This document shows positions 1-43,342 of a stretch of DNA of 43,342 bases, piece by piece. Made by a program: the position numbers and the translations under genes. The notes under the pieces are model-generated. The model was not told where the DNA came from, did not search any database, and was given only the letters and a program-made list of their open reading frames with translations. Origin of the DNA: an uncultured Porphyromonadaceae bacterium (GTDB taxonomy: Bacteria; Bacteroidota; Bacteroidia; Bacteroidales; Muribaculaceae); the NCBI GenBank assembly GCA_900541555.1, contig UQKE01000012.1:1-43342 (forward strand), given 5' to 3'. Every line of letters starts with the position of its first letter. The first letter of the stretch is position 1.

Positions 1-480
1 GCATCCGCCTGCCCCGACAAGCCCAAGCAAAACAACATCGCCGCCCGCATCTCCGCTTGCGACGCGGCAATCAATGAAATCCGGCAGCGCGAACGCGCCG
101 AGCAGCAACGGCAGGAAGCCGAAAGAGAACGCGAAGAAGCCGAACGCTACAGTTGCAATATCGAATTTGGCGATATGATGAACGACTATGGATGTGTCTT
201 CTTAAAACTAAATAACAACACAAAAGATTCATTGCATATCTGCCACGGAGTTGAAGTGACGAGACTCTCCGATGGCATTTTCAAAAATGCAGGAATCGAA
301 GAAGGCTTAATTATACTTGAAATCAACAATATGCCTGTCGATTCACAAGACGACATTGAAAAAATCTACGATGAAATCATGCGCAGCCAAGACATTGGCA
401 AGGTAATGATCATCAAAGGATTGAAGCCAACAGGAAAACGCGTCTACTTCGCAATTCCCCTCTACGAGGAAGAAAATTGA
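1..480 (+). CDS. PDZ-domain protein, C-terminal part (5' end outside window)
   Basis: The reading frame is open from base 1 to the TGA at 478-480, so the gene is cut by the window edge; the first internal ATG is at 175. The visible 159 residues start with a short stretch with two cysteines. A strongly charged helix follows, rich in Glu, Arg and Gln, that looks like a coiled coil. Then comes a PDZ-like fold with the pattern GxEVTRLSDGxxxNAGIEEGxIILxINNxPV, followed by a strand and acidic tail ending in EEEN. The 'AGIxEGxxIxxIN' core is typical of the last PDZ domain of HtrA/Do-like proteases, where PDZ domains bind C-terminal peptides. The charged helix before it is not usual for that family, and no protease domain is visible. 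Parent family unknown. Confidence 0.7.
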   Translation, partial: ASACPDKPKQNNIAARISACDAAINEIRQRERAEQQRQEAEREREEAERYSCNIEFGDMMNDYGCVFLKLNNNTKDSLHICHGVEVTRLSDGIFKNAGIEEGLIILEINNMPVDSQDDIEKIYDEIMRSQDIGKVMIIKGLKPTGKRVYFAIPLYEEEN

Positions 481-627
481 CATTCAACGACTATTTTCAG
501 AATAACAGCTGAACCATAACCAACTCACGGCTGGCAGTCGACAACAAAACGGAAATCTCAACTTCGTTCTGCGAATAGGCAAAAAAACTTCTATACCCTC
601 ATTGATATTAAGCGAGCCTCATGTACC

Positions 628-660
628 GTGCTCCGCGCGGCAGAGGAGAACATTGCTACG
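628..660 (+). repeat. Short dispersed intergenic repeat, copy A
   Basis: Contains GTGCTCCGC (628-636), then after an 8-bp gap GGAGAACATTGCTACG (645-660). The same two blocks in the same order occur at 21100-21135, and the second block recurs at 724-739. All copies are intergenic. Confidence 0.6.
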
Positions 661-723
661 TATCCACTTTCAACAGCACACCACACTCTCACAGAAAACA
701 CGCCTTATCGCTCAAACCGCAGG

Positions 724-745
724 GGAGGACATTGCTACGCTTCAA
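724..745 (+). repeat. Short dispersed intergenic repeat, copy C
   Basis: GGAGGACATTGCTACG followed by CTTCAAC. It matches copy B at 21120-21135 exactly over the 16-bp core and differs from copy A by one base. The upstream GTGCTCCGC block is not present here. Confidence 0.55.
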
Positions 746-850
746 CATATGACAGAACTGCAAACAACTGCGAAAATAAAATTAGAAACAGAATTAACCA
801 TAATCACTCAACCCTCAACCATAAACCGGCAAAGTCGCGTCTTTGCGCAT

Positions 851-884
851 AAAAAAGAAGGCGCGTTTTTTTGACACACCTTCT
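851..884 (-). terminator. Probable terminator downstream of yidC
   Basis: Read on the minus strand, AGAAGG pairs with CCTTCT across a loop of about 17 bases and runs into a T tract. It lies about 45 bases beyond the yidC stop. The stem is short and the loop large, so confidence is moderate. Confidence 0.45.
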
Positions 885-929
885 TCCTTATGAAAAGTTT
901 ATCTATGATTCTTTTCTACCAAGCGAATC

Positions 930-3047
930 TTACCGGCGTCCGCCCTTCCGTTGTTTTTGCTGTTCACGCAAAAGTGCCTCCTGACGTTTTTGCGCTTCTT
1001 CGAGGCGAGCCATGAAGCCGCTCTTTTTACGCGGTTTCTTCGCATTTTCTGCCATTTTTGCCCGCACTTTGTCTTCTTTGATTATGAAGCGGAACGCATA
1101 AGTCTGAGCGATGGTGATGAGCAACGAAAGGAAATAATAGTAGCTCAATCCGGCAGCATATTCATTGAAGAACACAAGGAAGAACACCGGCATCAGATAC
1201 ATCATCCACTTCATCGCCGGCATTTGATTGTTAGACGGATTGGCCTGCATGTTCAAATAGGTATAAATCACGTTGACCACCGTCATCAACAAGCAGAACA
1301 AGCTCAAATGATGCCCGAAAATCCAATTGACAATCGGAATATCGGCATCCCATTCCAATATCATATCGGGAGCCGACAAGTCCGGAGCCCAAAGGAATGG
1401 TTCGCCGCGCAAGTCGATACACGACGGGAAGAATGAGAACATGGCAATCAAAATCGGCATTTGAAGCAACAACGGCAAGCATCCGCTCATCGGATTCGCG
1501 CCTGCGCGATTATAAAGCTCCATCATTTTTTGTTGCCGCTTCATTGCATTCTCGTTGCCCGGGTACTTATCGTTGATCTCCTTAATATCAGGAGCCAATA
1601 CGCGCATCTTCGCTTGCGAAGAATAACTCTTGTAGGTAAGCGGGAACAACACGATTTTGATAAATATGGTAAGCAGCAAGATGATGATGCCATAATTCAA
1701 ATCGAGCGTACCGAGGAAATTAAATACCGGTATGATAATTCCCGTATTAATCCATCTGAACAGCGACCATCCGAGAGGAATGAGGCGCGTCAGGTGCAAA
1801 TCTTCTTCCGGCGAAATGCTATCGTACGAAGCAAGCAATTTATACTCGTTGGGACCTAAGAAAATATGAAATGCCGCAGGCTTCGGATTGTCCAAGCTGT
1901 AATCGACCGAGCTTGCGAACGACACATTTTTCATAAACCCGCCATGGTCTGCATCGCCTTTCTCTATGATTTCGCTCGTCATTGGCGCAGCTCCGATGAA
2001 ATGGGTGTCGGCAATGAAGACGCAAGAGAAAAATTGATACTTGAATCCAATCCATTTCAAATGGTTGTTGGTTTTTTCCTCATCGTCGCCTGTCTCGCTG
2101 AGATTGTCCACATCGCCGTCTTCGCCGCTAAACTTATAAAATACGCCGCTGTTGCGTTCCTCAAAACTTTGTCCCTTTTCGTGGCGCATCATTTTCTGAT
2201 TCCACATGAAATCCATCGTCGACACATTCGAGTCAATCACAGCCGACATGTTTTGCTGAACCACTTCCATGCGCACCAGATAGCTGTCGTGGGGCAACGT
2301 ATAGCGGATGCCGAAATAAACGTCTTTTCCAAAATCGAGCTTCATCAACACCGTCGAGTCGTTTTCCTGCACCGGCGTGAAATAAAAATCCTCCGTGCTG
2401 AAACGGTGCGTATCGGTATTAATCGCAAATCCATAAGCATTGTAGGGCGATTCAAACAGCACGCAATTGCCTTCCTTTCCTTTTTGGAAAGCCTTGTAGT
2501 TTTTCAACTCCGCCTTTGAAATCATGCCGCCCTTGGTGGTCAAGTCAAGCGAGAGCAGCGAATTTTCCAAACGCAATGTGTCGGATTTTCCGCTCACAAA
2601 CCGTGCAAAATCTGAATATTTTGCCGCTTTTTCTGCCGCTTCCCTAACCTTCTTCACCGCAGCATTGTGGAGCAACCGGCTGTCGGCATCCGGCATTGCC
2701 GCCAACGACGAAAGCGAAAACGCCATGTCGCCGTCCATCACCACTTGTCCGGAAAGGCTGTCGCCCACAAGGGCGAACGAAACATCGTTAGCGTCGAGGG
2801 CATACACCTGTTTGCCTTCGCGCATTTCGAGTTTGCCATATTGAGCGACAATCGTCTTTATTCTTCCCAGTTCCGTTGCGTTCAAACTGTCGCCGACCAC
2901 TGCTTCTTGCTTTTTTTCGGCCGCAACGCTTTTTTCGGTTTTCTGTTCGCTCGCTTGCGACGTAGTGTCGTCCGGGCTGTTGAGCATCGTAAATCCTATG
3001 ATCACAAGCCCCATCAGGAGCAAACCGAGAATCGTATTTTTATCCAT
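930..3047 (-). CDS. yidC: Membrane protein insertase YidC
   Basis: Inserts and folds inner-membrane proteins, alone or with SecYEG. The 705 residues show an N-terminal anchor (MDKNTILGLLLMGLVIIGF), a Glu/Lys/Ala-rich linker, and a large periplasmic P1 domain up to about residue 400. The five-helix core follows, beginning near LDLNYGIIILLLTIFIK and containing FPLTYKSYSSQAKM. Next come the cytoplasmic coiled-coil hairpin, helices around ANPMSGCLPLLLQMPI and MKWMMYLMPVFFLVFF, and a basic tail ending KQRKGGRR suited to ribosome contact. The position of the groove arginine in E. coli YidC (FIVRGIMYPLT) carries Lys here (IFIKIVLFPLT). The gene starts 38 bases after pyrG on the same strand, so the two are probably cotranscribed. 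Confidence 0.97.
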   Translation of the reverse strand: MDKNTILGLLLMGLVIIGFTMLNSPDDTTSQASEQKTEKSVAAEKKQEAVVGDSLNATELGRIKTIVAQYGKLEMREGKQVYALDANDVSFALVGDSLSGQVVMDGDMAFSLSSLAAMPDADSRLLHNAAVKKVREAAEKAAKYSDFARFVSGKSDTLRLENSLLSLDLTTKGGMISKAELKNYKAFQKGKEGNCVLFESPYNAYGFAINTDTHRFSTEDFYFTPVQENDSTVLMKLDFGKDVYFGIRYTLPHDSYLVRMEVVQQNMSAVIDSNVSTMDFMWNQKMMRHEKGQSFEERNSGVFYKFSGEDGDVDNLSETGDDEEKTNNHLKWIGFKYQFFSCVFIADTHFIGAAPMTSEIIEKGDADHGGFMKNVSFASSVDYSLDNPKPAAFHIFLGPNEYKLLASYDSISPEEDLHLTRLIPLGWSLFRWINTGIIIPVFNFLGTLDLNYGIIILLLTIFIKIVLFPLTYKSYSSQAKMRVLAPDIKEINDKYPGNENAMKRQQKMMELYNRAGANPMSGCLPLLLQMPILIAMFSFFPSCIDLRGEPFLWAPDLSAPDMILEWDADIPIVNWIFGHHLSLFCLLMTVVNVIYTYLNMQANPSNNQMPAMKWMMYLMPVFFLVFFNEYAAGLSYYYFLSLLITIAQTYAFRFIIKEDKVRAKMAENAKKPRKKSGFMARLEEAQKRQEALLREQQKQRKGGRR

Positions 3048-3085
3048 TCGTAAAAATCAAAAAAAATTCTGCTATCGTTAATATT

Positions 3086-4732
<1,647 letters not shown>

Positions 4733-4801
4733 TTAAATACCGTGAAGAAGAATAAAATCGCATTCCTCTTTTCCTTCTGCGCATTTGCGGCAGGGCTTCG
4801 C

Positions 4802-4847
4802 GCGCCTCGGAAGAACAATTTCAAACAAGTTTGATTGTTCTTCACTC
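4802..4847 (+). repeat. Promoter-module repeat, first tandem copy
   Basis: These 46 bases are identical to 4875-4920, with a period of 73. The unit contains an imperfect hairpin: AGAACAAT pairs with ATTGTTCT and CAAAC with GTTTG. It is followed at 4854-4861 by TATCTTTA, a near-match to the -7 box. It may be a decayed or weaker second promoter for the lipoprotein gene. Confidence 0.75.
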
Positions 4848-4867
4848 TCCTGCTATCTTTAAATAAG

Positions 4868-4938
4868 ATAGGATGCGCCTCGGAAGAACAATTTCAAACA
4901 AGTTTGATTGTTCTTCACTCGGCTTTCACTATCTTTGC
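4868..4938 (+). repeat. Promoter-module repeat, second tandem copy
   Basis: Begins ATAGGATGCGCCTCGG, contains the same hairpin as the first copy and ends CGGCTTTCACTATCTTTGC. A closely similar copy, in opposite orientation, sits directly upstream of phoH at 23937-24007. The element looks like a mobile or dispersed promoter cassette. Confidence 0.75.
4930..4937 (+). promoter_or_regulatory. -7 box driving the lipoprotein/OMP pair
   Basis: TATCTTTG matches TAnnTTTG exactly and ends 18 bases before the ATG at 4956. A TTTG lies 23 bases upstream inside the repeat hairpin, slightly further than the usual 19-21. Confidence 0.65.
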
Positions 4939-4955
4939 CCACAAATTTTTTTCAA

Positions 4956-6206
4956 ATGAAAACACTTTTAAAGACATTCATTCCTGCTATCGGGCTCTTA
5001 TTCGCCACTCAAGCCTGCATACAAGACGAAGCGCTCAACACGGAAGCCGACATCTTGACTTGCAGCCTGCCGGAAGAATATTTGTCGGCCGCACCGCGAA
5101 TCGACAACAACACCGTCACGCTCAACATCCAGCCGAACATCGACATCTCGGCTCTTGCACCTGTTTTCACTTTGACAGAAGGCGCAACCATCTCTCCGGC
5201 AAGCGGCACGGCAATCGATTTCCTAAACGCAAAAGACCATGCGGCAACCTACACCGTCACTTCGCAAGACGGGCAATGGAGCAAAGACTACACCGTCCGC
5301 GTCGTGCAGCAAGAAACCCCTTCCACCTATTATTTCAACACCTTGCAACTCGACAAAGACAACAACAAATACACCATTTTCAACGAATACGACGAATCCG
5401 GCAACTTCTTGATGGCATGGGCATCAGGGAATCCGGGATATGTGCTTTGCGGCGTGGCAGACGTAAAAGCGCGCGAAGCGTATCCCAACGATTGGAAAAA
5501 CCATATTTGGGAATTTTTCCCGACCACGGCCGTTTTTGAAAATGGCGTGTCGCTCTCCACGCAAGACGGCGTCACTTGGTTTGTCGACAACGGGCAACCG
5601 GCGCAACCCGACTTCCTGCGCCTCATCACCCGTTCTACCGGCACATTCGGCAACATGGTGGGCATGCCCATTGCTGCCGGAAACATATTCCAAGGATTTT
5701 TCGACATATCAATCGCCATCGCCGATCCCCGCGGAGCCACCAAATTCGGAGAGCCGTATCGCTACATGCCCGACTCTTTCAAAGGCAAATACCGCTACAA
5801 AGCCGGCGAAACATTCACCGACGAGCGCGGCAACGCCGTGCCGGGCAAAAAAGACATCTTCTCCATCTATGCGCTATTCTATGAAACCGACGACAAAACT
5901 GAATACCTCGACGGCTCGATACACGATGCCAATTTCCGCCATCCCAACTTGGTTGCGATAGCCATGGTCGACGCGCCAAGCGCGCAATACCCGGGAGAAT
6001 CCGACGAATGGATTGAATTCGACGTCAAATTCAACTACGTTCAAGGAAAAACCGTCGATCCATCCTTATTGGCAAAAGGCGCCTACAAAATAGGAATCGT
6101 CATTTCTTCCAGCGCCGACGGCGACTATTTCAAAGGAGCCGTGGGCAGCACGCTCGACATCGACGATCTCGCCATTATAAACCAAAACACCGACAATCAA
6201 CTATGA
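4956..6206 (+). CDS. PCMD-type lipoprotein (putative carbohydrate metabolism domain)
   Basis: The start chosen is ATG 4956, 48 bases inside the longest frame. It gives a clean lipoprotein signal, MKTLLKTFIPAIGLLFATQAC, with Cys21 as the lipidation site. Residues of about 30-115 resemble a small beta domain common in Bacteroidota lipoproteins (TVTLNIQPNIDISAL, TISPASGTAIDF, TYTVTSQDGQWSKDYTVRV). The rest fits PCMD, a carbohydrate-associated Bacteroidota domain: YYFNTL, a gap-rich middle with GNMVGMPIAAGNIFQGFF, GKYRYKAGETF and a C-terminal VGSTLDIDDLAI. Probably on the outer membrane surface or in the periplasm; ligand unknown. The stop overlaps the next start by ATGA. Family assignment is from motif memory. 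Confidence 0.7.
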   Translation: MKTLLKTFIPAIGLLFATQACIQDEALNTEADILTCSLPEEYLSAAPRIDNNTVTLNIQPNIDISALAPVFTLTEGATISPASGTAIDFLNAKDHAATYTVTSQDGQWSKDYTVRVVQQETPSTYYFNTLQLDKDNNKYTIFNEYDESGNFLMAWASGNPGYVLCGVADVKAREAYPNDWKNHIWEFFPTTAVFENGVSLSTQDGVTWFVDNGQPAQPDFLRLITRSTGTFGNMVGMPIAAGNIFQGFFDISIAIADPRGATKFGEPYRYMPDSFKGKYRYKAGETFTDERGNAVPGKKDIFSIYALFYETDDKTEYLDGSIHDANFRHPNLVAIAMVDAPSAQYPGESDEWIEFDVKFNYVQGKTVDPSLLAKGAYKIGIVISSSADGDYFKGAVGSTLDIDDLAIINQNTDNQL

Positions 6207-6982
6207 AACGACAAGTCATCGCTACGCTCATCGCAATATTGCTTGCCGGCTCTGCCTTCGCGCAACAAAGCCGCACGCAGCAACTCATCAACGCCGCCCT
6301 AAAAGGTTGGGAAATCGAACTTCGCTTGGGATACAACCTCGGAGGAACAGCACCCATACCCCTGCCGGTCGAAATAAGAAGCATCAACAGCTACAGCCCT
6401 TCGATGGGATTCTCGTTGGAGGCCAATGTTTCGAAATGGATCGACCCCGAAAAAAAATGGGGAATCATTTGGGGCGTGAAACTCGAAAATAAAAATATGG
6501 AAACCGATGCCACCGTCAAAAACTACGGCATGGAAATTGTCGGAGACGGCGGAGAATTGGTAAAAGGCCGTTGGACCGGCGGAGTCAAAACGTCTGTAAA
6601 AAATTCATTCTTGACGTTTCCCATTCTCGGTGCGTATAAAATTCATCCCCGCACCAACCTCAAATTCGGCGTATTCCTTTCCTACCTGATGGAAGGAAAA
6701 TTCGATGGATACGTCTATGAGGGATATTTGCGGGAAGGCGACCCGACGGGCATCAAAGTGCCCTACAACAATGGAAAGACAGCATCCTACGACTTTTCCG
6801 ACAATTTGAGAAAATTTCAATGGGGCTTGCAAATTGGCGCCGATTGGGAAGCCTTCAAGCATTTAAAAGTGTATGGCGACCTTTCTTGGGGGCTCAACGA
6901 CGCATTTCCAAACGATTTTGAGACAATAACATTCAGCATGTTCCCCATTTATCTCAATGTCGGAATCGGGTATCTTTTCTAA
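6203..6982 (+). CDS. Outer-membrane beta-barrel protein of unknown function
   Basis: Has a signal peptide (MKRQVIATLIAILLAGSAFA, cut before QQS) followed by about 240 residues of alternating strands with aromatic ends, such as GWEIELRLGYNLGG, WGIIWGVKLE, FGVFLSYLM and WGLQIGADWEAF. The C-terminus, YLNVGIGYLF, ends in Phe as expected for BAM-assembled barrels. Length fits a PorT-like or outer-membrane-protein beta-barrel fold of 8-10 strands. Its ATG overlaps the stop of the PCMD-type lipoprotein gene, so the two are translationally coupled and may form one complex. No plug domain or TonB box is present, so it is not a SusC-type transporter. Confidence 0.75.
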   Translation: MKRQVIATLIAILLAGSAFAQQSRTQQLINAALKGWEIELRLGYNLGGTAPIPLPVEIRSINSYSPSMGFSLEANVSKWIDPEKKWGIIWGVKLENKNMETDATVKNYGMEIVGDGGELVKGRWTGGVKTSVKNSFLTFPILGAYKIHPRTNLKFGVFLSYLMEGKFDGYVYEGYLREGDPTGIKVPYNNGKTASYDFSDNLRKFQWGLQIGADWEAFKHLKVYGDLSWGLNDAFPNDFETITFSMFPIYLNVGIGYLF

Positions 6983-7017
6983 TTCCACATTTTTTATCGC
7001 CTATTTGAGCTTTTTTT

Positions 7018-7041
7018 AGTAATTTCGCATCAGAAATTACT
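7018..7041 (+). promoter_or_regulatory. Perfect dyad upstream of ilvE
   Basis: AGTAATTTC (7018-7026) and GAAATTACT (7033-7041) form a 9-bp perfect dyad with a 6-base centre, 15 bases before the ilvE ATG. It covers TAATTTCG, which matches the -7 consensus at all but one defined position. It could be an operator or a 5'-UTR hairpin. Confidence 0.45.
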
Positions 7042-7056
7042 TTCACACTATATGTC

Positions 7057-8088
7057 ATGAAAAAGGATATAAGCATCGATTGGGGAAGCCTTCCGTTTGG
7101 TTATTTCCCGACAGATTACAACGTGCGTTGCCTTTACCGCGACGGCGAATGGGGAGAAATTGAAATTTCATCGTCCGAACTCATCCCGATGCACATGGCT
7201 GCCACATGCCTGCATTACGGGCAAGCTGCTTTCGAAGGATTGAAAGCATTTCGAGGAAAAGACGGCAAAGTCAGAGTGTTCCGCATGGACGAAAATGCCA
7301 AACGCATACAGCGCTCGGCAGAAGGCATCATGATGCCGCCTCTTCCCGAAGACAAATTCATGGAAATGGCAAAAACAGTGATTCGGCTGAACGAACGCTT
7401 CATCCCGCCCTACGGCAGCGGCGCGTCGCTCTATTTGCGCCCGCTCCAAGTAGGCATTTCGCCCCAAGTGGGTGTCAAACCGGCAAAAGAATACCTGTTT
7501 GTCATCTTCGTATCGCCCGTAGGCCCGTATTTCAAAAGCGGATTCAATCCTTCGGCATGCGTAATCACGCGCGATTACGACCGCGCCGCGCCTCTCGGAA
7601 CCGGCACCTACAAAGTGGGTGGCAATTATGCAGCAAGCCTCCGCGCCAACCATGAAGCGCACGAAGGAAGCTACTCCGCAGAAATATACCTCGATTCGAA
7701 AGAGAAAAAATACATCGACGAATGCGGGGCAGCCAACTTCTTCGGAATAAAAGGCAACACCTACGTCACGCCGCTGTCAACGTCAATATTGCCTTCAATC
7801 ACCAACAAAAGCTTGATGCAAATTGCAGAAGACCTCGGCCTGAAAGTGGAACGCCGCCACATCCCATTGGAAGAATTGGCAGAATTCGACGAGGCCGGAG
7901 CCTGCGGCACAGCTGCCGTAATCAGCCCGATTGGCCGCATCGACGATCCTGAAACAGGCCATTCCTACGTGTTTGCAAAAGACGGCCGCCCCGGACCGGT
8001 TTCCACCAAGCTCTACCACCAATTGCTTGGCATCCAAACAGGCGAAGTCGACGACACGCACCATTGGAACACGATCGTGATTGAATAA
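7057..8088 (+). CDS. ilvE: Branched-chain amino acid aminotransferase
   Basis: PLP-dependent fold type IV enzyme exchanging amino groups between Leu/Ile/Val and 2-oxoglutarate. The 343-residue length fits the longer BCAT class. Visible landmarks are LHYGQAAFEGLKAFRGKDGKVRVFRMDENAKR near the N-terminus, LYLRPLQVG, and Lys186 in GTGTYKVGGNYAASL as the expected Schiff-base lysine. Further on are CGAANFFGI, where the family usually shows ExxxxNxF, and the phosphate-binding region ACGTAAVISPIG. It is followed, with a possible small overlap, by an HD-domain gene on the same strand. Confidence 0.95.
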   Translation: MKKDISIDWGSLPFGYFPTDYNVRCLYRDGEWGEIEISSSELIPMHMAATCLHYGQAAFEGLKAFRGKDGKVRVFRMDENAKRIQRSAEGIMMPPLPEDKFMEMAKTVIRLNERFIPPYGSGASLYLRPLQVGISPQVGVKPAKEYLFVIFVSPVGPYFKSGFNPSACVITRDYDRAAPLGTGTYKVGGNYAASLRANHEAHEGSYSAEIYLDSKEKKYIDECGAANFFGIKGNTYVTPLSTSILPSITNKSLMQIAEDLGLKVERRHIPLEELAEFDEAGACGTAAVISPIGRIDDPETGHSYVFAKDGRPGPVSTKLYHQLLGIQTGEVDDTHHWNTIVIE

Positions 8089-8110
8089 AGAACGCCCAAA
8101 CGACACGGCC

Positions 8111-8665
8111 ATGATTGGAAACTTGTCGGCAAAAGACATATTGCTCGAATTTTACGAAGAAGACAGCAAGTTATTCCGGCTGTTGTGGACCCATAGCTGC
8201 CAAGTGGCAGAAATGGCATTGGAGATTGCATCGAAATTTCCCAAGCAAGCCGATGCCGAATTTGTGTACGACGCAGCATTGCTACACGACATCGGAATCA
8301 TTCGGACCAACGCTCCGTCGATCCATTGCACAGGCACAGAGCCCTACATCCGCCACGGCATCATCGGGGCAGAAATGCTACGCAACTTCGACCCCTCGCT
8401 CGAACGGTATGCGCTTGTGTGCGAACGCCATACGGGAGCCGGTATTTCAAAAGAAGAAATTTTAAGCGAAAGCCTTCCGTTGCCGCCTCGCGACTTCTTG
8501 CCTGTCAGCTTTGAAGAAAAAATTATCTGCTATGCCGATAAATTCTTCTCAAAGTCGACAACGGGAACGGTGAAAACCGTCGACAGCATTCGCCGCGACC
8601 TCGCAAAATTCGGACATGGGCAAGAGGAAAGATTCAACGAACTGAACCAACTCTTCAACAGTTAA
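8111..8665 (+). CDS. HD-domain hydrolase-like protein
   Basis: A metal-dependent HD superfamily protein, probably a phosphohydrolase, substrate unknown. With the start at ATG 8111 it has 184 residues. Metal ligands in order are His28 (WTHSCQVAEMA), His59-Asp60 (ALLHDIGI), His82 (YIRHGIIGAEML), His107 (CERHTGAG) and Asp143 (CYADKFFSK), a full HD set. A TTG start at 8081 would overlap ilvE and add ten residues; the ATG is preferred because conservation should begin at the helix before His28. The gene is 22 bases downstream of ilvE and is followed by a strong hairpin. Confidence 0.85.
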   Translation: MIGNLSAKDILLEFYEEDSKLFRLLWTHSCQVAEMALEIASKFPKQADAEFVYDAALLHDIGIIRTNAPSIHCTGTEPYIRHGIIGAEMLRNFDPSLERYALVCERHTGAGISKEEILSESLPLPPRDFLPVSFEEKIICYADKFFSKSTTGTVKTVDSIRRDLAKFGHGQEERFNELNQLFNS

Positions 8666-8689
8666 AACAGTAGGACAAAATATATTAAA

Positions 8690-8722
8690 ATAGGGCTGAA
8701 CATGCCGAATGTTCAGCCCTAT
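8690..8722. terminator. Hairpin terminator between the HD gene and lptD
   Basis: A perfect 14-bp stem (ATAGGGCTGAACAT at 8690-8703, its complement at 8709-8722) with a 5-base loop, 24 bases after the HD gene stop. It has A-rich sequence on the left and T-rich on the right, so it could work in both directions. Confidence 0.8.
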
Positions 8723-8726
8723 TGTG

Positions 8727-8734
8727 TATTTTTG
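8727..8734 (+). promoter_or_regulatory. -7 box of the lptD operon promoter
   Basis: TATTTTTG fits TAnnTTTG and lies directly after the terminator hairpin, 26 bases before the TTG start of lptD. The upstream -33 region would fall inside the hairpin. Confidence 0.6.
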
Positions 8735-8760
8735 CACCCGAACATCGCATGTAATCGAAT

Positions 8761-11724
8761 TTGAAGCATTTCCAGATATATCTCATTATCGCTTTTTGCC
8801 TGTCTGCCACGATGTTTGCCAACCACAAATCGCCCGACAACAGGGCCACGGTCGGCAGCGACAGCATCTCAACTTCGGCGCCGATCGACACTATTGGCGC
8901 ACGGGCAAGTATGCAATCGAGTCGGCAAATCGATTCGATTCGCAATGCCATGTCGAAATATCGGGCAATGACCCATGCTTCCCGCCCGTCGCTTCGTTCG
9001 CGCGAGCATCCGCTCGCTATCATCAATCGAGCCAAGCAGGACACCATCCCGACCGATTCCATCTCGACCGACTCCACACGTGTGCAACAAGATTCCACTG
9101 CCACGCAAGCCATCGTCTTGCCGCCCGACTCGTTGGACTACGAAAGAGCCGATGCCGAAATTGAAGCAATGACGGCCGTTGCCGACACGGCACGGCCAAA
9201 AATAGTACGCGAAAAAGTCGACATCGACAACCCTGTCGATTTCACGGCAAAAGATTCGCTCGTCATGTTCGGGCAAAACACGGCTTTCATGTACGGCAGC
9301 AGCGAAGTGAAATACAACGATATCAACCTGACAGCCGACGAAATTCGGATGGACATGCAAAAAAGCCTTGTCTACGCCGTCGGGCGAAAAGACACCACCG
9401 ATGAAATTGTCGGCTCGCCGGTATTCAAAGACCGAAGCGGCGAATATGAATCCAAAACCATGACCTACAATTTCAAAACCACAAAAGGATTCATCACCGA
9501 CGTGATCACCCAGCAAGGCGAAGGCTATCTCACCGGCGGAGAAACAAAAAAATTAGACGACGGCTCCTACAACATCATCAACGGACGCTACACCACTTGC
9601 GACAACCACGAACATCCCCACTTCTACATGCAGCTGACCAAAGGGAAAATGCGGCCGAAGAAAAACATTGTGACAGGCCCCGCCTACATGGTCCTTTGCG
9701 ATGTGCCGCTGCCGCTCGCCGTCCCGTTCGGATATTTCCCATTCACGTCAAAATATTCTTCCGGCATCATTTTCCCGACATTCGGCGACGACTACCAAAA
9801 GGGATTTTACCTGAGCAACGGAGGATACTATTTCGCAATCAACGACTATGTCGATCTCGCCCTCACCGGAGAAATATACACGAAAGGCTCGTGGGGTCTT
9901 GCCGCGCAATCGTCGTACCGGAAACGCTATAAATTTTCCGGAAACTTCAACATCAGCTACCTGACGACCATTACTGGCGACAAAGGCTCTCCCGACTATT
10001 CGAAACAAAAAAACTTCCGCGTGGCGTGGACGCATTCGCAAGACGCGAAAGCCAACCCCAACATGACGTTTTCCGCAAGCGTCAATTTCGCAACTAGCGG
10101 ATATTCCCGCAACGACATCAATAGCTACTACGACCAGTCGTTCACGGAAAACACCAAGAACAGCACCGTCAACCTCTCTTACCGTTTCAGTTCGAAATTT
10201 CAAATGTCGACCACTGCTTCCATCAACCAACGCACGCAAGACTCGACACTATCCGTCTCCTTCCCGAATTTCACCCTTTCGCTTTCGCAAATCGCGCCCT
10301 TCAAGCGAAAGAAAGCCGTCGGAGCCGAAAAATGGTATGAGAAAATCAAGCTGTCCTACACCGGTTCATTCCAAAACAACTTGACTGCCAAGCAAAACGA
10401 ATTTTTCAAAAAGAGCCTCATCAAAGATTGGAACAACGGCATGCGGCATTCGATGCCTATCTCCGCCACTTTCAATATTTTCCAATACATCAACGTCACG
10501 CCCAACATCCAGCTGAACGACCGAATGTACACGCGCAAAGTGATTCGCGCATGGGATCCGGCGGCTTCTGCCGAAGTCATGGACACCACCTACGGATTCT
10601 ACAACATTTTCGACTTCAATGCGTCTATCGCTTTCGACACCAAAATATACGGTTTCTTCCAACCGATGAAATTCCTTGGCGACAAAGTGCAAATGATTCG
10701 CCACGTGATGAGCCCATCCATTTCATTCAGCGGCTCGCCCGATTTTTCCAAAGATTTTTGGGGATATTACGGCAAATACGACTATGTCGACCGGCACGGC
10801 CGTGCCCTGCAACGAAAATACAGCTACTTCGGAAGCAACATTTTCGGCTCTGTGGGCGAAGGGAAATCGGGGATGGTCTCATTTTCATTGTCTAACAATG
10901 TCGAAATGAAAGTGAAAAGCGACCAAGACAGCACCGGAACGAAAAAAATATCCCTCATTGAGAATTTCACCATATCCCAATCCTACAACTTCGCAGCCGA
11001 CTCCCTCCGTTGGAGCAACGTCAACACGTCGTTGTCGCTGCGGCTTGCCAAGAATTTCAACCTCAACCTTTCGGCCACATGGGACCCCTACACCTATCAG
11101 CTCAATGAGTCGGGCTCGCCTGTCAGAGTCGACATTCCTCGGTGGAAAGCCGGAAAAGGGTGGGTAAAACTGTCGAGCACCGGCACCTCGTTCTCCTACA
11201 CATTCAACAACTCCACTTTCAAACGGAAAAAGAAAAACAAGGCTTCCGACGCATTGCCCGAAAATCCGGACATCGGAAACGACCTCGGCAATGAAAATCC
11301 GGACGAAAGCGAATCGAAAAAAGACACCGGCTACGATCTCGACAGCGACGGTTACGTCAAATGGAGTTTCCCGTGGAGTTTGACAGTCAATTATTCTGTC
11401 AATTATTCATACGGAGATTTCGACAAAGAAAAAATGGACTATCGCGGACGATTCACGCAAAACCTCAGTTTCAGCGGACGAATACAGCCCACCAAAGGTT
11501 GGAATTTCACTTTCTCGACAAGCTATAATTTCGACACACACAAACTGTCGTACATGAATTGCACGATATCGCGCGACCTGCATTGCTTCACAATGAGCGC
11601 AAGTTTCGTGCCCGTAGGGCCTTACAAATCATACAATTTCCACATTGCCGTCAAATCGTCGTTGTTGCAAGACCTCAAATACGACAAGCGAAGCAGTTAC
11701 AGCAACGGAATCGATTGGTACTAA
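8761..11724 (+). CDS. lptD: LPS-assembly protein LptD
   Basis: Outer-membrane translocon placing lipopolysaccharide on the cell surface. The 987 residues begin with a signal peptide (MKHFQIYLIIAFCLSATMFA) using a TTG start. No in-frame ATG precedes it within the short leader defined by the TATTTTTG box. After a Ser/Thr/Asp-rich linker comes the OstA/LptA-like beta-jellyroll (about residues 160-300: KYNDINLTADEIRMDM, VFKDRSGEYESKTMTYNF, GGETKKLDDGSYNIINGRYTTC). The large beta-barrel then runs to the C-terminus, with VPFGYFPFTSKYSSGIIFPTFGDD at its start. A charged insert near residue 840 (FKRKKKNKASD) is probably a loop. First gene of a run with an LtaS-like transferase and a PAP2 phosphatase, spaced by 12 and 13 bases. 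Confidence 0.93.
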   Translation: MKHFQIYLIIAFCLSATMFANHKSPDNRATVGSDSISTSAPIDTIGARASMQSSRQIDSIRNAMSKYRAMTHASRPSLRSREHPLAIINRAKQDTIPTDSISTDSTRVQQDSTATQAIVLPPDSLDYERADAEIEAMTAVADTARPKIVREKVDIDNPVDFTAKDSLVMFGQNTAFMYGSSEVKYNDINLTADEIRMDMQKSLVYAVGRKDTTDEIVGSPVFKDRSGEYESKTMTYNFKTTKGFITDVITQQGEGYLTGGETKKLDDGSYNIINGRYTTCDNHEHPHFYMQLTKGKMRPKKNIVTGPAYMVLCDVPLPLAVPFGYFPFTSKYSSGIIFPTFGDDYQKGFYLSNGGYYFAINDYVDLALTGEIYTKGSWGLAAQSSYRKRYKFSGNFNISYLTTITGDKGSPDYSKQKNFRVAWTHSQDAKANPNMTFSASVNFATSGYSRNDINSYYDQSFTENTKNSTVNLSYRFSSKFQMSTTASINQRTQDSTLSVSFPNFTLSLSQIAPFKRKKAVGAEKWYEKIKLSYTGSFQNNLTAKQNEFFKKSLIKDWNNGMRHSMPISATFNIFQYINVTPNIQLNDRMYTRKVIRAWDPAASAEVMDTTYGFYNIFDFNASIAFDTKIYGFFQPMKFLGDKVQMIRHVMSPSISFSGSPDFSKDFWGYYGKYDYVDRHGRALQRKYSYFGSNIFGSVGEGKSGMVSFSLSNNVEMKVKSDQDSTGTKKISLIENFTISQSYNFAADSLRWSNVNTSLSLRLAKNFNLNLSATWDPYTYQLNESGSPVRVDIPRWKAGKGWVKLSSTGTSFSYTFNNSTFKRKKKNKASDALPENPDIGNDLGNENPDESESKKDTGYDLDSDGYVKWSFPWSLTVNYSVNYSYGDFDKEKMDYRGRFTQNLSFSGRIQPTKGWNFTFSTSYNFDTHKLSYMNCTISRDLHCFTMSASFVPVGPYKSYNFHIAVKSSLLQDLKYDKRSSYSNGIDWY

Positions 11725-11736
11725 AAGAAAAAACGC

Positions 11737-13557
11737 ATGAAAGAACGAGTCATCCGGTTTTTGCTGACATACGCGCTGTTTGTTGCCATATTCGTGTTGC
11801 AACGCCCCATATTCATTGCCTACTATCATGATTTATATGCCGGAATCGGATTCACCGACGTGCTGTCGGTCGTTTGGCACGGGCTTCCGCTCGATTGCTC
11901 TTTGGCGGGCTACCTGACAGCAATTCCCGGATTGCTGTCGATCGTTTCCGTTTGGACGGCAGCCCACTCGTTGCGGATTGCCCGCATCATCTATTTCGCC
12001 ATAGCGGCATTGATCATGTCAGCCACGTTTATTGTCGATCTTGCATTGTACGGTTTTTGGGGCTTCCGTCTCGATGCCACGCCGGTGTTCTATTTCTTCA
12101 CCTCTCCGGCCGATGCCATGGCAAGCGTAGGAGCAGGATTTATCATGCTGGGCATATTTTTCACAATTTTGTATGCCGCCGTCATTTGGTTTCTGCTCAC
12201 ATTAGTGGAACGCGTTCCGCTCCGAATGCCGCGAAAACGCATCAAGACCACCGCCGCCATGACGTTGCTCACTGCCGCCCTTTTCATCCCGATTCGCGGC
12301 AGTTTCACGACATCCACAATGAATCTGAGCGTTGCCTATTTCAGCGCAAATCAACGGCTGAACCATGCGGCCATCAATCCGCTGTTCAGTTTCATGTATT
12401 CGGCGCTTCACCAAACCGATTTCGACAAACAATATCGCTATATGCCGCCGGAAAAAGCCGACCGCCTTTTTGCAGAACTCATCGAACGACCTGCCGCGAA
12501 CGACACCGTCCCGCAACTATTCACCACCGAGCGGCCAAACGTCATCATGATTATCTTGGAAAGTTTTTCTGTCCATTTGATGCCATCGTTCGGCGGAGAA
12601 AACATAGCCCCTAATCTCGACCGCTTTGGAAAAGAAGGCATATTGTTCACAAACTTTTACAGCAACAGCTTCCGCACAGACCGCGCATTGACGTCGATCA
12701 TCAGCGGATATCCGGCCCAACCGAGCACCAGCATCATGAAATTCACCGAAAAAATAGAGCGGCTTCCCTCCCTATCCAAAACCATGAAAAATGCGGGCTA
12801 CGACATCGCTTATTACTACGGCGGCGATGCCAACTTCACCAACATGCGCGCCTACCTCGTTTCGGCAGGATTCGAACGAATTGTCTGCGACAAAGATTTT
12901 CCGCTTTCGGAACGCACGGGGAAATGGGGCGCACACGACCATTTGGTGTTCGAGAAGCTGCTTGCCGACTTGCGCACAGAGAAAACAAACCGCCCCATAC
13001 TGCGGATTTTGCAGACATCAAGCAGCCATGAGCCTTTCGATGTGCCATTCCACAAATTCAACGACAAGGCGGCAAACGCTTTTGCCTATACCGACCAATG
13101 CCTCGGCTCTTTCGTCGAAGAATTGCGCCGCTCTCCCATGTGGAAGAACACGGTTGTCGTGCTTGTGCCCGACCATCAAGGCTGCTATCCACCGAACCTC
13201 GACAATCCGGTCGAACGACACCACATTCCGCTTGTCATCATAGGCGGAGCCGTCAAAAAGCCTCTGCGCATCGACACTTACGCTTCCCAAATCGACATCG
13301 CAGCCACGCTGCTTTGCCAATTAGGCTTGCCACACGACGATTTCACTTTCAGCAAAAACATTCTGAATCCGGCATCGCCCCACTTCGGATATTTCACCGA
13401 ACCGTCGCTTTTCGGCATGATTACAGATAAAAATGCCCTCGTTTTCAATTGCGACGCCAATGCCATCGTAATCGACGAAGGAAAGCAAAAATCCGCCAAC
13501 CTCGAATATGGCAAAGCATTCTTGCAAAAACTATACGACGATCTCGCCAAACGATAA
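11737..13557 (+). CDS. LtaS-like membrane sulfatase-fold transferase
   Basis: Inner-membrane protein with about five N-terminal transmembrane helices up to residue 190, then an extracytoplasmic alkaline-phosphatase/sulfatase domain (residues about 265-600). Metal and nucleophile regions are PNVIMIILESFS (first metal Glu), NSFRTDRALTSIISGYP with the expected catalytic Thr, TGKWGAHDHLVFEKL, and VLVPDHQG near the end with the Asp-His metal pair. Relatives transfer phosphoglycerol or phosphoethanolamine between lipids and glycans. Because it sits between lptD and a PAP2 phosphatase, envelope lipid or glycan modification is likely, but the donor and acceptor cannot be read from the sequence. Confidence 0.85.
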   Translation: MKERVIRFLLTYALFVAIFVLQRPIFIAYYHDLYAGIGFTDVLSVVWHGLPLDCSLAGYLTAIPGLLSIVSVWTAAHSLRIARIIYFAIAALIMSATFIVDLALYGFWGFRLDATPVFYFFTSPADAMASVGAGFIMLGIFFTILYAAVIWFLLTLVERVPLRMPRKRIKTTAAMTLLTAALFIPIRGSFTTSTMNLSVAYFSANQRLNHAAINPLFSFMYSALHQTDFDKQYRYMPPEKADRLFAELIERPAANDTVPQLFTTERPNVIMIILESFSVHLMPSFGGENIAPNLDRFGKEGILFTNFYSNSFRTDRALTSIISGYPAQPSTSIMKFTEKIERLPSLSKTMKNAGYDIAYYYGGDANFTNMRAYLVSAGFERIVCDKDFPLSERTGKWGAHDHLVFEKLLADLRTEKTNRPILRILQTSSSHEPFDVPFHKFNDKAANAFAYTDQCLGSFVEELRRSPMWKNTVVVLVPDHQGCYPPNLDNPVERHHIPLVIIGGAVKKPLRIDTYASQIDIAATLLCQLGLPHDDFTFSKNILNPASPHFGYFTEPSLFGMITDKNALVFNCDANAIVIDEGKQKSANLEYGKAFLQKLYDDLAKR

Positions 13558-13570
13558 AAACTGAAAACCG

Positions 13571-14260
13571 ATGCTTGAACTGCTCAACAATATTGATACC
13601 GAAATATTCCTGTCGCTCAATGGGTTGCATTCTCCATTCTGGGACTGCTTCATGCAAGCATTCTCAGGAAAATGGATTTGGATTCCCATGTACGCATCAA
13701 TATTCTTTGTCTTTCTGAAAAACTTGCAATGGAGCAAGGCTTTCATTGCCGCCCTTTGCGTTGGCTTCGCCGTGGCAATTGCCGACCAAACATGCGCCAC
13801 GTTGATACGTCCGGTCGTGGAACGAATCCGCCCTGCCAATCTTGCCAATCCGATACAACCTCTTGTCCACATTGTCGACGGATACAGAGGCGGCGTTTAC
13901 GGATTCCCGTCGTGCCATGCCGCCAATTCGTTCACGCTCGCGGCTTTCGTTGCCGTCTTTCTTGCCAATAAAAAATTAAATGCCGTCATTTTCCTCTGGG
14001 CAATCACCAATTCCTATTCCAGAATCTATCTCGGCGTGCACTACCCGGGCGATTTGATTGTCGGAGGGCTTATCGGCATCGCCATAGGTTGTTGCGTCGC
14101 TATCGCTGCACGCAGCCTGTTGCAACGGATGCAGCCCTGCTCGCCGCTTCCGCCCCACGCTCCGGCACGCCTGACGGGCGTCACGACATCCGTGTGCGGA
14201 CTGACTGTCTTATCCATAACCATTTACTCCGTCATCGCTCAAAACATTTCCAAAATATAA
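13571..14260 (+). CDS. PAP2-family membrane phosphatase
   Basis: Has about six hydrophobic helices and the three PAP2 signature blocks. These are Arg80-X6-Arg87-Pro88 (RPVVERIRP), Pro113-Ser114-Cys115-His116 (FPSCHAANSF, with Cys where PSGH is canonical), and Ser150-Arg151-X5-His157-X3-Asp161 (YSRIYLGVHYPGD). Active-site residues face the periplasm in this family. Likely substrates are undecaprenyl pyrophosphate, lipid A phosphates or phosphatidylglycerol phosphate, which cannot be separated by sequence alone. The gene follows the LtaS-like transferase by 13 bases and may act on its lipid product. Confidence 0.88.
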   Translation: MLELLNNIDTEIFLSLNGLHSPFWDCFMQAFSGKWIWIPMYASIFFVFLKNLQWSKAFIAALCVGFAVAIADQTCATLIRPVVERIRPANLANPIQPLVHIVDGYRGGVYGFPSCHAANSFTLAAFVAVFLANKKLNAVIFLWAITNSYSRIYLGVHYPGDLIVGGLIGIAIGCCVAIAARSLLQRMQPCSPLPPHAPARLTGVTTSVCGLTVLSITIYSVIAQNISKI

Positions 14261-14285
14261 CAGATTAGCCGCCACAAAAACGCTT

Positions 14286-15359
14286 ATGGACGAAATATAC
14301 TACGACATCATCGACCTTTTGAAGCAACTGATAGCAACGCCATCCGTCAGCCGCGACGAAAAAGCTGCTGCCGACAAAATAGAATCTTTCCTGCTTGCCA
14401 AAGGCATCCGGCCGCAACGGCATGGCAACAACGTGTGGTGTGCGTCCGCTTTTTCCAATCCGCAGAATCCGACATTGTTGCTCAATTCCCACATCGACAC
14501 AGTTCGTGCCGTCGACGGATGGAGCCGCGACCCGTTTATGCCGGAGGAAATCGACGGACGGCTTTACGGATTGGGCAGCAACGATGCAGGAGGCGCGCTC
14601 GTCAGCCTGCTTGCCGCATTTCTGCTCTTGTCGCAAAAGCCTCAACCCTACAATTTGCTGTTTCTTGCCTCGTGCGAAGAAGAAGTAAGCGGGAAAAACG
14701 GCATTGAAGCAGTTTTGCCATTGCTTCCAAAAATAGACATTGCCATCGTCGGCGAACCCACCGGCATGCAGCCGGCCGTAGCCGAAAAAGGATTGATGGT
14801 GCTCGACGGAGAGGTTCACGGAAAATCCGGACATGCCGCACGCGGCGAAGGCATCAACGCCATCTACAAGGCCATCGACGTCGTCAACCGGCTTCGAAAC
14901 CTGACTTTCCCTGCCGCATCCCGTCGTTTAGGCCCCATTCGAATCAACGTCACGCAAATCGAGGCCGGAACGCAACACAATGTCGTGCCCGATTTGTGCA
15001 AAATAGTCGTTGACGTGCGCACGACAGATGCCTATACGAACGAACAAACCTTGCAGCTCATTCGCGATGCCGTCCCCGAATGCTTGCTCACTCCTCGAAG
15101 CGTGCGACTGCGCCCATCATCGATTCCGGAAACCCATCCGATCGTCGCACGCCTCACGATTGCCGGAAAAACACCGTTTGGCTCGCCCACATTGAGCGAT
15201 CAAGCATTGATGCCGTTTCCCTCCCTGAAATTAGGTCCCGGCGACTCTGCCCGTTCGCACACCGCCGACGAATACATCCGCCTCGACGAAATCCGCGAGG
15301 CCATCCAAATCTACTACACAATCCTCGACGGCCTCAATTTACCGAAAGAGAGCCGATGA
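14286..15359 (+). CDS. M20-family amino-acid deacylase (ArgE/DapE type)
   Basis: Zinc peptidase-fold enzyme of 357 residues. Metal-binding blocks are LLNSHIDTVRAVDGW, GLGSNDAGGALVSLL, ASCEEEVSGKNGIE with the catalytic Glu, and VGEPTGMQPAVAEKG. The dimerisation lid begins around GKSGHAARGEGINAIYKAID, and LGPGDSARSHTADEYI holds the C-terminal His ligand. This is the pattern of N-acyl-ornithine or N-succinyl-diaminopimelate deacylases. Some Bacteroidales use succinylated arginine intermediates, so an N-succinyl-ornithine-type substrate is plausible, but no other arginine gene is adjacent. It sits 25 bases after the PAP2 gene, so it is probably on the same transcript. Confidence 0.85.
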   Translation: MDEIYYDIIDLLKQLIATPSVSRDEKAAADKIESFLLAKGIRPQRHGNNVWCASAFSNPQNPTLLLNSHIDTVRAVDGWSRDPFMPEEIDGRLYGLGSNDAGGALVSLLAAFLLLSQKPQPYNLLFLASCEEEVSGKNGIEAVLPLLPKIDIAIVGEPTGMQPAVAEKGLMVLDGEVHGKSGHAARGEGINAIYKAIDVVNRLRNLTFPAASRRLGPIRINVTQIEAGTQHNVVPDLCKIVVDVRTTDAYTNEQTLQLIRDAVPECLLTPRSVRLRPSSIPETHPIVARLTIAGKTPFGSPTLSDQALMPFPSLKLGPGDSARSHTADEYIRLDEIREAIQIYYTILDGLNLPKESR

Positions 15360-15426
15360 GAGCCTTCATCCCGACAGGCAATGCGGAATCTTGATTTTCA
15401 ATTACGCCAAAATCAAAAAAAATCAT

Positions 15427-15434
15427 TAAATTTG
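15427..15434 (+). promoter_or_regulatory. Putative -7 box upstream of yitT-metH
   Basis: TAAATTTG matches TAnnTTTG in the 179-base gap between the M20 gene and yitT. It would give a leader of about 100 bases. No clear -33 TTTG is seen. Confidence 0.4.
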
Positions 15435-15538
15435 TCGGAATTCGTGAAAGCAGCAAGGCTCGCGCAAAACGCCTATCCACCGCAAGCAAATTGCCACGAA
15501 TCAATACATTTAATAACCACCATACGCTGAAAACTTTT

Positions 15539-16549
15539 ATGAACGCAAACAACAATAACATTGCAATAAACGTGCCGCACTCCCCCTTAATTCAAAAAAT
15601 CAAGCCTTGGTTTTGGATAGTCGTAGGCTGCACCATCATGTCGGGAGGATTCGTTTTTTTCATCAATCCCTACAACATCGTCCCCGGAGGAGTGTATGGA
15701 GCAAGCATCGTTTTGCACAATATTTTCCCATCCATACAAGTGGGAACATTCGGCTATTTCTTCGATATCCCGCTGATGATTATATCAGTTTTGTTGCTTG
15801 GCTCTAAATTAGGCATCCGCACCATCGTTGCCGCCATGATAAGCCCGCTCATCATGAACGGCCTTTCATGGCTCGCCTATCCTACGCAAGAAGCATTGAT
15901 GCGGCTCGACCCCGCCTTGCTCTGCGGCGGCGTCATCAACATGACCGACCATTTGATGCTCACCACGCTGATTGGCGGCGCCCTGATCGGTGTGGGGTGT
16001 GGTATCGTCGTGCGGCAGCAAGCCACCACCGGAGGCAGCGACATCGTGGCGATGATTCTCCAGAAATATGCGCATGTGCGTTTTTCAAGCGCCATCTTTT
16101 TAGTCGATGCGTGCGTCATCCTGTTTGGTTTGATTGTAATCGGATTCGGAATCGGCAGTGCCGCCGACACCACTTCTCCATCATGGCACCTGTCGTTCTA
16201 CTCGCTGATTGCCATCTTCATCAGTTCCAGAGTACTCGCCTACACCATCAACGGCGAAAAAAACGACAAATTGATATTCATCATCAGCAATCGGCCGCTA
16301 CCCGAACTGCGCGATTACATCTTGAAAGATTTGGACCGCACCGGCACTTGCATCAAAGGACAAGGCTTGTATTCCCACAACGATAAAGAAGTATTGATGC
16401 TCGTCGTCAGCTACAAAGAGACAAACATGCTGAAAGCGAAAATCAAGGCTGCCGACCCGCTGGCGTTCGTCATTGTCACAGATGCCTACGACGCGTTTGG
16501 AGAAGGATGGAAGCCGTTGCCGGTTGCCGACGAATTGCAACCCGAATAA
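15539..16549 (+). CDS. YitT family membrane protein
   Basis: Start chosen at ATG 15539; the TTG frame opening at 15491 adds 16 residues without hydrophobic or conserved content. The 336 residues comprise five or six transmembrane helices (KPWFWIVVGCTIMSGGFVFFINPYNIVPGGVYG, GYFFDIPLMIISVLLLGSKLGIRT, LTTLIGGALIGVGCGIVVRQQATTGGSDIVA). A C-terminal soluble DUF2179-like domain follows (TINGEKNDKLIFIIS, KGQGLYSHNDKEVLMLVVS, DAYDAFGEGWKPL). The two PGG/TGG motifs are typical of the duplicated YitT core. Molecular function unknown. The stop lies 13 bases before the preferred metH start. Confidence 0.88.
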   Translation: MNANNNNIAINVPHSPLIQKIKPWFWIVVGCTIMSGGFVFFINPYNIVPGGVYGASIVLHNIFPSIQVGTFGYFFDIPLMIISVLLLGSKLGIRTIVAAMISPLIMNGLSWLAYPTQEALMRLDPALLCGGVINMTDHLMLTTLIGGALIGVGCGIVVRQQATTGGSDIVAMILQKYAHVRFSSAIFLVDACVILFGLIVIGFGIGSAADTTSPSWHLSFYSLIAIFISSRVLAYTINGEKNDKLIFIISNRPLPELRDYILKDLDRTGTCIKGQGLYSHNDKEVLMLVVSYKETNMLKAKIKAADPLAFVIVTDAYDAFGEGWKPLPVADELQPE

Positions 16550-16562
16550 ACTCAAATACAAG

Positions 16563-19500
16563 TTGAATCGTACAAACCAACTACAACAGGCTCTGTCGGA
16601 GCGCATCCTTGTGCTCGATGGCGCCATGGGCACGCAGATACAGCAATACGGACTGACAGAAGCCGATTTCAGAGGCAAGCGGTTTGCAACCCATCCAAAA
16701 AACCTGCATGGATGCAATGATTTGCTCTCGCTGACACGTCCCGACGTTGTCGCCGACATCCATCGCGCATACCTCTCGGCCGGTGCCGACATTATCGAAA
16801 CAAACACATTCAACGCCAACGCCATTTCGCTCGACGAATATGGCCTAAGCCTTTTTGCTGCCGAAATCAACGAAGCGGCTGCCTCCATTGCACGCCGTTG
16901 CGCCGACGCTGTCGGACGAATTTGCTGGGTTGCGGGAAGCATCGGGCCCACCGGCAAAATGCTATCCATGCACGACGCAAGCGCCGACCAAAAAGAAGTT
17001 GTCAATTTCGACACGCTCAAAAATGCGTATGCCGTTCAAATCGAAGCGCTCATACAAGGCGGAGTCGACATTTTGCAAATCGAAACCGTTTTCGACACGC
17101 TGAACGCAAAAGCGGCCGTGCTTGCAGCGTTCGATGCGATGCAGAAAGCAAAAACGAAATTGCCCATCATCCTATCAGCCACGCTCGCCACTGCCGATCG
17201 CTTGTTGTCGGGACAATCGCTCGATGCATTCGTCGCAAGCATGGGACACGCCAGCCCGATTGCATTCGGATTGAATTGCGGCAGCGGCATCAAAGACTTG
17301 ATGCCCTACGTCAAGCAATTATCTTCACTGACCAATTCCGCCATTGCCGTCTATCCCAATGCAGGCTTGCCGGACGCGACAGGCCGCTACGGAGAAACGC
17401 CCGACGTGACTGCCGCGTTTTTCAAAGAATTGATGGACGCAGACATCGTCAACATCGCAGGGGGGTGTTGCGGGACGACGCCGGAGCATATTCGCGCCAT
17501 CGCCGAAATCGCGAAATCGCAAAAACCACGCCCGATAAAACCCAAGAAACGCCCGTTCATCTTGTCGGGTCTCGACACGTTGGAGGCAGGCAAAAAAAAC
17601 ACGGGATTCATCCACATCGGCGAACGATGCAACGTGGCCGGAAGCAGAAAATTCCTTCGTCTCGTTAATGAAAAAAACTATGCTGAAGCCATTGCCGGAG
17701 CAAGACGGCAAATCGAAGCAGGGGCGCAAATCGTCGATGTCAACATGGACGACCCCATGCTCGACGCGAAAACGGAAATGACCACATTTCTCCGAATGCT
17801 GGCCGACGACGATACAACGGCTCGCGTGCCCGTCATGATCGACTCGTCGTCGTGGGAAGTCGTCGAAGCCGCGCTCAAATGCCTGCAAGGGAAAGGAATT
17901 GTCAATTCCATCAGCCTCAAAGAAGGCGAACAGGCTTTCCTCTCACGTGCCAAATTTATCAAAGCGATGGGAGCAGCCGTCGTTGTTATGGCTTTCGACG
18001 AAAAAGGACAGGCAGACACCTTCGAGCGACGCATAGAAATATGCGCCAGAGCCTACCGCCTGCTCACGGGAAAAGCCGGATTTCCCCCTTCCGACATCAT
18101 ATTCGACCCCAATATTCTCGCAGTGGCAACCGGCATTGAAAGCCACAACCGCTACGCGCTCGACTTCCTCGATGCCGTCGAATGGATCAAACGCAACCTG
18201 CCGGAAGCGAAAACAAGCGGAGGTGTCAGCAATTTGTCGTTTGCCTTCCGTGGCAACAGCTACATCCGCGAAGCAATGCACGCCGTGTTTCTTCGCCTCG
18301 CCATCGGGCGCGGTCTCGACATGGCTATTGTCAATGTCGGCACAGCCATGCTGTTCGACGACATTCCCGAAGCCCTTCGCGAGGCAATAACCGACGTGCT
18401 GCTCTGCCGCACGCCAAATGCAACGGTCCGTCTCGTGGAAATTGCCGACACCGCAGCCAAAGATGCCAAACTCATGCAGCACACGGGCGAAGCAATTCCT
18501 GTCGCAGCAACCGCTTCTCCCGACGAAATGCTGGCCGACGCCATTGCCAAAGGACGCAATGAAAACATCGGGCAATTGCTCGAAGCGTCGTTGGCAACCC
18601 ACCATTCTGCATCCGATGTGATCGAAAAACCGATGATGGACGGCATGGCAAAAGTGGGACGACTATTCGGAGAAGGAAAAATGTTTCTTCCGCAAGTGGT
18701 CAGAAGCGCGCAAGTCATGAAGCAAGCCGTCGAATGGCTGCAACCCATTCTCGAAAAAGAGCAAAATGCTGCCGGAAACTCGACGAAAGGAAAAGTGGTG
18801 CTGGCAACCGTCAAAGGCGACGTCCACGACATTGGCAAAAACATCGTTGCCATCGTATTGAAATGCAACGGCTACGATGTGATCGATTTGGGCGTGATGG
18901 TGCCGGCAGAAAAAATCGTGGAAACCGCCATCGATTGCCATGCCGATTTCATAGGATTGAGCGGCTTGATCACGCCGTCGCTCGAAGAAATGTGCAACGT
19001 GGCCAAAATGATGCAGCAACGCGATCTGCAAATTCCTCTGTTGGTGGGAGGAGCAGCCGCATCGGCCATCCACACGGCCGTGAAAATTGCACCGTGCCGC
19101 GATGCGCTGGTTGCTTATGTACGCGATGCTGCAAGTCTTCCGATACTGCTGAAGGAAATCTCCTCCGACATGTCGGGAGTGCACATCAAAGAATCGCAAA
19201 AAGCCTTGCGCGAGCGATATGCCGCTACTTCGATGCCGTTCATTCCGCTTCCGGAAGCGCGAAAAAAAAGCTTTGTGCCCGATTGGGGCAATTATGCTCC
19301 GCCTGTTCCCCGTCATTTCGGCACGACCGACCTTGCAGTCAGCGTCAAGGAAACCATAGACTACATCAATTGGCGGGCATTTTTCCCTGTTTGGAATTTG
19401 GATGCATCGTTTGCCGAATTGGCCGAGCTGAAAGGATGCGACCATTGCAAAGCGCAATGGCTGGCCGCGCAAAAAACCGAACGAATAGGCAAATCTTTGG

Positions 19501-20219
19501 AAGCCATGCAATTATTGAAGGATGCGCAAGCTGCATTGGCAAGATTGATTCGCGATGCCGACGACAGCATCCGCGCCCGCGTCGTGCTGGCAGAAGCCAA
19601 TGCCGACAATGACAATATCGCATTCCGCATCGACGACATCCGAATGTCGTTGCCATTGTTACGACGGCAATCGGGCGAACCATGCCTTTCGCTCGCCGAC
19701 TTCGTGCGTCCCGCCGCTTTCGGCACAGACTACGCCGGAGCGTTTGCCGTCGCTGCCGGAGAAAAAATAGAAAAGATCATCGCGCATTATCAGGCAACCG
19801 ACCACTATAAAGCGTTGCTCTACCGTTCCCTCGCCGACCGCATCGCCGAAGCAGCCGCCGAATTGGTCCATGCCCGCGTGAGAAAAGAAATTTGGGGCTA
19901 TGCGCCCGACGAGCATGTCGACTGCCGGCGTGCGCTTCGTGCTTCCTATCGCGGCATCCGTCCTGCCGTTGGCTATCCGTCGCTCCCCGACCAATCGGCA
20001 ATTTTCATGCTCGACCGCCTGTTGCGGCTTTCCGAAATCGGCATTTCCCTGACGGCAAACGGCGCCATGTCGCCGCCGTCGAGCATCTGCGGCCTGATGC
20101 TTGCCCATCCCGACGCGCATTACTTCACCATCGGGAAAATCTATCCCGACCAAAGGGCCGACTACGCCGCACGGCGCGGAATATCCGTCGAACAACTCGC
20201 TAAATGGCTGCCCGAATGA
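16563..20219 (+). CDS. metH: Cobalamin-dependent methionine synthase
   Basis: Transfers a methyl group from 5-methyltetrahydrofolate to homocysteine through cobalamin. The preferred start is TTG 16563, just after yitT, giving 1218 residues; the longer frame from 16473 would overlap yitT by 77 bases. All four modules are present. The homocysteine domain opens ILVLDGAMGTQIQ, with zinc cysteines in FGLNCGSG and GGCCGTTPEH. The pterin domain has GERCNVAGSRKFLR and DVNMDDPMLD. The cobalamin domain has the lower-ligand motif DVHDIGKN and GLSGLITPSLEEM. The activation domain ends with RPAVGYPSLPDQ for S-adenosylmethionine. No cobalamin riboswitch was recognised upstream. Confidence 0.95.
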   Translation: MNRTNQLQQALSERILVLDGAMGTQIQQYGLTEADFRGKRFATHPKNLHGCNDLLSLTRPDVVADIHRAYLSAGADIIETNTFNANAISLDEYGLSLFAAEINEAAASIARRCADAVGRICWVAGSIGPTGKMLSMHDASADQKEVVNFDTLKNAYAVQIEALIQGGVDILQIETVFDTLNAKAAVLAAFDAMQKAKTKLPIILSATLATADRLLSGQSLDAFVASMGHASPIAFGLNCGSGIKDLMPYVKQLSSLTNSAIAVYPNAGLPDATGRYGETPDVTAAFFKELMDADIVNIAGGCCGTTPEHIRAIAEIAKSQKPRPIKPKKRPFILSGLDTLEAGKKNTGFIHIGERCNVAGSRKFLRLVNEKNYAEAIAGARRQIEAGAQIVDVNMDDPMLDAKTEMTTFLRMLADDDTTARVPVMIDSSSWEVVEAALKCLQGKGIVNSISLKEGEQAFLSRAKFIKAMGAAVVVMAFDEKGQADTFERRIEICARAYRLLTGKAGFPPSDIIFDPNILAVATGIESHNRYALDFLDAVEWIKRNLPEAKTSGGVSNLSFAFRGNSYIREAMHAVFLRLAIGRGLDMAIVNVGTAMLFDDIPEALREAITDVLLCRTPNATVRLVEIADTAAKDAKLMQHTGEAIPVAATASPDEMLADAIAKGRNENIGQLLEASLATHHSASDVIEKPMMDGMAKVGRLFGEGKMFLPQVVRSAQVMKQAVEWLQPILEKEQNAAGNSTKGKVVLATVKGDVHDIGKNIVAIVLKCNGYDVIDLGVMVPAEKIVETAIDCHADFIGLSGLITPSLEEMCNVAKMMQQRDLQIPLLVGGAAASAIHTAVKIAPCRDALVAYVRDAASLPILLKEISSDMSGVHIKESQKALRERYAATSMPFIPLPEARKKSFVPDWGNYAPPVPRHFGTTDLAVSVKETIDYINWRAFFPVWNLDASFAELAELKGCDHCKAQWLAAQKTERIGKSLEAMQLLKDAQAALARLIRDADDSIRARVVLAEANADNDNIAFRIDDIRMSLPLLRRQSGEPCLSLADFVRPAAFGTDYAGAFAVAAGEKIEKIIAHYQATDHYKALLYRSLADRIAEAAAELVHARVRKEIWGYAPDEHVDCRRALRASYRGIRPAVGYPSLPDQSAIFMLDRLLRLSEIGISLTANGAMSPPSSICGLMLAHPDAHYFTIGKIYPDQRADYAARRGISVEQLAKWLPE

Positions 20220-21013
20220 ATGCAAAAATCGACACAGCCATAGCCGAACTGCTCGATGCGGAAGCACGCCGCATCAACACGCCGGATTTTATCGATGCCG
20301 ACCCCGTCCAATTCCCGCGACGATTCGAATCGCTTCCCGACATTGAAATTACAGCTATTCTGTGTGCCACAATCGCATGGGGCAACCGCCGTTCGATCTG
20401 CCAAGATTGCGAGAAAATGCTCCGCTTGATGGACTACCGGCCTTACAACTACGTGCGCGAATGCGGCTACGACGACATCCACGAGCGATTCAACATCCAC
20501 CGCACTTTCTTCTCCGACGATTTCACCTACATGCTGCGCGGACTTCACCGCATCTATTCCCGCCATCGTTCGCTCGACGCTTTTGCCGCCGCCAATGGCG
20601 CAAGCAAATCGGATTGCCCGGCATGGCAATTTGCCGAAGCGCTTTCTCGCGAACTCGCCAAAGCCAACGACGGCGCACGCAATCCGCGATGCTTGCCGAC
20701 CGATTTTGGCAAAACAGCCTTGAAGCGCATCAACATGGCGCTCCGCTGGCTCGTGCGACGCGACGGCATTGTAGATCTCGGCGTGTGGGAAAGCATCACA
20801 CCCGCCCAACTCTACATCCCTTTGGACGTGCATGTCGGCAACACGGCTCGCGCCCTCTGCCTCCTCGACCGAAAATCCAACGACCGCATCGCCGTCGTCC
20901 GGCTCACCGAACTGCTGCGCACACTCCGTCCCGACGATCCCGCCATCTACGATTTCGCACTTTTCGGAATCGGCATCGGAAACAAATACACCGGCAACGG
21001 ATTCTTCCTCTAA
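20216..21013 (+). CDS. TIGR02757 family protein
   Basis: About 265 residues from ATG 20216, which overlaps the metH stop as ATGA; an ATG at 20204 in the same frame adds four residues. The sequence shows FPRRFESLPDIEITAILCATIAWGNRRSI, MDYRPYNYV, HRTFFSDDFTYMLRGLHRIY, RINMALRWLVRRDGIVDLGVW and IPLDVHVGNTARAL. This pattern matches the Bacteroidota family TIGR02757, whose helical fold recalls helix-hairpin-helix DNA glycosylases, including a GIGIGNKYTGNGF C-terminus. No catalytic role is established. Coupled translation with metH suggests co-expression, not necessarily shared function. Confidence 0.8.
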   Translation: MNAKIDTAIAELLDAEARRINTPDFIDADPVQFPRRFESLPDIEITAILCATIAWGNRRSICQDCEKMLRLMDYRPYNYVRECGYDDIHERFNIHRTFFSDDFTYMLRGLHRIYSRHRSLDAFAAANGASKSDCPAWQFAEALSRELAKANDGARNPRCLPTDFGKTALKRINMALRWLVRRDGIVDLGVWESITPAQLYIPLDVHVGNTARALCLLDRKSNDRIAVVRLTELLRTLRPDDPAIYDFALFGIGIGNKYTGNGFFL

Positions 21014-21099
21014 TCCCCTCAAAGCGCACACAACGTTAGTGCTTCTCGCCGACAAAAACACTATAAAAACTTTTTTACTACGTGCCTAAGATAATTAAC

Positions 21100-21135
21100 G
21101 TGCTCCGCACATGAACAGAGGAGGACATTGCTACG
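21100..21135 (+). repeat. Short dispersed intergenic repeat, copy B
   Basis: GTGCTCCGC (21100-21108), an 11-base gap, then GGAGGACATTGCTACG (21120-21135). Order and sequence match copy A at 628-660. It lies in the 233-base gap between two convergent genes, where nothing else was recognised. Confidence 0.6.
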
Positions 21136-21246
21136 CTCCAACCTTCGCCTGCTGCGCACAGTCGCAAGTCACTTTCTGTTACGTATTGTTAGTTTATACA
21201 TGTGTCCCCACTAAAATCTACCGATCGCAAAATTCACTGCACGGCT

Positions 21247-21990
21247 CTACATGGGTTTCTCGCCGAAGTAAATTGTACACACGCCAAACGTCAACCGCCG
21301 GAAACGGCAGTTGCAAAACCCGACACGTTCCATAATTGCCGTCATCTCCTTTCCTTGCGGGGCAGCCGCTATGCTTTCGGGCAAATAGGTGTAGGCCCGC
21401 GGATCTTTCGAAATGCGGCGTCCGGCAAAAGGAATGACACGGCGCGTGTAAAATCGATAGAATGCCGCAGCAAGCGGATTACGCGGCGTGGAAAGTTCTA
21501 TCACGCAAAGCACGCCGCCCGGCCGCAACACGCGCCACATTTCGGCATAACCTTGCTCCAAATGCTCGAAATTGCGCACGCCGTAGGCCACGGTTGCCGC
21601 GTCAAACTCGCCATCGGCGAAAGGCAGTGCCAAACAGTCGGCAACAGAAAAGCCGACAACGCCGGAAAGTCCCTTTTTCGCAGCCTTTGCGCGAGCTTCC
21701 GCAAGCATGTTTGCAGAAAGGTCGATGCCCACGACACGTGCAGGCTTCAACATGCGGCAAAGCAAAAACGCCAAATCGCCGGTTCCGGTGGCCACATCGA
21801 GCACCGACGACGGACGGTATTTCCGAATCATCCCGACGGCAATGCGCCGCCATATCCGGTCGATGCCGAAAGTCATGGCGCGATTCATGAAATCATAAGC
21901 CGGAGCAATTGCGTCGAACATGTCGCGCACTTGCTCCGTCTTGCTGTCGCCGTTGCCGTAGGGCGTGATTTTCTCTGCCTTGTAGTCCAT
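21247..21990 (-). CDS. ubiE: Demethylmenaquinone methyltransferase
   Basis: SAM-dependent methylation that finishes menaquinone synthesis; also called MenG where only menaquinone is made. The 247 residues show the class I methyltransferase fold: motif I VLDVATGTGDLAFLL, the acidic strand end VVGIDLSANML, and the UbiE signature blocks DRIWRR (N-terminal region) and VAYGVRNFEHLEQGYAEMWRVLRPGG. The start codon directly abuts the purC stop. It is the last gene of phoH-purC-ubiE. The link with PhoH and purine synthesis looks like simple co-transcription. Confidence 0.94.
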   Translation of the reverse strand: MDYKAEKITPYGNGDSKTEQVRDMFDAIAPAYDFMNRAMTFGIDRIWRRIAVGMIRKYRPSSVLDVATGTGDLAFLLCRMLKPARVVGIDLSANMLAEARAKAAKKGLSGVVGFSVADCLALPFADGEFDAATVAYGVRNFEHLEQGYAEMWRVLRPGGVLCVIELSTPRNPLAAAFYRFYTRRVIPFAGRRISKDPRAYTYLPESIAAAPQGKEMTAIMERVGFCNCRFRRLTFGVCTIYFGEKPM

Positions 21991-22944
21991 CTATTTCTTC
22001 AACGAGCGCAGGCATTCCGCCACGTTCTTCTCAATACGCGCGGCTATGTCGGCATGATCTTCTTTCACGAATTTCAACCCTGTGATGTGCTCGTACAATT
22101 CGATATAGCGTGCCGAAACCGAATCGCAATATTCATCGGTCATTTCCGGAACAGATTGTCCCGCTTTGCCCATAAAGCCGCGCTCAATGAGCCATTGGCG
22201 CACAAACTCCTTTGAAAGCTGGCGTTGGGGCTCGCCTTTTTCGAAACGCTCTTCATAGCCATCGGCATAAAAATAGCGGGACGAATCGGGCGTATGGATT
22301 TCGTCGATCAAATACACTTTCCCGTCGCGTTTCCCGAATTCGTATTTCGTGTCGACAAGTATCAATCCCTTGCCGGCAGCCATTTCCGTGCCACGCGCGA
22401 ACAAAGCCCGCGTGTAGCGTTCCATCGTTTCATAGTCGTCTTTGGAAACAATTCCGCGAGCGATGATTTCATCTCTCGAAATATTTTCATCATGCCCCGC
22501 CTCGGCTTTGGTGGTCGGCGTGATGATAGGTTCAGGGAACTTTTGGTTTTCGCGCATTCCATCCGGCAAACGCACGCCGCAAAGTTCGCGGCAACCGGCC
22601 TGATATTCGCGCCACGCGCTACCCGTCAGATAACCACGGATAATCATTTCCACGCGAAATCCCTCGCATTTCAATCCGACAGTCACCATCGGATCGGGCA
22701 CGGCCAATTTCCAATTAGGCACAATGTCGGCCGTAGCATCGAGGAATGTGGCTGCAATCTGGTTCAGCACTTGTCCCTTGAACGGTATGCCTTTCGGCAA
22801 AATCACGTCGAACGCCGAAATGCGGTCGGTGGCCACCATCACCATCAAATCGTCGTCGATCGTATAAACGTCGCGCACTTTACCGTGATACACGCCGGTT
22901 TGTCCCAAGAAATTAAAATCTGTTTTTACCAATGTGTTTGCCAT
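21991..22944 (-). CDS. purC: SAICAR synthase (phosphoribosylaminoimidazole-succinocarboxamide synthase)
   Basis: Joins aspartate to CAIR with ATP in purine synthesis. The 317 residues are longer than E. coli PurC (237) and belong to the longer class common in Bacteroidota. Conserved blocks include [37 protein letters not shown] near the N-terminus, [48 protein letters not shown] and [13 protein letters not shown]. The start is 20 bases after the phoH stop, in one operon. Confidence 0.96.
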
Positions 22945-22964
22945 AACGCTATGTGATTTAAAAT

Positions 22965-23933
22965 TTACTCTTTTCCGTTTCTGTCGGATTCTCTCGCTTC
23001 CTTGTCGTGACGTTCGTAGGCCTCCACGATCCGTTGCACCAACGGGTGGCGCACAATGTCCTTTTTGCCGAACTCCACAACTCCGATGCCCGGCACGCCG
23101 CGAAGCACCCGCAACGCCTGCACCAATCCCGAAACCGTGGTGCGCGGAAGGTCGATTTGCGTGATGTCGCCCGTCACCACCATTTTGGCATTCATGCCAA
23201 GTCGCGTAAGAAACATTTTGATTTGATGCGTTGTCGTGTTTTGCGCCTCGTCGAGAATGATGACGGCATCGCTCAACGTCCGGCCGCGCATAAACGCGAG
23301 CGGCGCTATTTGGATGACGCCTGTTTCCATATATTCTTTCAACTTGCTTTGCGGTATCATATCCTCCAAAGCATCGTAGAGCGGTTGCAAATACGGATCG
23401 ATTTTGTCCTTCATGTCGCCCGGCAAAAATCCCAGCTTTTCGCCGGCCTCAACAGCCGGACGCGAAAGAATCACCTTGCGCACCTCGCGGTTTTTCAGAG
23501 CGCGCACCGCAAGGGCAATCGCCACATACGTCTTTCCCGTTCCTGCCGGTCCAAGCGCAAACGTCAGATCGTTTTCCTGAAACGTCTTGACAAGCTTCTG
23601 CTGATTGGCGGAACGCCCTTGTATCGGCTTGCCGTTGACGCCATAGATGATTACGCCGTCGGTTTTCAATTCTTTCGGAGGATTGCCTTTGACCACATCT
23701 AGAATCACTTCTTCCGGCAGCTGGTTGTATTTCACGCAATAGGCTTCGAGCTCTTTTATCTTCCGTTCGAATTCCGACGTTTCCTCCTCGTCGCCCAATG
23801 CTTTGATGAGCGTGCCGCGTGCGGCTATCCGCAATTTAGGGAACAAATTGCGGATCAACTGCATGTTTGCGTTGTTCACTCCATAGAACACCACAGGGTC
23901 GACATCGTCTATGACAATCAATCGCTCAATCAT
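22965..23933 (-). CDS. phoH: PhoH family ATPase
   Basis: Cytoplasmic P-loop ATPase related to the helicase core of RNA-processing PhoH proteins; its cellular role is not well defined. The preferred start is MIERLIVID at 23933, giving 322 residues; the frame extends 23 codons upstream but that stretch is the promoter repeat. Features are an N-terminal domain ([19 protein letters not shown]), Walker [35 protein letters not shown], Walker [12 protein letters not shown] and [13 protein letters not shown], and a charged C-terminus. The start codon lies only four bases after a TATCTTTG box, so the mRNA may be almost leaderless. Confidence 0.94.
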
Positions 23934-23936
23934 ACT

Positions 23937-24007
23937 GCAAAGATAGTGAAAGCCGAGAGCAGAACAATCAAACTTGTTTGAAATTGTTTTGCCGAGGCGC
24001 ATCCTAT
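23937..24007 (-). promoter_or_regulatory. phoH promoter within a dispersed repeat module
   Basis: On the minus strand this reads ATAGGATGCGCCTCGG, then the AACAATTTCAAAC...GTTTGATTGTTCT hairpin, then CGGCTTTCACTATCTTTGC. It is a close copy, in inverted orientation, of 4868-4938. The -7 box TATCTTTG is at 23938-23945. Confidence 0.7.
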
Positions 24008-24100
24008 TTTATCCAAAGAATGCAAATCGAGTGCAGAAGAAATGAATTTATTCACTTTCTTATGCCGAAAGTAGCAATGTCTTCCTTAATTTGCCGGCTT

Positions 24101-27100
24101 TTACTCCACCGCAATGATCGCGCCTTCCTCGACATACCACACGAATCCTTTCACCTGCGATTGCTCCACGCCCATCGCAGCCGCGACAATCGCCATGTAG
24201 TTCCTCACCTGACGCATGTATTTTTTATCCTGCCGCTCTCCGAATTTATAATCGACAACGACAACTTCCCCATTCGGACGCACAACCACGCGGTCAGGAC
24301 GATAAACTTCCCCTTTCTCGTTGGCCACGGGACGTTCGGCATACAACTTGTTGCCGGGCGCAAACCACGCAGCCACACGCTCATCAGACAGCCCGCCGGC
24401 AATTATTCGGCGATATTCCGCCTCTTCGGCCGCATCGATTATGCCTTTCACAAGCACTCCGCGCAAAGCGCGATCGACATCGTCGGCAGTCCGTATCTTG
24501 CACATGACGCGATGAAGCACTTCCCCCTTGTATTTATTAGTCCCTTTTACTTCCTGAATAATGTCGGGAGAATCGAAATGCCATATTTCAGGACGATAGG
24601 CAACAGCAAAAGGAGGCATTTTCCGTTCTTCCACATCGGAGGCAATCGATTTCGACGTTCTCGCGCCCGACCGTCCCATTGAGCCGAACTCCACCATCCG
24701 CGTTTGCGCATACGATTCCAATTGAAGGGTTTCCGCATAGTCGCCGATAGCATGAGCCACCGTGTCTTTTTTGCGCATTGTCTTCCGCGAAGGATAATAA
24801 ATAAGCAACTCATCGATAGCGCGCGTACACGCGACATACGTCTTATTGAGCGTGTCCATGACATTTTCGTCGCGCAGGCATTTGAATTCCTTGTCGAAAA
24901 TCGTTCTCTTTTTGTCGCTTGCGCCTCTCGCCACGGGAAGAAGCGGCGGACGATCTTCAAATCCTGACAATTCCTTGATATCGGCCGACCGAATCCATTC
25001 CGGATTTGCCGGCTTGTCGAATTCCCAATCGAAAAACGGAAGTATGACACATGGGAATTCCAATCCTTTCGACTTGTGGATCGTCAGCGTGCGGATGGCA
25101 TTGATATTGTCGGGCGAAGAAACCGACTGCTTCTTGCCTGTTTCTTCCCACCATCGGAGGAATGAATGCACATTCGAACCGTATCGGCTCGTAAAATCAA
25201 TCATATTGTCGATAAAAGCCTGAATATAGACCGTATCGGATTCTACAAGCGCTTTCGGCAGTTGCGTCCGAATTATTTGATAGACAATGGTATCGAGTCC
25301 TCCGCATTCTCCCGCGCCAAACATGCCGGCTACGGCCTCGCCCATATCGACATCGTTTTCCGCCTGCACGGCAGCCGCAAATGCATCTGCCACATCCATG
25401 CCGGCGCAAAGATTCGTTTCGTAGCGCTTCATGATGAACGGGATACTTTTCGCCCCTGCTTTTTTGTCCGATTTCGCGTTCACCGTTTCGTCGAGCAAGG
25501 CAAGCATGTTGACAATAATCCTGACAGCCGACGATTTCCCGATAAAAAGAGATTCTTCGGATACAATGTTCAGCCGTCGCTTCCCATTCATGGACGAATT
25601 GCGACCCAAAATCCTATCAATCACCCATTTTCCTTCTATTCGCCGACTTGTGATGACGGCAATGTCCTTCTGCTCGTATCCGGCATCAAGCAAACGGTCG
25701 ATGTCGTCGAGCATTTTGTCGAGTGCAGCTTCTTGATATTCGGGAATGCACGACCCTTCGATTTCAGAAATGCAAACATGCCCGAAATTGCCTTTGTTGG
25801 AATCGCTTATGCGCTGCACGACGTTATCGTAAACGTCGTCCATCCCCTTTACATGGGCAAGCCATTGGAAAAAGTCATTATTCCACTTCACGACATTCTC
25901 GCTGCTTCGCCAATTGGTGTTCGATTCAGGATCGTTGCCCGATTCGACGCAATTGCCGCGAAAGTCGGCTTTGATTTGGGTTCGAAGCAATTCCGGATTC
26001 GAATTGCGAAAACGATAAATGCACTGCTTCACATCGCCAATGACAAGATTGTCATTGCCGCCGGCAAGGCTGTTTGCAAGCAACGGGCGCAAATTTTCCC
26101 ATTGCATTCCGGAAGTGTCTTGAAACTCGTCGATCAAAAAATGCCGAAGCCTCACACCCATGCGCTCGTAAACGAAAGGCGTGTCGTCGGCATTGATGAT
26201 GCGGCGCAACATTTCATTCGTGTCGGACAAAAGAATCACATTATTGTCTTTCGTAAACTGCCGGATGTTGCCATAAATGTCGCCAAGCAATCCAAGATAA
26301 TAGATATTGTTGAGAATCAAATGAAAAGAGTTCAATGTAACAAAATTTTTATCCATTTCGACAAGCATGGCGGCAATGCCGGCGTCATCGACTACGGCTG
26401 AGCCTTTGTTTGTGAACTTGCCCGAATCGACATATTTCAAAATCGCATTGTCCGGATTAAGCAGCGATGCCGGCATCGGAATCGGCGCATTTTTTATTTT
26501 GTCGATAAGATTCTGGAAATAGCTATTCGAAGCGACACCATCGGCAGCAAGCATTCCGCTGATGACATTGGCGCGTTCCTGAATTTGCTTCGACAAGCCG
26601 TCGATCGCGTCAGACAGGCTTTTGCCAAAATTCATGATGTGCTGCTTGTCGGAAAGATAGTCGAACAAAGATTCGCGATGTTTTCTGACAACTTCTTTCG
26701 ACAGCACTTTGGCAAAACTGAAAAGACTGGCTGTATTTTGCTGTTCCGGCGACGGATTTCCAAAAATGTCCCAACTTTTTTCGGCATCGATATTGGCTCT
26801 GGCAAAGCGTTCCAACCAGCCAAGCAGCAACCGTTGATCCTTTCCCCCATTGAGCCGAAGCGATTGCTTCAAGTCGCTTATCCCGACGGAAATAGCATAA
26901 TCGTCGTTGAGTTCGATCTCGTAGTTGCCCGAAAGGTTCGATTCATAAGCGAAAGTGCGCAAAATTTTTTGAAAAAACGTGTCGATGGTGCTGACATTGA
27001 AATTGGTATAATCTTGCAGCAACTGCACCAATGCCACTTGCGCCGTTTTGCTGATTTTTTCAATCGGCGCGTTCAACGCTTTTGCAAGAAAATCGGCATA

Positions 27101-27340
27101 AGGGCTTCTGTCGGGTTGGCCGGCAAGGATGTCAAGTTCCTTCACAATGCGCTTCTTCATCTCTTCCGTCGCCTTGTTGGTAAAGGTGATGGCAAGAATG
27201 GAGCGGTGGTTCTCGTTCGGATGCTCGTCGAGCGCATATCGATTGTTCCCGACCTTCCGGCCGAGAAGCAATTTCAAAAATTCGCGCACCAACGTGAATG
27301 TTTTTCCCGAACCTGCCGATGCCTTATAGATATTGATCAT
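24101..27340 (-). CDS. UvrD/RecB-like helicase-nuclease (AddA-like)
   Basis: A 1079-residue superfamily 1A helicase with a C-terminal nuclease, likely acting in double-strand break repair. Helicase motifs in order: Walker A KASAGSGKTFTL (residues 6-17), ITFTNKATEEMKKRI, motif II LIDEFQDTSGMQWENL, motif III VIGDVKQCIYRFRNSNPEL, motif V TIHKSKGLEFPCVIL and motif VI TYVACTRAIDEL. The C-terminal segment shows GEVLHRVM and GEVVVVDYKFGER, a RecB-type PD-(D/E)XK nuclease motif with Asp and Lys. The start overlaps the SUI1-type gene stop as ATGA. An AddB-like partner is not in the window, so the complex type is uncertain. Confidence 0.9.
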   Translation of the reverse strand: MINIYKASAGSGKTFTLVREFLKLLLGRKVGNNRYALDEHPNENHRSILAITFTNKATEEMKKRIVKELDILAGQPDRSPYADFLAKALNAPIEKISKTAQVALVQLLQDYTNFNVSTIDTFFQKILRTFAYESNLSGNYEIELNDDYAISVGISDLKQSLRLNGGKDQRLLLGWLERFARANIDAEKSWDIFGNPSPEQQNTASLFSFAKVLSKEVVRKHRESLFDYLSDKQHIMNFGKSLSDAIDGLSKQIQERANVISGMLAADGVASNSYFQNLIDKIKNAPIPMPASLLNPDNAILKYVDSGKFTNKGSAVVDDAGIAAMLVEMDKNFVTLNSFHLILNNIYYLGLLGDIYGNIRQFTKDNNVILLSDTNEMLRRIINADDTPFVYERMGVRLRHFLIDEFQDTSGMQWENLRPLLANSLAGGNDNLVIGDVKQCIYRFRNSNPELLRTQIKADFRGNCVESGNDPESNTNWRSSENVVKWNNDFFQWLAHVKGMDDVYDNVVQRISDSNKGNFGHVCISEIEGSCIPEYQEAALDKMLDDIDRLLDAGYEQKDIAVITSRRIEGKWVIDRILGRNSSMNGKRRLNIVSEESLFIGKSSAVRIIVNMLALLDETVNAKSDKKAGAKSIPFIMKRYETNLCAGMDVADAFAAAVQAENDVDMGEAVAGMFGAGECGGLDTIVYQIIRTQLPKALVESDTVYIQAFIDNMIDFTSRYGSNVHSFLRWWEETGKKQSVSSPDNINAIRTLTIHKSKGLEFPCVILPFFDWEFDKPANPEWIRSADIKELSGFEDRPPLLPVARGASDKKRTIFDKEFKCLRDENVMDTLNKTYVACTRAIDELLIYYPSRKTMRKKDTVAHAIGDYAETLQLESYAQTRMVEFGSMGRSGARTSKSIASDVEERKMPPFAVAYRPEIWHFDSPDIIQEVKGTNKYKGEVLHRVMCKIRTADDVDRALRGVLVKGIIDAAEEAEYRRIIAGGLSDERVAAWFAPGNKLYAERPVANEKGEVYRPDRVVVRPNGEVVVVDYKFGERQDKKYMRQVRNYMAIVAAAMGVEQSQVKGFVWYVEEGAIIAVE

Positions 27341-27681
27341 ACAATCCGCACATTGTAGCCTCTGCCTTCCAGCAATTCCTTAACGACACGGCGAAAATCG
27401 CCTTGCACCAATATCTCGCCCGCGCGAGCCGAGCCACCGGCCCCACATTTGGTTTTCAGAAATTTCGCCAATTCTTTCAAATCATCGTCTGTGCCCACGA
27501 ATCCCGTGACAAGCGTCACTTCTTTTCCCTTCCGGTTGCGCTTGTCGAGCATGACTTTCAATTTCTGTTTTTCCGGAGGCAGCGTTTCGACTGCATCTTC
27601 TTGCCTGTCTGTCTCATACTGCATGTCCGGATTTGTCGAATAGACGATATTTAAGCGGTGTTTCCAATCGTTATCTTTCAT
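27337..27681 (-). CDS. SUI1/eIF1-like translation factor (YciH type)
   Basis: A 114-residue protein from ATG 27681; the frame extends eight codons further to a less likely start. The C-terminal half has the SUI1 fold signature: GKEVTLVTGFVGTDDDLKELAKFLKTKCGAGGSARAGEILVQGDFRRVVKELLEGRGY. It includes the Gly-rich TKCGAGGSA loop and the 'QGDxR' strand. Bacterial relatives such as E. coli YciH bind the ribosome and affect initiation fidelity. It is translationally coupled to the helicase-nuclease gene. Confidence 0.9.
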   Translation of the reverse strand: MKDNDWKHRLNIVYSTNPDMQYETDRQEDAVETLPPEKQKLKVMLDKRNRKGKEVTLVTGFVGTDDDLKELAKFLKTKCGAGGSARAGEILVQGDFRRVVKELLEGRGYNVRIV

Positions 27682-27702
27682 TTTTATCCATGTTGAAGAT
27701 TT

Positions 27703-27733
27703 CAAAATTATGGAAAATCCGCGAATGTTGCAA
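27703..27733 (-). promoter_or_regulatory. Promoter of the SUI1-helicase unit
   Basis: On the minus strand TTG (27733-27731) is separated by 20 bases from TAATTTTG (27710-27703), a full TAnnTTTG match. The box is 21 bases before the ATG at 27681. The region also separates this unit from the divergent porT. Confidence 0.55.
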
Positions 27734-27764
27734 TAACAGTTTTGATTTTACGTTAAAAGCATAT

Positions 27765-28484
27765 ATGAAGAAATCGCTTCGCATCATAGCAGCAATAGCC
27801 GCAATCCTGATTGCACAATCGGCCTGCGGGCAGGATAACGACAAAATCCTAAACCGCCCGTATGCCGACATGAAACGATTGCACTACGGCTTTTCCGTCG
27901 GATTCCACAACCAAAATTTATGGTTGACACACAATGGAGCCGTGACGGAAAACGGCGAAGCATGGTTTTCCGACGTCTCCGACATAGCACCGGGATTTTG
28001 CGTGAACATTTTGGGCGACTTGCGGCTTGCAGAACATTTCAACTTGCGCGTATCGCCCGGCATGTACTTTGGCAGCAAAACCGTGACATTCAAAGAGCAC
28101 GGCAGCGGCGACATCGAGCGACAAACACTGAAAAACAGCAGCGTAGTCGTGCCGGTGGACTTGAAAATGTCGGCCAGCCGCTACCACAATCTGCGACCTT
28201 ACGTGACAGCCGGCGTAATGGCATCATTCGACGTGTCGAAACGAAAAGACGGAGAATTGCTGCAACTGAGCAACTCCGACTTTTTCCTGACAGTAGGCTT
28301 CGGGCTGGATGTCTATGTGCCTTTTTTCAAATTCATTCCGGAAGTGAAATTCTGTTTCGGACTTAGGAACCTGTTGCAAAAAGACCGACCCGACCTTGCA
28401 GAAGATCCGGAAAAATTAAAATTCACCCAATCGCTCGACAAGGTGACCTCGAACATGGTTGTATTCACATTTTATTTCGAATGA
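27765..28484 (+). CDS. porT: Type IX secretion outer-membrane protein PorT
   Basis: Start at ATG 27765 gives a signal peptide (MKKSLRIIAAIAAILIAQSACG) and 239 residues; the longer frame from 27633 is non-coding upstream DNA. The mature part begins NRPYADMKRLHYGFSVGFHNQNL, the recognisable PorT opening. Barrel strands continue with PGFCVNILGDLRLAEHFNLRVSPGMYFG, VVVPVDLKMSA, RPYVTAGVMASFDV, FLTVGFGLDVYVPFFKFIPEVKF and MVVFTFYFE at the end. PorT is needed for type IX secretion in Porphyromonas gingivalis. The stop overlaps the porP start (ATGA), so it heads the operon porT-porP-gldKLMN. Confidence 0.87.
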   Translation: MKKSLRIIAAIAAILIAQSACGQDNDKILNRPYADMKRLHYGFSVGFHNQNLWLTHNGAVTENGEAWFSDVSDIAPGFCVNILGDLRLAEHFNLRVSPGMYFGSKTVTFKEHGSGDIERQTLKNSSVVVPVDLKMSASRYHNLRPYVTAGVMASFDVSKRKDGELLQLSNSDFFLTVGFGLDVYVPFFKFIPEVKFCFGLRNLLQKDRPDLAEDPEKLKFTQSLDKVTSNMVVFTFYFE

Positions 28485-29470
28485 CATTGAAAGGCAACAT
28501 CAAAATAGCAAAACTCGTTTTATCCTTTGCCGCTTTCGTGGCAACCGGCACGGCTCATGCACAATTCGACACGCAATTGTCGCAATACTGGGCAACACCG
28601 TCCTACTACAACCCCGCAGCGACAGGCACCAACGACTTTCTAAACATCAGGGGAGGCACACGGCTCCAATGGCTCGGAATCCCGAAAGCGCCAAAAGCAT
28701 TTCTGGCCACAGCGGAAATGCCGATGAAAATAGGCAACAAACGCATCGGATTGGGCGTCATGATTCAACAAGAGAGCCTCGGATTGTTTTCCAACTTGAA
28801 CGCCGGCGCGCAAGTGTCGTATAAATTCAAATTGTTTGGAGGAGAATTAAGCGTGGGGCTTCAACTCGGACTGTTCGATCAAGGATTCAAAGGCACGGAA
28901 GTATTCATTCCGGAAGACGACGATTACCACGAGTCGAACGACGATGCCATCCCGACAACCGACCTCCACGGGACGGCTTTCGACTTGGGCGCAGGAGCTT
29001 TCTACACGCACAAATATTTTTGGACGGGCCTATCCGTCACCCATGTGATGGAACCCACCGTTTCGCTCAATACGGAAGAGGGTACATCGGAATCGAGCTA
29101 CGAAACACAAGCCGGCCGAATGTTTTATTTCATGGCCGGCGGCAATATTCCCATAAAAAATACGTTATTTGAATTGCAACCCTCAATGTTGCTGCGAACC
29201 GACTTTTCGATGATACAAGCCGAAGTGACGGCACGTGTGCGCTACAACAAATTCCTTTCGGGAGGCGTGGCATACCGTTGGAAAGACGCAGTGACATTGC
29301 AAATTGGAGCAGAATATAAAAACTTTTTTCTCGGCTATAGCTACGATTATCCGCTTTCGGCCATCTCGAAAGCAAGCAGCGGAAGCCATGAAATTTTGGC
29401 AGGCTACAGCTTGAAGTTGAACTTGTCGGGGAAAAATAAAAATAAACACAAGAGTATTCGCATAATGTAG
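28481..29470 (+). CDS. porP: Type IX secretion outer-membrane protein PorP/SprF family
   Basis: A 329-residue barrel with a signal peptide (KIAKLVLSFAAFVATGTAHA, cut before QF). The family opening FDTQLSQYWATPSYYNPAATG is present, then GGTRLQWLGIPKAPKAFLATAEMP, GLGVMIQQESLGLFSN, SYKFKLFGGELSVGLQLG and, near the end, FFLGYSYDYPLSAI and SGSHEILAGYSLKL. PorP/SprF proteins tether secreted adhesins or the PorK/PorN ring to the outer membrane. Being directly upstream of gldK, this copy is the core T9SS member. Its start overlaps the stop of the upstream barrel gene. Confidence 0.93.
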   Translation: MTLKGNIKIAKLVLSFAAFVATGTAHAQFDTQLSQYWATPSYYNPAATGTNDFLNIRGGTRLQWLGIPKAPKAFLATAEMPMKIGNKRIGLGVMIQQESLGLFSNLNAGAQVSYKFKLFGGELSVGLQLGLFDQGFKGTEVFIPEDDDYHESNDDAIPTTDLHGTAFDLGAGAFYTHKYFWTGLSVTHVMEPTVSLNTEEGTSESSYETQAGRMFYFMAGGNIPIKNTLFELQPSMLLRTDFSMIQAEVTARVRYNKFLSGGVAYRWKDAVTLQIGAEYKNFFLGYSYDYPLSAISKASSGSHEILAGYSLKLNLSGKNKNKHKSIRIM

Positions 29471-29474
29471 ATAT

Positions 29475-30905
29475 ATGAAAAAAATTGCATGTTATATTGC
29501 TTTGGCAACAGTGGCCACATCTTGCGCTTTTGCTCCGAAATCGTCGATCAGCGGCGATGGCGGGGAGGTGACAGGCATCAGAGGAACCGCGATGAGCGAG
29601 CCCACTCCTTACGGAATGGTGCTTGTGGAGAGAGGCTCTATGCAGCTTGGCCCGAATGCCGACGACAGCACGTGGAACATAAAAGCGAATCCCGAAGGGA
29701 TGTCGGTCGAGTCGTTTTGGATGGATGAAACGGAAGTGTCGAATGCCAAGTATCGCCAATTCGTATTTTGGGTGCGCGATTCGATTATCCGCGAACGCCT
29801 TGCCGATCCTGCCTATGGCGGCGATGAAGAATACAAAATTGAAGAGGACGACGAAGGCAATCCGATCAAGCCCTATCTGAATTGGAAAAAGCCGATTCCG
29901 TGGAAGAACCCGACAGAAGACGAGCAACGCGCCATCGAAAGCGTGTATAAAGTCAATCCCATTACGGGAGTGACCGAGCTCGACGCTTCGCAAATGAACT
30001 ATCGTTACGAAATCTACAACCTGACAGAGGCAGCAAAACGCAAAAACCGGCTGGATCCGTCGCGCAGAAATTACAACACCGACATTCCGGTTTCCGACGA
30101 AGCGCCCATGATTTCGAAAGACACGGCCTACTACAACGACAACGGAGAAATAGTCCGCGAAACCATTTCCCGCCGCTTGTCCAGCGATTACGACTTCTTA
30201 AACACGTACATCGTCAACATCTATCCCGACACGACCGTGTGGATAAACGATTTCGAAAACGCATACAACGAACCGTACACAAGATTGTATTTCTCCCATC
30301 CGGGATACAGCGACTATCCGGTAGTCGGCGTTTCATGGGAACAAGCAAACGCATTTGCCTTTTGGAGAACAGAATACCTGCGCCGCTCGTTGGGACGGCA
30401 AGGCGTTTATATCGAGCCGTACCGCCTGCCGACAGAGGCCGAATGGGAATATGCCGCTCGTGCAGGCATGAATGAAAACCGCTATCCGTGGGCCGGCGAC
30501 ATGCCCATCTCCGACGATGGCTGCTTCTACGCCAACTTGAAGCCCGGCGAAGGAAACTACGTGAGAGACGGCAACCTCATCACTTCGCGTTGCGGCACAT
30601 ACGACCCTAACGATTTCGGGCTCTACGACATGGCCGGCAACGTGAGCGAATGGACATCTACCGCCTATACGGAAAGCGTCGACATGCTGCGAAGCGACAT
30701 CAACCCCGAATACCGCTACAATGCAGCAAAAGAAGATCCGTACAGAATGAAGCGCAAGGTGATTCGCGGCGGCTCGTGGAAAGACGTGGCACACAATGTG
30801 AGATCGGATTTGAGGGCTTGGGAATACCAAAACGAGCAACGCTCGTATGTCGGATTCCGCTGCGTGCGCACGCAAATAGGCTTTGCAAAAGGAAATAAAA
30901 AATGA
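29475..30905 (+). CDS. gldK: Gliding/secretion lipoprotein GldK (PorK)
   Basis: A 476-residue lipoprotein with a short signal and Cys17 at the lipobox (ALATVATSC). The mature protein is a formylglycine-generating-enzyme-like domain: MVLVERGSMQLG, SVESFWMDETEVSNAKYRQFV, SDYPVVGVSWEQANAFAFWRTEYL, YRLPTEAEWEYAARAG, PWAGDMPISDDGCFYANLKPG, GLYDMAGNVSEWT and RKVIRGGSWKDVAHNVRSDLR. An insertion of about 130 residues between the first and second conserved blocks is normal for GldK compared with sulfatase modifiers. PorK and PorN form the periplasmic ring of the type IX machine. The gene starts four bases after porP. Confidence 0.96.
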   Translation: MKKIACYIALATVATSCAFAPKSSISGDGGEVTGIRGTAMSEPTPYGMVLVERGSMQLGPNADDSTWNIKANPEGMSVESFWMDETEVSNAKYRQFVFWVRDSIIRERLADPAYGGDEEYKIEEDDEGNPIKPYLNWKKPIPWKNPTEDEQRAIESVYKVNPITGVTELDASQMNYRYEIYNLTEAAKRKNRLDPSRRNYNTDIPVSDEAPMISKDTAYYNDNGEIVRETISRRLSSDYDFLNTYIVNIYPDTTVWINDFENAYNEPYTRLYFSHPGYSDYPVVGVSWEQANAFAFWRTEYLRRSLGRQGVYIEPYRLPTEAEWEYAARAGMNENRYPWAGDMPISDDGCFYANLKPGEGNYVRDGNLITSRCGTYDPNDFGLYDMAGNVSEWTSTAYTESVDMLRSDINPEYRYNAAKEDPYRMKRKVIRGGSWKDVAHNVRSDLRAWEYQNEQRSYVGFRCVRTQIGFAKGNKK

Positions 30906-30927
30906 CACAGCGATAAAAACTTGAAAA

Positions 30928-31920
30928 ATGGGCAAGTATAAGAAATATAAAAACGGCATTGAAGCTTTCCTTTCCGGCGAGAAAGGCCAACGTTTTTTCA
31001 ATTTTGCATATAGTATCGGTGCGGCCGTCGTGATATGGGGCGCATTGTTTAAAATTCTCCATTTGCCGGGCGGCAACGCGCTGTTGTCGATAGGTATGGG
31101 GACGGAAGTGCTGATGTTCGTGCTCACGGCATTCGACCGCCCGCCACGGGAATACCATTGGGAAGAAGTATTCCCCGTATTTAAGACTAAGAATCCGGAG
31201 GACCGTCCTGATTTTCACGGCGGAGGCTCTGTGGTGATTGGCGGCGGAACGGCAATTGAAGGCGGCGACGGGACAGTTGCAAACGCCGGAGCGGCAGGAA
31301 GCGGAAACATGATTATCGGGATTGCGGGAGCGGCAGGAAGCGCGAATGCAGCCGGAATCGCCGGCGCGGCCGATGTGCCCGACGGAATGTCGGAAGCCAC
31401 AAAACGCTATCTCGACCAATTGACTGCCATTTCCGAACAAATGGACCGGCTGCGCAAAACGACAGAATCGCTCAACGAGGTGTCGAACGTGTTGCTCGCA
31501 AGCTATAAAGCCGTAACCGACAATTCGGAAAATATTTCGCAAAGTTCGGCCGGCTACGTGACGCAAATGAGCGACCTGAACAGGAACATTGCCGGACTGA
31601 ACACCATCTACGAAATACAATTGAAGAGCATTTCTTCGCAACTCGACAATATCGACCGCGTCAACAAAGGACTGAAAGAAATCAGCGGCATGTACGACAA
31701 AGCTGCCGCCGAAAGCGACCGCTATTGCGAAGAAACGCAAAAAATGGCCCGCTACATGCAACAGTTGAATTCCGTATACGAAAAGATGATTACGGCCATG
31801 ACAATCAACATGTACCGCCCGCCCGTCGACAATCCGGCAGCCACGTTCACGCCACCGGCAGCTACACAAGAGCAGCCGGACAACAATGCCGACAAAGAAA
31901 AAGAGACAGAAAAAGAATAA
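30928..31920 (+). CDS. gldL: Type IX secretion motor protein GldL (PorL)
   Basis: Inner-membrane part of the proton-driven GldL-GldM motor. Two transmembrane helices lie near the N-terminus: FAYSIGAAVVIWGALFKIL with Lys42, and ALLSIGMGTEVLMFVLTAF with Glu60, a charged pair expected for proton coupling. The signature FDRPPREYHWEEVFP follows. A Gly/Ala-rich low-complexity stretch of about 60 residues then leads to a long coiled-coil cytoplasmic tail (MSEATKRYLDQLTAISEQMDRL onward) and a Pro/Glu-rich end. At 330 residues it is at the long end for GldL because of the linker and tail. Cotranscribed with gldK, 22 bases apart. Confidence 0.95.
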   Translation: MGKYKKYKNGIEAFLSGEKGQRFFNFAYSIGAAVVIWGALFKILHLPGGNALLSIGMGTEVLMFVLTAFDRPPREYHWEEVFPVFKTKNPEDRPDFHGGGSVVIGGGTAIEGGDGTVANAGAAGSGNMIIGIAGAAGSANAAGIAGAADVPDGMSEATKRYLDQLTAISEQMDRLRKTTESLNEVSNVLLASYKAVTDNSENISQSSAGYVTQMSDLNRNIAGLNTIYEIQLKSISSQLDNIDRVNKGLKEISGMYDKAAAESDRYCEETQKMARYMQQLNSVYEKMITAMTINMYRPPVDNPAATFTPPAATQEQPDNNADKEKETEKE

Positions 31921-31966
31921 AACAACAGAGCGCAAACTCTTTCGGAATTAACAAGAGGAACAAAGA

Positions 31967-33532
31967 ATGGGATCAAACGGAAATGTGACGAGAATGTCTC
32001 CGCGTCAGAAGATGATCAACCTGATGTACATCGTGCTGACTGCCATGCTCGCGCTGAATGTGTCAAGCGACGTGCTTAACGGATTCAGCCTTGTCGAAGA
32101 CGGCTTGACGCGGACGAACAACACTGTCAGCGACCGTAACACCGCCCTGTATTTGCAATTGGAGGCTTTCAGCAAGCAAAATCCGCAAAAGGGCAAAGTT
32201 TGGTACGACAGAGCCACAGACGTAAGAAAAAACACGTTGTCGCTCTACGGATACATAGATTCTTTGAAATTGGCAATCGTGCGCGACGCCGACGGGGAAG
32301 GCGGCAATGTCAACGACATTCAAAATCAAGACGATTTGGAAGCGTCGTCCAAAATCATGGTGACCTACGGCAATGGCGAAAAATTGCGACAACGGCTGAC
32401 GAAATACAGCGACTATATATCGGCATTCATTCCCGATGCGAAAAAACGGGATGCCATCAAAAAAGCATTGGCCACCGACCCAATCACGCAAAAAGGCACA
32501 TTGGTGAAAACCCCGTGGGTATCAGGCATGTTCGAAAACATGCCGGTGGTGGCGGCCGTCACCCTGCTGTCGAAATTGCAAAACGACCTGCTTTTCGCGG
32601 AAGGCGAGGCACTGACAGCCCTGCTCAACAATGTGGATGCGGGCGATGTGCGCGTCAACCAGCTCGACGCGTTCGTCATCCCGAGTTCCAAATTGGTGAT
32701 GCGCGGAGGAAAATATGCCGCCGACATCGTGCTCGCAGCAGTCGACACCACGCAACGGCCATCCATTTTCATCAACGGCAAGATGCTGCCTGAAAACACG
32801 AGGACATACGAGCTCTATACCGGACAGACAGGTACATTCACCTACTCCGGATATTTGGAAGTGACACGCGGCGACGGAACCACCTCGCGCCATCCTTTCC
32901 AATCCGACTACACCGTGATCGAGCCAATGGCCACCGTATCGGCAACAATGATGAACGTGCTGTATGCCGGAATCGACAACCCCATCAGCATTTCCGTGCC
33001 GGGCGTGGCGCAAAATGCCGTCAGCGCGACAATGACCAACGGATCGCTGACGCGCAGCGGCGACATCTGGAAAGCGCGCCCGACGCAAGTAGGCGCAGAA
33101 TGCGTGATCACCGTCACGGCTGCCATCGACGGCAAGCCGCAAACCGTTTCGGCTTCGACTTTCAGAGTGCGCAAACTGCCCGACCCGACAGCATACATCG
33201 CCTACAAGGACAATCACGGGAACGAAGTGCGCTACAAAGGCTCGCGGCCGTTGGCAAAATCCATCCTGCTCAGCGCAGAAGGCGTGGAAGCGGCAATCGA
33301 CGACGATTTGCTGAACGTGCAATACACGGTGCTCGACTTCGAAACCATCGTGTTCGACTCAATGGGAAATGCCATACCGGAAAAATCGAACGGCTCGAAA
33401 TTCTCCGAACGGCAAAAAACGAGCTTCCGAAGGCTGTCGCGCGGAAAGCGTTTCTACATATCGCGCGTGAGGGCAAAAGGGCCGGACGGAATCATCCGAG
33501 ACTTGTCGCCGGTGGAAGTAATTGTGAATTAG
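31967..33532 (+). CDS. gldM: Type IX secretion motor protein GldM (PorM)
   Basis: Periplasm-spanning partner of GldL that carries motor torque to the PorK/PorN ring. The 521 residues open with the conserved SPRQKMINLMYIVLTAMLALNVSSDVLNGF, a single transmembrane helix. The periplasmic domains D1-D4 follow; visible blocks are VSGMFENMPVVAAVTLLSKLQNDL, YAADIVLAAVDTTQRPSIFING and VLYAGIDNPISISVPGV. The C-terminal stretch ends DLSPVEVIVN. It starts 46 bases after gldL. Confidence 0.97.
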   Translation: MGSNGNVTRMSPRQKMINLMYIVLTAMLALNVSSDVLNGFSLVEDGLTRTNNTVSDRNTALYLQLEAFSKQNPQKGKVWYDRATDVRKNTLSLYGYIDSLKLAIVRDADGEGGNVNDIQNQDDLEASSKIMVTYGNGEKLRQRLTKYSDYISAFIPDAKKRDAIKKALATDPITQKGTLVKTPWVSGMFENMPVVAAVTLLSKLQNDLLFAEGEALTALLNNVDAGDVRVNQLDAFVIPSSKLVMRGGKYAADIVLAAVDTTQRPSIFINGKMLPENTRTYELYTGQTGTFTYSGYLEVTRGDGTTSRHPFQSDYTVIEPMATVSATMMNVLYAGIDNPISISVPGVAQNAVSATMTNGSLTRSGDIWKARPTQVGAECVITVTAAIDGKPQTVSASTFRVRKLPDPTAYIAYKDNHGNEVRYKGSRPLAKSILLSAEGVEAAIDDDLLNVQYTVLDFETIVFDSMGNAIPEKSNGSKFSERQKTSFRRLSRGKRFYISRVRAKGPDGIIRDLSPVEVIVN

Positions 33533-33557
33533 CAAGAGAAGAAATAAACATCGAAAT

Positions 33558-34670
33558 ATGAAAACTTTCAAATACATCGTCGTGGCAACTTTGATGCTCG
33601 GAGCGTCGCTGCCTTCAATGGGGCAAGTGGTGCGCAGAAGCGAACGCGACAAAGACAAAAAAGAAAGCAATGCGGCAGGCGTCACCGACCGCATGAAAGA
33701 ATTCTACGAACCGAGCGAAGTGTCGGATGCCAACAAAATGTGGGAACGGATTGTCTATCGCCAAATCGACTTGACAAAGTCGGAAAACATGGCGCTTTAC
33801 TATCCGGAAGAACCGACGGAGGACCAAGAAAGCCTCTTCCGAATCATCCTCCGGCTAGTGACCGACGGCACAGTGCCGGCATTCGAATATTTGGATGGCC
33901 GCGAATTGTTTACCGACGAGTACAAAATAAAAGTGGGCGAAATGCTCGACCGATTCCGCATCATATACACGATGGGAAAAGGCAGCACGGAAAAAAATCC
34001 GAAATACGTGATTGAGGAAAGCGACGTGCCGTCGAACGAGGTATTAAGCTACTATGCCATCGAAAAATGGGAATTCAACAGCCTTGAAAACAAAACCAAA
34101 AAGCACGTCGAAGCCATTTGCCCCGTGCTCCATCGCGTGGACGACTACGGAGGAGAACCCATCCGATATCCGATGTTTTGGGTGCGGCTCGACGACCTGC
34201 GTCCCTACATGGCACAACAAAGCATCTTCATCAGCGACGACAACAACCTGCCAAAATACACCTACGACGACTTCTTCCAGCTCGGAATGTACAAAGGCGA
34301 CATCTACAAGACGCGCAACCTGCGCAACTTGTCGCTGATGCAGCAATTCCCCGACCCCGACGCGCTAAAAGTGGCGCAGGACAGCATCGAAAACCGCCTG
34401 AATTCATTCGACCGCCACGTGTGGGTGCCCACCCGTGAGGAACTCGACGAGCAAGCTGCAGCCGAAGAAGAAGCGCGACTCAGGGCAGAAGGCAAGTCGG
34501 ACGACATTGTGGTGAACGAGCGTGTCGACGACGACTCGGAAACCACAGAACCGAAAAACAAACGCTCTGTCCGCCAAAAAGAAAAGAAAGAAGAGAAAAA
34601 GAAGACGGTGCGCAAAAAGAAAAGCAATTCCAACAGCGGTCCCGTGCGTTCGGTGCGACGCACCCGATAG
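33558..34670 (+). CDS. gldN: Type IX secretion ring protein GldN (PorN)
   Basis: A 370-residue periplasmic protein with signal peptide (MKTFKYIVVATLMLGASLPSMG). The GldN core is clear: KMWERIVYRQIDLTKSENMALYYPEEP, SLFRIILRLVTDGTVPAFEYLDGRELFTDEYKI, YYAIEKWEFN, CPVLHR, PMFWVRLDDLRPYM, NLPKYTYDDFFQLGMYKGDIYKTRNLRNLSL. It closes with a roughly 60-residue Lys/Arg/Glu-rich tail (EKKEEKKKTVRKKK and RSVRRTR). PorN pairs with the lipoprotein PorK. It is the last gene of the operon, followed by a GC-rich terminator. Confidence 0.95.
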   Translation: MKTFKYIVVATLMLGASLPSMGQVVRRSERDKDKKESNAAGVTDRMKEFYEPSEVSDANKMWERIVYRQIDLTKSENMALYYPEEPTEDQESLFRIILRLVTDGTVPAFEYLDGRELFTDEYKIKVGEMLDRFRIIYTMGKGSTEKNPKYVIEESDVPSNEVLSYYAIEKWEFNSLENKTKKHVEAICPVLHRVDDYGGEPIRYPMFWVRLDDLRPYMAQQSIFISDDNNLPKYTYDDFFQLGMYKGDIYKTRNLRNLSLMQQFPDPDALKVAQDSIENRLNSFDRHVWVPTREELDEQAAAEEEARLRAEGKSDDIVVNERVDDDSETTEPKNKRSVRQKEKKEEKKKTVRKKKSNSNSGPVRSVRRTR

Positions 34671-34698
34671 CCGCAAAAAGATATCATAATCTGTGTTT

Positions 34699-34739
34699 CC
34701 CGCCGCGAAGATCCAACAACAGCTCCGCGGCGGGTTTTT
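34699..34739 (+). terminator. Rho-independent terminator of the T9SS operon
   Basis: CCCGCCGCG (34699-34707) pairs with CGCGGCGGG (34726-34734) across an 18-base loop and is followed by TTTTT. It lies 29 bases after the gldN stop. Confidence 0.88.
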
Positions 34740-34829
34740 CATTTCCTCCCTCCCGCAAGCCGATAGCTTTCCGCCGGCAATTAAAATCCTTATCGCCGGA
34801 TTCGTTTCGACGCGCCAATCGCCCTGTCT

Positions 34830-35255
34830 TTAAGATATTTGCATGTGCAAAATGGGGTATGGCTTCCCTTCGTTGTCCAACGCCGATCTCGTCTTTACTC
34901 GAAATCCCATGCGCTCATAAAACCCCACCGCCTGCACGTTCTGCTCGTTGACATCGACTTTGCACACATGCAATTCGCGCATGGCATGAAGCACCAATCG
35001 CTTTCCGATGCCTTTGCCACGATAATCGTCGTGGACAAACAGCATTTCTATATTATCCCCGTGCACGCCAATGAAACCGACCAAATTGCCATCCTGCTCG
35101 AATCCGCGCAAAGCGACATGGGGAAAATAGGATGGCAATCGTTCTTTATAGTACAAGACGTCCTCTTCTGCAAGAAAATCGTGCGTGTGCCGCACTGCGC
35201 TCTCCCAAATTTCGACCAACCGTGGATAATCTGCCGTTTCTATTTTCCGAATCAT
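34830..35255 (-). CDS. GNAT acetyltransferase, YjaB-like
   Basis: Start at ATG 35255 gives 141 residues; the longer frame to 35420 runs through the tRNA terminator and is not coding. The sequence MIRKIETADYPRLVEIWESAVRHTHDFL, the acetyl-CoA loop MLFVHDDYRGKGIGKRLVLHAM, and VDVNEQNVQAVGFYERMGFRV followed by NEGKPYPILHM align closely with E. coli YjaB. Some YjaB relatives acetylate small molecules or protein lysines; the substrate here is unknown. It stands alone between convergent gldN and the tRNA-Ser pair. Confidence 0.88.
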   Translation of the reverse strand: MIRKIETADYPRLVEIWESAVRHTHDFLAEEDVLYYKERLPSYFPHVALRGFEQDGNLVGFIGVHGDNIEMLFVHDDYRGKGIGKRLVLHAMRELHVCKVDVNEQNVQAVGFYERMGFRVKTRSALDNEGKPYPILHMQIS

Positions 35256-35372
35256 AATAGTTTTTGATTTTATGGCAAAACCGCATAATGATACGCTACG
35301 AAAACGCTGCCGAATCCCATGCTCTTCCGATTTGCCACTTTTTAGATAACAACCCAATAGGGCACCATTTTG

Positions 35373-35406
35373 AAAAAAAATGCCCCGAACATTGAAATTC
35401 GGGGCA
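35373..35406 (-). terminator. Terminator of the tRNA-Ser pair
   Basis: On the minus strand TGCCCCGAA pairs with TTCGGGGCA (9 bp, loop of 8) and is followed by eight T. It lies 43 bases beyond the tRNA-Ser(UGA) 3' end. Confidence 0.88.
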
Positions 35407-35449
35407 TACCAACTTAACAATTACTTAAAATCTTCTATGAAAGACTTTG

Positions 35450-35534
35450 CGGAGAGAGAGGGATTCGAACCCCCGGAGGTGTTACCCTCAACGGTTTTCA
35501 AGACCGCCGCAATCGACCACTCTGCCATCTCTCC
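35450..35534 (-). tRNA. tRNA-Ser (anticodon UGA)
   Basis: Minus strand begins GGAGAGATGGCAGAGTGG. The acceptor stem GGAGAGA pairs with TCTCTCC, the anticodon loop reads CTTGAAA with TGA as anticodon, there is a long variable arm, and GGTTCGAATCC marks the T arm. The discriminator base is G, as for serine tRNAs, and CCA is not encoded. Confidence 0.95.
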
Positions 35535-35577
35535 GGGGAATTGCGCTCTCTGCGCAAACGACATTTGTCGAAAAGAG

Positions 35578-35665
35578 CGGAGAGGACGAGATTCGAACTC
35601 GTGGTAGGAAAATCTCCTACGACAGTTTAGCAAACTGTTGGTTTCAGCCACTCACCCACCTCTCC
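35578..35665 (-). tRNA. tRNA-Ser (anticodon GCU)
   Basis: Minus strand begins GGAGAGGTGGGTGAGTGG. The acceptor stem GGAGAGG pairs with CCTCTCC, the anticodon arm CAGTTTGCTAAACTG gives GCT, a long variable arm is present, and GAGTTCGAATCTC is the T arm. The discriminator base is G; CCA is not encoded. It is 43 bases upstream of tRNA-Ser(UGA) and shares one promoter with it. Confidence 0.95.
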
Positions 35666-35697
35666 AGTGCCACAGCTGATTTCTCTATTAGCGCGTG

Positions 35698-35728
35698 CAA
35701 AGTTACGCGGATTTCTCGATTTTGCAAA
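35698..35728 (-). promoter_or_regulatory. Promoter of the tRNA-Ser pair
   Basis: On the minus strand TTTG (35728-35725), a 19-base spacer and TAACTTTG (35705-35698) form a full Bacteroidota promoter, 32 bases before the first tRNA. Confidence 0.85.
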
Positions 35729-35922
35729 ATTCTGAAAGATTTTTTTCGCCACAGTTTGTTTTGCCGCCTTGATTTCTGCATGATTCCATTGTTCCGGCAG
35801 CCACAAAGCCTACACGCCCCCTTGCTCTCCACGATTGGCAAAGCAGGGTTTCCAGCCGGCAAAGGCGCCGATAAGCGAACGCCTTTCCACACGCCGCATA
35901 GTAATCGGCACTTTCTCTTTGT

Positions 35923-36297
35923 CTACAAAATATACTGCGCCAGCATTTTCTGTATCTCGACGATGTTGGAATCCGTGCCGAATTTTTGTTCCAATGGCTC
36001 TGCCTTTCCTTTTATCCAGATTTTCATTTCCGCATCCGTGTCGAATGTCCCAGCCGTTTCCACAGAAAAACGGTCGACGGAACGGTACGGAATCGACATG
36101 TATTCCTTCTTCTTCCCCGTCAATCCCTGCACGTCTTGGATAATAAGGCGCTTATTGGTAAACACCCATTTGTCTCTCATCAATTTATACGCCCTTTCGA
36201 TTTGCTCCCCATCGCAAAGCACGGGCCCGAAATCTTTCTGCAACGCTTCTAAATTCATCTCGGACACATTTCCGAGCAATGTGTTCATCAATCCCAT
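35923..36297 (-). CDS. PH-domain protein (bacterial pleckstrin-homology type)
   Basis: A 124-residue soluble protein. The pattern ERAYKLMRDKWVFTNKRLIIQDVQGLTGKKKEYMSIPYRSVDRFSVETAG is the core of bacterial PH-domain proteins, where 'xxTNKRLIxxD' and 'SIPYxxIxxFS' are strong markers. AEMKIWIKGKAEPLEQKF and a C-terminal helix, NIVEIQKMLAQYIL, follow. No membrane segment. Cellular role unknown. It stands alone, with the tRNA promoter about 195 bases beyond its stop. Confidence 0.85.
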   Translation of the reverse strand: MGLMNTLLGNVSEMNLEALQKDFGPVLCDGEQIERAYKLMRDKWVFTNKRLIIQDVQGLTGKKKEYMSIPYRSVDRFSVETAGTFDTDAEMKIWIKGKAEPLEQKFGTDSNIVEIQKMLAQYIL

Positions 36298-36392
36298 AGT
36301 TTAATTCTATTATAGTTCAACTTTGCCGCTCATGCAAGCAGCCTATTTACTCCTTTTTTTATTGTCATGCGCAATATTGTCCTAAATAAGTT

Positions 36393-37097
36393 TCACCCGA
36401 TCAACCCCCGAATCTTTTTCTCCGAGGCGTCCGGCAATATCCGGCGAAAGTGCTCGAAAATGCGTTCAAACGATTCTTCGGGCGACCGTCCTGCTTCTTG
36501 CCGCCCGTAAAGCGCCTCCGGCGTTGCATACCGCGCGATGCCCCATCCATACGGCATCCCGTGCCTATCTACGTTGTACTCGAAATCGGCAATGACAATA
36601 CGCAACCCCATCATCAAGCGAGCCAAAATCGGTTCCAACGACACCTTTCCCACCTCCGGCGCATTGTCGACCAAATCGAACGCGCCGCGATGCCTATGGC
36701 CTCCGGCAAATCCCAGCCAACGCCGCAATTCCTTGATTGTCGCACTGCCCTCCGACGCAACGACTTGAAGCACAATATCGTCCAAAGCGGCGGTGTCGTC
36801 GTCCTTGGCATAACGCTTGGAACGTCGATAGTTGGCCAAATCCGGCAACCAATCAAGGCTCACAAATCCGGCCTTTCCGGAATAGAGCTTGCCATAGGCG
36901 CAATGCTTTTCCCTGACCACAGGGCCTTTCCACTCCCATGGGCCTTCTTCGCCTTTGACAAACCACTTTTCCCATGCCGTCATATCTTCCACCGAAAAAC
37001 CGACAACTCCGCATCGAAAAAACGGAAGAAAGCCAAAGTCGATCACGGCTTGTTCCAAATCGGCTGCGCTCCGGATAGCATCCACCCGTTGTATCAT
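36393..37097 (-). CDS. AlkZ-related conserved protein
   Basis: Start at ATG 37097, overlapping the flavin reductase stop as ATGA, gives 234 residues; the longer frame runs inside the upstream gene. The sequence has LEQAVIDFGFLPFFRCGVVGFSVEDMT, PWEWKGPVVREKHCAYGKLYSGKAGFVSLDWLPDLANYRRS, and a winged-helix-like part (LQVVASEGSATIKELRRWLGF). YGWGIARYATPEALYG closes the conserved region. It matches proteins labelled AlkZ-related in Bacteroidota, named after a DNA glycosylase that repairs crosslinks, but the catalytic Gln pair of that enzyme is not identified here. Function not established. Confidence 0.65.
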   Translation of the reverse strand: MIQRVDAIRSAADLEQAVIDFGFLPFFRCGVVGFSVEDMTAWEKWFVKGEEGPWEWKGPVVREKHCAYGKLYSGKAGFVSLDWLPDLANYRRSKRYAKDDDTAALDDIVLQVVASEGSATIKELRRWLGFAGGHRHRGAFDLVDNAPEVGKVSLEPILARLMMGLRIVIADFEYNVDRHGMPYGWGIARYATPEALYGRQEAGRSPEESFERIFEHFRRILPDASEKKIRGLIG

Positions 37098-37657
37098 TTT
37101 TTCAGTGCAAGCCCGTCCTTGAAAGCATTCCCTACGCGCTCGCACACGCGCAAATATCCGTTGCGCACGGGATCGAACGCAATGGGACGCAATTTGGCAA
37201 CGTCGATTTTCCCGTCTTCGCCAAGTATGCTTTCGTCGGCCGACACATTGACGATGCGCCCCACGAGATGGCACGTCGCCGGATCGTACGACACCAACTC
37301 GCATTCCATCGCCATCGGCAATTCAGCAATAATCGGCGCATTGACAAATTCCGATTTCAGCGCGTGGAATCCGGCTTTGGCAAATTTGTCCGGCTCGTTG
37401 TTGCCCGACACGATGCCCACATAGTCGCAGGCCGCCATCTGTTCTTCCGTCGCCATGCTCACAGTAAAAGCTTTCGCGGCCAGCAGATTTTTCACGGTGC
37501 GATGTCCCGCGCTAAGGCAAAGATTGACGCGATCGTCGTAATCGATGCCGCCCCATGCGGCATTCATGGCATTCGGGCGCCCCGATTCGTCGTACGTCCC
37601 GATGATAAACACAGGTTGCGGATAAGTCCACGGCTTTGCTCCAAAATTCTTTCTCAT
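37094..37657 (-). CDS. Flavin reductase family protein
   Basis: A 187-residue FMN-binding split-barrel protein: PVFIIGTYDESGRPNAMNAAWGGIDYDDRVNLCLSAGHRTVKNLLAAKAFTVSMATEEQM, then CDYVGIVSGNNEPDKFAKAG, NAPIIAELPMAMECELVS and HLVGRIVNVSADESIL. Members reduce flavins or flavoprotein partners with NAD(P)H, or bind FMN. The partner is unknown. A strong ribosome binding site, AAAGGAGG at 37670-37663, lies five bases before the ATG, unusual in Bacteroidota. The AlkZ-related gene is translationally coupled downstream. Confidence 0.9.
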   Translation of the reverse strand: MRKNFGAKPWTYPQPVFIIGTYDESGRPNAMNAAWGGIDYDDRVNLCLSAGHRTVKNLLAAKAFTVSMATEEQMAACDYVGIVSGNNEPDKFAKAGFHALKSEFVNAPIIAELPMAMECELVSYDPATCHLVGRIVNVSADESILGEDGKIDVAKLRPIAFDPVRNGYLRVCERVGNAFKDGLALKK

Positions 37658-37739
37658 GCCAACCTCCTTTTAGAAATTTATTTATCCGTAAAGATAGCAT
37701 CAAACGAGCCAAAAACTTCAATTTCCCCCCAAAAAAGAT

Positions 37740-37747
37740 TATTTTTG
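37740..37747 (+). promoter_or_regulatory. -7 box upstream of the type IIG gene
   Basis: TATTTTTG, a full TAnnTTTG match, ends 26 bases before the ATG at 37774. No TTTG at the -33 position is seen; C6 and A6 tracts lie just upstream. Confidence 0.5.
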
Positions 37748-37773
37748 CTTACGGTTTATAAAATAAGAACATC

Positions 37774-40700
37774 ATGGGACAATTAAGGCCTGATCAAATA
37801 CTGAATAAAGCGTACAGACAAGTAGCAATAAAAACAGAAGATTTTAATCATTTTAAAGAAGCGATCCGCGTTTTATTGTCTGCCATATCAGATGGGCAAA
37901 GAGAAGAAACCCAAAAAGAACATTTGAGGAACTTCCTATGCAACACTTTTTATAAACCATACTATATGGCTCCGGAAGAGGATATAGACTTAGCTGTAAG
38001 GTTAGACAAAACAAGCAAGTCAAATATTGGTTTACTAATCGAAGTAAAGAGTACAACCAACAAAAACGAAATGATTTCTGTTGATAACTTGAATAAAAAA
38101 GCTCTTCAGGAATTATTGCTTTATTATTTGAGAGAAAGGGTTTCCAAGAAAAATACAGATATAAAATATTTGATAGCAACCAATGTATATGAATATTTCA
38201 TCTTTGACGCTCAAGAATTTGAGCAAAAGTTCTATCAAAATAAAAAACTAAAAAAAGAATTTCAAGATTTCGAGGATGGCAGGAAAACAAGCCGTAAGAC
38301 AGACTTTTTTTATGCCGAAATAGCGTCTTCATTTATAGAAGAAGTAGCAGATAGTCTAGACTATACCTATTTCGACATCCGCTCTTACACTAAATATTTA
38401 AACGACAATACTGCTTCAAAGAAACTTATCGAATTGTACAAGGTATTCAGCGACGTGCATTTGCTGAAACAACCTTTTCAGAATGATAGCAACTCTTTAA
38501 ACAAGAAGTTTTATACAGAATTATTGCATATTATAGGTATTGAAGAAAAGGAAGTAAATAATAAGTTTTTCATTGTACGCAAAGACGTCGGGCAGCGTAA
38601 TGAAGCTTCTTTGTTGGAAAACACAATCACCCAGCTTGACGCAGAGGATTGCTTGCGGAAAGTTCCAAATGTATCGACTTATGGAAGCACGCACGAAGAA
38701 CGCTTGTTTAATGTGGCTATGGAACTGTGCATCACTTGGATTAACCGAATCTTGTTTTTGAAGTTACTAGAAGCTCAAATGCTGAAATACCACAATGGAG
38801 AGCAGTGCTACAAATTCCTTTCTGTAGAAAAGATCCGTGATTTTGATGATTTGAACACTTTGTTCTTTCAGGTTTTGGCACGGGATGTCCACCAACGTAC
38901 GGCATCCATTTTAAAAGATTTCGAGCATGTTCCTTATTTGAATAGTTCGCTTTTTGAAGTCACCGAGCTTGAAAGCGATACAATAAAGATAAACAGTCTA
39001 TCACAAAGAGCAGAATTGCCATTATTGACAAACAGTGTATTAATCAATCGCAAAGGGAAACAACAGGTCGGCAGCCTTCCTGCCTTGAATTATCTGTTTG
39101 CTTTTTTGGATGCATATAATTTTGCAAGTGAAGGCAGTGAAGATGTACAAGAAGAAGCTAAAACATTAATAAATGCTTCTGTTTTAGGACTTATATTTGA
39201 AAAAATCAACGGACATAAAGACGGCTCGGTGTTTACCCCCGGATTTATCACCATGTATATGTGCCGTGAAGCTGTTGCCAATACAGTGTTGTCCAAATTC
39301 AACAGCTTTTATAATTGGCACTGTTCATCTATCACAGATTTGTACAATAAAATAGACAACATTCCACAAGCTAACGAACTAATAAACCGTATTACAATTT
39401 GTGATCCGGCTGTCGGTTCAGGACACTTTCTCGTATCCGCTTTAAATGAATTGATACGTTTGAAATATGAACTCGGAATTTTAGTGGATTCCAAAGGCAA
39501 GCGCATTAAAAAGTCAGATTATACATTTTCTATTGAGAACGATGAACTGATTGTAACAGATGCAGACAATAATTTATTTTCATACAATCCATTGAACGAG
39601 GAAAGCCGACGCATTCAAGAAACATTGTTCAAAGAAAAAAAGACAATTATTGAGAATTGTTTGTTTGGCGTGGATATTAATCCAAACTCTGTAAAAATAT
39701 GCAGATTGCGTTTGTGGATTGAATTATTGAAGAATGCATACTATACAGCAGAAAGCGATTATAAACAATTGGAAACTCTGCCCAATATTGATATAAACAT
39801 CAAATGCGGCAATTCTCTGGTACATCGTTTTGATTTGACTGATAGCATTAAATGCATACTAAAAGAAACTGGCATTTCTATCAACCAATATAGAAATGCG
39901 GTGAGCAAGTACAAAAATGCTCAAGATAAGGCTGAGAAGAGAGAGCTGGATTCAATGATCGCTGAAATTAAATCCAAACTCACCACTGAAATTGGGGCAA
40001 AAGACCCTAAGAAGCTCAGATTAAACAAGCGAAAGGCAGAACTAATGGACTTGCGTGCTCCACAACTATTTGAGATGAACAAGAAGGAACAAAAGGATTG
40101 GCAGAAACGGGTAGATGCTGTTGAAAAAGAAATTGCAGCGTTGGAAAACTATTTTGAGGAAATCAATTCCAACAAGATTTATTTGGGCGCTTTTGAATGG
40201 CGTATAGAGTTTCCGGAAGTTTTGGATGAGGACGGAAACTTTATTGGATTTGATTGTATTATTGGCAATCCTCCTTATATTCAACTGCAATCTATAGGGA
40301 CAGATGCTGATGTCTTAAAACGAATGAAGTATAAAACTTATGTTCGTACAGGAGATATCTATTGTTTGTTCTACGAACAGGGAATGAATTTGCTTAAACC
40401 TGATGGTTGCCTATGTTACATTACATCCAATAAATGGATGAGAACAGGATACGGGAAAGATTTACGCCAATACTTTGCCACAGAAACCAATCCTATTCTA
40501 TTAATCGACTTCGCCGGAATAAAGGTTTTTGAGTCTGCCACTGTAGATACAAACATACTTGTACTGCAAAAAGCAAAAAATATTCAGAATACATTAGCTT
40601 GTGTATTGCGACATAAGAACGATCTAAATAATTTGAGCACATTCGTGCAGCAACAAGGCGTAGTGTGTAATTTCACTTCCTCTGATTCATGGGTGATACT

Positions 40701-41493
40701 TTCGCCCATTGAACAGAGCATCAAACGCAAGATTGAAGCTGTCGGCACACCACTCAAAGATTGGGGTATTAATATTTATCGCGGAGTACTTACTGGTTAT
40801 AATGACGCTTTTATTATAAGCACCGAAAAACGGAATGAAATATTGGCTAATTGCCAAACTGAAGATGAACGTACTCGTACGGCTGAACTTATACGACCGA
40901 TTCTGCGCGGCCGCGATATTAAACGATATGGATATGAATGGGCTGGTTTATGGCTAATCAATGCACACAATGGTATAAAAAATAAGATTCCTCGCATTAA
41001 AATTGAAGATTACCCTGCTATTAAAGGTCATTTAGACCAATATTGGGATAAAATCCGCGACAGGGCTGACCAAGGCGATACACCATACAATCTTAGAAAC
41101 TGCGCCTATTTGGAGGATTTTTCTAAGCCAAAAATCGTGTGGGGTAATCTTAACCTTACAGCAAGTTATGCAATGATTCAAGACAATAGCTTTATCAATG
41201 CGCCTTCACCTATGATTGTACCGGCAAGTAAATTTTTGTTAGCTGTATTAAACTCAAAAATAGCAGATTATTACATTCGTCAACTTGGAGTTACGCGAAA
41301 TGGTGGATATTTTGAATACAAACCTATGTTTGTAGAAAAACTTCCTGTTCCTCAAAATGTAGATGCTAAAGTCATAGCTGACATAGAATCTTATGTAGAT
41401 TCAAAAAACGAAACTGCAATAGATGAGGCTGTGTATATGCTCTATGGACTTACTGAAGAAGAAAGACAGTATATTAATCAGAAAGGCAGATAA
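37774..41493 (+). CDS. Type IIG restriction enzyme/adenine methyltransferase with exchangeable recognition domain
   Basis: A 1239-residue fusion that should cut unmodified DNA and methylate adenine in its target. The N-terminus has a PD-(D/E)XK nuclease pattern (EEDIDLAVRL with Asp70/Asp72, then LLIEVKS with Glu90 and Lys92). The methyltransferase part has motif I ICDPAVGSGHFLVSA near residue 543, FGVDINPNSVKICRLRLW, and motif IV CIIGNPPYIQL near residue 832 (Asn-Pro-Pro-Tyr, N6-adenine class). A Lys/Glu-rich helical linker lies between them. The C-terminal TaqI-like recognition domain starts about residue 1040 (RPILRGRDIKRYGYEW) and contains EDFSKPKIVWGN at about 1113-1124. Base composition is clearly more AT-rich than the flanking genes, suggesting transfer. 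Its 3' part is duplicated in inverted orientation downstream. Confidence 0.92.
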   Translation: MGQLRPDQILNKAYRQVAIKTEDFNHFKEAIRVLLSAISDGQREETQKEHLRNFLCNTFYKPYYMAPEEDIDLAVRLDKTSKSNIGLLIEVKSTTNKNEMISVDNLNKKALQELLLYYLRERVSKKNTDIKYLIATNVYEYFIFDAQEFEQKFYQNKKLKKEFQDFEDGRKTSRKTDFFYAEIASSFIEEVADSLDYTYFDIRSYTKYLNDNTASKKLIELYKVFSDVHLLKQPFQNDSNSLNKKFYTELLHIIGIEEKEVNNKFFIVRKDVGQRNEASLLENTITQLDAEDCLRKVPNVSTYGSTHEERLFNVAMELCITWINRILFLKLLEAQMLKYHNGEQCYKFLSVEKIRDFDDLNTLFFQVLARDVHQRTASILKDFEHVPYLNSSLFEVTELESDTIKINSLSQRAELPLLTNSVLINRKGKQQVGSLPALNYLFAFLDAYNFASEGSEDVQEEAKTLINASVLGLIFEKINGHKDGSVFTPGFITMYMCREAVANTVLSKFNSFYNWHCSSITDLYNKIDNIPQANELINRITICDPAVGSGHFLVSALNELIRLKYELGILVDSKGKRIKKSDYTFSIENDELIVTDADNNLFSYNPLNEESRRIQETLFKEKKTIIENCLFGVDINPNSVKICRLRLWIELLKNAYYTAESDYKQLETLPNIDINIKCGNSLVHRFDLTDSIKCILKETGISINQYRNAVSKYKNAQDKAEKRELDSMIAEIKSKLTTEIGAKDPKKLRLNKRKAELMDLRAPQLFEMNKKEQKDWQKRVDAVEKEIAALENYFEEINSNKIYLGAFEWRIEFPEVLDEDGNFIGFDCIIGNPPYIQLQSIGTDADVLKRMKYKTYVRTGDIYCLFYEQGMNLLKPDGCLCYITSNKWMRTGYGKDLRQYFATETNPILLIDFAGIKVFESATVDTNILVLQKAKNIQNTLACVLRHKNDLNNLSTFVQQQGVVCNFTSSDSWVILSPIEQSIKRKIEAVGTPLKDWGINIYRGVLTGYNDAFIISTEKRNEILANCQTEDERTRTAELIRPILRGRDIKRYGYEWAGLWLINAHNGIKNKIPRIKIEDYPAIKGHLDQYWDKIRDRADQGDTPYNLRNCAYLEDFSKPKIVWGNLNLTASYAMIQDNSFINAPSPMIVPASKFLLAVLNSKIADYYIRQLGVTRNGGYFEYKPMFVEKLPVPQNVDAKVIADIESYVDSKNETAIDEAVYMLYGLTEEERQYINQKGR
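40893..40931 (+). repeat. Outer inverted repeat IR1, copy inside the type IIG gene
   Basis: Codes for RPILRGRDIKRYG at residues about 1040-1053. It pairs with 42151-42189 on the opposite strand: 33 of 39 bases match, including the 17-base block GATATTAAACGATATGG (40915-40931). All six mismatches are synonymous. Both copies are in the same reading phase. Confidence 0.9.
41112..41143 (+). repeat. Inner inverted repeat IR2, copy inside the type IIG gene
   Basis: Codes for EDFSKPKIVW. It is identical over 32 of 32 bases to the reverse complement of 41906-41937. Inside it, GATTTTT (41116-41122) and AAAAATC (41130-41136) form a 7-bp dyad around a 7-bp centre, as expected for a dimer-binding recombination site. 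Confidence 0.93.
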
Positions 41494-41508
41494 TTGTTTC
41501 TGCCTTTC
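41481..41508. terminator. Hairpin at the convergent 3' ends of the two recognition regions
   Basis: GAAAGGCAG (41481-41489) pairs with CTGCCTTTC (41500-41508) across a 10-base loop. It overlaps the last codons and stop of the type IIG gene and lies just before the end of the inverted cassette. No strong T tract follows. Confidence 0.5.
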
Positions 41509-41516
41509 CTTGTTAA

Positions 41517-42188
41517 TTAATAATTTGAAAGGGTCTGATTTATATATGCTTTTTCCTCATCTGTGAAGTTATAAATGTCAGCAATAACATTGTTAAGAAT
41601 TTCACAAACCTCTTGTTTGTTCTCTTTTGTGATAGTCGCGACTATTGAGATTATTTTATTTTTATCTATTAAAGGAGGCACTCTTAGCTGTTCTACAAAT
41701 TGTCGCAACCATCTCCATCCGTTTTCATCGAATCGGGTTGTAATCTGATTTAACGAATAAAGCATAGAACGAGAGTTTAGAAATGCCAGCAAATACAAGA
41801 GTTCATCTTGATTGTTATTGGGAACTGTCAGTATATATCCTGTGTTACCCACCATGTTATTATCAAAGTCAAGGGCAAAAGCATTTCCTGTTCGAGCGAG
41901 TTCAGCCCACACGATTTTTGGCTTAGAAAAATCCTCCCAATAACTAATGCTATCTTGCGTTTCAAACCATTTGTTGTTTGTCTTTTTGCGAGCCTTTGTC
42001 TTTTCTCCATTGATGATATATGTTTTACCAGTTTGTTCTAACCTTTCTTTACCAAACGAAAGAAGATACTGTTTCACGGCAGGAAACTGTTCTATGTCGT
42101 AATGACATGATGGGAAAGTCGCAATTAGGTACAAGCTTGCCCAATCATAACCATATCGTTTAATATCACGTCCTCTTAAAATCGGTCG
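41517..42188 (-). pseudogene. Silent alternative target-recognition cassette (no start codon)
   Basis: The frame is open from 42188, immediately after the recombinase stop, to TAA at 41517. It begins RPILRGRDIKRYGYDWASLY, matching residues about 1040 onward of the type IIG protein (RPILRGRDIKRYGYEWAGLW). It diverges for about 70 residues, matches again at YWEDFSKPKIVWAEL, diverges, and ends TDEEKAYINQTLSNY against TEEERQYINQKGR. It lacks nuclease and methyltransferase domains and has no plausible start of its own; a TTG at 42134 is internal to the homology. It is therefore best read as a stored 3' exon that can replace the expressed recognition domain by inversion, or possibly as a decayed duplicate. 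The intact frame favours the stored form. Confidence 0.88.
41906..41937 (-). repeat. Inner inverted repeat IR2, copy in the silent cassette
   Basis: Exact 32-base reverse complement of 41112-41143, in the same codon phase (EDFSKPKIVW). Flanking sequence diverges on both sides. Confidence 0.93.
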
Positions 42189-42189
42189 T
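42151..42189 (-). repeat. Outer inverted repeat IR1, copy at the start of the silent cassette
   Basis: Partner of 40893-40931. Its outer end overlaps the last base of the recombinase stop codon (42191-42189), so an exchange here would leave the recombinase gene intact. Confidence 0.88.
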
Positions 42190-42797
42190 TATGTGTCTGC
42201 CAAAAAAGTTTTGATGTAACGAGCCAATGTATTTCTATCAACCTTACATATTACAGCTATTTTCCGCTTAGATATATTTTCATTCAGAAGTTCTTGAATT
42301 AAGTGTCTTTTCTTGTGTAACTTATATTTTTCAGGTGAACTTCTCTTTCCTTTTGGACGACCTAAGATTACACCCTCTGCTCTTTTTCGTGCTAATGCTT
42401 CTTTTGTACGTTGACTAATCAAGTTGCGTTCAATTTCCGCAGATAAGCCAAATGCAAATGCCAATACTTTGCTTTGGATGTCATCGCCTAAACGATAGTT
42501 ATCTTTAATTGTCCAGACTCTACACTCTTTGGTCATGCAAAGGTTAAGAATCTCCATTATCATAAAAAGATTTCTTCCTAAACGTGAGAGTTCTGCACAA
42601 ATTATAAGGTCATCCTTTTGGATTTGCTTGAGCAGTTTGCCTAATTCTCTTTTGCTATAGGATTTAGTACCACTGATAGTTTCTTCTATCCAACCATCAA
42701 TTTTTAGATTTTCACGTTCACAAAAATTGTTGATTTCAAAACGCTGGTTTTCTACAGTCTGTTTGTCGCTACTTACTCTAATGTATCCGTATATCAT
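42189..42797 (-). CDS. Serine site-specific recombinase (resolvase/invertase family)
   Basis: A 202-residue small serine recombinase. The catalytic domain opens MIYGYIRVSSDKQTVENQRF with Ser9 as nucleophile, then GTKSYSKRELGKLLKQIQKDDLIICAELSRLGRNLFMIMEIL with the conserved Arg pair, and the E-helix region AFAFGLSAEIERNLISQRTKEALARKRAEG. The C-terminal helix-turn-helix is ENISKRKIAVICKVDRNTLARYIKTFL. This size and order is that of DNA invertases and resolvases, not large serine integrases or transposases. Its stop directly touches the silent recognition cassette, and it is as AT-rich as the type IIG gene. The likely role is inversion of the recognition segment; enhancer or partner sites are not identified. 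Confidence 0.93.
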   Translation of the reverse strand: MIYGYIRVSSDKQTVENQRFEINNFCERENLKIDGWIEETISGTKSYSKRELGKLLKQIQKDDLIICAELSRLGRNLFMIMEILNLCMTKECRVWTIKDNYRLGDDIQSKVLAFAFGLSAEIERNLISQRTKEALARKRAEGVILGRPKGKRSSPEKYKLHKKRHLIQELLNENISKRKIAVICKVDRNTLARYIKTFLADT

Positions 42798-42903
42798 AAT
42801 AAACTATTGTTTTAATCCAATAGGCTACGAAAGTATGTAAATGAAAGAGTTACAGTAAACAGATATAGATAAAAATGTTGCAGGATTGTGGTAGTAGGGA
42901 AAT

Positions 42904-42936
42904 AAAAAGAGTTAAGCCAACGACTTAACTCTTTTT
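42904..42936 (-). terminator. Terminator downstream of tRNA-Pro
   Basis: AAAAAGAGTTAAG (42904-42916) and CTTAACTCTTTTT (42924-42936) form a perfect 13-bp stem with a 7-base loop. It starts 11 bases beyond the tRNA 3' end on the minus strand. A/T-rich stem ends make it likely bidirectional. Confidence 0.88.
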
Positions 42937-42947
42937 CCTTCAATATG

Positions 42948-43022
42948 TCGGGGTGACTGGATTCGAACCAGCGACCACGCGCCCCCCAGACGCGTACTCT
43001 AACCGGACTGAGCTACGCCCCG
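42948..43022 (-). tRNA. tRNA-Pro (anticodon GGG)
   Basis: Minus strand begins CGGGGCGTAGCTCAGTCCGG. The acceptor stem CGGGGCG pairs with the 3' CACCCCG region by G-U and Watson-Crick pairs, the anticodon loop CTGGGGG gives GGG, and GGTTCGAATCC marks the T arm. The discriminator base is A; CCA is not encoded. It borders the AT-rich restriction island. Confidence 0.94.
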
Positions 43023-43031
43023 ATTCGAGTG

Positions 43032-43062
43032 CAAAGGTAATCATTAATTGCATGTCTGCCAA
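43032..43062 (-). promoter_or_regulatory. Promoter of tRNA-Pro
   Basis: On the minus strand TTG (43062-43060), a 20-base spacer and TACCTTTG (43039-43032), a full TAnnTTTG match, lie nine bases before the tRNA 5' end. Confidence 0.75.
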
Positions 43063-43342
43063 CATCAGCGCAGATTTTTCGCATTTTTTATCTACCCTTG
43101 TTGTTTTCCGGCTTCGCCAAAGCGCAAAAAAATAAAGCGCATCGCCAAAAGCGTGCGCCTATTTGCATTTTTCAGATGGAAACCTTTTTCCGTGTGTTTT
43201 TCATATTTCCCTATGTCTTGGCATAATAAGAGTAAGTCTATTTTCCAAATGGAGCGATATGCTCAAAAAAACCTCGTCTTTTATCGACGAATTATATCGT
43301 ACGCAAAGAAACAAACATAATTTTAAAAAATTCCCCCCCCCC
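43063..43342. other. Window end without a recognised gene
   Basis: About 280 bases with low-complexity A/T-rich stretches and no frame with a recognisable domain; a 90-codon plus-strand frame here has no family features. The last ten bases (43333-43342) are all C, which probably marks the end of an assembly contig. Confidence 0.55.

Follow-up and report, generated by a model that had tools for sequence, protein, structure and literature searches.

The locus and its genes

The window (the whole stretch of 43,342 nucleotides that was analysed, from a gut bacterium) carries a type IIG restriction-methyltransferase gene, a silent cassette that stores a further recognition domain on the opposite strand, and a serine recombinase gene that abuts the cassette. 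The features are listed below; P numbers denote proteins retrieved from public sequence.

37774-41493, plus strand: type IIG restriction-methyltransferase gene, 1239 residues
37774-40893, plus strand: constant body of the type IIG enzyme, residues 1-1040 (PADLOC and Pfam)
40633-40650, plus strand: IR0, the outer site, an altered remnant in the gene (63 aligned copies compared)
40893-40958, plus strand (gene arm), and 42124-42189, minus strand (cassette arm): IR1, 66 nt, 79% identical
40894-41115, plus strand: first half 'a' of the gene's recognition domain, 74 aa (Pfam TaqI_C); exact in P0003, P0004 and P0005
41107-41150, plus strand (gene arm), and 41899-41942, minus strand (cassette arm): IR2, 44 nt, 91% identical
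41116-41493, plus strand: second half 'x' of the gene's recognition domain, 125 aa and stop; exact in P0002, P0082, P0096-P0098, P0007, P0008, P0010 and P0204
41517-42188, minus strand: silent cassette of the recognition domain, 223 codons, without a start at its beginning
41517-41933, minus strand: cassette second half 'y', 138 aa and stop; exact in P0003 and P0131
41934-42188, minus strand: cassette first half 'b', 85 aa, without a start codon (Pfam TaqI_C)
42189-42797, minus strand: serine recombinase, master DNA invertase Mpi family (NCBIfam NF009949; Pfam Resolvase, residues 2-143)

Every part described in an earlier note on this DNA lies where that note had placed it. The note had also called the recombinase and the cassette 'fused end to end'; as the recombinase stop codon (TAA, 42189-42191) is followed at once, and in frame, by cassette codons, the two do abut but would not form a single fused protein. 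A TTG at 42134, inside the cassette, begins a 205-codon open reading frame, and cassette half 'y' and the gene stand tail to tail.

We found that the enzyme matches the PADLOC model REase_MTase_IIG across residues 7-1237 (E = 0, 1041.9 bits), and that its Pfam domains are DUF7149, DUF7814, Eco57I, MmeI_Mtase and TaqI_C. It is thus a single chain that combines an adenine methyltransferase with a recognition domain (PADLOC; Eco57I, TaqI_C), as expected of type IIG. For the N-terminal region Pfam gives only DUF7149 and DUF7814; the translation contains a D...EVK pattern, which may be a nuclease motif. The best PDB matches of an AlphaFold model of residues 941-1239 (mean pLDDT 73.8, pTM 0.53) are CamA, M.BseCI and MmeI, with TM-scores of about 0.33, and the model supports a recognition domain of the CamA/M.BseCI/MmeI class, the assignment of bases to halves excepted. 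A type I hsdS system, with separate HsdM, HsdR and HsdS, was rejected because the recognition domain sits inside the 1239-residue enzyme. Inversion of BREX pglX in Lactobacillus likewise involves a recombinase and inverted repeats, together with an incomplete second copy of pglX, and PglX needs partner BREX genes; the enzyme examined here, however, falls far below the PglX cut-offs (82.6 bits against 500 for BREX_1, 60.5 against 900 and 46.3 against 400) and was not accepted as PglX. The recombinase scores 346.1 bits against NF009949, above the cut-off of 272 for the Mpi family. In a plasmid search no record reached 80% query coverage.

Inverted repeats and the proposed exchange

The earlier note had observed that the 3' third of the gene and the start-less cassette on the opposite strand share two inverted repeats in the same codon phase, and this holds (phases 2/2 and 0/0 for the repeat pairs). 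IR1 and IR2 are the longest two among 31 inverted pairs detected in the 7.3 kb searched, and they divide each recognition domain in two, giving a-x in the gene and b-y in the cassette, so that inverted in-frame sites flank exchangeable halves in both. The longest exact stretches of IR1 are 17 and 10 nt, the 10 nt lying at 40893-40902 of the gene arm, around the likely crossover, and its cassette arm starts on the final base of the recombinase stop codon. IR2 includes 32 exact nt (41112-41143 in the gene, 41906-41937 in the cassette).

The identity of the repeats is due in part to conservation of the protein, RPILRGRDIKRY and DFSKPKIVW being conserved stretches of these domains, but not wholly. 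Positions with the same residue have the identical codon in 11 of 11 cases at IR2 and 11 of 18 at IR1, counts which include Trp codons that cannot vary. Gene and cassette of the same locus match each other better than pairs taken across loci do, the observed value being reached in 0 of 2000 permutations at IR0, IR1 and IR2 (21/26, 26/26 and 25/26 loci, respectively; the IR0 permutation omits the window, as well as loci of insufficient length and those without AGC on both sides). The first arginine at IR1 is CGA in 64 of 66 copies across loci, its silent positions being nearly fixed. An origin of the repeats wholly in protein conservation is ruled out by the permutations and the CGA codon; contrary to the general pattern, however, own IR2 pairs are just 0.59-0.67 identical over codons 2-10 in loci L010, L061 and L073, and 0.70-0.74 in L056, L062 and L066.

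Comparison of the IR0 copies (24 from genes and 39 from cassettes, the window's own among them) indicates that the full-size system has three sites, of which the outermost has been lost from the window's cassette, where the IR0 partner is absent. With this loss, and with so short an IR1, exchange at IR1 may proceed slowly in the window. Among 295 genomes of the order, at least seven contain an 18-nt IR1 pattern (at most one mismatch), and at least three of these seven have an inverted pair about 1.3 kb apart; the pattern is strict, and both counts are therefore lower bounds.

We consider it very probable that the locus works as a shufflon, changing the specificity of a type IIG restriction-modification enzyme made as a single chain, through inversion at the IR sites by the adjoining Mpi-family recombinase. 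The gene carries recognition domain a-x, the silent, start-less cassette stores b-y in the opposite orientation, and the recombinase would act at the inverted sites. Inversion at IR2 would then yield a-y, inversion at IR1 b-y, and inversion at both b-x; as each exchange would keep the reading frame, one gene could give four enzymes. The four forms probably read different DNA sequences, each half presumably reading part of the target, and the linked recombinase probably does the exchange.

Exchanged halves and rearranged DNA in related genomes

The earlier note had predicted four in-frame products, a prediction that public proteins support: P0001 (a-x), P0002 (b-x) and P0003 (a-y) have exact halves on bodies with 0 mismatches in 1040 residues, and exact b-y occurs in P0131, from a sister lineage. 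P0131 lacks its N-terminus; the 935 body residues that remain align over 934 positions, without a mismatch, with the body of P0007, which combines a different first half with exact x, and they show 106 mismatches in 935 to the window's body; judged by these alignments, P0131 and P0007 are an outer-inversion pair. With bodies matched in this way, the inner, double and outer exchanges are each represented by a matched pair. The combination b-y on the window's own body was not found among the retrieved proteins. Support per protein comes from one contig each for P0002, P0131 and P0007 and from two for P0003, and the proteins are mostly without genomic context.

Of 120 listed proteins, 118 were divisible into halves, P0072 and P0103 being omitted. 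In the sister lineage, bodies identical at 1040/1040 residues carry either a-type or b-type first halves, with second halves the same at 120-122 of 122 residues (P0016/P0115, P0014/P0107, P0014/P0113, P0019/P0119, P0021/P0111 and P0021/P0116). Against the P0007 body, the bodies of these pairs show 7-36 differences in 1039 residues; against the window's body they show 119-120. Swapped pairs thus fall in two lineages, the second with several sub-bodies.

Such alternative arrangements in near-identical genomes were found at the DNA level as well as in proteins. Between loci L062 and L066 the outer pieces are exchanged in inverted orientation (97.2 and 97.4% identical) around a colinear inner stretch of 820 nt (98.3%; flank 90.7%), and the crossovers map to 4 nt at the inner site, IR2, and to 21 nt at the outer site. 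In L081 and L082 (flank 99.3%) the first-half piece lies on opposite strands. L082 has a further inversion, both junctions of which overlap intact sites of L081 and relatives by 2 nt; it is apparently an IR1 x IR2 inversion within the gene, yielding a 1051-residue protein, and in this one case recombination inside the gene apparently gives an OFF state. This raises the alternative that the locus is mainly an ON/OFF device, with truncated enzyme as the main inversion product and specificity change secondary, to which the broken or missing recognition domains of L033 and L027 and the in-frame first half of near-identical L081 would also be suited. We consider this unlikely: L082 stands alone, and a foreign end truncates L081 itself, whereas many frame-keeping exchange proteins were retrieved, although a search of this kind finds intact proteins.

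Less likely still, and indeed improbable, is an exchange of halves through homologous recombination of the ordinary kind or through gene conversion, the neighbouring recombinase being incidental. Gene and cassette do have conserved coding stretches in common, and in long-form loci the exact repeat between copies reaches 303 nt (L033). In addition, a third half, 'z', is present in P0004 and P0005, and identical halves occur on bodies that are 111-116 residues apart (of 1040), which shows that halves also move between strains. The window's IR1, however, has an exact stretch of at most 17 nt, the narrow IR2 crossover and the 2-nt overlaps at the IR1 x IR2 junctions leave little shared sequence, and the silent positions of IR1 are nearly fixed. 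The position of the recombinase also argues against this account. The earlier note had proposed a search for the three-part layout in other Bacteroidales and a comparison of orientations; where the recombinase was followed by at least 2.5 kb of sequence (36 loci), 24 loci had a match to the cassette or to the stretch upstream of it immediately behind the recombinase, and a converging enzyme body was also present in 20 of those 24. The cassette was absent behind the recombinase in 12 of the 36 (L019 and L068 have it divergent), and so the recombinase is not bound to shufflon use.

Assemblies break at these repeats. Of 80 recombinase contigs, 34 stop no more than 400 nt behind the recombinase match (the other 46 do not), and three of 80 stop within 400 nt before it, by match positions. 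Twelve genomes were looked up. In two of them, G007 and G008, the contigs of recombinase and enzyme have their terminal 23 and 41 nt in common and break off at one shared base of one repeat, an assembly fork; in G010 the enzyme contig alone ends at the repeat. G008 and G010 are from named strains. An enzyme match was absent in four of the 12 (G001, G002, G009 and G012), and among the eight with a match no break at a site was seen in G004, G005 and G011. That the cassette is a decayed relic or duplicated domain and the database hybrids assembly chimeras is scarcely credible, despite these breaks and the missing start codon, as the hybrids match exactly and keep the frame, with their joins precisely at IR1 and IR2; a chimeric join at IR1 would need to have arisen from 10-17 nt of identity; similar pairs recur on several bodies in two lineages; the cassette's 223 codons are uninterrupted; and decay is ruled out by the unchanged occurrence of both stored halves in long enzyme proteins ('b' is exact in P0002, P0082, P0096-P0098, P0101 and P0131, all full-length or near-full-length).

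Known inversion systems and implications

In type I hsdS inversion systems, as in S. pneumoniae and B. fragilis, silent inverted cassettes of recognition domains and a nearby recombinase, often a tyrosine enzyme, give several specificities. The recombinase described here is, in contrast, a serine enzyme, and methylation, recognition and probably cutting reside in one polypeptide; inversion would therefore change methylation and cutting specificity together. Milman, Yelin and Kishony reportedly described, in 2023, gene-altering programmed inversions between a gene and a shorter inverted pseudogene, with type II restriction-modification as a new target family checked with long reads; for the class of type II systems, inversion has thus reportedly been described already. 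A type I hsdS inversion system is treated in PMC4948785. Mpi of Bacteroides fragilis, of the same serine recombinase family by NCBIfam, inverts at least 13 regions scattered over the genome, according to PMC5903667, whereas its relative here adjoins a coding shufflon.

A similar arrangement is found in Prevotella intermedia 17F, where, in the passages of PMC5608340 that cover it, the type IIG gene Pin17FIII has a shorter convergent relative, Pin17FORF9595, 23 bp away, as in the window, and three native motifs are given, one alone being obtained from the cloned gene. Inversion is not proposed for the Pin17FIII system in those passages. The published motifs appear to agree with the mixing of two halves. 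The P. nigrescens relative L088 has an Mpi-type gene and two cassettes but other repeats, the longest lying near the NPPY motif and not at IR1, and the P. intermedia link is therefore a lead and not a test. The motifs listed for R. microfusus in PMC5608340 (CCGACY, CCRGAG and SCCAAB) do not divide neatly into two halves, and the recognition domain of the R. microfusus locus, L033, is broken.

A broader reading is possible, although we hold it tentatively and as somewhat short of likely: that there is a widespread Bacteroidales class of combinatorial half-domain shufflons, in which a cassette-bound Mpi-type recombinase combines either of two first halves with either of two second ones, every half recognising a separate portion of the target. 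As the cores of IR1 and IR2 have opposite polarity, the same recombinase could, on this broader reading, flip a half inside the gene and turn the system OFF, perhaps providing safe passage while the genome is without the new methylation. The unassigned motifs GGYGAB, GGNYAG and CCNYAG of P. intermedia 17F would then correspond to three of the four states that a single gene can take, with CCYGAB as the predicted fourth motif.

Type I systems restrict DNA with a separate complex, whereas here restriction probably belongs to the same protein as methylation, and a single-chain enzyme that switches its target must survive a genome lacking the new methylation. How such a switch is survived is an old question, which the shufflon makes directly testable, and switching may continue within one population. 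A single assembly would record one of several specificities, which should serve as a warning, and shufflons of this kind may explain adenine motifs that are unassigned in the methylomes of Bacteroidales. The shufflon would also supply natural swaps of half-domains with which the type IIG recognition code could be studied.

Recognition-domain halves and the repeats that delimit them

The 3' part of the type IIG gene encodes a TaqI-like recognition domain, and tail to tail with this gene lies a cassette encoding a second such domain, which runs in frame immediately after the stop codon (TAA) of a recombinase gene. The recombinase scores 346.1 bits against a cut-off of 272 for the NCBIfam 'master DNA invertase Mpi family'.

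Features of the locus in the window
37774-41493, + strand: type IIG gene, 1239 residues
40893-40958 and 42124-42189: IR1, inverted repeat pair, one copy in the gene and one in the cassette, same codon phase
41107-41150 and 41899-41942: IR2, inverted repeat pair, one copy in the gene and one in the cassette, same codon phase
41517-42188, - strand: cassette, second recognition domain, 223 residues, beginning without a start codon
42189-42797, - strand: serine recombinase, 202 residues, on the same strand as the cassette and directly behind it
42947-43022, - strand: tRNA-Pro, adjoining the recombinase

IR1 and IR2 bear out the claim of an earlier note that gene and cassette share two inverted repeats in the same codon phase. 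They divide each recognition domain in two, so that the gene holds halves a (74 aa) and x (125 aa) and the cassette halves b (85 aa) and y (138 aa). As both repeats lie within conserved motifs, we asked whether the DNA matches beyond what the protein demands. In the window, gene and cassette use the identical codon at 11/11 same-residue positions in IR2 and at 11 of 18 in IR1. Among relatives, the match is better within one locus than between different loci: own-locus synonymous identity is 0.65, against a permuted mean of 0.45 and a permuted maximum of 0.55 (1000 permutations; 21 long-form loci). The own-locus identity observed at IR1, at IR2 and at IR0, a third, outer site of the relatives, was reached by 0 of 2000 permutations each (21 of 26 loci for IR0, with the window left out; 26 for IR1; 25 for IR2). 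In six loci the two IR2 copies match each other weakly (0.59-0.74). Of 66 copies of IR1, 64 have CGA as the first arginine codon, the adjacent arginines being variable. Own-locus matching and the near-fixed CGA are marks of a DNA site beneath the protein.

Stretches of the flank (42798-43342) recur beside the recombinase in three scanned loci (L001, L002 and L003); the recombinase of L003 has no enzyme nearby, and its genome gave no enzyme match. The flank at tRNA-Pro thus appears to be a shared chromosomal site. An inverted repeat of 18 nt enclosing a 7-nt loop, possibly a terminator, lies between recombinase start and tRNA-Pro (42899-42941).

Exchange of halves in proteins and in DNA

The enzyme search, in which the best 120 of 7997 proteins were listed, returned the window's own a-x form (P0001) together with proteins that carry other halves on the same body, the constant part of the enzyme (residues 1-1040). 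P0002 joins exactly b-x to a body with 0 mismatches/1040, and P0003 joins exactly a-y to the window's body. Form b-y occurs exactly in P0131, whose body is short of the N-terminus and has 106 mismatches/935 relative to the window's; aligned over 934 residues with the body of P0007, a protein that combines another first half with exact x, it shows no mismatch. None of the proteins listed, including those of two extra searches for this fourth form (120 of 7278 and 120 of 2590), combines b-y with the window's own body. The four proteins predicted in the earlier note therefore all exist, three on the window's body and the fourth on that of a sister lineage. Each kind of exchange is represented by a pair with identical bodies: P0001/P0003 for the inner, P0007/P0131 for the outer and P0001/P0002 for the two combined. 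Further pairs from the P0131/P0007 lineage, with bodies identical at 1040/1040 residues, have a-type versus b-type first halves and the same second half at 120-122 of 122 residues; their bodies differ from that of P0007 at 7-36 of 1039 residues.

Half a is also found with a third second half, z, on bodies with 0 (P0004) and 1 (P0005) mismatches to the window's. Half z begins DFSKPKIIFQEIVQ; the related loci that were scanned for two z-specific motifs contained neither. Strains seem, from these sequences, to replace their stored halves. Exact halves b and x occur in P0082 and P0096-P0098 on bodies with 111-116/1040 differences from the window's, which suggests that the segment for recognition passes between lineages independently of the body.

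Rearrangement is also visible in DNA. Between L062 and L066 (flank 90.7% identical), the outer pieces are swapped and inverted (97.2 and 97.4% identical) and the inner piece is colinear (98.3%), as inversion at both IR0 and IR2 would be expected to produce; the inner crossover maps to 4 nt and the outer to 21 nt. L081 and L082 (flank 99.3%) share a first-half piece that stands in the gene of one and in the cassette of the other, on opposite strands. In L033 (Rikenella microfusus), the recognition domain of the gene near 10198-9540 (-) is out of frame and the ends of two first halves stand in tandem ahead of IR2, as they might after imprecise exchange or in a mixed assembly.

In L082, an IMG/VR contig, an apparent inversion between the gene's own IR1 and IR2 (10840-11180) leaves an enzyme of 1051 residues. 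Set against the intact sites of L081 and relatives, which stand in here for L082's own earlier state, each junction has an overlap of exactly 2 nt; such an overlap is expected of a serine recombinase. IR1 and IR2 would be mutually inverted for the recombinase (CC versus GG in the coding direction), and the same recombinase could therefore switch the system off. The truncation is a possible OFF state, seen in this one case; L081 is itself truncated by foreign sequence at its end.

Layout and assembly of related loci

The best 80 of 528 loci from the recombinase genome scan were taken, and in 36 of these 2.5 kb or more of sequence follows the recombinase. In 24/36, a match to the cassette or to the stretch upstream of it comes directly after the recombinase, with a converging enzyme body in 20 of those 24 and its recognition domain as well in 19; the remaining 12 have no such match there. 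The three-part layout that the earlier note proposed to seek elsewhere does occur in relatives. A divergent arrangement, with the 5' ends of cassette and recombinase facing each other, is seen in L019 and L068 (both among the 12) and in L085. Enzyme bodies range from ~34% to 89% identity to the window's, and the module therefore serves several type IIG families. A related body (69.6% DNA identity, 62% of query) lies on a 15.5-kb plasmid of Bacteroides finegoldii (NZ_OY725960.1).

In most aligned relatives, IR0 lies ~260 nt farther outward and follows the recombinase stop directly. The cassettes of the window, L032 and L060 lack IR0 and begin at IR1. Behind the recombinase of L006 (8604-8640), the left part of IR0 is fused to the right part of IR1, which looks like a product of IR0 x IR1 recombination; the simplest reading of the loss is that such recombination deleted the intervening stretch. 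In L027 (Bacteroides reticulotermitis), perhaps a deletion derivative, the body ends near the recombinase, and the interval between the two shows no match to the recognition domain.

Among the 80 loci, 34 contigs stop no more than 400 nt behind the recombinase match, against three (L016, L038, L053) that do so on its other side; 11 of the 34 end within 60 nt, seven of them inside IR0. The enzyme was sought in 12 genomes, 11 picked for their breaks, and matched in eight (no match in G001, G002, G009 and G012). In G007 and G008 the enzyme and recombinase contigs have their terminal 23 and 41 nt in common; in G010 the repeat marks the end of the enzyme contig, and the recombinase contig continues past it. 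The enzyme contig stops at IR1 in G006 and shortly behind IR2 in G003; G004 and G005 stop within the duplicated stretch, and G011 shows the cassette piece only. A long exact repeat, such as the 303 nt of L033, would alone be enough to break an assembly. A 23-nt repeat alone should not stop an assembler if it worked with longer words, and a mixed population is therefore a likely cause.

Known systems and proposed mechanism

Type I hsdS genes are well known to undergo inversion, and Milman et al. in 2023 reportedly added type II restriction-modification systems to the targets of programmed inversion. A 2026 review, in the part available, exemplifies specificity change by type I hsdS recombination (PMC13076061), and a literature search covering mostly titles and abstract starts found no description of such a layout. 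We therefore judge the system new in form only, as a shufflon in which a single-chain enzyme exchanges its halves one by one and an Mpi-family recombinase lies alongside; inversion as such is known.

A lead on altered target recognition comes from Prevotella intermedia 17F, where, according to the accessible parts of the report, a type IIG gene has a shorter convergent relative 23 bp away, and the native motifs are GGNYAG, CCNYAG and GGYGAB (PMC5608340). The cloned type IIG gene gave only GGYGAB, the shorter gene alone no motif and both together only GGYGAB; the other two motifs stay unassigned in that report, with a helicase as the suggestion (PMC5608340). Read as halves (GG-YGAB, GG-NYAG, CC-NYAG), the motifs may represent three of four combinations, and the failure of the two-gene clone to switch would fit if it carried no recombinase. 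The Rikenella microfusus motifs in the same source divide less neatly. A related layout, but with other repeats than the window, is found in L088 (295-8425) of P. nigrescens: an N-6 DNA methylase, two convergent cassettes with an ATPase gene between, and an Mpi-type gene. Its longest inverted repeat lies near the NPPY motif, so that the exchanged part may be larger.

In the most likely mechanism, methylation and probably cutting come from the body and recognition from the two halves, and inversion at IR1 or IR2 by the linked recombinase gives four in-frame enzymes. At the level of sequence, we find the four half combinations, exact junctions and inversion in relatives. The linked recombinase is presumably the agent; inversion, at whatever rate, would allow switching within one culture, and the recognised target would change between forms.
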